Origin: Bacteroidota bacterium
Lineage (GTDB): Bacteria > Bacteroidota > Bacteroidia > 2-12-FULL-35-15
Assembly (NCBI GenBank): GCA_023251835.1
Contig: JAHEXZ010000038.1
Coordinates: forward strand, 1 to 47,683
Direction of reading: 5' to 3'
Length of the DNA stretch: 47,683 bases
Part shown: in pieces, positions 1 to 47,683 of the stretch
Layout of the letters: each line of letters begins with the position of its first letter
Position numbering within the stretch: the first letter of the stretch is position 1
Notes under the pieces: model-generated
What the model saw: only the letters and a program-made list of their open reading frames with translations
The model's database searches: none
Told to the model about the DNA's origin: nothing
Position numbers and translations under genes: made by a program

Positions 1-29
1 TACCGAGGGTTCGAATCCCTCCCTCACCG
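1..29 (+). tRNA. tRNA 3' end (partial, probably tRNA-Ser)
   Basis: Only the 3' end of the gene is in the window. The T-arm has a 5-bp stem (5-9 with 17-21) around the canonical loop TTCGAAT (10-16). It is followed by seven acceptor-stem bases (22-28) and discriminator G at 29; CCA is not encoded. The inferred 5' acceptor strand GGTGAGG and the G discriminator fit serine tRNAs of Bacteroidota. The anticodon lies outside the window, so the isotype is an inference. Confidence 0.75.
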
Positions 30-34
30 CTTTT

Positions 35-71
35 GTCAGCCAAAACATATGATGTATAGGCTGACTTTTTT
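35..71 (+). terminator. Rho-independent terminator after the tRNA
   Basis: A 7-bp perfect stem GTCAGCC/GGCTGAC (35-41 with 59-65) with a 17-nt loop is followed directly by six T's (66-71). It lies six bases after the tRNA discriminator base, so it is the natural end of the tRNA transcript. Confidence 0.8.
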
Positions 72-114
72 ATTTATGCCCCTTTATGTGAGGACTCTCT
101 CACCCCTCTAAATT

Positions 115-150
115 AAAAAGCCCTGAACAAATTTGTTCAGGGCTTTTTAA
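115..150 (-). terminator. Palindromic terminator of the nadK-bamA-ompH cluster (bidirectional form)
   Basis: Positions 120-143 form a perfect 24-nt palindrome with arms GCCCTGAACAAA/TTTGTTCAGGGC, flanked by A5 on the left and T5 on the right. It can therefore terminate in either direction. It lies 19 bases past the stop of the last minus-strand gene (169), whose transcript would end in the U-run. Confidence 0.85.
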
Positions 151-168
151 TTTTTTCAACTGTATGAT

Positions 169-711
169 TTATTTTTTAGGTGGTGCTATGCTTGTTGTTG
201 TTGGTAACGTGATTCCAAGTTTTTTAGCAACCAATACTAAAATATCATCAACAGGATCACTGTATAATATCAAACCAGTGCTTGTATCTAATGCGTATTT
301 ATATCCGTTTTCTTTTGCAACCTGATCAATAGCTTGTTTTGCTTTATCATAAACAGGTTTTGAAAGTTCCGCAGTCTTTTTTTGATAATCTACCTGTGCC
401 TGCTGCTGAAATTCCTGGATACGTGTATTTAAATCATTTAGTTCTTTTTCTTTTGAAGCTCTCACTACTTCTGCCATATCTTTTGATTTTTCCTGATATT
501 CAGTATATTTTGTTTGTAACTCTGTTTGCATTACAGTTACCTGTTGTTCCAATTGTTTTGCATAACCCTGAACGGATTGTTGTGCTGTTTTAGACTCAGG
601 CATAAGGCTTATCAATGAATCTAAATCAATGTGTGCTATTTTCTGCGCATGGGCATAGTTCCCTAATATTACTGCAATTCCTACAAGAGTTAATTTTAAA
701 GTGTTCTTCAT
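169..711 (-). CDS. OmpH/Skp family periplasmic chaperone (distal paralog)
   Basis: A 180-aa secreted protein with a signal peptide (about residues 1-22, ending AHAQ). The N-terminal segment KIAHIDLDSLISLMPE matches the conserved start of OmpH/Skp proteins. Residues about 40-115 are charged and heptad-like, as in the coiled-coil tentacles of Skp. The C-terminus is a short Thr/Pro tail. Family members hold unfolded outer-membrane proteins in the periplasm for BamA. It is the last gene of the bamA cluster, 45 bp after a paralog of similar length, a pairing commonly seen in Bacteroidota. The start is the ATG at 711. The family is clear, but the division of labour between the two copies cannot be read from sequence. 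Confidence 0.9.
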   Translation of the reverse strand: MKNTLKLTLVGIAVILGNYAHAQKIAHIDLDSLISLMPESKTAQQSVQGYAKQLEQQVTVMQTELQTKYTEYQEKSKDMAEVVRASKEKELNDLNTRIQEFQQQAQVDYQKKTAELSKPVYDKAKQAIDQVAKENGYKYALDTSTGLILYSDPVDDILVLVAKKLGITLPTTTSIAPPKK

Positions 712-756
712 AGTTGATTGTTTTTATTTGTTTATTTTATATTCGTATTAAATGAA

Positions 757-1311
757 TTACTTTTTATTTCCCGATCCATTTTTTGTTTCTCCCCCTCCAG
801 CTTTATGTCCCATATACTCCAACACCGCATCACTCTTATCCAATTTTGAACTTACATACAGTATTGTTAAGTCACTCGATTTGTCAAACACAGCAGAGTA
901 AGCTCCTTTTTCAGCTATAGCTTTTACAGCAGCATATACTTTATCCTGGATTGGTTTCACCAATTCCTGACGTTTTTTAAACAATTCTCCATCAACACCA
1001 AAACGTTGCTTTTGCAATTCTTTAGCTTCTTTTTCCTTAGCTATAATATCGCCTTCGCGTTTCTTTTTCATATCATCTGTAAGCAGTATTTGTTCCGCCT
1101 GATAAGCTTTGTACATTTTGTCAATTTCGGCATATTTTGCTTCAATTTCTTTTTGCCATTGAACGGATATTTTATCTAACTCAGATTGTGCTGTTTTATA
1201 TTCAGGTATTTGAGCCAAAATATATTCTGTATCAACATATGCGAATTTTTGTGCAAATGCAGCAATATTTGCTATAATTATAAGGCTAAGGATAACAATT
1301 ATCTTTTTCAT
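757..1311 (-). CDS. OmpH/Skp family periplasmic chaperone (proximal paralog)
   Basis: A 184-aa protein from the ATG at 1311. The longer reading to 1320 begins with TTG and adds only three residues ahead of a normal signal peptide (MKKIIVILSL...AAFAQ), so it was not used. The mature N-terminus KFAYVDTEYILAQIPEY is the OmpH/Skp signature, followed by a long Lys/Glu-rich coiled coil (about 45-120). It ends in a Gly/Lys-rich tail. It lies between bamA and the second ompH copy, on the same strand, and likely chaperones outer-membrane proteins toward BamA. A 262-nt gap with a large inverted repeat separates it from bamA, so it may have its own promoter or an mRNA-processing site. Confidence 0.9.
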   Translation of the reverse strand: MKKIIVILSLIIIANIAAFAQKFAYVDTEYILAQIPEYKTAQSELDKISVQWQKEIEAKYAEIDKMYKAYQAEQILLTDDMKKKREGDIIAKEKEAKELQKQRFGVDGELFKKRQELVKPIQDKVYAAVKAIAEKGAYSAVFDKSSDLTILYVSSKLDKSDAVLEYMGHKAGGGETKNGSGNKK

Positions 1312-1465
1312 TGGGGTCAAATTAAAAAGTGTGTATAAATGGTTTATTTGCCCTTTACTTTTTTTTATAGTGGGCGAATTTATGAATTTAATTAGAAACT
1401 ACATTCTTTTTTATTAATTCTTAACAAACAGATTACAAAATGTGGAGGCAGATACCACCAACCCT

Positions 1466-1524
1466 CGTTTCTCGATAAACTCGAAATGACAGCGCGCGGG
1501 TCATTTCGAGTTTATCGAGAAACG
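1466..1524. repeat. Long perfect inverted repeat (24-bp arms) in the bamA-ompH gap
   Basis: Arms 1466-1489 and 1501-1524 are exact reverse complements and enclose an 11-nt GC-rich loop. The inner part (TTTCTC, six variable bases, CTCGAAATGAC) has the same layout as one edge of the element at 34417-34496, so both appear to belong to one dispersed repeat family. No U-run follows on the minus strand, so a terminator role is not supported. The rest of the gap (1321-1573) shows nothing else recognisable. Confidence 0.85.
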
Positions 1525-1573
1525 TGCGAGAGGATTATTTTTGACAAATTTAAAATAATTTCATAGTGAAAGT

Positions 1574-4120
1574 CTATAACTCTCCAATGGTTGCACCTAT
1601 AGTGAAATGAAATTGTCCTTTTGCCATATTGGGACGTGTTGAAATATCATCCATTCTCCAACCATAGTCAAAACCAAGCAGCCCGAACATAGGTAAAAAT
1701 ACCCTCACTCCTATACCGGTAGAACGTTTTACATTGAAGGGGTCGAACTCCTTTGCTTTTATCCACGAATTACCTGCTTCTGCAAAGCCAAGCACATAAA
1801 TTGTTGCCTGCGGATTAAGTGTTACAGGAAAACGCAGTTCCATGGAATATTTTGCAATAAAAGCAGCACCTCCCTGTGGAGATACAGATCCATTATCATC
1901 ATAACCTCTTAAAGCAATAATTTCCCTTCCATCTAATGAATAACCTGTAAGTCCGCTACCTCCTAAATAAAAACGTTCAAATGGAGCTGTCCCTACTTTA
2001 GAGTTGTAGGTGGTTAAAAAACCAAAACCGGCAGAGGTACGCAATATAAGGTTACGGGCTTCTTTACCGTCAGTTCCTCTTTTATTGGTGATTGGAGTGA
2101 AAAATTTCGCTGTAAACTTATATTTCTGATATTCTACAAATTTATAGCGCTCCTGATCTGTAATGGCAGAACTTCCATAATCTTTATTGTTAAAAAAAGA
2201 ATAGGGAGGGGTAAACTGGCCAGTTAGTGACAATTGAGAACCTCGTGTTTCAAAAATAGGCTTATCAATGGAGTTTCGTTGTATAGTTACCTTATAATAA
2301 AGATTATTGGCATAACCCTGGCTGAAAGAAAAGAACGACCTGTAATTATTTAAAGTATAATATTGATAATTTAACTCCTGGTATAATGTAAAATAATCAT
2401 CCGGGCGTTTTAACCGTTTCCCTAATCCTACTGACAATCCCAAAATATCAATTGACTGACGGGATGGAGTTCCATCACTATTTTTTGCCGACTTAGTGAA
2501 GCCGTTTGATTGTATTGAATAGTATGCTGTAGCACTTAAAGAGTTTGGTTTTTTACCTCCCAACCATGGTTCTGTAAAAGAAATATTATATGACTGGTAG
2601 TATAACCCATTTGACTGGGCGCGAACACTTAACCTCTGCCCATCACCTGATGGTAAAGGTCGCCAGGCCTCTTTCCTGAAAAAATTTTTGCTTGAAAAAT
2701 TATTAAATGATATTCCCAGAGTTCCAACAACTCTGCCACCACCATAACCACCCGAAAGTTCAATCTGATCAGAAGGTTTCTCTTCTACAGTATATTCAAT
2801 GTCAACAGTTCCGTTGGCTGGATTCGGAGTAGGCACAACATTCATTTTTTCCGGATCGAAATAACCAAGCTGTGATAGCTCACGCTGTGTACGGATAATG
2901 TCCGATCTTCTGAACAGTTGTCCGGGTTTAGTACGAATTTCACGCAGAATTACACGATCGTTGGTTTTTGTATTACCAACAACAGTTATTTTATTTACAA
3001 TTGCTTGCTTTCCTTCATATATGCGCATTTCTATATCAATAGAATCATTTGCTACCATTATTTCAACCGGAGTTACATTAAAGAACAGATAACCATCATC
3101 CATATATAAAGAACTGATATCATTACCATTTGGATTCATAAATAGTTTAGCATCCAATTGTGATTGGTCATAAACATCGCCTTTTTTAATCCCTAATACA
3201 TTGTTTAATTCTTTACTGGAATATTTACTGTTACCCACCCAGTTGATATTTCTGAAGTAGTACCTATGCCCTTCATCTATCACTATATCAATGCTTACAC
3301 GATCACTTCCCACACGATACATAGTATCTTTCACAATTTTAACATCACGAAATCCTTTTTCATTGTATTTTGCCAGAAAAGCCTTTTTATCTTTTTGATA
3401 GTTGTCTTCGTCAAATTTGCCAGAATTAAAAGGATTCCACCAGTGTCTGCGTTTAGTTTCTTTGAATGTTCTTCTTAATTTCCATGTTTTAATAGAGTTA
3501 TTACCAATAATGTTGATATCCTTTATGCGTACCTTACTTCCTTTTGTAACATTAATCATAAGCACTACACTGTTTTCAATCTTGGGATCTTTTTCTTCGG
3601 TTATATCAACCTTTACATCCATATATCCTTTGTTGATAAAAAACTCTTTCACCTTAACAGAGGTTGAAGAAACTAATGCATCCGTTACTACTTTGCCTTT
3701 TATTAATTTTATTTTTTCACGCATATCATCCGCTTCACTTTTTGTCATTCCACGAAGTGAGAATTTCAATAATCTGGGACGTTCCAGAACTTCAATGTTT
3801 ATAAAAATGATTGACCCCTGAATTTTAGTAGCCTTGATTTTAATATCCTCAAAAAGCCCCTGCTTCCATAGATTTTCAATAGCAGTAGCAAACTTATCAC
3901 CAGGAACTTGTACCTTATCACCTACGCTTAACCCGGATAATAATGTTAATACATTTTGGTCGAGGTGATTGGCACCAGAAATAGTGATACCACCAATTTC
4001 ATATTCTTTAGGAGCAGAAAAATCAATAGTTGCAGAGTCTGCCGTACCAATAGCAATCTGCGCATTCAGTGCTATTGAAAGTATTAAGAAGCTAAATAAA
4101 AATAGTAATCTACCGTACAT
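1574..4120 (-). CDS. bamA: BamA, outer-membrane protein assembly factor
   Basis: An 848-aa BamA/Omp85 protein, the essential insertase for outer-membrane beta-barrels. It has a signal peptide (about 1-20, ALNAQ), then five POTRA-like repeats to about residue 455, recognisable from segments such as EIGGITISGANHL and VNKITVVGNTKT. The C-terminal 16-strand barrel domain follows. The barrel carries the loop-6 motif ALRGYDDN near residue 736, matching the VRGF/Y motif needed for Omp85 function, and the Bacteroidota segment GGSGLTGYSLDGREI just before it. The final strand ends FHFTIGATIGEL, slightly beyond a typical beta-signal. It lies 9 bp after uppS and upstream of the ompH pair, a common synteny. 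The start is the ATG at 4120. Confidence 0.97.
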   Translation of the reverse strand: MYGRLLFLFSFLILSIALNAQIAIGTADSATIDFSAPKEYEIGGITISGANHLDQNVLTLLSGLSVGDKVQVPGDKFATAIENLWKQGLFEDIKIKATKIQGSIIFINIEVLERPRLLKFSLRGMTKSEADDMREKIKLIKGKVVTDALVSSTSVKVKEFFINKGYMDVKVDITEEKDPKIENSVVLMINVTKGSKVRIKDINIIGNNSIKTWKLRRTFKETKRRHWWNPFNSGKFDEDNYQKDKKAFLAKYNEKGFRDVKIVKDTMYRVGSDRVSIDIVIDEGHRYYFRNINWVGNSKYSSKELNNVLGIKKGDVYDQSQLDAKLFMNPNGNDISSLYMDDGYLFFNVTPVEIMVANDSIDIEMRIYEGKQAIVNKITVVGNTKTNDRVILREIRTKPGQLFRRSDIIRTQRELSQLGYFDPEKMNVVPTPNPANGTVDIEYTVEEKPSDQIELSGGYGGGRVVGTLGISFNNFSSKNFFRKEAWRPLPSGDGQRLSVRAQSNGLYYQSYNISFTEPWLGGKKPNSLSATAYYSIQSNGFTKSAKNSDGTPSRQSIDILGLSVGLGKRLKRPDDYFTLYQELNYQYYTLNNYRSFFSFSQGYANNLYYKVTIQRNSIDKPIFETRGSQLSLTGQFTPPYSFFNNKDYGSSAITDQERYKFVEYQKYKFTAKFFTPITNKRGTDGKEARNLILRTSAGFGFLTTYNSKVGTAPFERFYLGGSGLTGYSLDGREIIALRGYDDNGSVSPQGGAAFIAKYSMELRFPVTLNPQATIYVLGFAEAGNSWIKAKEFDPFNVKRSTGIGVRVFLPMFGLLGFDYGWRMDDISTRPNMAKGQFHFTIGATIGEL

Positions 4121-4129
4121 TGGTGGTGT

Positions 4130-4873
4130 TTAAGAAATTAATTGCTCGCTGGTTTTGCCAAATCTGCGTTCGCGGGTTTGATAGTCGAGTATGGCTTCAA
4201 ACAGATCTTCTTTTCTGAAATCAGGCCAAAATTTATCCGTAAAGTAAAGCTCAGAATATGCCAACTGCCATAACAGAAAGTTACTAATTCGATGTTCTCC
4301 GCTGGTGCGGATCATCAGTTCGGGGTCTGGAATATTATAAGTACAAAGATAGTTTTGAATAGTGCTTTCATTTATTTCTGCTGCCGATAGTTTTTTATCT
4401 TCTACTCCCCGGGCGATCTGCCTGACAGCATTAATTATTTCCCATCGTGAACTATAACTTAAAGCAAGCACGAGTGTCATACTGGAATTGTTTTTTGTAT
4501 TTGAAATTGCCTCCTGCAATTCATCATAACAATCTTTGGGAAGGCTTTCCAAATCACCAATTGCCTGCAAGCGAATATTGTTTTTATTAAGTGTTTCTGT
4601 TTCAATATTTATGGTATGAACCAGTAACTTCATAAGTGCTGCTACTTCTTCCTGTGGCCGGTTCCAGTTTTCAGTTGAAAAAGCATACAATGTAAGGTAT
4701 TTAACTCCAATCTCTGCAGCTCCTTCAACGGTATCTCTTACGGCTTTAACACCATTTTCATGTCCGAAAATCCGTTCTTCTCCTTGTTGTTTGGCCCATC
4801 TGCCATTTCCATCCATTATAATCGCAATATGCGATGGTAATTTTGAAAGATTAATTTTTTCTTTAATGCTCAT
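4130..4873 (-). CDS. uppS: Undecaprenyl diphosphate synthase (cis-prenyltransferase)
   Basis: A 247-aa cis-isoprenyl diphosphate synthase that makes C55 undecaprenyl-PP, the lipid carrier for peptidoglycan and O-antigen. The signature [14 protein letters not shown] has the catalytic Asp21, followed by [22 protein letters not shown] and, near the C-terminus, [20 protein letters not shown] and [10 protein letters not shown]. These cover the conserved regions of the family, and the length is normal. It is cotranscribed with bamA (9-bp gap) on the same strand as the upstream porG-like gene. Confidence 0.97.
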
Positions 4874-5008
4874 TTTTACATTCCTATTATAATCAGGAAA
4901 CTAATTTACTATATATAATATATTGTTATCCCTATACCCAATAATTCATTCGGGCACACGTCAAATTTCATACTCAGTGCTTCTTATTGAAATTTGTTGT
5001 AAACCCAT

Positions 5009-5863
5009 TTATTTATAAACTCCAGGACATTTTGGACGCTTTTCTTTCAGTTTGATTGTTAATGCCATTCCCGAAAAGCAATACCAGTCTTTAGTAGTAG
5101 GGTTGCCACGTTGTCTTCCTACGTTACTATAATTAGGGTCTGTTCCTATACTTCTGTCTGATAAATAACCTGCATTATAACCTCTTTTGGTAGTTATTAG
5201 AGCGGGGTCGTAATATCTTGTACTTACATCGTCTAAGTAGTCAGTAAATGTTTTTCTCATTCCCCATTCAATGGAAATACCAATGTTCTTTGATAAATTA
5301 ATTTTTACACCAACACCAAACGGGATAGACAATTGAGTTAATTTATATTTTCTTTTTGAAGGCCCTCCTGGCAATCCCTGACCTTCTGTACCAAGTGGCT
5401 GAAGGTCTACCCAACGGTCATCAATTTGTCCTTTAGGATTGAATTTAAGGCCGGCAAGCCCTATAAAAATATAAGGTGAAAAACCATGATAATCATTCCC
5501 CATCTCATAATCAAGAAAATTAAATTCAAGCTGCCCTGATAACTCATATATATTAGATTTAAACTTTAAATTTCTTTGTTGCTGGGCAGCGGAACCTGCA
5601 AAAGAATCATCTCCTTCTACAGCTCCAAACAATACATTACCACGTAATGCCAGACGCGGATTAAAATTGTAACGAAAAACAGCACCCGCAGCCGGTTTGG
5701 TAAATTGATTAAAATGTCCTAAAGGATTTAAATCACCAATATAATAAGAACAGCCAAGAAAAAGTCCTATCTCCGCATTTTTCGCAGGACGTTGAGACCA
5801 GCTCCCGAAAGGAATTGAAGAGAAGTATAATGAAACAACTGATATAAATAGATGTCTTTTCAA
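5009..5863 (-). CDS. porG: DUF6089/PorG-like outer-membrane protein (T9SS)
   Basis: A 284-aa predicted outer-membrane beta-barrel with a signal peptide (about 1-23). The mature part begins with EIGLFLGCSYYIGDLNP and contains RKTFTDYLDDVSTRYYDP and the C-terminal WYCFSGMALTIKLK. These features fit the DUF6089 family, which includes PorG of the type IX secretion system. In many Bacteroidota this gene sits between nadK and uppS-bamA, as here. PorG belongs to the outer-membrane PorK/N-associated part of the T9SS. The assignment rests on family resemblance and synteny. A general barrel role is almost certain, a T9SS role likely. The several T9SS-signal proteins in the window support it. Confidence 0.82.
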   Translation of the reverse strand: MKRHLFISVVSLYFSSIPFGSWSQRPAKNAEIGLFLGCSYYIGDLNPLGHFNQFTKPAAGAVFRYNFNPRLALRGNVLFGAVEGDDSFAGSAAQQQRNLKFKSNIYELSGQLEFNFLDYEMGNDYHGFSPYIFIGLAGLKFNPKGQIDDRWVDLQPLGTEGQGLPGGPSKRKYKLTQLSIPFGVGVKINLSKNIGISIEWGMRKTFTDYLDDVSTRYYDPALITTKRGYNAGYLSDRSIGTDPNYSNVGRQRGNPTTKDWYCFSGMALTIKLKEKRPKCPGVYK

Positions 5864-5940
5864 ATTATTATATAACTGTTATTTATCGTTTTTATTGTAA
5901 ATAACCTGCCTGACTGCAACAAAAAAACAGTGCAGAAAAA

Positions 5941-5948
5941 CAAATATA
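5941..5948 (-). promoter_or_regulatory. Possible -7 element upstream of the porG-like gene
   Basis: The minus strand reads TATATTTG here, an exact TAnnTTTG match to the Bacteroidota -7 consensus, 78 bp before the porG-like start. No good TTTG lies at the -33 position, so this is a weak candidate for an internal promoter after nadK. Confidence 0.35.
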
Positions 5949-5983
5949 TAAGAATTTTGCTTAGGAAAAGGTGTTAAAATTAG

Positions 5984-6862
5984 TTAATTGCGCTTGTCTA
6001 AGCCCCACAATAACTTATTACGAATGGTATTAAAAAAGTTTTGATTTTCAAGCTGTATAATGTTCATGCAAAAGTCCGCCTTTTTAATTACCAGTTCAAC
6101 AGAAGAGTCCACTGTTTGATTACGCGAATCAAGCGAAACAACATAATGCATGCTTCTCCCTTCCACTTTAAGTCTTATAATAGTGTTATCAGAAATAACA
6201 AGCGGACGCACATTCAGATTATGCGGTGCAATAGGTGTAATAACATAATTTTGTGACCCCGGCATCACAATAGGCCCTCCACAACTCAGCGAATAGGCTG
6301 TAGAACCAGTAGGTGTGGCTATTATCAATCCATCTGCAAAATACGAATTCAGATAATCGTTATTAATATAGGTATGAATGGTAATCATTGAAGTACTATC
6401 CTTAAATATAGTCAGTTCGTTTAGGGCATAATTTACCTCACCAAAAAGATTTTCGGGCTCTGCAAGAGACAATAAAGCACGTTTTTCAATAGTGAATTTC
6501 TTATCTAGAAGCGCTTCAATCGCACTCGTTATTTCAGTTTTGGCAACATTTGCCAGAAAACCTAACCGACCGGTATTTATACCTAAAACAGGTATTCCTA
6601 AACTTCGGATAAAAGTCAGGGTTTCTAAAAAAGTACCATCGCCCCCAACACTCAACAGGTAATCTATTTCTTTATGTAAATCTGTGTGTATATTAAATGT
6701 TTTAATGCTCCCTTTTATTTCTGTTTTTTGTTTCAGAAAATTATAAAATGGCTCATAAACAACCACCTCAATACCATGCTGATTAAGTTTATCGAATAAC
6801 ACATGAAAAGGCTCGGTATTATCATTATCACTGACAGGACGTCCGTAAACAGCAATTTTCAT
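5984..6862 (-). CDS. nadK: NAD kinase
   Basis: A 292-aa ATP-NAD kinase that phosphorylates NAD to NADP in the cytoplasm. The nucleotide-binding motif GGDGT is at residues 73-77. It is followed by LGINTGRLGFLAN, NELTIF and the glycine-rich TGSTAYSLSCGGPI segment, all conserved in the family. Length is typical. The start is the ATG at 6862, only 6 bp after the CBS-domain gene, so the two are almost certainly cotranscribed. The porG-like gene follows after 120 bp. Confidence 0.97.
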   Translation of the reverse strand: MKIAVYGRPVSDNDNTEPFHVLFDKLNQHGIEVVVYEPFYNFLKQKTEIKGSIKTFNIHTDLHKEIDYLLSVGGDGTFLETLTFIRSLGIPVLGINTGRLGFLANVAKTEITSAIEALLDKKFTIEKRALLSLAEPENLFGEVNYALNELTIFKDSTSMITIHTYINNDYLNSYFADGLIIATPTGSTAYSLSCGGPIVMPGSQNYVITPIAPHNLNVRPLVISDNTIIRLKVEGRSMHYVVSLDSRNQTVDSSVELVIKKADFCMNIIQLENQNFFNTIRNKLLWGLDKRN

Positions 6863-6868
6863 TATACG

Positions 6869-7531
6869 CTACATATTTATATAATTCATAAATGAATCAA
6901 AACGATTTTTCATATCATCCTGGAAACGACTTTGATGAAACGAGGCTTTAACATTATAATTATAACGGTAAAATGTTTGCAATATCCTGGAAACATCTTC
7001 TCTGTTGACTTTAAGAGTTACTTCCATTTTTGTTGAATCTGCCGGTGATGTTATGTAGCAGCTAAGCACTTTACCATCATTTCCTTCGACAATCTGTGCT
7101 ATTTGAGTTAATGAATAATCATAAACATTCATTTCCAGTACAATTATACCACCCGGTTCATTAATAGCAGCAAGCGAGCCAAATTGTTGTAATAAATTTG
7201 TTAAAGGTATCAAACCTAAATAATGCAGATTTTTATCCAAAACAGGTAAAACCGTAAGCTTCATATTTGAAATTAGTTTAATAACTTCATACAAATGTTG
7301 GTTTTCTGCTACAAAAGGGCGTATTAATGATAGTTTATGTGTTCCCAGCGGATCGTTTGTAATATTTAAATCAAGAATATCCGTATCCGAAATAAGACCT
7401 AAATACTCTTCATTATGCACGATGGGCAGATGTGAGACTTTAAACTCATCCATCCAGTTCATTGCCATAGAACCGGTATCAGAAGTTTTAAGAGGAGGTA
7501 TTTCATCTGTTATAAGGTCTTTCGCTAACAT
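6869..7531 (-). CDS. CBS-domain pair protein with ACT-like C-terminus
   Basis: A 220-aa cytoplasmic protein without a signal peptide. Residues about 1-60 and 65-125 form two CBS motifs (for example HLPIVHNEEYLGLISDTDIL and VLPVLDKNLHYLGLIPLTNL). Such pairs usually bind adenosine nucleotides. Residues about 130-205 resemble an ACT-like regulatory fold (GIIVLEMNVYDYSLTQIAQI). It is the first gene of the nadK cluster, with a promoter at 7632-7661. Its placement 6 bp before nadK suggests nucleotide sensing linked to NADP synthesis, but this is inference. No enzymatic domain is present. Confidence 0.85.
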   Translation of the reverse strand: MLAKDLITDEIPPLKTSDTGSMAMNWMDEFKVSHLPIVHNEEYLGLISDTDILDLNITNDPLGTHKLSLIRPFVAENQHLYEVIKLISNMKLTVLPVLDKNLHYLGLIPLTNLLQQFGSLAAINEPGGIIVLEMNVYDYSLTQIAQIVEGNDGKVLSCYITSPADSTKMEVTLKVNREDVSRILQTFYRYNYNVKASFHQSRFQDDMKNRFDSFMNYINM

Positions 7532-7631
7532 AAAATCTCTTTATTCAATTTCCATATAAAACAGTTTTTACAGAAACTTATTTTATAAACCTTCACTAAT
7601 TTTTTCAATCCTGTTTTAGAAAGTCTATTCA

Positions 7632-7661
7632 CAAATATAACATCTTATTTTCGACAACAAA
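7632..7661 (-). promoter_or_regulatory. Promoter of the CBS-nadK cluster
   Basis: On the minus strand TTTG (7661-7658), an 18-nt spacer and TATATTTG (7639-7632) match the Bacteroidota -33/-7 consensus with a spacer one base short. Transcription would start near 7625, about 95 nt before the CBS gene. It overlaps the divergent pdxJ promoter. Confidence 0.55.
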
Positions 7662-7682
7662 CTATTCTATTTTTTAGCTTTG
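7650..7682 (+). promoter_or_regulatory. Promoter of pdxJ and the hydrolase gene
   Basis: TAGCTTTG at 7675-7682 is an exact TAnnTTTG -7 element 18 bp before the pdxJ start. A degenerate -33 (TTCG around 7650-7653) lies at roughly the right distance. The region is shared with the divergent CBS promoter. Confidence 0.5.
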
Positions 7683-7700
7683 TATTCATTTTGATTAGCT

Positions 7701-8420
7701 ATGAGTACAAAGTTAAGTGTAAATATAAACAAAATTGCCACCCTGAGAAATTCCCGCGGAGGCAATGTTCCAGACTTGTTGAAAGTTGCAATTGATTGTG
7801 AGCGTTTTGGAACTCAGGGAATTACAGTACATCCAAGACCAGATGAACGGCATATCCGGTATAAAGATGTTATTGATTTAAAGCCGCTTATCAATACTGA
7901 ATTTAATATAGAAGGTAATCCAAAGGATCAGAAATTTGTAGATTTGGTATTAAATGTAAAGCCAACCCAGGTAACACTTGTACCGGATACAACAGGCCAA
8001 CTGACTTCTGACCATGGGTGGGATACCATTACTCATAAAGAGTATTTAAAGGATACCATTTCAATCTTTAATTCTGCCGGAATCCGTACTTCCATTTTTG
8101 TTGACCCGGAATTACGTATGATTGAAGGAGCAAAAGAGGTTGGTACAAATCGTATTGAATTGTATACCGAAGCATATGCGAAACAATATCCATCCGATGC
8201 AGAGAAAGCTTGTGCCCCTTATATATTATCAGCCAAACTGGCAAATGAATTAGGGTTAGGAATAAATGCCGGCCATGATCTAAGCTTAGAAAACCTCCGA
8301 TATTTTATACAACATATACCTGAAGTATTGGAAGTTTCAATAGGACATGCGTTGATTTCAGATACCTTATATTTTGGCCTGGAAAATACAATACAACTTT
8401 ATTTGAGACAATTATCTTAA
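7701..8420 (+). CDS. pdxJ: Pyridoxine 5'-phosphate synthase
   Basis: A 239-aa TIM-barrel enzyme that condenses 1-deoxyxylulose 5-phosphate with 3-amino-2-oxopropyl phosphate in the DXP-dependent vitamin B6 route. Diagnostic segments are [52 protein letters not shown] and the C-terminal [15 protein letters not shown] and [11 protein letters not shown]. These cover the phosphate- and substrate-binding loops. Length is normal. The start is the ATG at 7701 after a short leader. A hydrolase gene follows 22 bp downstream and is probably cotranscribed. Confidence 0.97.
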
Positions 8421-8442
8421 TAATCTTTCGATAGATTTCATA

Positions 8443-9210
8443 ATGAAATTATTTTACAGAAAGTTCGGGCAGGGCAAGCCTTTTATTATTTTACATGGTT
8501 TATTTGGGCAAAGCGATAACTGGAATACGCTTGCCAGACAATTTGCCGATGCAGGATTTGAGGTTTACACCGTTGATTTACGCAACCATGGACTTTCACC
8601 CCATAGCACTATCTGGAATTACCAGGTAGTGAGTGATGATATTTTTGAACTGGTAAATGAATTAAAATTACAAGATATAGTTATACTTGGCCATTCTATG
8701 GGGGGCAAAGTGGCAATGCAATTTGCAATTCGTCACCCCGAATTGCTTAATAAGTTAATTGTTGTTGACATTGCCCCAAAATATTACCCCCCCCATCACA
8801 AAGAAGTGTTACAAGCCCTGAATGCTGTAGATTTTGGAGTTGTTAAAACCCGAAAAGAAGTAGAACATATTTTGTCACAGTATATTAGTGATTCTGGAAC
8901 CAGACAATTTCTTTTAAAGAATATATACTGGAAAGAAAATGGAGAGCTTGGCTGGCGATTTAATTTGAAAGTAATCACCGAAAATATTGAAAATGTTGGA
9001 CAACAAACACCCAACAATGTCACTTGCAATACCCCAACACTATTTATCAGGGGAGCTTTATCCTCGTATATTTTAGATGCTGATACGGAGCTTATTCAAG
9101 CGATTTTTCCTTTTAGCCAACTCGAAACCATTTCAGGAGCAGGTCACTGGGTACATGCAGAAAGACCTAAAGAGTTCTTTAACTCTGTATTAAGATTTAT
9201 TATCCCATAA
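8443..9210 (+). CDS. Alpha/beta hydrolase, YbfF-like esterase
   Basis: A 255-aa cytoplasmic alpha/beta-hydrolase. The oxyanion segment HGLFGQSDNW is at about 18-27, the nucleophile elbow GHSMGG has Ser85, and the catalytic His is most likely His235 in GAGHWVHAERP. VDLRNHGLSP is typical of the YbfF group of small acyl-ester or acyl-CoA thioesterases. The natural substrate is unknown. It is encoded 22 bp after pdxJ, probably in one transcript, without an obvious functional tie. Confidence 0.88.
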   Translation: MKLFYRKFGQGKPFIILHGLFGQSDNWNTLARQFADAGFEVYTVDLRNHGLSPHSTIWNYQVVSDDIFELVNELKLQDIVILGHSMGGKVAMQFAIRHPELLNKLIVVDIAPKYYPPHHKEVLQALNAVDFGVVKTRKEVEHILSQYISDSGTRQFLLKNIYWKENGELGWRFNLKVITENIENVGQQTPNNVTCNTPTLFIRGALSSYILDADTELIQAIFPFSQLETISGAGHWVHAERPKEFFNSVLRFIIP

Positions 9211-9277
9211 CACCTTTAAGAGATTTTATTTCAGCATTTTATGAAACACCAGACTTCTACAATTAAGAAAAAAAGGC

Positions 9278-9308
9278 TTGGGATAACACGGCAGAATTGA
9301 TACCTTTG
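9278..9308 (+). promoter_or_regulatory. Promoter of the SprB-repeat protein gene
   Basis: TTG (9278-9280), a 20-nt spacer and TACCTTTG (9301-9308) match the Bacteroidota consensus well. The element lies 32 bp before the start codon. No terminator is obvious between the hydrolase and this promoter. Confidence 0.65.
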
Positions 9309-9340
9309 CTATCTATATTACCCCAACAATCACTCATTCA

Positions 9341-12300
9341 ATGAAAGTTAATTATTATTCCGTTATTACCTCCATTTTATTTTTTCTGTCATTAGTATCA
9401 TTTCACGCTCAGGCAAATAATGAATGGACTTGGACAGCAGAAAACCCTAAGTCTTTTATTGAAAACAAAGGGCAGTTTCGGACAAATAATCCCATGGATA
9501 CCGTTCTTTACGCCTATGACGATGGCACAACCATGATTTATTTCACTACAAAAGGTATCATTTACCGTTTTTTAAAAGCCCTTAAAAAGGAAGAAAAAGA
9601 AGAAGAGCAGGAAAAGCAAAGAGAAAGAGAAAAAAAAATCGGAACCATTGAAGAATGGAAAAAACATGAGGCCGAGGAGCATCGGGTAAAATATAAAATC
9701 GGGTATGTCAACTTTTTATGGGAAAATTCCAATCCGAATGTTCAGATAATCGCACAGGAGCAAACAGAAGATTATTACAGCTATACATACAAAGAAAAAG
9801 ATGGCGCATTGAAAAATAGTAATTATATCAAAGGATATAAAAAACTGATATATAAAAACCTCTATCCCAATATAGATGTTGAATACGTTTTTCACCCTGT
9901 GGATGGAATAAAATATACGCTAATTATACATCCTGGTGCCAACGTTTCTGCCATTAAAATGAAATATGATAATGATGTTGATCTTAAAGCAAACGGGGAA
10001 TTACATATATCTACTTTATTCGGAAAAATTATTGAGCATGCCCCTGTTACATTTTATGCAAATAATACATCCTCCATTATTCCCTGCCGCTTCTCCAAAA
10101 CAGGCTCAACAATATCCTTTAAAGTGGGTAGTCATGATCAGACAAAAACCATTTATATAGACCCCTGGGTGCAAACTCCCACCCTGTCTAACTCCAACTG
10201 TGTATGGGAATGTGAAAAGGATGGCTCAGGAAATGTATATATCATAGGGGGTGATATGCCTATGAAGCTCAGGAAATACAACTCTTCCGGCACAATGCAA
10301 TGGACTTATACTACTCCCTGGGATACAGCAAATGGATGGCTTGGAACTTTGGCGACAGACCTGGCCGGGAATAGTTATATTACTAATGGAGCCAGTGATG
10401 CTGTAATACAAAAAATAAACTCTGGTGGTTCTATGCTGTATAGTACAACCGGTGGCATGAATGATGAATATTGGAATATTTCTTTTAATTGCGACCAAAC
10501 AAAATTAATTGTTGGAGGAACCCGGTTAACAGGAATGCCATCCATAACAGGAGATGGAGTAATCTTTGACATAAATACCTCTGATGGAAGTGTTAATGGA
10601 GTTCAAATAGTTGGTAAAGCCCGCTCATCAATTGTTTTTGGATTCCCAATGGTTGTTGCTGAAGAGGTAAGATCCATGACCTCATCACGTGGAGCAAAAT
10701 ATTATTTCCTCACACTTGACACCATTGGTGCCATCAGCCAGAATTTTTCAGTCTGCCCTAATTCAAGCAACTTGTTCAACATAAACCATACGTATAATTT
10801 TGGTTATAAATGTGAAAATTATCGTCCGGAAAATGGAAATTCGGGCATGAAAGCCATAAAAGCCAATGGAAACTTTGTTTATACTCAAAATGGCACTACT
10901 ATTCACAAACGTTCTCTTGCATCTGGCGCTATCCTGGCAAGTGCTGCTATAACAGGAGGTATTTCTACCAGCTCAGCCGGGTTTAATATGGCGGGTAACA
11001 GCGGTATCGATATTGATAGCTGCGGCAATGTTTATGTGGGTTCCGGTAACGCTGTTATAAAATACGATGCCAACCTTAACCAACTTTCCTCTACTCCCCT
11101 GCCATTTCGTGTTTATGATGTGGCTGTTAGTTACAATGGAGATGTTATTGTTTGCGGGGGCACAGGAGATAATTCCAACACTTCAAGAACGGGATATGTA
11201 CAATCTGTTAATATGTCTGCATGCGATCCAATGATACTGTTTTGTTGCGATGCCACAATATGTCCTGCCGGCCCCTATTGTACAAATGATGCTCCGGTAA
11301 CTTTAACTCCTTCAACAGCAGGGGGAACATGGACTGGCCCGGGAATCACCAACACCTCTACTGGCACATTTGACCCTTCTGTTGCAGGAGCGGGAATTCA
11401 TACCATTATTTATACATTATCCTGTGGCTCTGATTCAATAACTATTGAAGTATCCTGCTGCGGTGCCAGCATTAACCCTGTTGGCAGTTTCTGCCTTGCC
11501 GATGCACCAACAACTTTAACCGCGGCTCAATCTGGAGGTACATGGAGTGGGCCGGGCATTACCAACGCTTCTGCCGGGACTTTTGATCCAGGTACTGCAG
11601 GAGCAGGCACACACACCATAATTTATACACTTAGCGGCTGTGGCAGTGACTCTATATTTATTTCGGTAGGTACTTGCGTTTCACTTACCGCTTGTCAGGA
11701 AACAAATGGAGACATCACCGCTACAAGTGGAACGGCTCCTTATAACTGGTATAACCAAACTACCACACAAGATTGCAGCGCATGCACATTTGGTTGTGCT
11801 TTTCCCCCCGGATGTGCTGTTAATATTACATCATGGACAAGCTTTGCAAGTGGAACTACTATTACTCCTTCAGGAACCTATCCGGTAAAATTAGTTGATA
11901 ACAATGGCGACAGCTTAGTACTCAATAGCTTATCTTCATTACCAACCTGCCCATCAACCAGCTGTCCTAATATAACAACTACCGCTTCCAATATAATAGC
12001 TGCCAGTTGTCCCGGATTATTGGATGGCAGCTTTGATGCTTCTACAACAGGAGGTACATCACCCTGGGATTACACATTAAAAAATAGTGGCGGAACAACA
12101 GTAGCCACATTTTCAAATATTGCAGGAATACAAAGTTTTACAGCCCTTGCAGCAGGTATCTATACCTTATATTCTTTTGATACAAACAACTGTTCTGATA
12201 CTATCACTGTTACTATTACTGAACCTTCAGGAAATATAACAACTGCCAATGCAGGACCAGACCAATCTGTTTGTAGTAATTCTGCAATCCTGGCTGGCAA

Positions 12301-13465
12301 TACTCCCACTTCTGGTACCGGAGGGTGGTCATTAGTAAGCGGCACAGCTACTATCACCACTCCATCTTCACCTACATCAGGTGTTACCGGAATAGCCATC
12401 GGAACCATAGTTTTGGAATGGACAATCAGTGATGCCTGCACTTCTTCTTCTGACACAGTAAGTATTACAAATACAGGAGGAGGACCTGTAGTTACCGTTA
12501 CTTCACATACTGATATTACCTGTTATGGCGATAATAACGGTGGTGCCACCGTATCTGCCAGCGGAGGTAGTGGAAACCTCACATACACATGGGCTCCAAG
12601 TGGAGGTAGTGATTCAATCGCTACAAACCTGCAAGCCGGAACATATACCATTTCTGTAACAGATACTGCAGGTTGTACCGGCATTGAAACACTAACCATT
12701 ACAGAACCCACAGCTATTACAGTCAGCACTACTACCACTCCGGCCGGTTGCACTAATAATGGAACTGCTACGGCACCCGCAAATGGCGGAACAGGCTCCT
12801 TTACTTATTTGTGGAATACTGGTGAAAGCACTTCTACGATTAATAATTTAAGTGCCGGTACTTACACCATAACCGTTACAGATAGCCTGGGCTGCACAGA
12901 AACACAAACAGACACTGTTGCCTCAACCGGAGGAATAACAGTCGCCATCAGCCAGAGCGATACTATTAGCCTTGGAGCCTCCGTACAACTATCTGCTTCG
13001 GGTGGTAGTAGCTATTTATGGTCACCTACTACCGGCTTAGATTGCAATAACTGTCAAACCCCTGTAGCCAGCCCGCCAGAAACAACAATCTATTGCGTAA
13101 TTGCTACTGACAACGGATGCTCTGATACAGCGTGTACAACCATTACTGTAATTGACGAAGACTGCTCAACAAATAATGTAACTGCAGGCGCTGTTTATGT
13201 TCCCAACGCGTTTACGCCTGATAATAATGATATTCTGAATGATGTATTTAAACCCGTAGTTAACTGTATTCATGATTATACGTTTTTAATTTTTGACCGT
13301 TGGGGAGAAAAGCTGTTTGAGACTTCAAACATTGATGAGGGCTGGAATGGATATTATAAAGGAGTTTTATGCAAACCCGATGTATACGTTTATAAAGTCA
13401 CTTTTATAGATGACCCGAAAGGTAGTTATCATGAATACATTGGGCGAGTAGTATTATTAAAGTAG
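9341..13465 (+). CDS. Large secreted protein: DUF7948-like head, SprB-like repeats, T9SS type B sorting domain
   Basis: A 1374-aa exported protein with a signal peptide (about 1-25, FHAQA). The mature N-terminus has FIENKGQ (39-45), typical of the DUF7948 head of Bacteroidota surface proteins. A strongly charged Lys/Glu helix (about 80-115) interrupts this head. A region resembling a WD/SBBP-like propeller follows (about 285-625). Two ~70-residue repeats (about 635-707 and 707-773) share GGTWTGPGITN/GGTWSGPGITN and paired cysteines. SprB-like repeats occupy about 875-965, 1050-1115 and 1125-1195 (for example NLQAGTYTISVTDTAGC). The last ~90 residues (VYVPNAFTPDNND to GRVVLLK) are the gliding-motility-type (type B) sorting domain, so T9SS export to the surface is expected. 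It is probably an adhesin or structural surface protein; ligand unknown. Confidence 0.88.
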   Translation: MKVNYYSVITSILFFLSLVSFHAQANNEWTWTAENPKSFIENKGQFRTNNPMDTVLYAYDDGTTMIYFTTKGIIYRFLKALKKEEKEEEQEKQREREKKIGTIEEWKKHEAEEHRVKYKIGYVNFLWENSNPNVQIIAQEQTEDYYSYTYKEKDGALKNSNYIKGYKKLIYKNLYPNIDVEYVFHPVDGIKYTLIIHPGANVSAIKMKYDNDVDLKANGELHISTLFGKIIEHAPVTFYANNTSSIIPCRFSKTGSTISFKVGSHDQTKTIYIDPWVQTPTLSNSNCVWECEKDGSGNVYIIGGDMPMKLRKYNSSGTMQWTYTTPWDTANGWLGTLATDLAGNSYITNGASDAVIQKINSGGSMLYSTTGGMNDEYWNISFNCDQTKLIVGGTRLTGMPSITGDGVIFDINTSDGSVNGVQIVGKARSSIVFGFPMVVAEEVRSMTSSRGAKYYFLTLDTIGAISQNFSVCPNSSNLFNINHTYNFGYKCENYRPENGNSGMKAIKANGNFVYTQNGTTIHKRSLASGAILASAAITGGISTSSAGFNMAGNSGIDIDSCGNVYVGSGNAVIKYDANLNQLSSTPLPFRVYDVAVSYNGDVIVCGGTGDNSNTSRTGYVQSVNMSACDPMILFCCDATICPAGPYCTNDAPVTLTPSTAGGTWTGPGITNTSTGTFDPSVAGAGIHTIIYTLSCGSDSITIEVSCCGASINPVGSFCLADAPTTLTAAQSGGTWSGPGITNASAGTFDPGTAGAGTHTIIYTLSGCGSDSIFISVGTCVSLTACQETNGDITATSGTAPYNWYNQTTTQDCSACTFGCAFPPGCAVNITSWTSFASGTTITPSGTYPVKLVDNNGDSLVLNSLSSLPTCPSTSCPNITTTASNIIAASCPGLLDGSFDASTTGGTSPWDYTLKNSGGTTVATFSNIAGIQSFTALAAGIYTLYSFDTNNCSDTITVTITEPSGNITTANAGPDQSVCSNSAILAGNTPTSGTGGWSLVSGTATITTPSSPTSGVTGIAIGTIVLEWTISDACTSSSDTVSITNTGGGPVVTVTSHTDITCYGDNNGGATVSASGGSGNLTYTWAPSGGSDSIATNLQAGTYTISVTDTAGCTGIETLTITEPTAITVSTTTTPAGCTNNGTATAPANGGTGSFTYLWNTGESTSTINNLSAGTYTITVTDSLGCTETQTDTVASTGGITVAISQSDTISLGASVQLSASGGSSYLWSPTTGLDCNNCQTPVASPPETTIYCVIATDNGCSDTACTTITVIDEDCSTNNVTAGAVYVPNAFTPDNNDILNDVFKPVVNCIHDYTFLIFDRWGEKLFETSNIDEGWNGYYKGVLCKPDVYVYKVTFIDDPKGSYHEYIGRVVLLK

Positions 13466-13814
13466 TGACATCTAAGCATAAAGCAATGCTACAGGGGCTT
13501 TATAAAGTAATAAAGCATAACAATAAGAACACCCTTGAGAATCTATATTTTAGTGCAATTTCATTCATTTTACTAACGAATAGACAAATAACCCAAATAA
13601 TTGTATATTTGCTCGTGCATTAAAAAACATAGAATTAAAAGTATTTTAATGTTATTTTTTATAGAGTATTTTTATGTTAATAATTTTTTGGCATAAATTT
13701 TGGAAAAACGGAGAAACGAACAATCAAAATTTTATTATTTTAGCGGAATTAATAACAGTTAATTTTTTTCGCATAATACTAAAAGAATATTTTTAAACTT
13801 AATAAACCTAACAA
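13466..13814. other. Gene-free 349-nt AT-rich region
   Basis: No credible ORF. Very AT-rich, especially 13620-13800. An exact -7-like TATATTTG lies at 13604-13611 but has no matching -33, and it would give a ~200-nt leader for the next gene. No convincing terminator was found after the SprB-repeat gene. Confidence 0.6.
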
Positions 13815-14462
13815 ATGAAAAAATCTGTTTTAAAACTTGTTTCAGGAGCCGCAATGATGACTGTATTCTCTTATACAGCTTTTTCGCAAACCTTCGAAGG
13901 TATTATCGAATTCAAAAAAGCTACAACTACAGATACTACCAATTATCTTTATTATGTTAAAGACAATAATGTTAGAATTGATGAGGTAGGCAGCAGATCA
14001 CAAAAGGTAGAAGGCTCCTTTTTAGTAAATCTCGATAATAAAACAATGAAATCATTGAACCATGAGCGTAAACTATATATGGATCAACCAACCCCTTCAG
14101 ATCCTGTTATCAAAGGCACTTGCACCGTTACCAAAGGCCAGAATGTAGTAAACCTGCAAGGTTATAAATGCACAGAACAAATTGTAACAAATAATACAGA
14201 AGGAGTAATTATCACATATTGGTTGGCTGAAGGCAAATTCTTCTTTTTTGATAAATTGTTACGCCATCTGAATAGAAAAGATAAAGCTTCTGTATATTAT
14301 TTGCAAATACCTGACACAAAAGGAATGTTCCCAATGCGTTCTATACAAACTGATTTAAAAGGTAAAGAAACCGGCCGACTGGAAGTTATTAAAATAACAA
14401 AGAAAGCACTAAGTGCTGATGTATTCGAAATTCCAAAAGGATATAATAAGTTTGAAAAATAG
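13815..14462 (+). CDS. DUF4412-like secreted protein
   Basis: A 215-aa exported protein with a signal peptide (about 1-25, TAFSQ). The mature protein starts FEGIIEFKK and continues LYYVKDNNVRIDE, the pattern of DUF4412/GLPGLI-like proteins of Bacteroidota, which form beta-rich periplasmic or cell-surface domains of unknown function. The C-terminus (KKALSADVFEIPKGYNKFEK) is also typical: the protein closes with the sentence-like 'F.IP.GY' ending. No T9SS sorting domain, so it probably stays in the periplasm. It is followed by a strong terminator and stands as a single-gene unit. Confidence 0.75.
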   Translation: MKKSVLKLVSGAAMMTVFSYTAFSQTFEGIIEFKKATTTDTTNYLYYVKDNNVRIDEVGSRSQKVEGSFLVNLDNKTMKSLNHERKLYMDQPTPSDPVIKGTCTVTKGQNVVNLQGYKCTEQIVTNNTEGVIITYWLAEGKFFFFDKLLRHLNRKDKASVYYLQIPDTKGMFPMRSIQTDLKGKETGRLEVIKITKKALSADVFEIPKGYNKFEK

Positions 14463-14491
14463 AATTTATTTGTTCAATAACAATTGAAGAG

Positions 14492-14530
14492 AAAACGCCC
14501 ATTCAAATAGTAAGAGTGGGCGTTTTTCTT
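14492..14530 (+). terminator. Terminator after the DUF4412-like gene
   Basis: A 10-bp stem (AAAACGCCCA at 14492-14501 with TGGGCGTTTT at 14517-14526) closes a 15-nt loop and runs into a T-rich tract. It lies 30 bp after the stop codon. The A-run before it may let it act on the convergent minus-strand transcript as well, although that gene ends 167 bp away. Confidence 0.85.
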
Positions 14531-14696
14531 TTGTCTCATCCGTAAATTATTCTTTGGGGCCAAATGAAATGGTATAACCTCTGTGAGGAATATACGCTAT
14601 CGGATATTGTTTTTAAAAAAGGATAAGCAGAATTATTCGAAAAGCAAATTGGGATGGAGTATCAATATTTTAGTGCTGTTTATAAAATTTTCGGTT

Positions 14697-17600
14697 TTAA
14701 TATTCGTATTTCAACAGCACTAATGAGCCTATTTTAGTGTGTTTTTCAGCAGGTTTGGACTTTTTTGCGTAGTTAATGCGATAAGAATAAACACCATCAG
14801 GAGCTTTTTTACCCTCAACCATTCCATCCCATCCTTTTTGTATATCATTTGATTCATAAATAATTTCACCCCAGCGATCAAAAATATACAAATTGAAATT
14901 TATCAGGTCGTTTCCATAAACATAAAATATATCGTTCATATTATCACCGTTAGGCGTAAATGCTTCAGGAACGTAAATAGTTTCAATATCATTCACCGTA
15001 ATTGCTATTGTGGCGCTATCATAACAACCCGGACCATAAATAGCATACAATGTAATATTATAAATACCTGGAGCTGTATAAATTGTGGTGGTATTAAAAT
15101 TTAATGAATCAATTGTTCCATTTCCAAAATCCCACAACCAATAGTTATAATTAGCACTATAGTTCTCTAATGACACATCTGTGCCCAAGATGATCTCACC
15201 TACTGTAGTAAGCTGAAATGCTGCATCAGGGCGTAGATTTACATTTACAGCGGCAATAATGGTGGTATCATCCTCACAACCCAATGCGTTTTTAGCAGTT
15301 AGGGTAACATTATAAATTCCCTGATTGACATAAGTGTGTATAGGCGGCTCATTTCCGGTATAAGTGCTTCCATCACCAAAATTCCAGCTCCAATAGGTTG
15401 CGTCAATAGAAGCATCGGTAAAAAGAACTGTTCCGCCACTACAAATCACTGTGCTACTTTGTGTAAACGCTGCCGTTGGAGCCGGAAGAATATGTACGGT
15501 AGCATTATCATTGTCAGAACAGCCGTCTATTGAAGTCACTGTTAATGTAACATTATATGTTCCCGGGGTATAAGCATGCGAAGGATTTTGTAAAGTAGAG
15601 GTTGCGCTGCCATCTCCAAAATTCCATAACCAGGAAGCCGAACCGGGAGATACATCCATAAATTGTTCGATTAAAGGATAACAAACCGTATCATTGATGT
15701 ATGAGATTTCTGCATCGGGTACAACCCATACAGAAATAATATTATTTCTTACTATTGAATCAGAATATATAAAATTACCAGCAGTTAGTTTAACCGAATA
15801 ATTACCCGGAGTTGAATAAATATGAAGTGGATTTTGCAATGATGATGTAGGAGTTCCATCCCCAAAATCCCATTCCCACCAGGTAGCATTACCAGAAGTA
15901 GTGTCGGTAAAAAATACAGATGTGCTGCCACAAATTTGTGTTTGAGTATAGGTAAATCCGGCATAAACATAAGGAGCAACAACTATGTTCAATGTATCAG
16001 AACAAATACTGGTGCAACCATTGGTATCTGTTACAGCAACAGAATAATTATAGGTACCGGTAGCACCATAAAGATGAGTAGGACTTGCTGATGTATCTAT
16101 ACCACCATCACCAAAGTTCCAATTATAAGTAAATGGAGCACCACCTGAAACTACTGCATTAAAAGCTGTATTAGCACCGAGGTAATGGTTTTGCGAACTA
16201 CAGCTAACGGAAGGTAATGGATTTACAGTAATTACAAAAGGCAAAGAGGTTACGGGAGAATTAAGCGGACAGGCATAAGAGCTTGTCATTACACAGGTAA
16301 TTATATCTCCATCATTGAAAGAAGATGAAGTAAAGGAACTTGTTGTAACCCCGGCACTTGTTCCATTTACATTCCATTGATATCCAGGGTAACCTCCCCC
16401 GTTTAAAGGCAAAGCATAAAAGGTGGATTGTTCGCCCTGGCAAATTACAGGATCAGAAGCAGAAACAAAGACATCAGTAGTTAAAAAAGGCACTACATCC
16501 ACATAAAAAGTATCTATTTTAGACCATCCGCAGCAAGGCGATTTTGTTTTAAGAGTTATCATGTACTTTCCAAGTGTTGTTGGAAACGAATAGGTGAAGG
16601 TTGAGCTATTTCCTGTTTGGGCAGGAATAGTTGAGCCAGGGTTATAGATTTTCCAGTCGTAACCTAAAACGGTAAATGTAGTAGGGAATGTTGCAGAAAA
16701 TGTTTCGGTATTACCCGGGCAAACCGTATCAGAGCCGGTAATAGAAGGAAGAACAAGTGAACCATCTGAAAAAACCCCCGTAAAATCAGTAAACATATAG
16801 GGAACACCATCTACAACAAGGGTAATAGAATGTCGTCCCATAGTAATATATTGTGTCATAACCGAATCACCACTGGCACTGAGCGGTACAGAGCCTCCAT
16901 CAAAAAACCATTGAAGGATACCAGTTGCATTGGTGGTATAATGTATATCGGAAAACGTACAGCCCGTATTTTGAAGATAAATAGCCGGCTCTACAGTTGC
17001 TTTCATGTCTGATTGAGCAATAGCCACTCCATCAGGATCTTCATACAAAGGTAAACTTACTCCAGGAGATCCATTACCACCATTACCACCTTTACCACCC
17101 TTGCCACCGGCACCACCGGCACCACCCGTTCCGATATCGCATCCAATACCACCGCTACCAGCACCAGAACTGCCTCCACCATTTCCTCCGGGAGTACCAC
17201 CCAAGCTACCGGCTCCCTGTAATTCTGTATTAAGGAAACAATCCTTAAGATAAGTATTCACACCATTGGTATCAATATAAATTCCAAAAGAACCACCACC
17301 ACCTTGTCCGCCAGTAGCACCAAAACCACCTTCTCCACCTTCGCCACCACCACCGCCACCGGGGCCGGCACCATTATTATTACCAAAACAGGTATTTACG
17401 CAACCTTGTGAGCCACCGCCACCACCGCCACCACCGCCACCACCATGATCTCCCTGGTCGCCATCCTGGCCATCACCAGGAATAAAATATGTACCAAAGC
17501 CCACTATTCCGTTGGCACCATCAGCACCATCGGCACCATCGATACCATCGGCACCATCAGCACCAATACTTGCAGGAGTCTGGTCACAACCAAAAGAGAT

Positions 17601-18428
17601 TGGCATTCCACACATTCCAAATCCACCAGCACCACCGGCACCACCACCAGTACCCAAACCTACCTGACCTGGCGAACCATTAGGGGCTGTTCCTCCTAAA
17701 CCAAAGCATACACCCGTTCCTCTTGCACCACCATCTCCGCCATTACCACCCGCATTACTTCCCGGATAAGAGCCGGAACCACCGATACCTCCGGCAGTAC
17801 AACAACCTCCATCTTCATCTCCCGGTTCACCAAGTGAGCCATTAGCACCATTTACCCCATCAGTGCCAAGTATACCATCATCACCTCGGGTACCATTTCC
17901 GGATGTAATGGTAAGACGTGAAAAGATGTAATTATAACTGTTTGTAACATGTATTCCATAAGTGCTTGCGCTATTAGCGCTGACAGGAGCATCACTGACA
18001 TTAATGGTGATGTCATGAATGCTGAAGTTATTAATGCTGCCGCATTCCACCGCTACAATACGGTTGGGATTCGCATCTATATTTGATGAATCTCTGAAAA
18101 TTACTGTTTGCAGGGAGTTTGTTTTTTGCCAGTTGTTAGCCGGGTCAAAACCACCTTCCATGGTGATACCGCTTATCATAGGAAGATTGTTAGCAATTGT
18201 ATAATTGCCAACAGCAAGCCAAAGCTGGCTGTTGGTAGGGCTGACAAGGGTAAAAGCGTAGTCAATAGAAGCCGGATTTGCAATAGTGCCTGCGGTTCCG
18301 CTGGAAGCTCCTGTTGGAGTAACATAAATAATATTACACTCCTGGGCATAAATACTAAAAGTTTTCCAGAGTAGTGGAAAAATAATAGTTTGTAAGAAGA
18401 AAATTTTAACTAAAAGTCTGTATCTCAT
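14697..18428 (-). CDS. Glycine-rich beta-helix/PKD surface protein A, T9SS type B signal
   Basis: A 1243-aa exported protein, the distal member of three tandem paralogs. The signal peptide ends near residue 29 (IYAQ). Residues about 31-175 look like right-handed beta-helix coils (YVTPTGASSGTAG, TMEGGFDP, IHDITINVSD). A long Gly-rich arm (about 176-378) and a shorter one (about 401-453) flank a single beta-helix-like coil (SFGIYIDTNGVNTYLKDCFL). After a conserved module (GCTFSDIHYTTNATG) and Ig-like segments come five PKD domains (about 750-1140; WNFGDG-type cores). The last ~95 residues (VPEAFTPNGDN to SLVLLKYEY) are a T9SS type B sorting domain. No catalytic site was recognised. Function unknown; a surface or matrix structural role or adhesin is likely. 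Confidence 0.87.
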   Translation of the reverse strand: MRYRLLVKIFFLQTIIFPLLWKTFSIYAQECNIIYVTPTGASSGTAGTIANPASIDYAFTLVSPTNSQLWLAVGNYTIANNLPMISGITMEGGFDPANNWQKTNSLQTVIFRDSSNIDANPNRIVAVECGSINNFSIHDITINVSDAPVSANSASTYGIHVTNSYNYIFSRLTITSGNGTRGDDGILGTDGVNGANGSLGEPGDEDGGCCTAGGIGGSGSYPGSNAGGNGGDGGARGTGVCFGLGGTAPNGSPGQVGLGTGGGAGGAGGFGMCGMPISFGCDQTPASIGADGADGIDGADGADGANGIVGFGTYFIPGDGQDGDQGDHGGGGGGGGGGGSQGCVNTCFGNNNGAGPGGGGGGEGGEGGFGATGGQGGGGSFGIYIDTNGVNTYLKDCFLNTELQGAGSLGGTPGGNGGGSSGAGSGGIGCDIGTGGAGGAGGKGGKGGNGGNGSPGVSLPLYEDPDGVAIAQSDMKATVEPAIYLQNTGCTFSDIHYTTNATGILQWFFDGGSVPLSASGDSVMTQYITMGRHSITLVVDGVPYMFTDFTGVFSDGSLVLPSITGSDTVCPGNTETFSATFPTTFTVLGYDWKIYNPGSTIPAQTGNSSTFTYSFPTTLGKYMITLKTKSPCCGWSKIDTFYVDVVPFLTTDVFVSASDPVICQGEQSTFYALPLNGGGYPGYQWNVNGTSAGVTTSSFTSSSFNDGDIITCVMTSSYACPLNSPVTSLPFVITVNPLPSVSCSSQNHYLGANTAFNAVVSGGAPFTYNWNFGDGGIDTSASPTHLYGATGTYNYSVAVTDTNGCTSICSDTLNIVVAPYVYAGFTYTQTQICGSTSVFFTDTTSGNATWWEWDFGDGTPTSSLQNPLHIYSTPGNYSVKLTAGNFIYSDSIVRNNIISVWVVPDAEISYINDTVCYPLIEQFMDVSPGSASWLWNFGDGSATSTLQNPSHAYTPGTYNVTLTVTSIDGCSDNDNATVHILPAPTAAFTQSSTVICSGGTVLFTDASIDATYWSWNFGDGSTYTGNEPPIHTYVNQGIYNVTLTAKNALGCEDDTTIIAAVNVNLRPDAAFQLTTVGEIILGTDVSLENYSANYNYWLWDFGNGTIDSLNFNTTTIYTAPGIYNITLYAIYGPGCYDSATIAITVNDIETIYVPEAFTPNGDNMNDIFYVYGNDLINFNLYIFDRWGEIIYESNDIQKGWDGMVEGKKAPDGVYSYRINYAKKSKPAEKHTKIGSLVLLKYEY

Positions 18429-18534
18429 TCTAAAAAAATCAATCTGCGAATTACGAACCTGCCTTAATTTTTATTCCCGTATTGATACAAAAGCATATAA
18501 TATGGTTGCTCTAATAAGCAAATTATTTTTTTTT

Positions 18535-18573
18535 AGAGCCTATTTAAAATTAAATAAATTTCAAATAGGCTCT
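18535..18573. repeat. Inverted repeat between glycine-rich genes A and B
   Basis: Eleven-base arms (AGAGCCTATTT at 18535-18545, AAATAGGCTCT at 18563-18573) with a 17-nt loop; the right arm touches the stop codon of gene B. Reading the minus strand, A's rather than T's follow the stem, so it is not a canonical terminator. It could stabilise or punctuate a gene B-gene A transcript. Confidence 0.6.
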
Positions 18574-21500
18574 TACTCTTGGTAAACAAGTTTTGTGTAA
18601 TGCCTTTGTTCATTATATTCCAGTTCCAATAAATACATTCCAGGAACAAGTTTTTCGCTTATCTCGTTTAATTTCAGCTGTTGTTCGCCTTTATTAAGGC
18701 TTTTCTTTTCAGAAATTATTTTTATTCCTTCTATATTTAGAAGGGAAATAGTTAATGTGCTTTCTTTAGGTGCTGAAAATCCGATAGTTAGTTCAGAGGA
18801 AAAAGGATTTGGGAACACATGAATATTTGAATCGGAGAGTTGGAATTCATCAATTCCCACGTTAATTTTTACAAATGTTGGTTTATAAGTAGTATCAGAG
18901 CATCCGTAATCGTTAGATACAAGTAATGATATGTTATAGTTTCCGTTTGCAGAATATATGTGCATAGGATTCTGCAAATTACTGGTATCTCCATCGCCAA
19001 AATCCCACAGCCAGGAAGTAGCATCTACTGAATTGTCGGCAAAATAAACAGTATCTCCATGCTGGGATAGATATGCCTGGAAGTTTGCTACAGGCCTTGG
19101 ATATACATAAATCTGACCTGTTACAATTGAGGTATCGGTTCCGGTTGCACCAAATGCCATTAACGTTACTGTATATAACCCGGAATTCAAATAAAAATGA
19201 GATGGGTTTTCTAATACAGATGTAGTGCCATCGCCAAAGTCCCATAGATAAGTAATTGCATATACACTGGTATTAAAAAAATCTACTTTTAATACAGGAC
19301 AACCAGCGTCAGTAGATGTTTCGAATCCTGCACTGAGTTCTGTAGAAATGATAGCAGTACCAGAGCAACTACCGGCACATCCATTAGAATCAGTCACATT
19401 TACCTGATAATCATATGCTCCGGCTATCTGATAGATGTGTGATACAGAATCTCCGGCACCAGCAGCTCCATCACCAAAGCTCCAGGAATAAGAAAAAGGA
19501 GCAACACCTCCGGAGGTTACTGAGGCGGACAAGTTTGTAGGCATTCCCGATATGAATGATTCAGCAGTACAAGTAACCACCGGAGGATCGATAACCGTTA
19601 CCCCAATAGAGCTGGAAGTATCTTTCTGACCTGTTGAACAGCCAAGAGAAGATGTAACGACACAAGAAACACTATCAGCATTGGCAAGGGAGTTAGAAAT
19701 AAAAACAGGATAATTTCCTCCCGCAGGATTTCCATTTACCAGCCATTGGTAGGAAGGAGTTGTTCCGGCATTGGTTGCGCCAGCACTAAAGGTGAATGAA
19801 GCACCACTACACGCTATATTCGAAGGGCTTTCAGACTGAATTTGTATTTCAGGCATAATTATACCTTCAACATGTACAGTCATTGTATCCGGGAATGATT
19901 CTCCGCAGCAGTAATCTACAATTCGAAGGATTATCTGATAAGTACCTGCCGAATCAAAGGAATAAGTAGCATTTTGGAAAGCGGAGCCCGTAATTGTATC
20001 AATGATAGTATTATTTTTCACAATATACCAGATGTAGTCATCAGCGGTAACGGATGATGAATAGGTAGCCGGAGTATTTACACATACATTGCTATCAGCA
20101 GAAGTTATATCCGGGATGATTCCTGCACCGTTGCTGAAAATTTCAATAAAATCGGTATAGGTGTATGCAATTCCATTATTCACCATTGTAAATGTTTTTC
20201 TACTCTGTGTAGTATATTTAGTGGTAGCTGTGATACTATTACCAGATGCAGGGGAGGCTCCTGCTCCAAAGAACCAGATGACGGTTCCTGTTGCGTTTGT
20301 TGAAAAGGTTACAGGGGCGTTGGTGCATCCCGAATATTTAACAAATACAAATGGCTGTTGAAGTGAATAAACGTTTTGTTCAGAAACAGGCGTACCTGCA
20401 CCATCCTCATACAATAAGTAAGTCTCCCCATCAGAGCCAACGCCACCATTTCCGCCATTACCACCTTTTCCACCTTTTCCGCCATCACCGCCAGCGCCAA
20501 CATAACCATTAGCTGCTCCACCTTTTGTTCCACCTAAACCTCCTGTTCCGCCAGCACCACCATTACCACCAACACCTCCAAATCCGGGATTTCCGGAAGT
20601 CATTTTGGTATCTTTTATAACTCCGTTTGCTCCATTGTTATATATATATATGGCGAAAGAGCCTCCACCACCGGTTCCACCCGTTCCAGCGGTTCCACCC
20701 TGCGCGCCTTCACCACCACCACCACCACCGGCACCGGTACCATTATTATTTGGTGGAAGTCCGAAAAGACAATCATAAGGAATACCACCAATGGAGCCAC
20801 CACCACCACCACCACCACCACCACTTCCATTAGTGCCAATAGTTCCTGATGTACCATTGCCAGGCACATAAAAACCACCTGTAAAAGAAGCGCTGCCATT
20901 GTTACCATTGGTTCCGGAAAGTCCATCTGCACCATCAGTACCGGGAGCACCATCATTCAGCGAGGTACGAGGCGGAGTAGAAGGATAAATACATGTTATA
21001 ATTTTTTGTCCCCCCATACCACCGAAGCCTCCTCCACTGCCACCTATTTGGCCATTCTGGCCAGGATAACCATTCGTTGCATGGCTGGGATCTCCGCATA
21101 GGGCACAATCAGCGGTACCTCTTTCTCCACCATCACCGCCATTCCCCCCGACAAGACTTCCTGGGAAAGAACCGGATGCACCTAATCCTCCAGACCGTGG
21201 ACCGGCATCATGGTCTGAGCCATCGTCACCCGGAAAACCATTTGCAGCAGAAATACCACTATTTCCATTGGTACCAATTGTGCCATCACCAGCATTACCA
21301 GCAATTACTTTACAACGTACAATTTGATAGTCGGAACATCCGCTCAAATGAATTCCATAAGTAGAAACACCGCCACCAAAGCCATTTGAAGTTCTTATTG
21401 TTAAATCCTGAAAACGGAAATTGGATATATTGCTGCAATACACTGCCACCAAACGATTAGGGTTGGCTTCTATATTAGAATTATCGCGGTAAATAGTTGT

Positions 21501-21824
21501 TGCAGTAGAGTTGCTCTTTTTCCATGTAGAAGCATTAAACCCTCCTTCAATAGTAAGGTTGGCTTTCATATTGATTGCAGCGGAAATATTATATGTTCCG
21601 GATGCCATGTGAATTTTATTATCTGTTGCAGTTGCCAGTGAGAGTGCATAGGCAAGCGATGCCGGAACAGCCTTTGTGCCAGCAGTTCCGGAAGAGGCTC
21701 CGTTTGGAGTCACATAAATTATAGTGCATTGTTGGGAGAACACCTCTCCCCCAGCTCCTTTCCATAAGAGTGGGAAGAGAAGAATTAGTGTGAATAGAAG
21801 TTTATATTTTAGTTTTGATGACAT
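18573..21824 (-). CDS. Glycine-rich beta-helix/PKD surface protein B, T9SS type A signal
   Basis: A 1083-aa exported protein, middle member of the tandem trio. The signal peptide (about 1-31) contains the odd segment FPLLWKGAGGE, possibly derived from an intergenic repeat. The head (about 33-174) is closely similar to paralogs A and C (YVTPNGASSGTAGTKA, TIEGGFNAS, RDNSNIEANPNRLVAV). Gly-rich arms span about 175-388 and 408-466, around a beta-helix-like coil (SFAIYIYNNGANGVIKD). Three PKD domains (cores near 781, 865 and 941) follow Ig-like segments. The C-terminal ~80 residues (IHVFPNPFSSE to KLVYQE) are a T9SS type A sorting domain, unlike the type B domain of A. The codons for the polyglycine hold a perfect (CCA)9 tract on the plus strand. 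Function unknown. Confidence 0.87.
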   Translation of the reverse strand: MSSKLKYKLLFTLILLFPLLWKGAGGEVFSQQCTIIYVTPNGASSGTAGTKAVPASLAYALSLATATDNKIHMASGTYNISAAINMKANLTIEGGFNASTWKKSNSTATTIYRDNSNIEANPNRLVAVYCSNISNFRFQDLTIRTSNGFGGGVSTYGIHLSGCSDYQIVRCKVIAGNAGDGTIGTNGNSGISAANGFPGDDGSDHDAGPRSGGLGASGSFPGSLVGGNGGDGGERGTADCALCGDPSHATNGYPGQNGQIGGSGGGFGGMGGQKIITCIYPSTPPRTSLNDGAPGTDGADGLSGTNGNNGSASFTGGFYVPGNGTSGTIGTNGSGGGGGGGGGSIGGIPYDCLFGLPPNNNGTGAGGGGGGEGAQGGTAGTGGTGGGGSFAIYIYNNGANGVIKDTKMTSGNPGFGGVGGNGGAGGTGGLGGTKGGAANGYVGAGGDGGKGGKGGNGGNGGVGSDGETYLLYEDGAGTPVSEQNVYSLQQPFVFVKYSGCTNAPVTFSTNATGTVIWFFGAGASPASGNSITATTKYTTQSRKTFTMVNNGIAYTYTDFIEIFSNGAGIIPDITSADSNVCVNTPATYSSSVTADDYIWYIVKNNTIIDTITGSAFQNATYSFDSAGTYQIILRIVDYCCGESFPDTMTVHVEGIIMPEIQIQSESPSNIACSGASFTFSAGATNAGTTPSYQWLVNGNPAGGNYPVFISNSLANADSVSCVVTSSLGCSTGQKDTSSSIGVTVIDPPVVTCTAESFISGMPTNLSASVTSGGVAPFSYSWSFGDGAAGAGDSVSHIYQIAGAYDYQVNVTDSNGCAGSCSGTAIISTELSAGFETSTDAGCPVLKVDFFNTSVYAITYLWDFGDGTTSVLENPSHFYLNSGLYTVTLMAFGATGTDTSIVTGQIYVYPRPVANFQAYLSQHGDTVYFADNSVDATSWLWDFGDGDTSNLQNPMHIYSANGNYNISLLVSNDYGCSDTTYKPTFVKINVGIDEFQLSDSNIHVFPNPFSSELTIGFSAPKESTLTISLLNIEGIKIISEKKSLNKGEQQLKLNEISEKLVPGMYLLELEYNEQRHYTKLVYQE
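20797..20823. repeat. Perfect (CCA)9 microsatellite in gene B
   Basis: Nine uninterrupted CCA units on the plus strand, encoding part of a polyglycine run on the minus strand. Neighbouring tracts (17417-17443 in gene A, 24331-24360 in gene C) are similar but interrupted by CCG units. Slippage here would change length in steps of one residue without a frameshift. Confidence 0.9.
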
Positions 21825-21840
21825 TGAACCTCACCCCAAT

Positions 21841-21865
21841 CCCCTCTCCTTTTAAAGGAGAGGGG
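21841..21865. repeat. REP-like palindrome between genes B and C
   Basis: CCCCTCTCC and GGAGAGGGG (21841-21849 with 21857-21865) flank TTTTAAA, a self-complementary hairpin in a 49-nt gap between two coding regions. Similar CTCTCC/GGAGAG hairpins are at 30495-30529 and 36174-36210. Confidence 0.8.
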
Positions 21866-21873
21866 TGATATTT

Positions 21874-24800
21874 TTAATTTATAATTATCTTTTTCACTAC
21901 AACCCTTTCTAATTGCTGATTTCCATTATTCACAGAGCTTCCGGACAATTGAGAAGCGGGTAAAATCATTTTCACAAAATAAATTCCTTTGGGTTGATTG
22001 GTTAAATCAACAGATAATGACGCTATTTTTATATTTGATTTCTGATAGGTTACTTCACCAAGGGTATTGATAATTGTTAAAACTTCAATGCTTTCAAGGC
22101 ATCCGGAACAATTTTCGATTTGCAATGTAAACTTTCCGTCATTGGGGTTTGGATAGATTTGTAGTTTATATTCTTCCACTTGTGTTTCTTCTACACCTAC
22201 AGAGGATTGCATAACCACAACCACACTTGTTACTGAAGTAGTACAATTATAATTATATGAGGTGAGTGTTATAGTATATGTTCCCTCAGAAGCAAACACG
22301 TGTGTTGGATTTTGTTCATTGGAAGTAGAACTATCGCCAAAATTCCATAACCAGGCGTTAGAGTTAGCACTTGTGTTTGTAAACGTTACCATTCCCAAAC
22401 CATTCAGGTAAACGGTATCATCAGATTGTGTAAATGCGGCTGTGAGGCCAAGTGATCCGCAGTTGTTCTGAATAGTAATTACGTCTGTAATAGTGTCAGA
22501 ACAGGTAGTATTATTAACAATAAGAAAAACAGGGTATTGTCCGGCCTCTGTGTAGGTATGCGTTGGATTTTGCAGGGTGCTATTGGGCGAACCATCACCG
22601 AAGCTCCAATTCCAGCCAGAAGGCAAAGGAGCGGAGTTGTCAGTAAATGAGACAGCAGCACCAACTGTTCCTGTTGATGGAACATTAAAAGCTGCTGTAA
22701 TTACAGGTAATACACTTAATGTAACACTGTCCTGTGCAAAGCATGCAGATGGACTTGTTACAGTAACTGCATATAGTCCTGCAGCAGCGGTTTGCAATGT
22801 TTGAGCATTACCACCTACAGGCGAGCCATTTAATGTCCAGCTATATGAACAACCAGGATTAGCGGCATCAAGCAATGGAAAAACTTCATTAGAGCATACG
22901 GTATAATTATTTCCTAATTCAATTTCCGGGTCTTTTATTACAAGCACCAGGGTATCTTTTCCTATGCATCCGGTAGCGCTTGTGACGGTAACTCTATATG
23001 TTCCGGCAGCTATTGTTTGTAATGTCTGTGCATTCATCCCGACAGGATTTGAATTCATTGTCCAGAGGTAACTTTGCATTCCGCTTAGTCCGGCATCTAA
23101 TACAGGCAGGGGGTCTGTAGTACAAAGCATGATATCGGAGCCTAAGTCAATATCGAGTTCAGTGAAAATAGTTAAATTCATTGCATCGCTGCCGGAGCAG
23201 CTTCCATAACTTACTGTTACAGCATAGGTTCCTGCCAAGGATGTTTGGAATGTTTGTGAACTGCCACCTGCAGGGTTTCCATTGTATGTCCATTGATAGG
23301 ATGCTCCCGGATTTCCGGCATCAAGCAATGGTTTTTGGTCAGTAAAGCACATAGTGGTGTCCAAGCCAAGGTTAACAGCAGGAGCTGTAATCACTTCAAT
23401 TTCTTTTGTTTTTACTGAAGTTCCGCAACAACTGGTTGTTGTTAATATGATTGTATAGGTACCGGGAGTAGCAAAAGTAACATTACCCGGACTTTGTACT
23501 GAGGAAGTGGTAATTGAGCCACCCGGTATGTTCCAGTTGTATGTATTTGCTGTACCTGTGGTAAAAATATTTACCGCATCGCCCACACACACCACATCTT
23601 TAGAAGTGGATACTTCGGGGGGAGCAAAATCCGTAGGAATATTTATAAAGTTGGCAAGAGGATAAGGCACTCCATCTACAACTAATGTAATGCTTCTAAA
23701 GCCGGGCATACCACTATCATATTGAACAGAGACATTTGAACCTGAAGCATTAGAAGGATTGGCCCCAACACCGAATACCCAATCGACATTACCTGTTGCA
23801 GTGGTTGTAAAAGTAACGTCTGAGTTGGAGCATCCGGAAAACGTTGCAGTTACAGGAGGTTCAAAAGGGTTGTACATATTGGAGAACATCACAGGATCCT
23901 GTCCGGACTGCTGATAAAGAGTTTTACTAACCCCATCAGAACCATTACCACCATTACCTCCCACACCACCTTGTCCGCCTTGTCCACCCGGCCCCCCCTC
24001 TCCTATATTACAACTGTGTAAACCAGTAGAATCATTCATCAGATTACCTCCAAGTCCACCAACACCACCAACACCGCCAGCACCGCCAGTACCACCAGTG
24101 CCACCAGTGCCACCAGCTCCGGGGTTCATAACGCAGTCCCTTACAACACCATTAATTCCATTTGCCCAAACAAAAATTGCAAAAGAGCCACCAGCCCCTG
24201 CACCTCCATAACCAGTGAAACCAGCTTGTCCGCCTTCACCACCGCCTCCACCTCCGCCACCGGAGCCGAACACATAGCTGATTGTATCCCCATTGCCTGG
24301 GTCGAGTATAGCTGGCTGGCAACCTTTAGCACCGCCACCACCACCACCGCCACCGCCACCACCGTTGGTTCCCTGAGTTCCAATACTACCTGTTCCCGGC
24401 ACATAAAATCCCCCGGTATAGGTTGCAGCACCTTGTGTGCCATTTAATCCGGGCAGTCCGTCTATTCCAATAGTACCAGGTTTTCCGTTATTCTGAGTAG
24501 GATCTCCCCAACATTGCTGGTAATACTGCATCTGGCAGACACCAGCTCCACCATTTCCTCCAAGCACTCCTCCATATCCTTGTCCGGCAAAGCCTGGGAG
24601 ACCATCATTGGTATAATCGCCACTGGCGTTATATACTACAAAGCCGAGAACACTATGTGTGTCAATGATAAACCCCCCTCTTTCACCACCGGTTCCACCT
24701 TGTCCACCAGCATAACTTCCAAGGAAAGAACCGCTTGCACCAGCTCCACCCAAACGACAACAGGTTCCACCACCTGTATCATGATCTCCTTCAGAGCCTG

Positions 24801-25383
24801 TTTCGCCAATATTGCCTACTGCTCCAAGCATCCCGGGAGTTCCTGGTGCACCTGGCAGTCCGCCAGATCCATTGCCTGTGTTTATTTTACACCTTGATAT
24901 GATATAATTAGTACAGTTATTAATATATATTCCATACACACTAACTCCATCTCCAACGGCATCGGCAACATTAATGGTAAGGTCAAGCAAACGGAAGCCG
25001 GAAACATTAATGCAAGAAAGAGCTACCAGGCTATTGGGGCTGGTTTGAATGTTTGAATTGTCGCGTTCGATTATTGTAGGGGTTGTATTGCTTTTTACCC
25101 AGGTGGTGGCGTTGAAACCACCTTCGATAGTAATATTGGCTGGAATATTTAATGTGTTGCTGAGGCTATAAGTTCCTTCAGCCATACGCATAATCTTATT
25201 GGCAGAGTTGATAAGTGTAAGTCCGTATGTGAAGTTAGCAGGGGTTGCTTTTGTACCAGCAGTTCCGCCTGATGCACCGCCAGGGGTTACATATACATAA
25301 CCACATTCCTGCGCAGTTGTTGCTAAAAATGCGAAGAGAAAAAAAAGGAGAATAATAAAAGAATTGTAAAAAGTTTTTCTCAT
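21874..25383 (-). CDS. Glycine-rich beta-helix/Ig/PKD surface protein C, T9SS type A signal
   Basis: A 1169-aa exported protein, the promoter-proximal member of the trio. Signal peptide about 1-25 (ATTAQ). The beta-helix-like head (about 26-167; YVTPGGASGGTAGTKA, TIEGGFNATTW) resembles A and B. Gly-rich arms span about 168-398 and 420-484, with the coil SFAIFVWANGINGVVRD between. Three ~75-residue Ig-like repeats (about 670-888) share a pattern of Cys, LLDAGNPG-like, and AQTLQTAAAG-like segments. Two PKD domains (cores near 926 and 1011) precede a T9SS type A sorting domain (about 1070-1169; LQIYPNPNDGK). The end is extended by an Asn/Gln-rich stretch (SSVNNGNQQ) before VVVKKIIIN. Gap to B is 49 bp, so B and C are likely cotranscribed. 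Function unknown. Confidence 0.87.
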   Translation of the reverse strand: MRKTFYNSFIILLFFLFAFLATTAQECGYVYVTPGGASGGTAGTKATPANFTYGLTLINSANKIMRMAEGTYSLSNTLNIPANITIEGGFNATTWVKSNTTPTIIERDNSNIQTSPNSLVALSCINVSGFRLLDLTINVADAVGDGVSVYGIYINNCTNYIISRCKINTGNGSGGLPGAPGTPGMLGAVGNIGETGSEGDHDTGGGTCCRLGGAGASGSFLGSYAGGQGGTGGERGGFIIDTHSVLGFVVYNASGDYTNDGLPGFAGQGYGGVLGGNGGAGVCQMQYYQQCWGDPTQNNGKPGTIGIDGLPGLNGTQGAATYTGGFYVPGTGSIGTQGTNGGGGGGGGGGGAKGCQPAILDPGNGDTISYVFGSGGGGGGGGEGGQAGFTGYGGAGAGGSFAIFVWANGINGVVRDCVMNPGAGGTGGTGGTGGAGGVGGVGGLGGNLMNDSTGLHSCNIGEGGPGGQGGQGGVGGNGGNGSDGVSKTLYQQSGQDPVMFSNMYNPFEPPVTATFSGCSNSDVTFTTTATGNVDWVFGVGANPSNASGSNVSVQYDSGMPGFRSITLVVDGVPYPLANFINIPTDFAPPEVSTSKDVVCVGDAVNIFTTGTANTYNWNIPGGSITTSSVQSPGNVTFATPGTYTIILTTTSCCGTSVKTKEIEVITAPAVNLGLDTTMCFTDQKPLLDAGNPGASYQWTYNGNPAGGSSQTFQTSLAGTYAVTVSYGSCSGSDAMNLTIFTELDIDLGSDIMLCTTDPLPVLDAGLSGMQSYLWTMNSNPVGMNAQTLQTIAAGTYRVTVTSATGCIGKDTLVLVIKDPEIELGNNYTVCSNEVFPLLDAANPGCSYSWTLNGSPVGGNAQTLQTAAAGLYAVTVTSPSACFAQDSVTLSVLPVITAAFNVPSTGTVGAAVSFTDNSAPLPSGWNWSFGDGSPNSTLQNPTHTYTEAGQYPVFLIVNNTTCSDTITDVITIQNNCGSLGLTAAFTQSDDTVYLNGLGMVTFTNTSANSNAWLWNFGDSSTSNEQNPTHVFASEGTYTITLTSYNYNCTTSVTSVVVVMQSSVGVEETQVEEYKLQIYPNPNDGKFTLQIENCSGCLESIEVLTIINTLGEVTYQKSNIKIASLSVDLTNQPKGIYFVKMILPASQLSGSSVNNGNQQLERVVVKKIIIN

Positions 25384-25669
25384 TTAAAACACATTAAATT
25401 GGGCTTTGACGATACGTCCAAAACGAAGGGTAATAATAGGAAAATAATTGAAAACATCCAAATAAAAGTCCTAAAATCAGACGTTCTAAAATGATTTTGG
25501 CATGTGAGTACTTTTAAAGAATAAGTTGATTGGGTTAAGATTCAGTATATATTAAAGCAGAAACGGGGTAAACTTTAAACATTTTTATGTTCATTACTTT
25601 ATTGTACAATAAAAAAAGATATTTTTTGTTTTTATAGTTTAGCCCGAACTTAATCAAACAATTTAACTA

Positions 25670-26998
25670 ATGGTGAAAGAAAAAAAGATTTTCGTTCTTG
25701 ATACGTCAGTAATTATTTATGATCACACATCTGCAAAAAGTTTTCAGGAGCATGATGTAGTAATTCCTATAACTGTTTTAGAAGAATTAGATAACTTTAA
25801 AAAGGGTAATGACACTAAAAATTTTGCGGCAAGAGAATTTACACGTTATATAGATAAAATCTCGAAAGGAAATACATTACAGGATTGGATACCTATTAAT
25901 GGCAGGGGACATGGCATGATTAAAATAGAGATGCATCATGGTTCGGCTATTGATGCGGAAAAAGTGTTTGGGGAAAGAAAAGCAGACCACCGTATATTAA
26001 ATACTGCTCTTTACGTTTCAGAACAGTATCCAAAGAATAAAGTGATACTTGTTACCAAAGATATCAACCTGCGTATCAAAGCAAAATCGCTTAATCTGAA
26101 TGCGGAAGATTATGAAACAGGTAAAATTAAAGATGTAAGCGAGTTGTATACCGGTTGTAGTGAATTACAGCGGGTACCAGCAGAACTCATTAATGAAATA
26201 TATGAGAAAGGATTTTGTGAGCCGTCAGCACTTTTAAAAAAACAAAAACCGGCACCGAATCATTTTTATATATTAAAAAGCAGTGCTAAGTCAGTGCTGA
26301 CAACATACAGTACCAGCAAAGATCTAATAGAGCGAATAAAAAAAGTGACTGCTTTGGGGGTATCTCCGCAGAATGCAGAGCAGGCATTTGCTTTGGATGC
26401 AATACTTAACCCGGAAGTTAAATTGGTTTCTATACAAGGTGTTGCCGGAACAGGTAAAACCTTATTATCATTAGCGGGAGCATTGGAGCAACGCAGAAAT
26501 TTTCACCAGATTTATTTAGCACGCCCTATTGTACCACTTAGTAATAAAGATATTGGTTACCTGCCGGGAGATATTAAGTCAAAATTAAACCCGTATATGG
26601 AGCCTTTGTGGGATAATTTAAAATACATAAAAGGACTGTTTACTGAAAAAGACAGAGAATACAAGCAAATAAATGAAATGGTTGAAAACGAAAAGTTGGT
26701 AGTTTGTCCGTTAGCTTATATCAGGGGACGTAGCTTATCTAATGTGTTTTTTATTGTTGACGAGGCACAAAATCTCACGCCACACGAGGTAAAAACTATT
26801 ATTTCCCGTGCCGGAGAAAACACCAAAATGGTATTCACGGGTGATATATACCAAATAGATACTCCTTATTTAGATACACAGAGTAACGGTTTATCCTACC
26901 TGATAGACAAGCTGAAAGGCCAAAATATATACGCCCATATTACACTTCAGAAAGGAGAGCGTTCAGAACTGGCTAACCTGGCGAATGAGTATTTGTAA
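25670..26998 (+). CDS. PhoH-like protein: PIN nuclease fused to PhoH ATPase
   Basis: A 442-aa cytoplasmic protein of the PhoH2/YlaK type. The N-terminal PIN domain (about 1-150) starts FVLDTSVIIYD with Asp11. Further acidic residues lie in VLEELDNFK and LVTKDINLR, as expected of the metal site. The C-terminal PhoH domain has Walker A GVAGTGKT (257-264) and Walker B VFFIVDEAQN with Asp364/Glu365. Such fusions are ATP-dependent RNA-unwinding and cleaving enzymes in characterised bacteria. It is transcribed alone, ending 10 bp from the convergent RND pump gene. Confidence 0.95.
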   Translation: MVKEKKIFVLDTSVIIYDHTSAKSFQEHDVVIPITVLEELDNFKKGNDTKNFAAREFTRYIDKISKGNTLQDWIPINGRGHGMIKIEMHHGSAIDAEKVFGERKADHRILNTALYVSEQYPKNKVILVTKDINLRIKAKSLNLNAEDYETGKIKDVSELYTGCSELQRVPAELINEIYEKGFCEPSALLKKQKPAPNHFYILKSSAKSVLTTYSTSKDLIERIKKVTALGVSPQNAEQAFALDAILNPEVKLVSIQGVAGTGKTLLSLAGALEQRRNFHQIYLARPIVPLSNKDIGYLPGDIKSKLNPYMEPLWDNLKYIKGLFTEKDREYKQINEMVENEKLVVCPLAYIRGRSLSNVFFIVDEAQNLTPHEVKTIISRAGENTKMVFTGDIYQIDTPYLDTQSNGLSYLIDKLKGQNIYAHITLQKGERSELANLANEYL

Positions 26999-27008
26999 TT
27001 TTAATTAA

Positions 27009-30000
27009 CTAATAATCCAAATCACCGTATTCTAATTTTTTGCCTTGTAATCTGAGTATAACCCTGCAAATGAGGATAAAGAATGGAACATACATCATGG
27101 CATGAGGAATGCCAAAGTGTTTTAGAATAATTTCCGATTTGCGTTTCAGACGTTCTGAGATTAAATACATTGCTGGTACTAATAACAAGGTTAAGAAAGT
27201 AGCAAATCCAAGTCCGAAAATCATTGTCCAGGAGAGAGGTCCCCAGAATACAACACTATCTCCGCCAAAATAAAGATGAGGGTTGCCACTGGCAAACAAT
27301 GTCTGGAAATCAATATTTAGGCCAACTGCCAATGGAATAAGCCCTAATATTGCCGCAGCTGCTGTAAGTATAACAGGAGTCATACGTGTACGGCCGGCTT
27401 CTAAGGTAGCAGTGTAGAGGCTCATTCCTTCCTTACGTGCCATCTCTGCAAATTCAATTAAGAGTATTCCATTACGTACCACAACACCTCCGAGCGCAAT
27501 AATACCAACACCTGTCATTACAATACTCATATTCATTTTAAATAGGGCAGTACCAAGCAATACACCTATAATGCTAAATACTATTTCTGATAAAATGATC
27601 AATGGTTTTCCAACAGCATTGAATTGAAGTACCAGGATAAGCAACATTAAGGCAATAGACGAAAGTAGTGCCGTACCAAGAAAAGCACCTGTTTCGGCCT
27701 GTTCATCCTGCTGGCCTGTCATTTTTATTTCAACCTTACCATTAGGAGTATAGCCAACTAAGGCCTTTTTAACCACACCCACTACTTCATTTTCATTGTA
27801 ACCTTCTACCACATTGGAAGAAAGGGTGATCACGCGTTTTTGCATTTTGCGTTTTATACCACCATAGGTATTGCTGTATTCAATAGTACAAAAGGCAGAC
27901 AGAGGCACACTGCGTAACATGCCACCCATATTCATATCGCGGAAAGTGATTTTTAAGTTTCGTAATGCTTCTATATTATTTCTTTGATCGGACTTATATC
28001 TTAATTGTATGGGGTATTGATCATTTTCATCACGGAATTTGCTCACTTCAGCACCAAATACAGCATTCCGGATTTCCATACCAATAGTTGCAGTACTGAC
28101 TCCTTCGCGGTTTGCCCGCTCTCTATCAATATTAAAAACGATTTCGGGTTTAATAGTTTCAAAATCGGATTTCAGATTTTGTACACCGGTAATTTTTTGT
28201 TCATCGAGGTAACGTTTTAATTTTATCGAATTATACACCAATTCATCAAAGTTGTCTCCACGAACTTCAATATTAACGGGTTTAGACACTGGTGGCCCCG
28301 CTTGTTCCTTAGCCACAGTAATTTCTGCTCCGGGAATATCCCAACGCAAATTCTGCAATTGTTTTAAATAGGCAGAAGTTGATTGACCATCTCTGTTTTT
28401 AAAATCAACAAAAGCAATGGCAACTTTACCTCTGTTAGGATATTCACTTTGATCCTGATCCTGGGGGTCGGTTGTACCTCTGGTAACATTTGTGATAACT
28501 GATTTAACAATTTTATTAGAATCACCTATTACATTGTTTACCTTTTCTTCAACATGAAGCATTACTTCATTCGTTTTTTTAGGATCTGTCCCAACAGGTA
28601 GTTTTACATAGATATAAACAAAGTTAGGGTCACCCTGAGGGAAGAATACAACTTTAGGGCTGCGCATTGCAAAGAAAGCGATTGAAAAAACAAATAAACC
28701 AACAATTCCCCACATTGCCCTTGAAGGATGTTTCAGGAAAGCAGCTAAAACCCGGGTGTATGCATTTTGAAATGCCGGCCATATTTTTGTCTGGAATTTT
28801 TCAATCAGTTTATGTAACCAGAAACGGTGAATCAGCATAAAAAGAGCAAAGAATAAAACAAGGTTGGCGAATGCATGATGCCCTCCAAGATGAGCTATAA
28901 TTGCAGCAATCACATACATTACTAATTGTAATTTAGCAAGATTAGTGAGCTTTCCGTATTTTGCTTTTTCAACATCATGTGGTTTCATAAAATCAACCGC
29001 AAATACAGGATTAATAATATATGCAACCACTAAGGAAGCCAGAAGCGTTATAATTAATGTGATTGGCAGGTAAAACATAAATTTACCGATGATACCACTC
29101 CAGAATAAAAGGGGAACAAATGGAGCAAGTGTAGTCAATGTTCCGCTAAGTACAGGTAAAAACACTTCGCCAGCCGCCATTTTAGCAGCAGTAACTATAT
29201 CACGCTTTCCATTATCAAATAAACGATGAGTGTTTTCAATAACCACAATGGCATCGTCTACCACAATTCCTAGTGCCAAAAGGAATGCAAAGAGCACTAT
29301 CATGTTCATAGTATAACTAAAATCAAAAGCTCCTCCTATTGCAGGCATTACCCAAAAAGCGACAAACATTGACAAAGGCACTGATGCAGCAACAAATATG
29401 GCATTGGTAACACCCATAAAGAACATTAAAATGAAGGTTACCAAAATAAAACCAATAATAATGGTATTAATCAAATCGTGTAATGTGCTTCTTGTTTTTT
29501 CTGATTGGTCACCTGTAATAGTTACTTTCAGATCTTTCGGAAAATTTTCCTTTTGCATTTTATCAACCAGTGCATACACTTTGTCAGAAGCGTCAATCAG
29601 ATTTTCACCGCTTCTTTTAATAACGTTCAGTGTAATTACGTTTTTACCTTCCAGTCGTGCGTAGCTTTCCTGTTCCTTGTTGGAGTCAATAACTTCAGCA
29701 ATATCCTTTAAATATACTTTTGCGCCCGAGCCGGAAGAAACAACTAAGTTTTTAATCTCATCAACTGTTTTAAATTCTCCTTTTACGGACAGACTACGTT
29801 TCATTCCATCCATTGGTACAAGTCCACCGGAAATATTCATATTTTCAAATTGCACAGCACGCTGAATATCACCCAATGAAAAATTAGCGGCCTGCATTTT
29901 AAACATATCAATATTGATTTGAATCTCACGTTCTAAATCACCCACCATTTGAACACGAGAAATTTCTTTCATTCCTTCAATCCTGTCTTTTACATCATCG

Positions 30001-30485
30001 GCATATTGTTTAAGTTTGTTTAAATCCATATTGCCTGCAATGTTCACATACATAATAGGCAATTCAGAAAAGCTTACCTCCATTACATTTGGCTGCCGCG
30101 TTAAATCCTTTGGCAGATCAGTAGCGGCTTTATCTACCGCATCTTTTACTTTTTGCTTTGCATCGGCCACATTCATAGAGGTATTGAACTCCACCATAAT
30201 TACCGAAACATCCTGTATAGAAGTAGAATTTAATTTTTTAACTCCGGCAATACCTTTTAATTGTTTTTCAATTGGTTTAGTGACAAGGTTTTCAATGTTT
30301 ACCGGAGAGTTACCAACATAAATAGTATTTATATAGATTGTTGGAACTACTATATCCGGGAAACTTTCTTTAGGCAATTTGTTATAGGATGCTATACCTG
30401 CAACAACAATAAAAAATGTAAGTATGTAAATACTTATTTTATTATCAATTGCCCAGCTGGATGGTTTGAATTGTTTGAAGTTCAT
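27009..30485 (-). CDS. RND efflux pump inner-membrane transporter (HAE1/AcrB type)
   Basis: A 1158-aa RND permease that exports substrates from the inner membrane and periplasm using the proton gradient. The TM4 motif GIVVDDAIVVIEN carries the proton-relay pair Asp410-Asp411, the equivalent of AcrB Asp407/408. GGVVVRNGILLIEF and the C-terminal TM region are also conserved. It is about 100 residues longer than AcrB. There is an added hydrophobic pair between the two halves (after PHDVEKAKYGKL; about 520-570) and an extra periplasmic stretch before the last helix (SGNPHLYFGGDSVVFWGPL). It is the last gene of the tetR > tolC-like > adaptor > pump operon. Substrate is unpredictable. Confidence 0.95.
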   Translation of the reverse strand: MNFKQFKPSSWAIDNKISIYILTFFIVVAGIASYNKLPKESFPDIVVPTIYINTIYVGNSPVNIENLVTKPIEKQLKGIAGVKKLNSTSIQDVSVIMVEFNTSMNVADAKQKVKDAVDKAATDLPKDLTRQPNVMEVSFSELPIMYVNIAGNMDLNKLKQYADDVKDRIEGMKEISRVQMVGDLEREIQINIDMFKMQAANFSLGDIQRAVQFENMNISGGLVPMDGMKRSLSVKGEFKTVDEIKNLVVSSGSGAKVYLKDIAEVIDSNKEQESYARLEGKNVITLNVIKRSGENLIDASDKVYALVDKMQKENFPKDLKVTITGDQSEKTRSTLHDLINTIIIGFILVTFILMFFMGVTNAIFVAASVPLSMFVAFWVMPAIGGAFDFSYTMNMIVLFAFLLALGIVVDDAIVVIENTHRLFDNGKRDIVTAAKMAAGEVFLPVLSGTLTTLAPFVPLLFWSGIIGKFMFYLPITLIITLLASLVVAYIINPVFAVDFMKPHDVEKAKYGKLTNLAKLQLVMYVIAAIIAHLGGHHAFANLVLFFALFMLIHRFWLHKLIEKFQTKIWPAFQNAYTRVLAAFLKHPSRAMWGIVGLFVFSIAFFAMRSPKVVFFPQGDPNFVYIYVKLPVGTDPKKTNEVMLHVEEKVNNVIGDSNKIVKSVITNVTRGTTDPQDQDQSEYPNRGKVAIAFVDFKNRDGQSTSAYLKQLQNLRWDIPGAEITVAKEQAGPPVSKPVNIEVRGDNFDELVYNSIKLKRYLDEQKITGVQNLKSDFETIKPEIVFNIDRERANREGVSTATIGMEIRNAVFGAEVSKFRDENDQYPIQLRYKSDQRNNIEALRNLKITFRDMNMGGMLRSVPLSAFCTIEYSNTYGGIKRKMQKRVITLSSNVVEGYNENEVVGVVKKALVGYTPNGKVEIKMTGQQDEQAETGAFLGTALLSSIALMLLILVLQFNAVGKPLIILSEIVFSIIGVLLGTALFKMNMSIVMTGVGIIALGGVVVRNGILLIEFAEMARKEGMSLYTATLEAGRTRMTPVILTAAAAILGLIPLAVGLNIDFQTLFASGNPHLYFGGDSVVFWGPLSWTMIFGLGFATFLTLLLVPAMYLISERLKRKSEIILKHFGIPHAMMYVPFFILICRVILRLQGKKLEYGDLDY

Positions 30486-30494
30486 AATTGGAAT

Positions 30495-30529
30495 ACCTCT
30501 CTCCGGCTCTCCCCACAGGGGAGAGAGGT
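30495..30529. repeat. REP-like hairpin between adaptor and pump genes
   Basis: ACCTCTCTCC (30495-30504) pairs with GGAGAGAGGT (30520-30529). A second GC-rich hairpin (CCTCC at about 30553, GGAGG near 30574) follows before the adaptor stop. Both sit inside the operon, so they are likelier mRNA-processing or dispersed repeats than terminators. Confidence 0.75.
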
Positions 30530-30585
30530 TTAATAAAATAATTATCTTTAATCCTCCCGCTTCGGGGATAGAAGGAGGGGTTTTT

Positions 30586-31692
30586 TTATTTTTTATATAT
30601 TATTGCATCGCCTTCATTGATTACATCATAACCAAGGGTAACTAATAAATCATTTTCTTTTAAGCCTGATTTGATTTCTGCTTTGCCACCGTATTCTTTA
30701 CCTAAAGTAACAAGCCTTTTTTGTGCTATACCGTTTTCTGCAACAAAAACAAATGTTGCATTATTTTCATCTTTTTGAATGGTACGAACCGGAATGACCA
30801 TCGTTGGCTGATCCGATTGATAATCATTTGCTTTTAAGCGAGCCACCATATTGGGATGATATTCTTTTCTACCATCCAATAACACCTCTACAAGAAATGT
30901 TCGTGTAGCAGGATTAATTGCCCGTGAAACGAAATTTACTTTTGTTATGAGCGAATCCTCCATATCAGGAAAATAAACAATTGCTTCGCTTCCTTTTTTA
31001 ATTTTAGAGGCATATGTTTCAGCAACATCCGCTTTCACTTTCAGATTAGAGAAGTTAATAATACGTATTGCAGGCATTCCAGGAGCAACCATTTGTCCGA
31101 GTTTTATATCAACAGCATCCACTGTTCCATTGATAGGGGAAATTATTTTCGTCATTGCCAACTGCTGTTGCAGCAATGCCATTTTTTTCTCCATACTTTC
31201 TTTATTTGTTTTTGCCTGCAGGTATTGAACTTCAGTTCCTATTTTCTGATCCCACAAGTTTTTTTGTTTTTCATAAATCTGTGCTATCAGATCATAATTT
31301 ATCTGTAAATCGGCAATACTCTGGTTAATTGTACGCGCATCTGTTTCAGCAAGTACATCACCTTTACTAACATTGTCACCTGTTTTTACATTAATTTTTG
31401 TAATAGTACCAGGCATTTCGGTGCTGATAGCAACATTTTCATCTGCATCAACCCTTCCCTGAACATCAATGTAATTTTTAAATATCTCTGACCTGAGAGC
31501 AAGAACAGATACAGCAATACCATTTTGAACGGAATCACTTACCTGATTTAATTCTGTTTCCAATGCGATTATTTTTGACTTTATCTCAGCCTCTTGTTTT
31601 TTAAGATTTTCCAGTTCTGTTTTTTTATCCGTTCCGGAATTACATGCTATCATTAGTAATGTGATACTTGGTATTAAAAAAAACTTTTTCAT
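30586..31692 (-). CDS. RND efflux membrane-fusion (adaptor) lipoprotein
   Basis: A 368-aa adaptor. The longer reading to 31722 starts with GTG and adds ten residues in front of a clean lipoprotein signal (MKKFFLIPSITLLMIAC), so the ATG at 31692 was chosen. Lipidation is predicted at Cys17 (MIAC). A coiled coil follows (about 21-55), then the biotinyl-lipoyl-type and beta-barrel parts of HlyD/AcrA family proteins (GTITKINVKTGDNVSKGD; VDIKLGQMVAPGMPAIRI). It bridges the RND pump and the TolC-like channel encoded on either side. It likely lies on the periplasmic side of the inner membrane. Confidence 0.93.
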   Translation of the reverse strand: MKKFFLIPSITLLMIACNSGTDKKTELENLKKQEAEIKSKIIALETELNQVSDSVQNGIAVSVLALRSEIFKNYIDVQGRVDADENVAISTEMPGTITKINVKTGDNVSKGDVLAETDARTINQSIADLQINYDLIAQIYEKQKNLWDQKIGTEVQYLQAKTNKESMEKKMALLQQQLAMTKIISPINGTVDAVDIKLGQMVAPGMPAIRIINFSNLKVKADVAETYASKIKKGSEAIVYFPDMEDSLITKVNFVSRAINPATRTFLVEVLLDGRKEYHPNMVARLKANDYQSDQPTMVIPVRTIQKDENNATFVFVAENGIAQKRLVTLGKEYGGKAEIKSGLKENDLLVTLGYDVINEGDAIIYKK

Positions 31693-31809
31693 CTGCCTGT
31701 ATTGTTGAATTATAAGCCTCACTCTTTATTCCTCTCCAAAGGAGAAAAGTGTGGGCGTATGTTGTGGTTTATTTATATTGTTGAAATTCTTTATTTTTTA
31801 AAAACAATT

Positions 31810-33210
31810 TTAATTTAAAGCACCATTTGCTTTATCAAAATCTATTTTTGCAATTAATGCGTCAAACAGTGCATTATAATAGTTGGTTTGAGATTCCTTC
31901 AAAGCTGTTTCAGCAGTGATAACTTCAATATTTGAGCCAACGCCCTGATCATATTTAAGTTTTGCCACGCGAAACACATCTTCAGCTACTGTCATGTTTT
32001 TCCTTTGATTTTCCAATGCCGCTGCTGCATTTTGTAAAATTGTTACTGAAGAAGAGAGTTCCAGATCAATAGATTTTTTAATAAACTCTAAATTATTTTC
32101 TGCTTTTTGCAACGACAACTTTGCTTGTTGTAAACGGTAGTTACGCTGTAAGCCTGTAAATAATGGCAATGTAATTTTGGCACCCACCAATGACGTTGGA
32201 TACCATTTGTAACCGGTACTGAATATATTAAATGTGTTTCGCTGTGCTGAGCGGCCCATACTACCATATGCAAATGCATTTGGCAGGAAGGAAAATTTAT
32301 TCCGTTTTAATTCCAGTTCGGCAATATGATATTGGGTTTCAAGCAAATTATACTCTATACGTTTTGCGTAATCAAATTTTTCGGCCGATACAGATGAGTT
32401 TACATCAAATTTCACATCGGTCAGTTTATCCGTTAATGTAAGCTCTGCATTAATATCCATTCCCATCTGGTATTTTAATAAATAAACACCCACTCTTAGC
32501 AATCGTTCCACCTTTTCATGTTCTGTTAACAGGTTGTTATAAGCAACTGTTAAACGGTCATAATCAATTTTTTCAACCAAACCATTATCCAACAGTGTTT
32601 TGGTATCATCCATCGTTTTTTTCAGACGGACAATATTTGCATCCATAAGTAATATACGTTCTTGGTTAATAAGGACTGTATAGTAGGCTTTACTCACGGC
32701 TGAAGCCGCTTCAATTTTACTGCGTTGAGTGGCTTTACCAGAAAGCTCAACATATACTTTTGATGCTTTCAGCCCCAGAAAATAATCTCCGCTAAATAAT
32801 AGCTGGCTGGCATCAATACTGGCTGTTGCCTGATATTGAGTGCCAAATTTGGCGGGCAATCCTTCTCCTGGTTTATAAGGAGTTACAGGAGTCAATCCAA
32901 AGTAATATTGATTAACCCCAACTACTGTCGGGGTAATAAAATCGGGTAAAACGGTAGTAGGAATTTCTATAAAATCTTTTAAATCAAAACTGGAATTAAT
33001 CTGCGGAAGTCCCATTCCTGTCACTTCTTTCACTTTGTTCTTTGCAATCTCTTCATCCAGCAGTGCATTTTTTATATTGTTTTGATTTTGAATTGCAAAA
33101 TCAACAGCCTGCTGAAGAGAGAAAGAATAGGATGTTTCCCCTTCTTTTGTTTGACCAAAAGCGGTTATTGAAGTTAGACTGATACCAATAATTAATATGA
33201 TTTTTTTCAT
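31810..33210 (-). CDS. TolC-family outer-membrane efflux channel
   Basis: A 466-aa outer-membrane factor with a signal peptide (about 1-20, TAFGQ). The long alpha-helical repeats (ALLDEEIAKNKVKEVTG; LPLFTGLQRNYRLQQAKLSL) and the C-terminal KYDQGVGSNIEVITAETAL are characteristic of TolC/OprM proteins, which form the periplasm-spanning channel. It is the second gene of the operon, after the TetR regulator, 124 bp upstream-spaced, and precedes the adaptor. Confidence 0.94.
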   Translation of the reverse strand: MKKIILIIGISLTSITAFGQTKEGETSYSFSLQQAVDFAIQNQNNIKNALLDEEIAKNKVKEVTGMGLPQINSSFDLKDFIEIPTTVLPDFITPTVVGVNQYYFGLTPVTPYKPGEGLPAKFGTQYQATASIDASQLLFSGDYFLGLKASKVYVELSGKATQRSKIEAASAVSKAYYTVLINQERILLMDANIVRLKKTMDDTKTLLDNGLVEKIDYDRLTVAYNNLLTEHEKVERLLRVGVYLLKYQMGMDINAELTLTDKLTDVKFDVNSSVSAEKFDYAKRIEYNLLETQYHIAELELKRNKFSFLPNAFAYGSMGRSAQRNTFNIFSTGYKWYPTSLVGAKITLPLFTGLQRNYRLQQAKLSLQKAENNLEFIKKSIDLELSSSVTILQNAAAALENQRKNMTVAEDVFRVAKLKYDQGVGSNIEVITAETALKESQTNYYNALFDALIAKIDFDKANGALN

Positions 33211-33237
33211 GCCTTCCTATGAATTACTATCAACAAA

Positions 33238-33256
33238 TCCCGAATAACTATCGGGA
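33238..33256. repeat. Short palindrome in the tetR-tolC gap
   Basis: TCCCGA (33238-33243) and TCGGGA (33251-33256) with a 7-nt loop. It resembles the CCCGATAGCTATCGGG-like palindromes often seen between Bacteroidota genes. No U-run follows on the minus strand. Confidence 0.55.
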
Positions 33257-33334
33257 CGAATTTTAAACGAATTAGTAATGAACAATTTAAAAGATTGTTG
33301 ATTACTGTAAAATTGCTCAATTGCCAATATTGAA

Positions 33335-33949
33335 TTATTCATCCTCCGTTACCTGTTTGTATTTATTTATCAACTTATGTCCTTTTAAAGTGCAGATGCC
33401 GTGCAAAAAATGATCGAGTAGAGCTAATTGTACATCAACAATTTTAAACTTATCAGGAGGAAATACATTGGGATTAAAGCCCATTTCTACTTCTTCCATC
33501 CTGAGTCGTGCAACTATTTTAGTGTTGATATCAGAACGCACCAAACCTTGTTCTATTCCACGTTTTACAGAATCTTCCACCATACGTTCAATAGTATTTT
33601 CCTTAAACTGTTTAAATAGCTTCCACGAATTAGGATGATATTTTTGCATATCATAAAATAAATTAGGATTCATTTGCGCAAACATTAACCCCAAACGTTT
33701 CATCATTTCAAAAACTTCTTCCACAACATTTGCTGAATCTTCTGATATTTTCTGAAATTCACACTCATTGTTTTTTGTTTGACGGATTACGAGTGTTTCA
33801 ACTACTTCATTTTTGTCAGAATAGAATTGATAAATGGTTTTTTTTGATATTCCCAAATGTCTGGCAACATCATCCATAGTAACGCTTTTAATTCCATACT
33901 TAAAAAATAATTCTTCTGCACCTTTCAATATCCTGTCTTTTGTTTCCAT
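33335..33949 (-). CDS. TetR/AcrR family transcriptional regulator of the efflux operon
   Basis: A 204-aa regulator from the ATG at 33949. The longer reading to 34087 adds a hydrophobic 46-residue extension running through the promoter and was rejected. The N-terminal HTH (KDRILKGAEELFFKYGIKSVT, then MDDVARHLGISKKTIYQFYS) is the classic TetR DNA-binding domain. The C-terminal ligand/dimer domain has little similarity that can be named. It is the first gene of the efflux operon and is probably autoregulated through the palindrome at 33979-34006, which overlaps its own promoter. Confidence 0.93.
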   Translation of the reverse strand: METKDRILKGAEELFFKYGIKSVTMDDVARHLGISKKTIYQFYSDKNEVVETLVIRQTKNNECEFQKISEDSANVVEEVFEMMKRLGLMFAQMNPNLFYDMQKYHPNSWKLFKQFKENTIERMVEDSVKRGIEQGLVRSDINTKIVARLRMEEVEMGFNPNVFPPDKFKIVDVQLALLDHFLHGICTLKGHKLINKYKQVTEDE

Positions 33950-33969
33950 TGTTTTAATTTTTTGCGCAA

Positions 33970-33999
33970 CAAAACTAAGGAAACTTTTTTCATTCCAAA
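33970..33999 (-). promoter_or_regulatory. Promoter of the tetR-efflux operon
   Basis: The minus strand has TTTG (33999-33996), an 18-nt spacer and TAGTTTTG (33977-33970), an exact TAnnTTTG -7 element. The predicted start of transcription is about 15 nt before the TetR ATG. Confidence 0.65.
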
Positions 34000-34006
34000 A
34001 GTTTCC
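33979..34006. promoter_or_regulatory. Palindromic candidate TetR operator
   Basis: GGAAACTTTT (33979-33988) and AAAAGTTTCC (33997-34006) are exact reverse complements separated by eight bases. The site covers the -33 box and the spacer of the tetR promoter, so a bound dimer would block RNA polymerase. Binding by this particular TetR is inferred from position. Confidence 0.65.
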
Positions 34007-34257
34007 GGGTGAATATTTTTCACAAAAACATAAACTGCTCAGTGTCAATGTTAAATATCCGACAAAAAGTAGAATGCATAGGGACAAAATATGGGTAGAA
34101 TATTTTGTTCGGTTGGGCTGAAGCCCTTGATAATAGGGGTTTTACATTTGCCCCGACCTTAAGGTTGGGGCTGCTAAAATATCAATGATAATGGGGACTT
34201 TAGCCAAAATTATTAAAAAACTACCGAACTATTGAACAAAGAAATCAGTTGTTAACA

Positions 34258-34556
34258 TTTAGCGCAACAGCAGTTAAGATCTGATGTTACGCAAAGAAAA
34301 AGATTTAAAAATGATAGACTTTTATACTTGTAATGGACAAAAGAATTGATAAAGGGTAATTTTCTCAAAAAGACAATAAAAGTGAGTGCTTTAAATAATT
34401 CATAATCACTATCATTGTCATTTCGAATCCTGCTGAAAGCAGGAAGAGAAATCTTTGCAATTGATTGACAAGATTTCTCACTGCGCTCGAAATGACAGGT
34501 GGAAATATAGAGATATTCTGAATTAGATATAAATTTAGCACAACAGCAGTTAAGAT
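34258..34556. repeat. Direct repeat pair bracketing the nested element
   Basis: Two copies of a 23-nt sequence (34258-34280 and 34534-34556; TTTAGC then G or A, then CAACAGCAGTTAAGAT) differ at one position. They are 276 nt apart and enclose the inverted-repeat element at 34417-34496. Confidence 0.85.
34417..34496. repeat. Nested inverted-repeat element (MITE/REP-like)
   Basis: Outer arms GTCATTTCGA (34417-34426) and TCGAAATGAC (34487-34496) are exact inverted repeats. Inner arms GAGAAATCTT (34446-34455) and AAGATTTCTC (34470-34479) are also exact. A third hairpin CCTGC/GCAGG (34429-34443) sits in the left half. The right edge shares the TTTCTC-N6-CTCGAAATGAC layout with the palindrome at 1466-1524. 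No coding capacity. Confidence 0.85.
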
Positions 34557-34719
34557 ATAAAAAACTGATGACAATATTTATCCGGGTTCTTAAAACACCT
34601 AATTGCTGCGAAGCGAAATTTTAACACTGCAAATTTGAGTTTGGTGAATAAATACCTTGTGGAACCCTAAAAATTTCGTTTTTTTGTAGTATTGTTGTTT
34701 ATAAGAATATACATACAAA

Positions 34720-36162
34720 ATGAATGCTGAAAAAAGAACAAAAATAAAAGAGCTGTTAAACGAAACAGCATATGGTACCGAAGTAACTGTAAAGGGCTGG
34801 GTACGGACTTTCCGAAACAACCAGTTTATTGCAATTAATGATGGTTCCACTATAAATAATATCCAGGCTGTGGTTGATTTTCAGAATACAGATGAAGCAC
34901 TGCTTAAACGCGTTACAACAGGAGCAGCAATAGCTGTAAAAGGAAAATTGATAGAATCAGCAGGCAAAGGACAAAAAGTGGAAATACAAGTACAACAATT
35001 AGAAATACTTGGTGACAGCGATGCAGAAAAGTTTCCATTACAACCCAAAAAACACAGCCTTGAATTTCTGCGTGAAATCGCACATCTGCGTTTCCGCACC
35101 AATACATTTAATGCCGTATTTAAGGTACGCCATTCCCTGGCATTTGCTATACACAAGTTTTTTAACGACCGAGGGTTTATATACCTGCATACTCCTATTA
35201 TTACTGCATCGGATGCAGAAGGTGCAGGTGAGATGTTCAGAGTAACTAACCTGGATTTTGATAATCCACCACGTGCTGAAAATGGGACAGTTGATTTTAA
35301 TCAGGATTTTTTTGGAAAGGCAACCAACCTTACTGTTTCCGGTCAATTAGAAGCCGAATTAGGCGCTATGGCTCTGGGAGAGGTATATACATTTGGACCT
35401 ACCTTCCGTGCAGAAAACTCCAACACCAGTCGCCACCTTGCCGAATTCTGGATGATAGAACCGGAAGTTGCATTTGCTGATTTAAATGATAATGCACAAC
35501 TGGCCGAAGACTTATTAAAATATTGTATCCGTTATGTGCTGGACAACCATCCCGATGAACTTGAATTCTTAAAAAATCGTTTACTTGAAGAAGAAAAATC
35601 AAAACCACAGGAAGAACGTTCAGAAATGGATTTATTAACAAAGCTGCATTTCTGCGCTACTAGCAATTTTGAACGTTTGACTTATACCGAAGCGATTGAA
35701 ATTTTAAAGCATTCTGCTCCTAATAAAAAGAAAAAATTCAAATACCTGATAGAAAGCTGGGGAGTGGATTTACAGAGTGAGCACGAACGTTACCTTGTAG
35801 AAAAACATTTCAAAAAGCCGGTTATTTTAACAGATTATCCGAAAGAGATTAAAGCATTTTATATGCGTTTGAACGATGATGGGAAAACAGTTCGTGCTAT
35901 GGATATTCTATTCCCGGGGATTGGTGAAATTGTTGGCGGATCACAACGTGAAGAAAGGCTGGAATACATAGAAAAAAGGATGCATGAAATGCGTATACCT
36001 GCAGAAGATTTATACTGGTATCTTGATACACGCAGATTTGGAACGGCTCCACATGCCGGATTTGGTTTAGGTTTTGAGCGATTGGTATTATTCGTTACAG
36101 GAATGACGAATATCCGTGATGTGATACCTTTTCCAAGAGCTCCAAAAACAGCAGAGTTTTAA
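34720..36162 (+). CDS. asnS: Asparaginyl-tRNA synthetase
   Basis: A 480-aa class II synthetase that charges tRNA-Asn. The N-terminal OB-fold anticodon-binding domain (about 15-115; [19 protein letters not shown]) is followed by the catalytic core. Class II motif 2 is near 229 ([20 protein letters not shown]) and motif 3 near 447-465 ([12 protein letters not shown], then [15 protein letters not shown]). The AsnS-type signature and length separate it from AspS. It is transcribed from its own leader; a REP-like hairpin (36174-36210) and the GTPase gene follow. Confidence 0.97.
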
Positions 36163-36173
36163 GACCTCGCCCC

Positions 36174-36210
36174 ATCTTCCCTCTCCAATGAAGAGGGGAG
36201 AGACCTTACG
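36174..36210. repeat. REP-like hairpin between asnS and the GTPase gene
   Basis: The segment has CCCTCTCC near 36179-36186 and GGGGAGAG near 36196-36203. It fits the CTCTCC/GGAGAG palindrome family seen at 21841-21865 and 30495-30529. The gap between the two genes is only 54 nt. Confidence 0.65.
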
Positions 36211-36216
36211 CAAAAA

Positions 36217-37134
36217 ATGGGAAAATTGAACATACTTATTCAACAGCTTCAACAAGGTGATAAAAGAGCGTTAGCACGTTGTATCACTGTTGTTGAAAAT
36301 GAACTGGATGGTTATCAGGAAATTTTAACATCGCTTCAATTTAACCAAAGCATTCCTGTTATAGGCATTACCGGTCCTCCCGGTGCCGGTAAAAGTACTT
36401 TAATAAATGCTATCATTAAAAAACTAACAGAAAGAGGCAAATCAATTGGCGTTATTGCCATTGACCCTACCTCCCCTTTTAATTATGGTTCTTTGCTTGG
36501 TGACCGGTTACGTATGGCAGAACATTTTACCAATGAAAATGTATTTATCCGCTCATTGGCTACGCGGGGCTCATTGGGAGGTTTATCTGCTGCAACCATT
36601 GAAATAGTTGATGTAATGAAGGCTTTTGCTTTTGATTATATTATTGTTGAAACAGTTGGTGTAGGACAAAGTGAAGTAGAAATAGTTGGTCTGGCAGATA
36701 CTACAGTGCTGGTATTGGTTCCAGAATCAGGAGATGAGATACAAACTATTAAATCAGGGGTGATGGAGATTGCCGATATCTTTGTAGTAAATAAATCTGA
36801 TCGTGAAGGTGCTGTTTTGTTTGCAAAAAACATACAGCAATTAGTACATTCCAAACTAGTTAATAATTGGAGCACTCCTGTGATTAAAGCTGTTGCTACA
36901 AAAAATGAGGGAGTGGATGAATTGATTGCTGCTATTGAGCAACATCAAACAATTGGAGTAAACACTAAACGCTCGTATCTATTGGCTGAAAAGGCATATC
37001 GGCTCATTCAAAATCAGAGAATGAAGGATATTTCAAAGAAGATACTACAACAACAACTTGAAATAGAATTTAAAAAAGGAGATTTTAATCTGTACCGATT
37101 CGTACGTAATTTTATATCGCAGAAAAAAAGATAA
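36217..37134 (+). CDS. meaB: MeaB/ArgK-family G3E-type GTPase
   Basis: A 305-aa P-loop GTPase. Walker A GPPGAGKST begins at residue 53. VIAIDPTSPFNYGSLLGDRLRM and FIRSLATRGSLGGLSAAT are the switch regions of the MeaB/ArgK family. VVETVGVGQSEVEIV is the Walker B region and NKSD the guanine-specificity motif. Family members protect and reactivate the B12-dependent methylmalonyl-CoA mutase. No mutase gene is in the window, so the partner is inferred. Located 54 bp after asnS and closed by a strong terminator. Confidence 0.94.
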   Translation: MGKLNILIQQLQQGDKRALARCITVVENELDGYQEILTSLQFNQSIPVIGITGPPGAGKSTLINAIIKKLTERGKSIGVIAIDPTSPFNYGSLLGDRLRMAEHFTNENVFIRSLATRGSLGGLSAATIEIVDVMKAFAFDYIIVETVGVGQSEVEIVGLADTTVLVLVPESGDEIQTIKSGVMEIADIFVVNKSDREGAVLFAKNIQQLVHSKLVNNWSTPVIKAVATKNEGVDELIAAIEQHQTIGVNTKRSYLLAEKAYRLIQNQRMKDISKKILQQQLEIEFKKGDFNLYRFVRNFISQKKR

Positions 37135-37160
37135 TGTCCCCCAAAAGTCGCAAGCCGATT

Positions 37161-37213
37161 AAACAAAATCCCTCAACTTGTTAATAAAACAATGCTTGAG
37201 GGTTTTGTTTATA
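37161..37213 (+). terminator. Terminator after the MeaB gene
   Basis: AAACAAAATCCCTCAA (37161-37176) pairs with TTGAGGGTTTTGTTT (37196-37210) apart from one bulged base, with a 19-nt loop. The 3' arm ends in a T-rich tract. It begins 27 bp after the stop codon. Confidence 0.85.
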
Positions 37214-37345
37214 TCACCGAAAAGGTGAATATAGCGGTGGTTGTTGCTACCGAAAAACAAGATGCAAAAATGAGCTACAAAAAGATTAAAGGTTATCATC
37301 CAAGCTTTGCCTTTATCGGTAGATTTCCCGTGCGAATATTAATTC
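37210..37345 (+). pseudogene. Decayed transposase-like fragment (IS1380-like, tentative)
   Basis: A plus-strand reading at about 37258-37340 gives the segment QDAKMSYKKIKGYHPSFAFIG, then RFPVRI. It resembles the catalytic region of IS1380-type transposases, where a YKK-KGY-P segment follows an acidic motif. There is no start codon, a shift is needed to extend it, and a stop follows within 15 codons. A second frame after it (about 37320-37460) gives AKWDGTNF, a phrase seen in Bacteroidota repeat proteins. No terminal inverted repeats were found. The remaining gap to 37478 shows nothing else. Confidence 0.4.
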
Positions 37346-37478
37346 TATTCAAGGAGCTGGTGGGGCGGTAGCTTTATGTCTTGCAAAATGGGATGGAACT
37401 AACTTCAGAAAAATTTCCTCTCATAACAATCTGAAGCAGATACCATGGGATTTGCGGCAATATTAAAAATAAGGCATT

Positions 37479-38498
37479 TTATAAAAAAAATTCACGTTTC
37501 AGGTTCAGCCATTCCAAAGCGGAACCGCTCAAAAGCAACTCTTTAACACCTGCTGCATAAGGCATTTCTTTAATTAAACTTCCAGGCTCCACTTCTCCTA
37601 GTGGAAAAGGATAATCACTGCCCAGTGCAACACGGTTTGCACCAACCAGGTTGATTATATAATCAAGCATTGTTTTGTCATGAACTAAGCTGTCTAACCA
37701 GAATTTACCAAGATATGCTCTGGGATTAACAGCATTATCAATCGCCACCAAATCGGGTCGGCAATTATATCCATGTTCTATACGTCCGATAGTTGCAGGA
37801 AAAGAGCCCCCGCCATGTGCAAAAGCAACGCGCAAATTGGGTAATCGTTCAAACACTCCTCCAAATATCATGGAGCAGATGGCTAAAGATGTTTCGGCTG
37901 GCATACCCACCAGCCAGGGCAGCCAGTAACGCTGCATTCTGTCCTGTCCCACCATGTCCCAGGGATGAACAAAAACAGCCATTTCAAGTTCTTCGCAAGA
38001 CTTAAAAACCGGAAACAGCTCAGGAGCATTCAGATTCCAATCGTTCACATGGGAACCAATCTGAATGCCTTTTAATCCGATTTGTTTACAGCGCTGCAGC
38101 TCGTTTATTGCTAACTCCGGATCTTGTAAAGGCAATGTTCCCAGACCAACAAAACGCTTTGGAAAACGCTGAACAATAGCTGCAATATGATTATTCAGGA
38201 ATTGTGATATATCTAAGCAATCTTTGGGTTTTGCCCAATAACTAAACATTACAGGAACAGTTGATAAAACCTGCACATCTACATGATGATGGTTACACTC
38301 GGCAATACGTTTTCCCGGGCTCCAGCAATTATCCTCAATTTCACGAAAGAATTTCCCATTATCCAAAATCATATTGGCACAGCAGGGTTTATTGTGCTGC
38401 AACTGAACAAAACCTCCGTAGCCAAATTTCTCTTTCCAGTTTGGGATGTGTTCCGGAAGGATATGTGTATGAATGTCTATAGTAAGGCAACTTGCCAT
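37479..38498 (-). CDS. 2-amino-3-carboxymuconate-6-semialdehyde decarboxylase (ACMSD)
   Basis: A 339-aa amidohydrolase-superfamily decarboxylase. The N-terminal IDIHTHILP supplies zinc ligands His10 and His12; further ligands are His178 (FVHPWDM) and Asp295 (GSDYPFPLGE), and the catalytic His is His228 (FAHGGG). Segments such as STVPVMFSYWAKP, RRFVGLGTLPLQ-type, YWLPWLVGMPAETS and CSMIFGGVFE are hallmarks of ACMSD. It converts ACMS to aminomuconate semialdehyde in the kynurenine or 3-hydroxyanthranilate route, diverting it from quinolinate and NAD synthesis. It is 8 bp after gmk and on the same strand; no other kynurenine gene is visible. Confidence 0.93.
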   Translation of the reverse strand: MASCLTIDIHTHILPEHIPNWKEKFGYGGFVQLQHNKPCCANMILDNGKFFREIEDNCWSPGKRIAECNHHHVDVQVLSTVPVMFSYWAKPKDCLDISQFLNNHIAAIVQRFPKRFVGLGTLPLQDPELAINELQRCKQIGLKGIQIGSHVNDWNLNAPELFPVFKSCEELEMAVFVHPWDMVGQDRMQRYWLPWLVGMPAETSLAICSMIFGGVFERLPNLRVAFAHGGGSFPATIGRIEHGYNCRPDLVAIDNAVNPRAYLGKFWLDSLVHDKTMLDYIINLVGANRVALGSDYPFPLGEVEPGSLIKEMPYAAGVKELLLSGSALEWLNLKREFFL

Positions 38499-38506
38499 AA
38501 TTTAGA

Positions 38507-39085
38507 TTACTTTTTTAATTCTAAAAATTCAGCAACAATTTTTTCTGCTTCTGAAAAAGCATGTTCTAAACTATCATTCAATATTACTTTATCAAAAAGG
38601 TCTGCTGTTTTTAATTCATTTTCAGCTTTACCAATTCTTCTGGCAATACTTTCGGGAGTTTCTGTTTCTCTTGATTTTAAACGTTCTTCTAAGTGTTGTA
38701 TAGATGGCGGCATCACAAAAACGGCTAATGCTTTATCTTTAAACTGATTCTTCAGATGTAATCCTCCTACTACATCTACATCAAAAATTACATGCATTCC
38801 TTTTTTCCAGATACGTTCCACTTCAACTTTTAAAGTTCCGTAAAAAGTATCTTTATAAACTTCTTCCCATTCTATAAACTCGTTGTTCTTAATCTTTTGC
38901 TTAAACTCTTCTATTGAAAGGAAATAATAATCTACACCATGAGTTTCATAAGGCCGCATTGGCCGGCTGGAGGCAGAAACAGAAAATTCAAGCTGAGGAA
39001 ATACGTCCAGTAAGTGATGTACAATGGTTGTTTTGCCTGCTCCGGAGGGTGCTGAAAATATAATGAGTTTGCCTACTGCTTCCAT
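38507..39085 (-). CDS. gmk: Guanylate kinase
   Basis: A 192-aa GMP kinase that makes GDP in the cytoplasm. The P-loop SAPSGAGKTT is at residues 11-20, followed by the GMP-binding region SASSRPMRPYETHGVDYYF and EWEEVYKDTFYG. Length is typical. It begins 6 bp after the yicC stop, so the two are cotranscribed, a common pairing in bacteria. Confidence 0.97.
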   Translation of the reverse strand: MEAVGKLIIFSAPSGAGKTTIVHHLLDVFPQLEFSVSASSRPMRPYETHGVDYYFLSIEEFKQKIKNNEFIEWEEVYKDTFYGTLKVEVERIWKKGMHVIFDVDVVGGLHLKNQFKDKALAVFVMPPSIQHLEERLKSRETETPESIARRIGKAENELKTADLFDKVILNDSLEHAFSEAEKIVAEFLELKK

Positions 39086-39091
39086 CCTTGT

Positions 39092-39967
39092 TTATAAAAC
39101 ATTTAACACCTGTTCTTTTATTTTTTCCAGTTCATCCTTCATTTGCACTACTAATTTCTGGATAGTGGCATCATTTGCTTTTGAGCCTATTGTATTTATT
39201 TCCCGGCCAATTTCCTGGCCAATAAAGCCAAGTTTACGGCCACAAGCCGGCTCATTCATAGTATTTATAAAATAATCAAGATGTGTTTTTAATCGTAGTT
39301 TTTCTTCCGAAATATCAAGTTTTTCAATATAATAGATTAATTCCTGTTCAAACCGGTTTTGATCGATTTTCTCTTTATCAAGTATTTCTGTAAGATTATT
39401 TTTAATGCGGTTTCGTATATTTTCTACCCGTGCTCCATCCATTTTTATCACTTCTGCCAGCAATTCAGTAATAATTTCTATCCGGGATTTAAATTCATTG
39501 GCAAGTGTTTTCCCCTCCTCCATTCGAAATCTCTGGAATGCTTCTATAGCAGAATTGACCGTTTGTTTTACCAGTTGCCATTCTGTTTCACCCAACTCCA
39601 TTATTTCTTTTTCCGCCTTTAATACATCTGGCATTTTAACAACCAGGGCCAATAAATCTGTTGTATTTTCACCCAGCTCTCCGGATAAAATTTTTAGTTC
39701 ATTGTAATATGTTTTAGCCAGTGTTTTGTTGATAGCAATAGGAAATGTTTCCTGTATCGCTTCTGTATATATAGTCAAATCTATTTTTCCCCGCTCTATT
39801 TGTTTTGAAAGTTCTCCTCGTAGTTCCAGTTCTTTTTCCTTATAAATAAAGGGCATCCGCAAACTTAAATCAAACGATTTACTATTTAGTGATCGTATTT
39901 CTACTGTTACTTTTTTCCCTGGTATTTCAGTTGTTGCTTTTCCAAAACCAGTCATTGACTTAACCAT
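39092..39967 (-). CDS. yicC: YicC family endoribonuclease
   Basis: A 291-aa YicC-like protein from the ATG at 39967. The longer reading to 39988 starts with TTG and was not used. The start MVKSMTGFGKA, RSLNSKSFDLSLRMPF and the C-terminal GRKLGFIGQEIGREINTIG are the family signatures; the last segment is the DUF1732 domain. Homologs act as endoribonucleases in RNA turnover. It heads the yicC-gmk-ACMSD unit. Confidence 0.95.
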   Translation of the reverse strand: MVKSMTGFGKATTEIPGKKVTVEIRSLNSKSFDLSLRMPFIYKEKELELRGELSKQIERGKIDLTIYTEAIQETFPIAINKTLAKTYYNELKILSGELGENTTDLLALVVKMPDVLKAEKEIMELGETEWQLVKQTVNSAIEAFQRFRMEEGKTLANEFKSRIEIITELLAEVIKMDGARVENIRNRIKNNLTEILDKEKIDQNRFEQELIYYIEKLDISEEKLRLKTHLDYFINTMNEPACGRKLGFIGQEIGREINTIGSKANDATIQKLVVQMKDELEKIKEQVLNVL

Positions 39968-39985
39968 ACTTTCTTTCTTTTTTAG

Positions 39986-40018
39986 CAAATGTAAGATTTT
40001 TGAACCGATTCTTTCAAA
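39986..40018 (-). promoter_or_regulatory. Promoter of the yicC-gmk-ACMSD unit
   Basis: The minus strand has TTTG (40018-40015), a 21-nt spacer and TACATTTG (39993-39986), a perfect TAnnTTTG. Transcription would begin near 39979, giving a very short leader of about 12 nt. Confidence 0.5.
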
Positions 40019-40048
40019 ATGCTCAATCAGGCAATTTTTTTTATTTAT

Positions 40049-40094
40049 ACTGAATCTTGGCAGATTTGCAAAAGCAAAACGGCTTAGATTCAGT
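40049..40094. repeat. Inverted repeat upstream of the endonuclease gene
   Basis: ACTGAATCT (40049-40057) and AGATTCAGT (40086-40094) are exact inverted repeats around a 28-nt loop. It lies between the divergent yicC and endonuclease promoters and has no U-run. Confidence 0.6.
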
Positions 40095-40217
40095 TATACT
40101 GAGCGAATAAGTTTGCTTTTCTATGCAAATTCATTTAGCCCAAATATAGTAGTACGTAGAATAATTTATAAAAAAATGAACATGTATAATAGTAATCCAA
40201 ATCCTATAAAATAAATG

Positions 40218-40225
40218 TAACTTTG
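40218..40225 (+). promoter_or_regulatory. Possible -7 element of the endonuclease I gene
   Basis: TAACTTTG is an exact TAnnTTTG match 16 bp before the start codon. No good -33 motif was found at the usual distance, so the call rests on one box. Confidence 0.45.
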
Positions 40226-40241
40226 CCAAATATACCTGTAA

Positions 40242-41318
40242 ATGAAAATTAGAGTATTGTTATTATTTGCTGCATTATATGCGTTAAGGCTATATGCTCA
40301 GATTCCTCTTGGTTATTACAATTCTGCCCAGGGTTTAACAGGTGCCCCGTTAAAAACAGCTTTACATAATATCATTAAAAATCATACGGTTGCAAGCTAT
40401 AATAGTTTGTGGACACATTTTGAAGATACTGATAAAAAAACAAACGGGAAAGTATGGGATATATATAGTGATCTGCCAGGCGGATCCCCTCCTTATGAAT
40501 ATAGTTTTTCCACAGATCAATGCGGCTCATATAACAGCGAAGCGGATTGTTATAACCGTGAGCATACGTGGCCTCAAAGTTGGTTTAATTCAGAGAATAC
40601 ACCAAGCTCAGATTTATTTCACATATATCCAACAGATGGGTATGTAAATAATATTCGTGGCAATTATCCTTATGGTGACGTTATATCTTCCTCCTGGATT
40701 TCCCAAAACGGTAGCAAGCTTGGACTTTGTGCTGATGCCGGTTATAGTCAGACAGTTTTTGAGCCTTTGGACGAATATAAGGGAGATTTAGCACGAGGTT
40801 ATTTTTATATGAGTACCCGTTACCAAAATGAAGACATTTCCTGGAATACTTCTGCAGCTACCAATAAGTCAGATATTTTACCATGGCAAACAGATGTATT
40901 GTTGAACTGGCATCATTTAGACCCTGTTAGCAGTAAAGAAATTAATCGTAACAATGCCGTATATCAGATTCAGGATAACCGTAATCCTTTTATTGATAAT
41001 CCGCAATGGATAGATAGCATCTGGATACCAAACTACACAAACATCAAGGAGTTGAGGTATTCAACCAAATCCGCTTTTTTACTCTATCCCAACCCGGCAA
41101 CGGATATCTTTTATATTGCTAAACAAGATCGTTCAGAAGAAATTGCAACAATTAATATTTATACGCTACTTGGACAGAAAATATATCCGATTGATAATCA
41201 AAAATTAATTACAGAAAGGACTACATGTATTAATTGTTCGGTTTGGGATAAAGGAGTTTACTATATAAAAGTTACAGCAAATGAACGGGTTGAAATATTA
41301 AAATTTGTAAAAGAATAA
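40242..41318 (+). CDS. Secreted endonuclease I with T9SS type A sorting domain
   Basis: A 358-aa exported nuclease. Signal peptide about 1-20 (RLYAQ). The endonuclease I (NucM/EndA) domain spans about 21-265. It has the motif CYNREHTWPQSWF with the general-base His108 and the metal-site region NNIRGNYPYGDV. The C-terminal ~80 residues (FLLYPNPATDIF to KFVKE) are a T9SS type A sorting domain. It should cut extracellular DNA, perhaps for phosphate or nucleotide scavenging or matrix remodelling. It is probably monocistronic. Confidence 0.93.
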   Translation: MKIRVLLLFAALYALRLYAQIPLGYYNSAQGLTGAPLKTALHNIIKNHTVASYNSLWTHFEDTDKKTNGKVWDIYSDLPGGSPPYEYSFSTDQCGSYNSEADCYNREHTWPQSWFNSENTPSSDLFHIYPTDGYVNNIRGNYPYGDVISSSWISQNGSKLGLCADAGYSQTVFEPLDEYKGDLARGYFYMSTRYQNEDISWNTSAATNKSDILPWQTDVLLNWHHLDPVSSKEINRNNAVYQIQDNRNPFIDNPQWIDSIWIPNYTNIKELRYSTKSAFLLYPNPATDIFYIAKQDRSEEIATINIYTLLGQKIYPIDNQKLITERTTCINCSVWDKGVYYIKVTANERVEILKFVKE

Positions 41319-41338
41319 TTGCAAAATTATTTCATTAA

Positions 41339-41518
41339 TTATAAAGTCATACCGGGTGCCATCCGCTTAACCTTTTTCGCTCGAACCTTATGTTGATGTC
41401 TGTTCCCACATCCAGGTTTTTCACCTGTACAGCCTGTTTCTGATAATACAATAACCAGAGACGTTAACAGTAAGGTTAAACTAACGACTGTAAAACGTGG
41501 AAACGAGAATTTTTTCAT
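41339..41518 (-). CDS. Small putative lipoprotein (59 aa)
   Basis: A 59-residue ORF too short for common cutoffs. It starts with an ATG at 41518 and ends with TAA at 41339-41341. Residues 1-27 are a basic then hydrophobic signal (MKKFSFPRFTVV, then LTLLLTSLVIVL). A cysteine at 30 lies in SETGC, an imperfect lipobox (Glu at -3). A Cys/His-rich stretch follows (CTGEKPGCGNRHQHK), and the tail is basic. It lies 27 bp after osmC on the same strand, so cotranscription is likely. Such short Cys-Gly lipoproteins recur in Bacteroidota genomes but their role is unknown. Confidence 0.6.
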   Translation of the reverse strand: MKKFSFPRFTVVSLTLLLTSLVIVLSETGCTGEKPGCGNRHQHKVRAKKVKRMAPGMTL

Positions 41519-41545
41519 AATTTAAGATATAATAGAATACTAAAT

Positions 41546-41950
41546 TCAGTAATTAAAAAATACAGTTTGTTTTAGCTCTGAACTGAGACTTTTAGCAACA
41601 GGACAAGTACGGGCTGCATTTTCAAGCAATTCTTTTTCTTTAACCGTATAGTTGTTTTTGGGCATTGTAAATTCTACAATAATTTCACTCACTCTTCTCG
41701 GGTTACTCTCCATTATTTTAGTAATATCAACTGTAGTTCCTTCTATATTTATATTGTGGCGTTGTGCCACTATTCCCATGATTGTGAGCATACAAGCTCC
41801 TAAAGAAGTTGATAGCAGGTCTGTAGGAGAAAAAGCCTCTCCTTTGCCATTATTATCAGTTGGAGCATCTGTAATTATTGTATTACCCGATTTCAGATGA
41901 ATAGCATCTGTTCGTAAATTTCCGAGGTAGGTTATTTTAGATGTTTTCAT
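41546..41950 (-). CDS. OsmC/Ohr family peroxiredoxin-like protein
   Basis: A 134-aa OsmC-family protein. The two redox cysteines are Cys53 (LGACMLT) and Cys116 (ARTCPVAKSL), the pair used for thiol-dependent reduction of organic hydroperoxides. FSPTDLLSTSLGAC and the C-terminal ENAARTCPVAKSL are typical of the YhfA-like branch. No signal peptide, so it acts in the cytoplasm. A small lipoprotein gene follows after 27 bp. Confidence 0.93.
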   Translation of the reverse strand: MKTSKITYLGNLRTDAIHLKSGNTIITDAPTDNNGKGEAFSPTDLLSTSLGACMLTIMGIVAQRHNINIEGTTVDITKIMESNPRRVSEIIVEFTMPKNNYTVKEKELLENAARTCPVAKSLSSELKQTVFFNY

Positions 41951-42032
41951 TTTATTTGGAATGCTTTTTATAAAATAGTATGCCCTAAATATAGGTGAAA
42001 AATTATAATAATATGGATTGATAATTACATCC

Positions 42033-42063
42033 TTTGACTATCCTGCAAAATATAGTATATTTG
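42033..42063 (+). promoter_or_regulatory. Promoter of the OM protein-lipA unit (near-leaderless)
   Basis: TTTG (42033-42036), a 19-nt spacer and TATATTTG (42056-42063) match the Bacteroidota consensus perfectly. The start codon at 42069 begins five bases after the -7 box, so the transcript would carry almost no leader. Confidence 0.75.
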
Positions 42064-42068
42064 TAATA

Positions 42069-42848
42069 ATGAAGCGTTGTGCTAAATATAAGATACTATT
42101 CGTTTTTCTCTTAACTTTTGCCATTTATCTTCCCTTTTCGGCACAAGAAACTAAAGATGATCTGACCCGCTTACAAAATGGCGAGGATGTAAATGTTTTA
42201 TACCGGCACGAAGCCAATTTTGGGGTGTTTATACATTCGGCAGGAGGTTTTGGTGTTGCATATAGAAGAGGGTTGCATGTTACCGGGAAACGAAAAAGAA
42301 TGTTTGAAATAGAAGCTTCAAACTTTAAACATCCAAAAGAAGTTAAAAGTGTGAATTCATATTATTCAAACTCTAAAGGATTCGTATATGGTAAATTAAA
42401 CTCCGTATTGTTGCTTCGATCTGGGGTAGGATATCAAAATACGCTCTTTCAAAAGAGTGATAAGAAAAGTGTTGAAATACGTTATTCTTATTTTATAGGG
42501 GCTACAATGGGAATTGCCAAACCGGTTTACCTTGAAATAAAAAAAGGCAACTCTTCTGCACTCCCTTCTACAGAGCGTTATGACCCCGCAATTCACAAAC
42601 AGGAAGATATTTATGGGAAAGCTTCTTTTTTCAAGGGGATTGAAAAGACAGCTATTTATCCTGCAGGATACGCAAAACTGGCGCTTAGCTTTGAATATGC
42701 CGATCGTTATAATGTAATTAAAGCAATAGAAACAGGTGCGGTAGCCGATTTTTATCCAATAGCAATGCCGATTATGGCAAATAATAAAAAACAGCAGGTA
42801 TATGTTTCATTATACCTCAAAATGATATGGGGTAAAAAATGGTTTTAG
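42069..42848 (+). CDS. Putative outer-membrane beta-barrel protein upstream of lipA
   Basis: A 259-aa exported protein. The reading can extend to a TTG at 42018, but that stretch runs over the promoter; the ATG at 42069 heads a normal signal peptide ([15 protein letters not shown] to PFSAQ, about 1-25). The mature protein alternates short hydrophobic strands with charged turns ([38 protein letters not shown]), ending in a strand-like [12 protein letters not shown]. This is the pattern of a small outer-membrane barrel, but the family could not be named. Its stop overlaps the lipA start by 10 bp, so translational coupling with lipA is likely. Confidence 0.7.
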
Positions 42849-43732
42849 ATTCAAACTGCTTGTCATCAGTACAGGAAGAAATGCTAAAAGAACGGCCTCG
42901 TAAACCAGAGTGGTTACGGGTAAAGCTTCCTACAGGAAAAGAGTATGCGGAAGTCCGTAAAATTGTTTCTACCCATAAATTACATACTATATGTGAAAGC
43001 GGCAATTGTCCCAATATGGGAGAGTGCTGGGGAGCTGGTACTGCCACATTTATGATTCTTGGGAATATTTGTACCCGTTCCTGTGGATTCTGCAACGTAG
43101 CTACCGGAAAACCAAAGGCTGTTGATTTGCGGGAACCTGAGCGGATAGCTGAATCTGTGAGACTGATGAATGTAAAACACTGCGTTATTACTTCTGTTGA
43201 CCGTGATGATTTAAAAGATGGCGGCTCCATTATTTGGGCGGAAACTATTAATGCCATCAGAAGAGTTAGCCCTCAGACAAAATTTGAAACTCTTATTCCC
43301 GATTTTCAGGGAAAATGGGAAAATCTTCAACGTATCATTGATGCTAAACCGGATATTGTATCTCACAATATGGAAACGGTTCGCAGACTTACCAAACAGG
43401 TACGTATACAGGCAAAATACGATAGAAGTTTAGAGGTTCTAAAACGTTTAAAAGATGCCGGGTTAAAAACCAAATCGGGTATAATGCTCGGTTTGGGAGA
43501 AACTGAACAGGAAATTTATGAAACAATAGATGATTTACGTGTCGTGGGCTGTGATGTATTAACCCTGGGGCAATACCTTCAACCAACACCTAAACATTTA
43601 CCTGTAAAAGAATTTATTCGTCCGGAAGTGTTTGCAAAGTATAAACAAGTGGGGCTGGAGAAAGGCTTTCGTTTTGTTGAAAGTGGCCCTCTTGTGCGCT
43701 CTTCATACCATGCCGAAAAGCATATTTTTTGA
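42839..43732 (+). CDS. lipA: Lipoyl synthase (radical SAM)
   Basis: A 297-aa radical SAM enzyme that inserts sulfur into octanoylated lipoyl domains. The auxiliary cluster cysteines are Cys52, Cys57 and Cys63 ([13 protein letters not shown]). The radical SAM cluster is Cys78, Cys82 and Cys85 (CTRSCGFC). Other family segments are [32 protein letters not shown] and [15 protein letters not shown]. The terminal VRSSYHAEK also fits. It overlaps the preceding outer-membrane gene by 10 bp. Confidence 0.97.
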
Positions 43733-43791
43733 GCCTGTTTTTGGTTTTATTATATGCTTTTTTAAAGAGAAACTAGTGTTCTATATCCTGA

Positions 43792-45903
43792 CTATGAAAT
43801 TCTACTCCAATTAGTTTTATCCGTATTGCTTAATGCAAATTGATAGGCAATATTGGCATTTTCAATCTTTTCCAGGTTAGGGTCTTCTGTTAATATTTCA
43901 ATAGCTATATTACGTGCGGAGTGAAGTATTTGCGAATCTTTGGCCAAATCAGCAATATTCAAATCTAAAACTCCACTTTGCATGGTGCCTGACATATCTC
44001 CCGGCCCACGCAGCTTTAAATCTACATCGGCAATTTCAAATCCATCATTTGTTCTGCACATGGTTTCCATGCGTAACCGCCCTTCACTACCCAACTTATA
44101 AGAAGTCATTAAAATACAGTAGGACTGTTCTGCCCCCCTTCCTACACGTCCACGCAACTGATGTAGTTGTGATAAACCAAAACGTTCAGCACTTTCTATC
44201 ACCATAACACTTGCATTGGAAACATTCACTCCCACTTCGATTACAGTAGTTGCTACCATAATGTTTGTTTCCCCTCTGACAAAACGTTGCATCTCGTACT
44301 CTTTTGCATCTGATTTCATCTGACCATGAACAATACTGACATTATATTGTGGTAATGGAAATGCACGTGATATGCTTTCATACCCATCCATCAGGTCTTT
44401 ATAATCCATTTTTTCTGATTCCTTGATCAGCGGATATACTACATATATTTGCCGGCCGGCAGCAATTTGTTCTCTCATAAATCCAAATACACGATCTCTG
44501 TGGCTATCAAAACGGTGAACCGTTTGTATCGCTTTCCGACCGGGAGGTAACTCGTCAATGATACTTACATCAAGATCTCCATATAAAGTCATCGCCAATG
44601 TACGTGGGATGGGAGTTGCAGACATGATGAGCATGTGTGGCGATTGTGTATTTTTATCCCACATTTTTGCACGTTGCGCTACTCCAAACCTATGCTGCTC
44701 ATCAATCACCACCAAACCAATGTTTTTAAACTGAACTACATCTTCCAGCAATGCATGAGTACCTATTAAAATTTGCATTTCGCCATTCTGCAACTGTTCG
44801 TGTATTTGCCTGCGCTCTTTTGCCTTTGTAGAACCTGTAAGTAATCCAATAGTTATATGTAAAGGTTTTAATAAATCTGCAATTGTTTCAAAGTGCTGGT
44901 GTGCCAGTATTTCCGTTGGTGCCATAAGGCAGGCCTGAAATCCGTTATCTAATGCAATAAGGATGCTCATTAGTGCAACCATTGTTTTGCCGCTGCCAAC
45001 ATCACCTTGAAGTAGCCGATTCATCTGTTTACCAGAACCCATATCCAACCTGATTTCTTTAATTACTCTTTTTTGCGCATTAGTGAGTTCAAATGGTAAA
45101 TAGCTGGAATAAAAATTATTGAAATAATCGCCTACTATAGAAAATACAAACCCTTTGTTCGTTTTTTCCCGCGTGTTTTTTTGTTTTAATAATTTCAGTT
45201 GAATGAAAAAAAGTTCTTCAAATTTTAAACGAAATTCAGCTTTTTTAAGCATTTCCTGATTTTGAGGGAAGTGGATTTGTTTTAGGGCTTCCTCCCGTGA
45301 AAGCAGGTGAAAGCGCTCAAGAATAGTTTTTGAAAGTGTTTCAGGTATATTGTTTCTTATCAGGGAGCACACTGTTTTTTGCAGCCGTGCAATACCCCTG
45401 GTGTCTAATCCTTTTGTTTTTAATTTTTCTGTGCTATTATATACTGCTTGTAAAGCGCTGGCCAGCGTGGTATTTTCTTCACTAACGGGTTCAATTTCCG
45501 GATGCGATATATTAAAATGTCCACCAAAAATTGTTGGTTTTCCAAAAACAATAAACTCATGAGAGAAATGGGGTTTTATTTTTTCAGCAATCCATTTGGC
45601 ACCCTGGAACCACACCAATTCCAATTTGCCCGTTTCGTCAGCAAAAGTGGCAACAAAGCGCTGTGAACGTTTGGTCCCTATTGTTTTTGTATTTACAATT
45701 CTCCCACGTAATTGTACATACGGTAAATCCTCATTTATATCTTTTATTTTATAAAACTTAGTACGGTCAACATAACGGAAAGGGTAAAAAGTAAGAAGAT
45801 CAGAGTATCTGAAAATATGCAGTTCTTTTTTAAGAACCTCAGCCTTTTGTGGGCCAACGTTTTTAAGGTATTCAATGGGTGTATTTAAAAAAGTACTCGA
45901 CAT
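43792..45903 (-). CDS. recG: ATP-dependent DNA helicase RecG
   Basis: A 703-aa RecG helicase that remodels stalled replication forks and Holliday junctions. The N-terminal wedge/OB-fold region (about 1-270; VQLRGRIVNTKTIG) is followed by the helicase domains. Walker A GDVGSGKT starts at residue 300, and the DEAH-like motif is DEQH (401-404). QLHQLRGRVGRGAEQSYCIL and FEIADVDLKLRGPGDMSGT are RecG-typical motifs. The length is normal. Convergent with lipA, 59 bp apart, with no clear terminator between. Confidence 0.97.
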   Translation of the reverse strand: MSSTFLNTPIEYLKNVGPQKAEVLKKELHIFRYSDLLTFYPFRYVDRTKFYKIKDINEDLPYVQLRGRIVNTKTIGTKRSQRFVATFADETGKLELVWFQGAKWIAEKIKPHFSHEFIVFGKPTIFGGHFNISHPEIEPVSEENTTLASALQAVYNSTEKLKTKGLDTRGIARLQKTVCSLIRNNIPETLSKTILERFHLLSREEALKQIHFPQNQEMLKKAEFRLKFEELFFIQLKLLKQKNTREKTNKGFVFSIVGDYFNNFYSSYLPFELTNAQKRVIKEIRLDMGSGKQMNRLLQGDVGSGKTMVALMSILIALDNGFQACLMAPTEILAHQHFETIADLLKPLHITIGLLTGSTKAKERRQIHEQLQNGEMQILIGTHALLEDVVQFKNIGLVVIDEQHRFGVAQRAKMWDKNTQSPHMLIMSATPIPRTLAMTLYGDLDVSIIDELPPGRKAIQTVHRFDSHRDRVFGFMREQIAAGRQIYVVYPLIKESEKMDYKDLMDGYESISRAFPLPQYNVSIVHGQMKSDAKEYEMQRFVRGETNIMVATTVIEVGVNVSNASVMVIESAERFGLSQLHQLRGRVGRGAEQSYCILMTSYKLGSEGRLRMETMCRTNDGFEIADVDLKLRGPGDMSGTMQSGVLDLNIADLAKDSQILHSARNIAIEILTEDPNLEKIENANIAYQFALSNTDKTNWSRIS

Positions 45904-45951
45904 ATTTAATACCGCTAAATTAACAGAAAAAGCGATACTTTTGGTACGAGA

Positions 45952-46000
45952 TAAAAGGAACGAAGTTTCAGAAAAAAAACGATTTCCTTCTCTTCGTTCC
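45952..46000 (-). terminator. Terminator of the small periplasmic protein gene
   Basis: GGAACGAAG (45957-45965) and CTTCGTTCC (45992-46000) form a 9-bp stem. Read on the minus strand, the 3' arm is followed by TTTTAT. It ends the gene stopping at 46024 and lies just upstream of recG. Confidence 0.7.
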
Positions 46001-46023
46001 GAATTTGTTTTTTTTAAATAGCT

Positions 46024-46425
46024 CTATTCTTCATCTTCTTCTGGAGAAGCATTTCCGGTTTTTTCCTCCTTATGCTTTTGTTTCATTTCCTCCCTGTGTT
46101 TTTTCAATTTTTCAATTTGTTCGGGTGTGAGTGTTTTTTCTAATTCTTCTTTACTGATTTTCATGTTTTTCCGATTAGCCTCTTTAAACTCCTCTTGGGC
46201 TTTTTCAAATTTTTTATTAATTTCTGCACGTTGCTGCTCACGTTTCAGGATAACATCTTTTACTTTGGCTTTTTGATCATCATTTAATGCTATAGTTTCA
46301 TTAAGTTTACTGAGCATTTTTTCTGTTCGTTGTTCGGGTGTTTTTGGTGCAGGCTTCTTTTCCTGTGCATGACTATTTACCAGTGCTACCGCATTGATAA
46401 ATAAAATTAAGATTGCTTTTTTCAT
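46024..46425 (-). CDS. Small periplasmic protein, LTxxQ/Spy-like
   Basis: A 133-aa exported protein with signal peptide (about 1-21, NSHAQ). The mature part is highly charged and helical with two LN/LT-xxQ-like repeats: ALNDDQKAKVKDVIL (about 46-60) and TLTPEQIEKLKKHREEMKQK (about 98-117). This matches the Spy/CpxP-like DUF4890 type of periplasmic proteins. It could be a metal- or envelope-stress-linked chaperone-like protein, but no sensor kinase or regulator adjoins it. The tail is very acidic. Confidence 0.75.
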   Translation of the reverse strand: MKKAILILFINAVALVNSHAQEKKPAPKTPEQRTEKMLSKLNETIALNDDQKAKVKDVILKREQQRAEINKKFEKAQEEFKEANRKNMKISKEELEKTLTPEQIEKLKKHREEMKQKHKEEKTGNASPEEDEE

Positions 46426-46547
46426 AGGGCTTTAGTTTTTATTTTTATATTTATTTTTATCTGTATGACGGTGTTAGTGATATGAAGTTTAATACGAATT
46501 AAAATTTTTTTAATAAATACTGCAAGTCACCTTATTACTAAATCTAC

Positions 46548-47683
46548 ATGAATACAACCAAAAAAACAGTAGCAATTATAGGTGGTGGTGCAGCTGCATT
46601 AATGGTAGCTGCTCAGCTTGATGAAAATAAATTTGATGTCACAATCTATGAAAAAAATGCGGCAGTAGGAAGGAAATTGCTTGTGGCAGGAGAGGGAGGG
46701 TTCAATTTAACACATTCGGAAGATATAGAACAATTTATCTCCAGGTACACGCCTGCCTCCTTTTTTAAACCCGTGATAGCTGCTTTTACAAATACTGATT
46801 TACGCAGATGGCTACAATCTATTGGCATTGAAACATATATTGGCACAAGCAAACGTGTATTTCCGGTGAAAGGGATTAAACCCATTGATGTACTAAATGC
46901 AATTTTGGATGTTCTGAGAAAAAAAGGAGTGACTATTAAAACAAAATATACATGGGAAGGTTGGGATGATAATGAACAGCTCATATTTGCAAATAGTTTT
47001 GCTACCGGTTCTTCAAAACAAACTTATAGAGTTAAGGCAGATATAGTTGTATTTGCGCTTGGAGGAGCCAGTTGGAAAGTGACTGGTTCCGATGGTTTTT
47101 GGGCACGTTATTTTGTTGAAAAAAGAATTAACATTCTTACGTTCCAGCCATCCAACTGCGCCTTTGAAATAAAATGGAAAAATGAATTTATTGAACAGGC
47201 CGAAGGTAAATCGTTAAAAAATGTACTATTAAGATGTAGTGATAAAGAAAAAAAGGGAGAACTTGTAATCACAAAATTCGGATTGGAAGGGGGTGCTGTT
47301 TATGCGCTAAGCGGAGCAATAAGAACGCAATTGAATCAGATTGGTTATGCAGAATTGTTCTTGGATATAAAGCCCATGTTTTCTCTTCAGGAAATAGAAC
47401 ATAAACTTTATAACAGGGGAAATAAATCGTTAAGTAAACAGTTGGAAGATGAACTAAATATTAAGAGTGTTCAGTTATCCCTTCTGAAAAGTGTTTTAAA
47501 TAAAGAAGAATTTACAAATAATAAAATTCTTGCCGCACGAATTAAAAAATTACCTCTTATTATTACAGCAACAGCACCTATTGATGAAGCTATTTCAACT
47601 GTTGGCGGAATTTCATTAGAAGAAATTGATTCGAGGCTCCAGTTAAAGAAAATACCCAATCATTATGTGATAGGTGAAATGCT
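46548..47683 (+). CDS. NAD(P)/FAD-dependent oxidoreductase, HI0933/BaiN-like (TIGR03862 type), truncated by the window edge
   Basis: An open reading frame from the ATG at 46548 runs without a stop to the end of the window (378 complete codons). The N-terminal FAD Rossmann motif IIGGGAAALMVAAQL is at residues 10-24. VGRKLLVAGEGGFNLTHSE is the signature of the HI0933-like flavoprotein family, and ALGGASWKVTGSDGFW and ISTVGGISLEEID match later family positions. The TIGR03862 branch (PP4765-like) is the best fit. The C-terminal FAD motif is beyond the edge. Substrate unknown. Confidence 0.9.
   Translation, partial: MNTTKKTVAIIGGGAAALMVAAQLDENKFDVTIYEKNAAVGRKLLVAGEGGFNLTHSEDIEQFISRYTPASFFKPVIAAFTNTDLRRWLQSIGIETYIGTSKRVFPVKGIKPIDVLNAILDVLRKKGVTIKTKYTWEGWDDNEQLIFANSFATGSSKQTYRVKADIVVFALGGASWKVTGSDGFWARYFVEKRINILTFQPSNCAFEIKWKNEFIEQAEGKSLKNVLLRCSDKEKKGELVITKFGLEGGAVYALSGAIRTQLNQIGYAELFLDIKPMFSLQEIEHKLYNRGNKSLSKQLEDELNIKSVQLSLLKSVLNKEEFTNNKILAARIKKLPLIITATAPIDEAISTVGGISLEEIDSRLQLKKIPNHYVIGEM

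Follow-up and report, generated by a model that had tools for sequence, protein, structure and literature searches.

The window, by which we mean the whole stretch of 47,683 nucleotides that was analyzed, carries three adjacent genes on its minus strand, with ORFs exactly at 14697-18428, 18573-21824 and 21874-25383. In reading direction we refer to them as alpha, beta and gamma; the intergenic gaps are ~49 bases between alpha and beta and ~144 bases between beta and gamma. The initial annotation had correctly described this arrangement and had called the encoded proteins giant; they are large instead (1243, 1083 and 1169 aa for gamma, beta and alpha). In pairwise BLASTP comparisons the three matched one another with E values of 7e-141, 8e-88 and 2e-49 and identities of 37-53%, with most of their length aligned. 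Each protein begins with a hydrophobic N-terminus, followed by a head of ~150 residues, a first glycine-rich block of 200-227 aa, a rung of 21 residues and a second glycine-rich block of 56-64 aa. A beta-sandwich module with the motif (T/S)T(N/T)ATG, PKD/Ig-like repeats and a T9SS sorting domain complete the chain. The features are listed below; the segments marked PGII are predicted polyglycine-II helices.

21874..25383, minus strand: alpha gene (product of 1169 aa), opening the cassette in reading direction, with a T9SS type A tail
24868..25308, minus strand: alpha head, residues 26-172, predicted start of a small right-handed beta-helix (modelled on gamma)
24187..24867, minus strand: alpha Gly-rich insertion 1, six predicted PGII segments
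24124..24186, minus strand: alpha, predicted beta-helix rung between the insertions
23932..24123, minus strand: alpha Gly-rich insertion 2, two predicted PGII segments
21877..22167, minus strand: alpha T9SS type A sorting domain
18573..21824, minus strand: beta gene (product of 1083 aa), between alpha and gamma, with a T9SS type A tail
21291..21731, minus strand: beta head, residues 32-178, predicted beta-helix (Pect-lyase_RHGA_epim E 1.7e-4, below cut-off)
20661..21290, minus strand: beta Gly-rich insertion 1
20598..20660, minus strand: beta, predicted beta-helix rung between the insertions
20427..20597, minus strand: beta Gly-rich insertion 2
18828..20084, minus strand: beta PKD/Ig-like stalk, closest structural match the Aureispira GhpA repeats
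18576..18827, minus strand: beta T9SS type A sorting domain
14697..18428, minus strand: gamma gene (product of 1243 aa), closing the cassette, with a T9SS type B (CHU_C) tail
17892..18341, minus strand: gamma head, residues 30-179, predicted beta-helix (AF2, Foldseek)
17292..17891, minus strand: gamma Gly-rich insertion 1, six predicted PGII segments of ~22, 19, 19, 20, 20 and 24 aa
17229..17291, minus strand: gamma, predicted beta-helix rung between the insertions (AF2)
17061..17228, minus strand: gamma Gly-rich insertion 2, two predicted PGII segments of ~22 and 24 aa
14979..17060, minus strand: gamma beta-sandwich module (YTTNATG...) and PKD repeats (Pfam, AF2)
14700..14978, minus strand: gamma T9SS type B sorting domain

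The shared head motifs and the two glycine-rich blocks noted earlier were found again, the blocks being 37-56% Gly, and the PKD domains were confirmed with the Pfam profile PKD_4 (E 1e-61, 1e-44 and 5e-29 across the three proteins). The module motif had been given as TTNATG or TTTATG; this holds in general but not for the middle protein, beta, where it is STNATG. Because the two glycine-rich blocks are separated by an extra beta-helix rung, with the sequence GGSFxIYxxxNGxxxxxKDC, we treat head, blocks and rung as one domain. Open frames were also seen antisense to Gly-rich regions, at 24514-24897 in the window and at L009:3533-4135 on another contig of the genome, the latter proline-rich; they look like by-products of GGX codons, not genes. 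A search with the Bacteroidota promoter pattern found no site in the gap between alpha and the PhoH gene. Near the cassette, two genes from gamma and on the opposite strand, lies a T9SS surface protein of 1374 aa (9341-13465) with DUF7948, SprB repeats and a type B tail. The window further encodes an Endonuclease I whose sorting domain is of T9SS type A (40242-41318), apparently a nuclease exported by the T9SS.

The lengths and conservation of the glycine segments were taken from an alignment of 73 relatives (A3). Its Gly columns form eight segments, of approximately 22, 19, 19, 20, 20 and 24 residues before the rung and 22 and 24 residues after it. Several segments are equal in length across all clades, and a few differ by one to five residues. 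Within the segments Gly is spaced three residues apart, and GXX, GGX and poly-G stretches are all seen. A global period-3 Fourier test on the blocks gave no signal, since the phase of the Gly residues changes between segments, and a local test was used instead; in this test the period-3 amplitude was 0.149, against 0.089 +/- 0.009 for shuffled sequences, and none of 5000 shuffles reached it. The near-fixed lengths of the eight segments among the 73 relatives, together with this amplitude, exclude chance. A collagen-like triple helix was considered and rejected: the segments are short, change phase, include GGX and poly-G stretches and are joined by conserved loops, and the continuous one-phase G-X-Y repeat of collagen was not found.

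A structure of gamma residues 29-575 was modelled with AF2 from the alignment of 73 relatives (mean pLDDT 92.5). Head and rung are predicted as beta strands, while the glycine segments, at a pLDDT of ~95 (mostly 94-98), are assigned almost no helix or strand. A model of full-length beta gave the same layout at lower confidence (pLDDT 84.3). The triplet periodicity, taken with this confident assignment to neither helix nor strand, suggests the geometry of a PGII bundle. According to the models, the eight triplet-periodic segments would be set into a small right-handed beta-helix at two of its turns, and the tips of the proteins appear to be rigid bundles of glycine helices rising from it. The glycine-rich blocks, previously pictured as arms, are thus by prediction a compact bundle inserted in the beta-helix. 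They are kept in close homologs: all head-bearing relatives with enough sequence have a Gly fraction of ~0.31-0.46 over the following 330 aa.

Two other readings of the glycine-rich blocks were weighed against these data. Short GGX-like tandem repeats are present in the DNA, as would be expected of flexible low-complexity linkers expanded by repeat slippage, but the segment lengths are near-fixed in four paralogous clades, conservation in the Gly columns is as high as 90-100% and the model has high confidence, and we find slippage scarcely credible. The bundle could also be an ice-binding or general physical-protection surface comparable to the snow flea antifreeze protein, whose PGII domain has five or six helices (PMC10216338), and small residues do occupy the X positions of the predicted helices. 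An ice-binding face should, however, be conserved and flat, whereas the X positions rank with the most variable columns (mean entropy 2.56 bits) and conservation lies instead in the loops and slots described below; such a role seems very improbable.

The head had been proposed to be a beta-helix of no named family. The predicted strands support the fold, as do the top Foldseek matches of the head model, which were beta-helix lyases, and no Pfam family matched the head above cut-off. Foldseek found the beta-helix and no PGII match, and a profile search of PDB sequences returned low-complexity Gly matches only. The best structural matches were PL9 rhamnogalacturonan/pectate lyases (5olr, E 3.6e-4; 1ru4, E 7.9e-3), and K74, R84, D111 and R143 are conserved in the head alignment, as might be expected if the head were a polysaccharide lyase or a related carbohydrate-active enzyme carried on a stalk. 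Against this, only ~170 columns could be aligned, with TM-scores of 0.21-0.26, the helix is short, with the Gly insertions filling its turns, and the Pfam search gave no PL9 match; the only lyase family to appear there, Pect-lyase_RHGA_epim, was sub-threshold and on beta alone. Enzyme function of the head is possible, not supported, and we judge the lyase reading improbable.

A scan of 84,980 species with two peptide patterns, by which very distant relatives would be missed, yielded 71 loci. All are in Bacteroidota, and nearly all are in uncultured genomes; the single named isolate, Crocinitomix algicola (L080), has only a distant version. Of 395 genomes sampled from the class, 69 carry the head (E <= 1e-20), in 31 of 196 genera, and a phylum-wide sample added only two weak matches. 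Even within its own genus the cassette is patchy, with the head in 8 of 32 genomes. Searches of plasmids, phages and viral contigs found no relatives. Within the genome itself, head matches on contig C144 proved to be other repeat-rich secreted proteins (PA14-like by eye) and were discarded as relatives. The genome also has a fourth paralogue with the head: delta (1277 aa, type B tail), on a separate contig, C116 (in the region L009:579-7671).

In a quick maximum-likelihood tree of 85 proteins, with support given as SH-aLRT without bootstrap, the relatives fell into four clades, alpha (11 rows, SH-aLRT 100), beta (17, 99), gamma (22, 100) and delta (21, 98); every clade includes several families. 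Tail type, as read from the sequences, is constant by clade: the 8 alpha and 16 beta proteins checked have type A, and the 19 gamma and 16 delta proteins have type B. The order alpha-beta-gamma is kept across families while the flanking genes differ (for example L016, L017, L018 and L023). All 16 beta loci outside the window have a gamma-clade gene on the same locus, and beta and gamma were always on one contig where both were visible; in three near relatives (L030, L035 and L042) gamma precedes beta, with ~2.7-3.1 kb between them. The same spacing is seen in other genomes (G484, G485 and G541). The copies are not always in tandem, delta being separate and alpha sometimes unlinked from the cassette. 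From the four clades, the constant tails and an order that persists amid changing flanks, we conclude that the duplication is old and that the three slots have been separate ever since. Repeated duplication of one ancestor, as first proposed, is thus borne out as paralogy but not as a local burst, since one-to-one slots are kept across families. Recurrence of the same set in the same order suggests a working unit, not a stray gene duplication.

Several variant loci were also seen. An extra, fourth head-bearing gene (~1111 aa) stands between beta and gamma in L033 (6573-9905) and on contig C102 of G541; it falls inside the gamma clade in the tree and has a type A tail in L033. At L028:3130-6601 alpha is read as two ORFs, of 470 and 740 aa; the first translation has X, for unread or masked bases, near its end, and the split may come from an assembly gap and not from a broken gene. 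The head and Gly-rich region also occur in mid-chain in larger proteins of ~1300-2900 aa (L081:8351-13639, L035:3-3951, G015, G024 and G039), in L081 together with SprB repeats; the module seems to have been shuffled between surface proteins.

The T9SS export signals claimed for the cassette were matched by Pfam and TIGR profiles on all three proteins, TIGR04131/CHU_C on gamma (CHU_C E 3e-18) and TIGR04183/Por_Secre_tail on alpha and beta (Por_Secre_tail E 7e-10 and 3e-9). Their N-termini, read from the sequence, are hydrophobic, as expected for the signal peptide of T9SS cargo, and the host genome encodes the T9SS translocon SprA (TIGR04189, 2629 bits). A search of the same genome with gamma gave 188 matches, spread over the genome and mostly to PKD or T9SS-tail regions, which indicates that large T9SS proteins, surface-bound or secreted, are numerous in this organism. 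Published work shows type B cargo bound to PorP-like proteins (PMC9143113). Delta is followed by a PorP/SprF gene (PF11751, E 2.8e-33) and in 5 other loci adjoins members of one PorP/SprF-like cluster, so that it fits well, by analogy, with PorP-type anchoring of type B cargo. The cassette itself has no neighbouring PorP/SprF gene in the window, nor do most cassette loci elsewhere, and none was found beside gamma. Upstream of delta in L009 are a cytidylate-kinase-like gene and an outer-membrane barrel-like gene, the latter with a weak Toluene_X match.

The loops at the ends of the Gly segments were compared by pairwise identity, as alignment-wide entropies are diluted by gap columns. Within alpha, beta or gamma the loops are 37-58% identical, the heads being 56-59% identical. 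Between slots the loops are 17-41% identical, and the four loops presumed to be distal, a position deduced from the predicted antiparallel topology, are 17-33% identical. The loops contain cysteines, which the Gly segments almost completely lack. An all-family alignment had suggested hypervariable tip loops by analogy with phage gp38, which was unsupported within orthologous clades. Since the tip loops are conserved within a slot and different between slots, the three proteins probably do fixed, different jobs, which fits heads with fixed, slot-specific contacts.

The constancy of the loops within each slot also bears on a reading in which each head docks onto another head, of its own or another kind, so that alpha, beta and gamma together form one surface layer or fibrous matrix and the PGII bundles serve as structural joints. 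Three obligate-looking slots in a fixed order and a predicted rigid Gly bundle would agree with such an assembly. The structural models covered monomers, and delta, with the same head, occurs without the cassette (for example in G015), which counts against such an assembly; we give mutual binding only a minor chance.

We consider it probable, with some reserve, that the cassette is a three-part set of T9SS-exported surface fibres with PGII recognition heads. In each protein the beta-helix would stand at the start of the chain, with its two turn insertions rising into a rigid bundle of eight PGII helices; the beta-sandwich module and PKD/Ig stalk would follow, and the T9SS sorting domain would close the chain. 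The head would be the recognition tip, and the loops at the free end of the bundle, fixed and different in each protein, would bind a constant partner, which may be a surface polymer, another cell or one another. Alpha and beta, with type A tails, would be attached by the type A route, and a PorP/SprF-like barrel would anchor gamma, whose tail is type B. We infer that the three are located at the surface, bind and co-operate there, with a role in adhesion or matrix formation. A further conjecture, which we think doubtful, is that they make up a single undescribed surface appendage or layer of uncultured Bacteroidia, in which rigid PGII heads of three fixed kinds dock mutually or onto a common receptor and the A/A/B tails provide two anchoring routes.

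A literature search of partial coverage found no description matching the cassette. With SprB and Aureispira GhpA it shares T9SS export and an Ig/PKD-type stalk, and, in delta, type B cargo next to PorP/SprF. The best solved structural matches of the beta protein were GhpA fragments (E 1e-19, ~20% identity); this resemblance is what would be expected for chains of Ig/PKD domains, and the low TM-scores probably reflect differing domain angles. The cassette proteins are, however, far shorter than SprB and GhpA, are encoded by a set of three genes in which type A and type B tails are mixed, and have a predicted beta-helix/PGII head, which does not figure in the descriptions of SprB and GhpA searched. 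The PL9 enzymes (Pel9A, rhamnogalacturonan lyase 5olr) resemble the heads in their right-handed beta-helix core, whereas the cassette heads have a short helix, two large Gly insertions and no sequence-family match. In the mycobacterial PE_PGRS proteins GGX triplets have been modelled as a PGII sandwich (PMC10216338). These have a PE domain, many short helices (7-54) and large indels, in contrast to the beta-helix head and eight helices of near-fixed length predicted here; membership of this group was rejected, as the Pfam scan gave no PE match.

The closest architecture with a published structure is that of the gp38 adhesins of phages S16 and PP01, in which extensions of two beta-helix turns form a PGII sandwich with receptor-binding loops (PMC6851490, PMC12892980). 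The beta-helix, two turn extensions, PGII bundle and free-end loops are all shared, though only as a prediction for the cassette proteins, whose heads are not members of the gp38 family; no sequence similarity was found in phage records. In gp38 there are 10 short Gly motifs (73 residues, 37 of them Gly), compared with eight longer segments of 19-24 aa here, and gp38 has a gp37-binding helical bundle where the cassette proteins have a signal peptide followed by the beta-helix, PKD stalk and T9SS tail. The gp38 loops are hypervariable and change with host range, whereas those of the cassette are conserved within each slot, which weakens a direct functional analogy. The PGII bundle is a rare fold, seen in phage gp38 tips and an antifreeze protein and predicted in PE_PGRS. 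A conserved three-protein T9SS cassette with PGII-like heads would be a widespread cellular use of this fold and a candidate surface recognition or assembly system in uncultured Bacteroidia.
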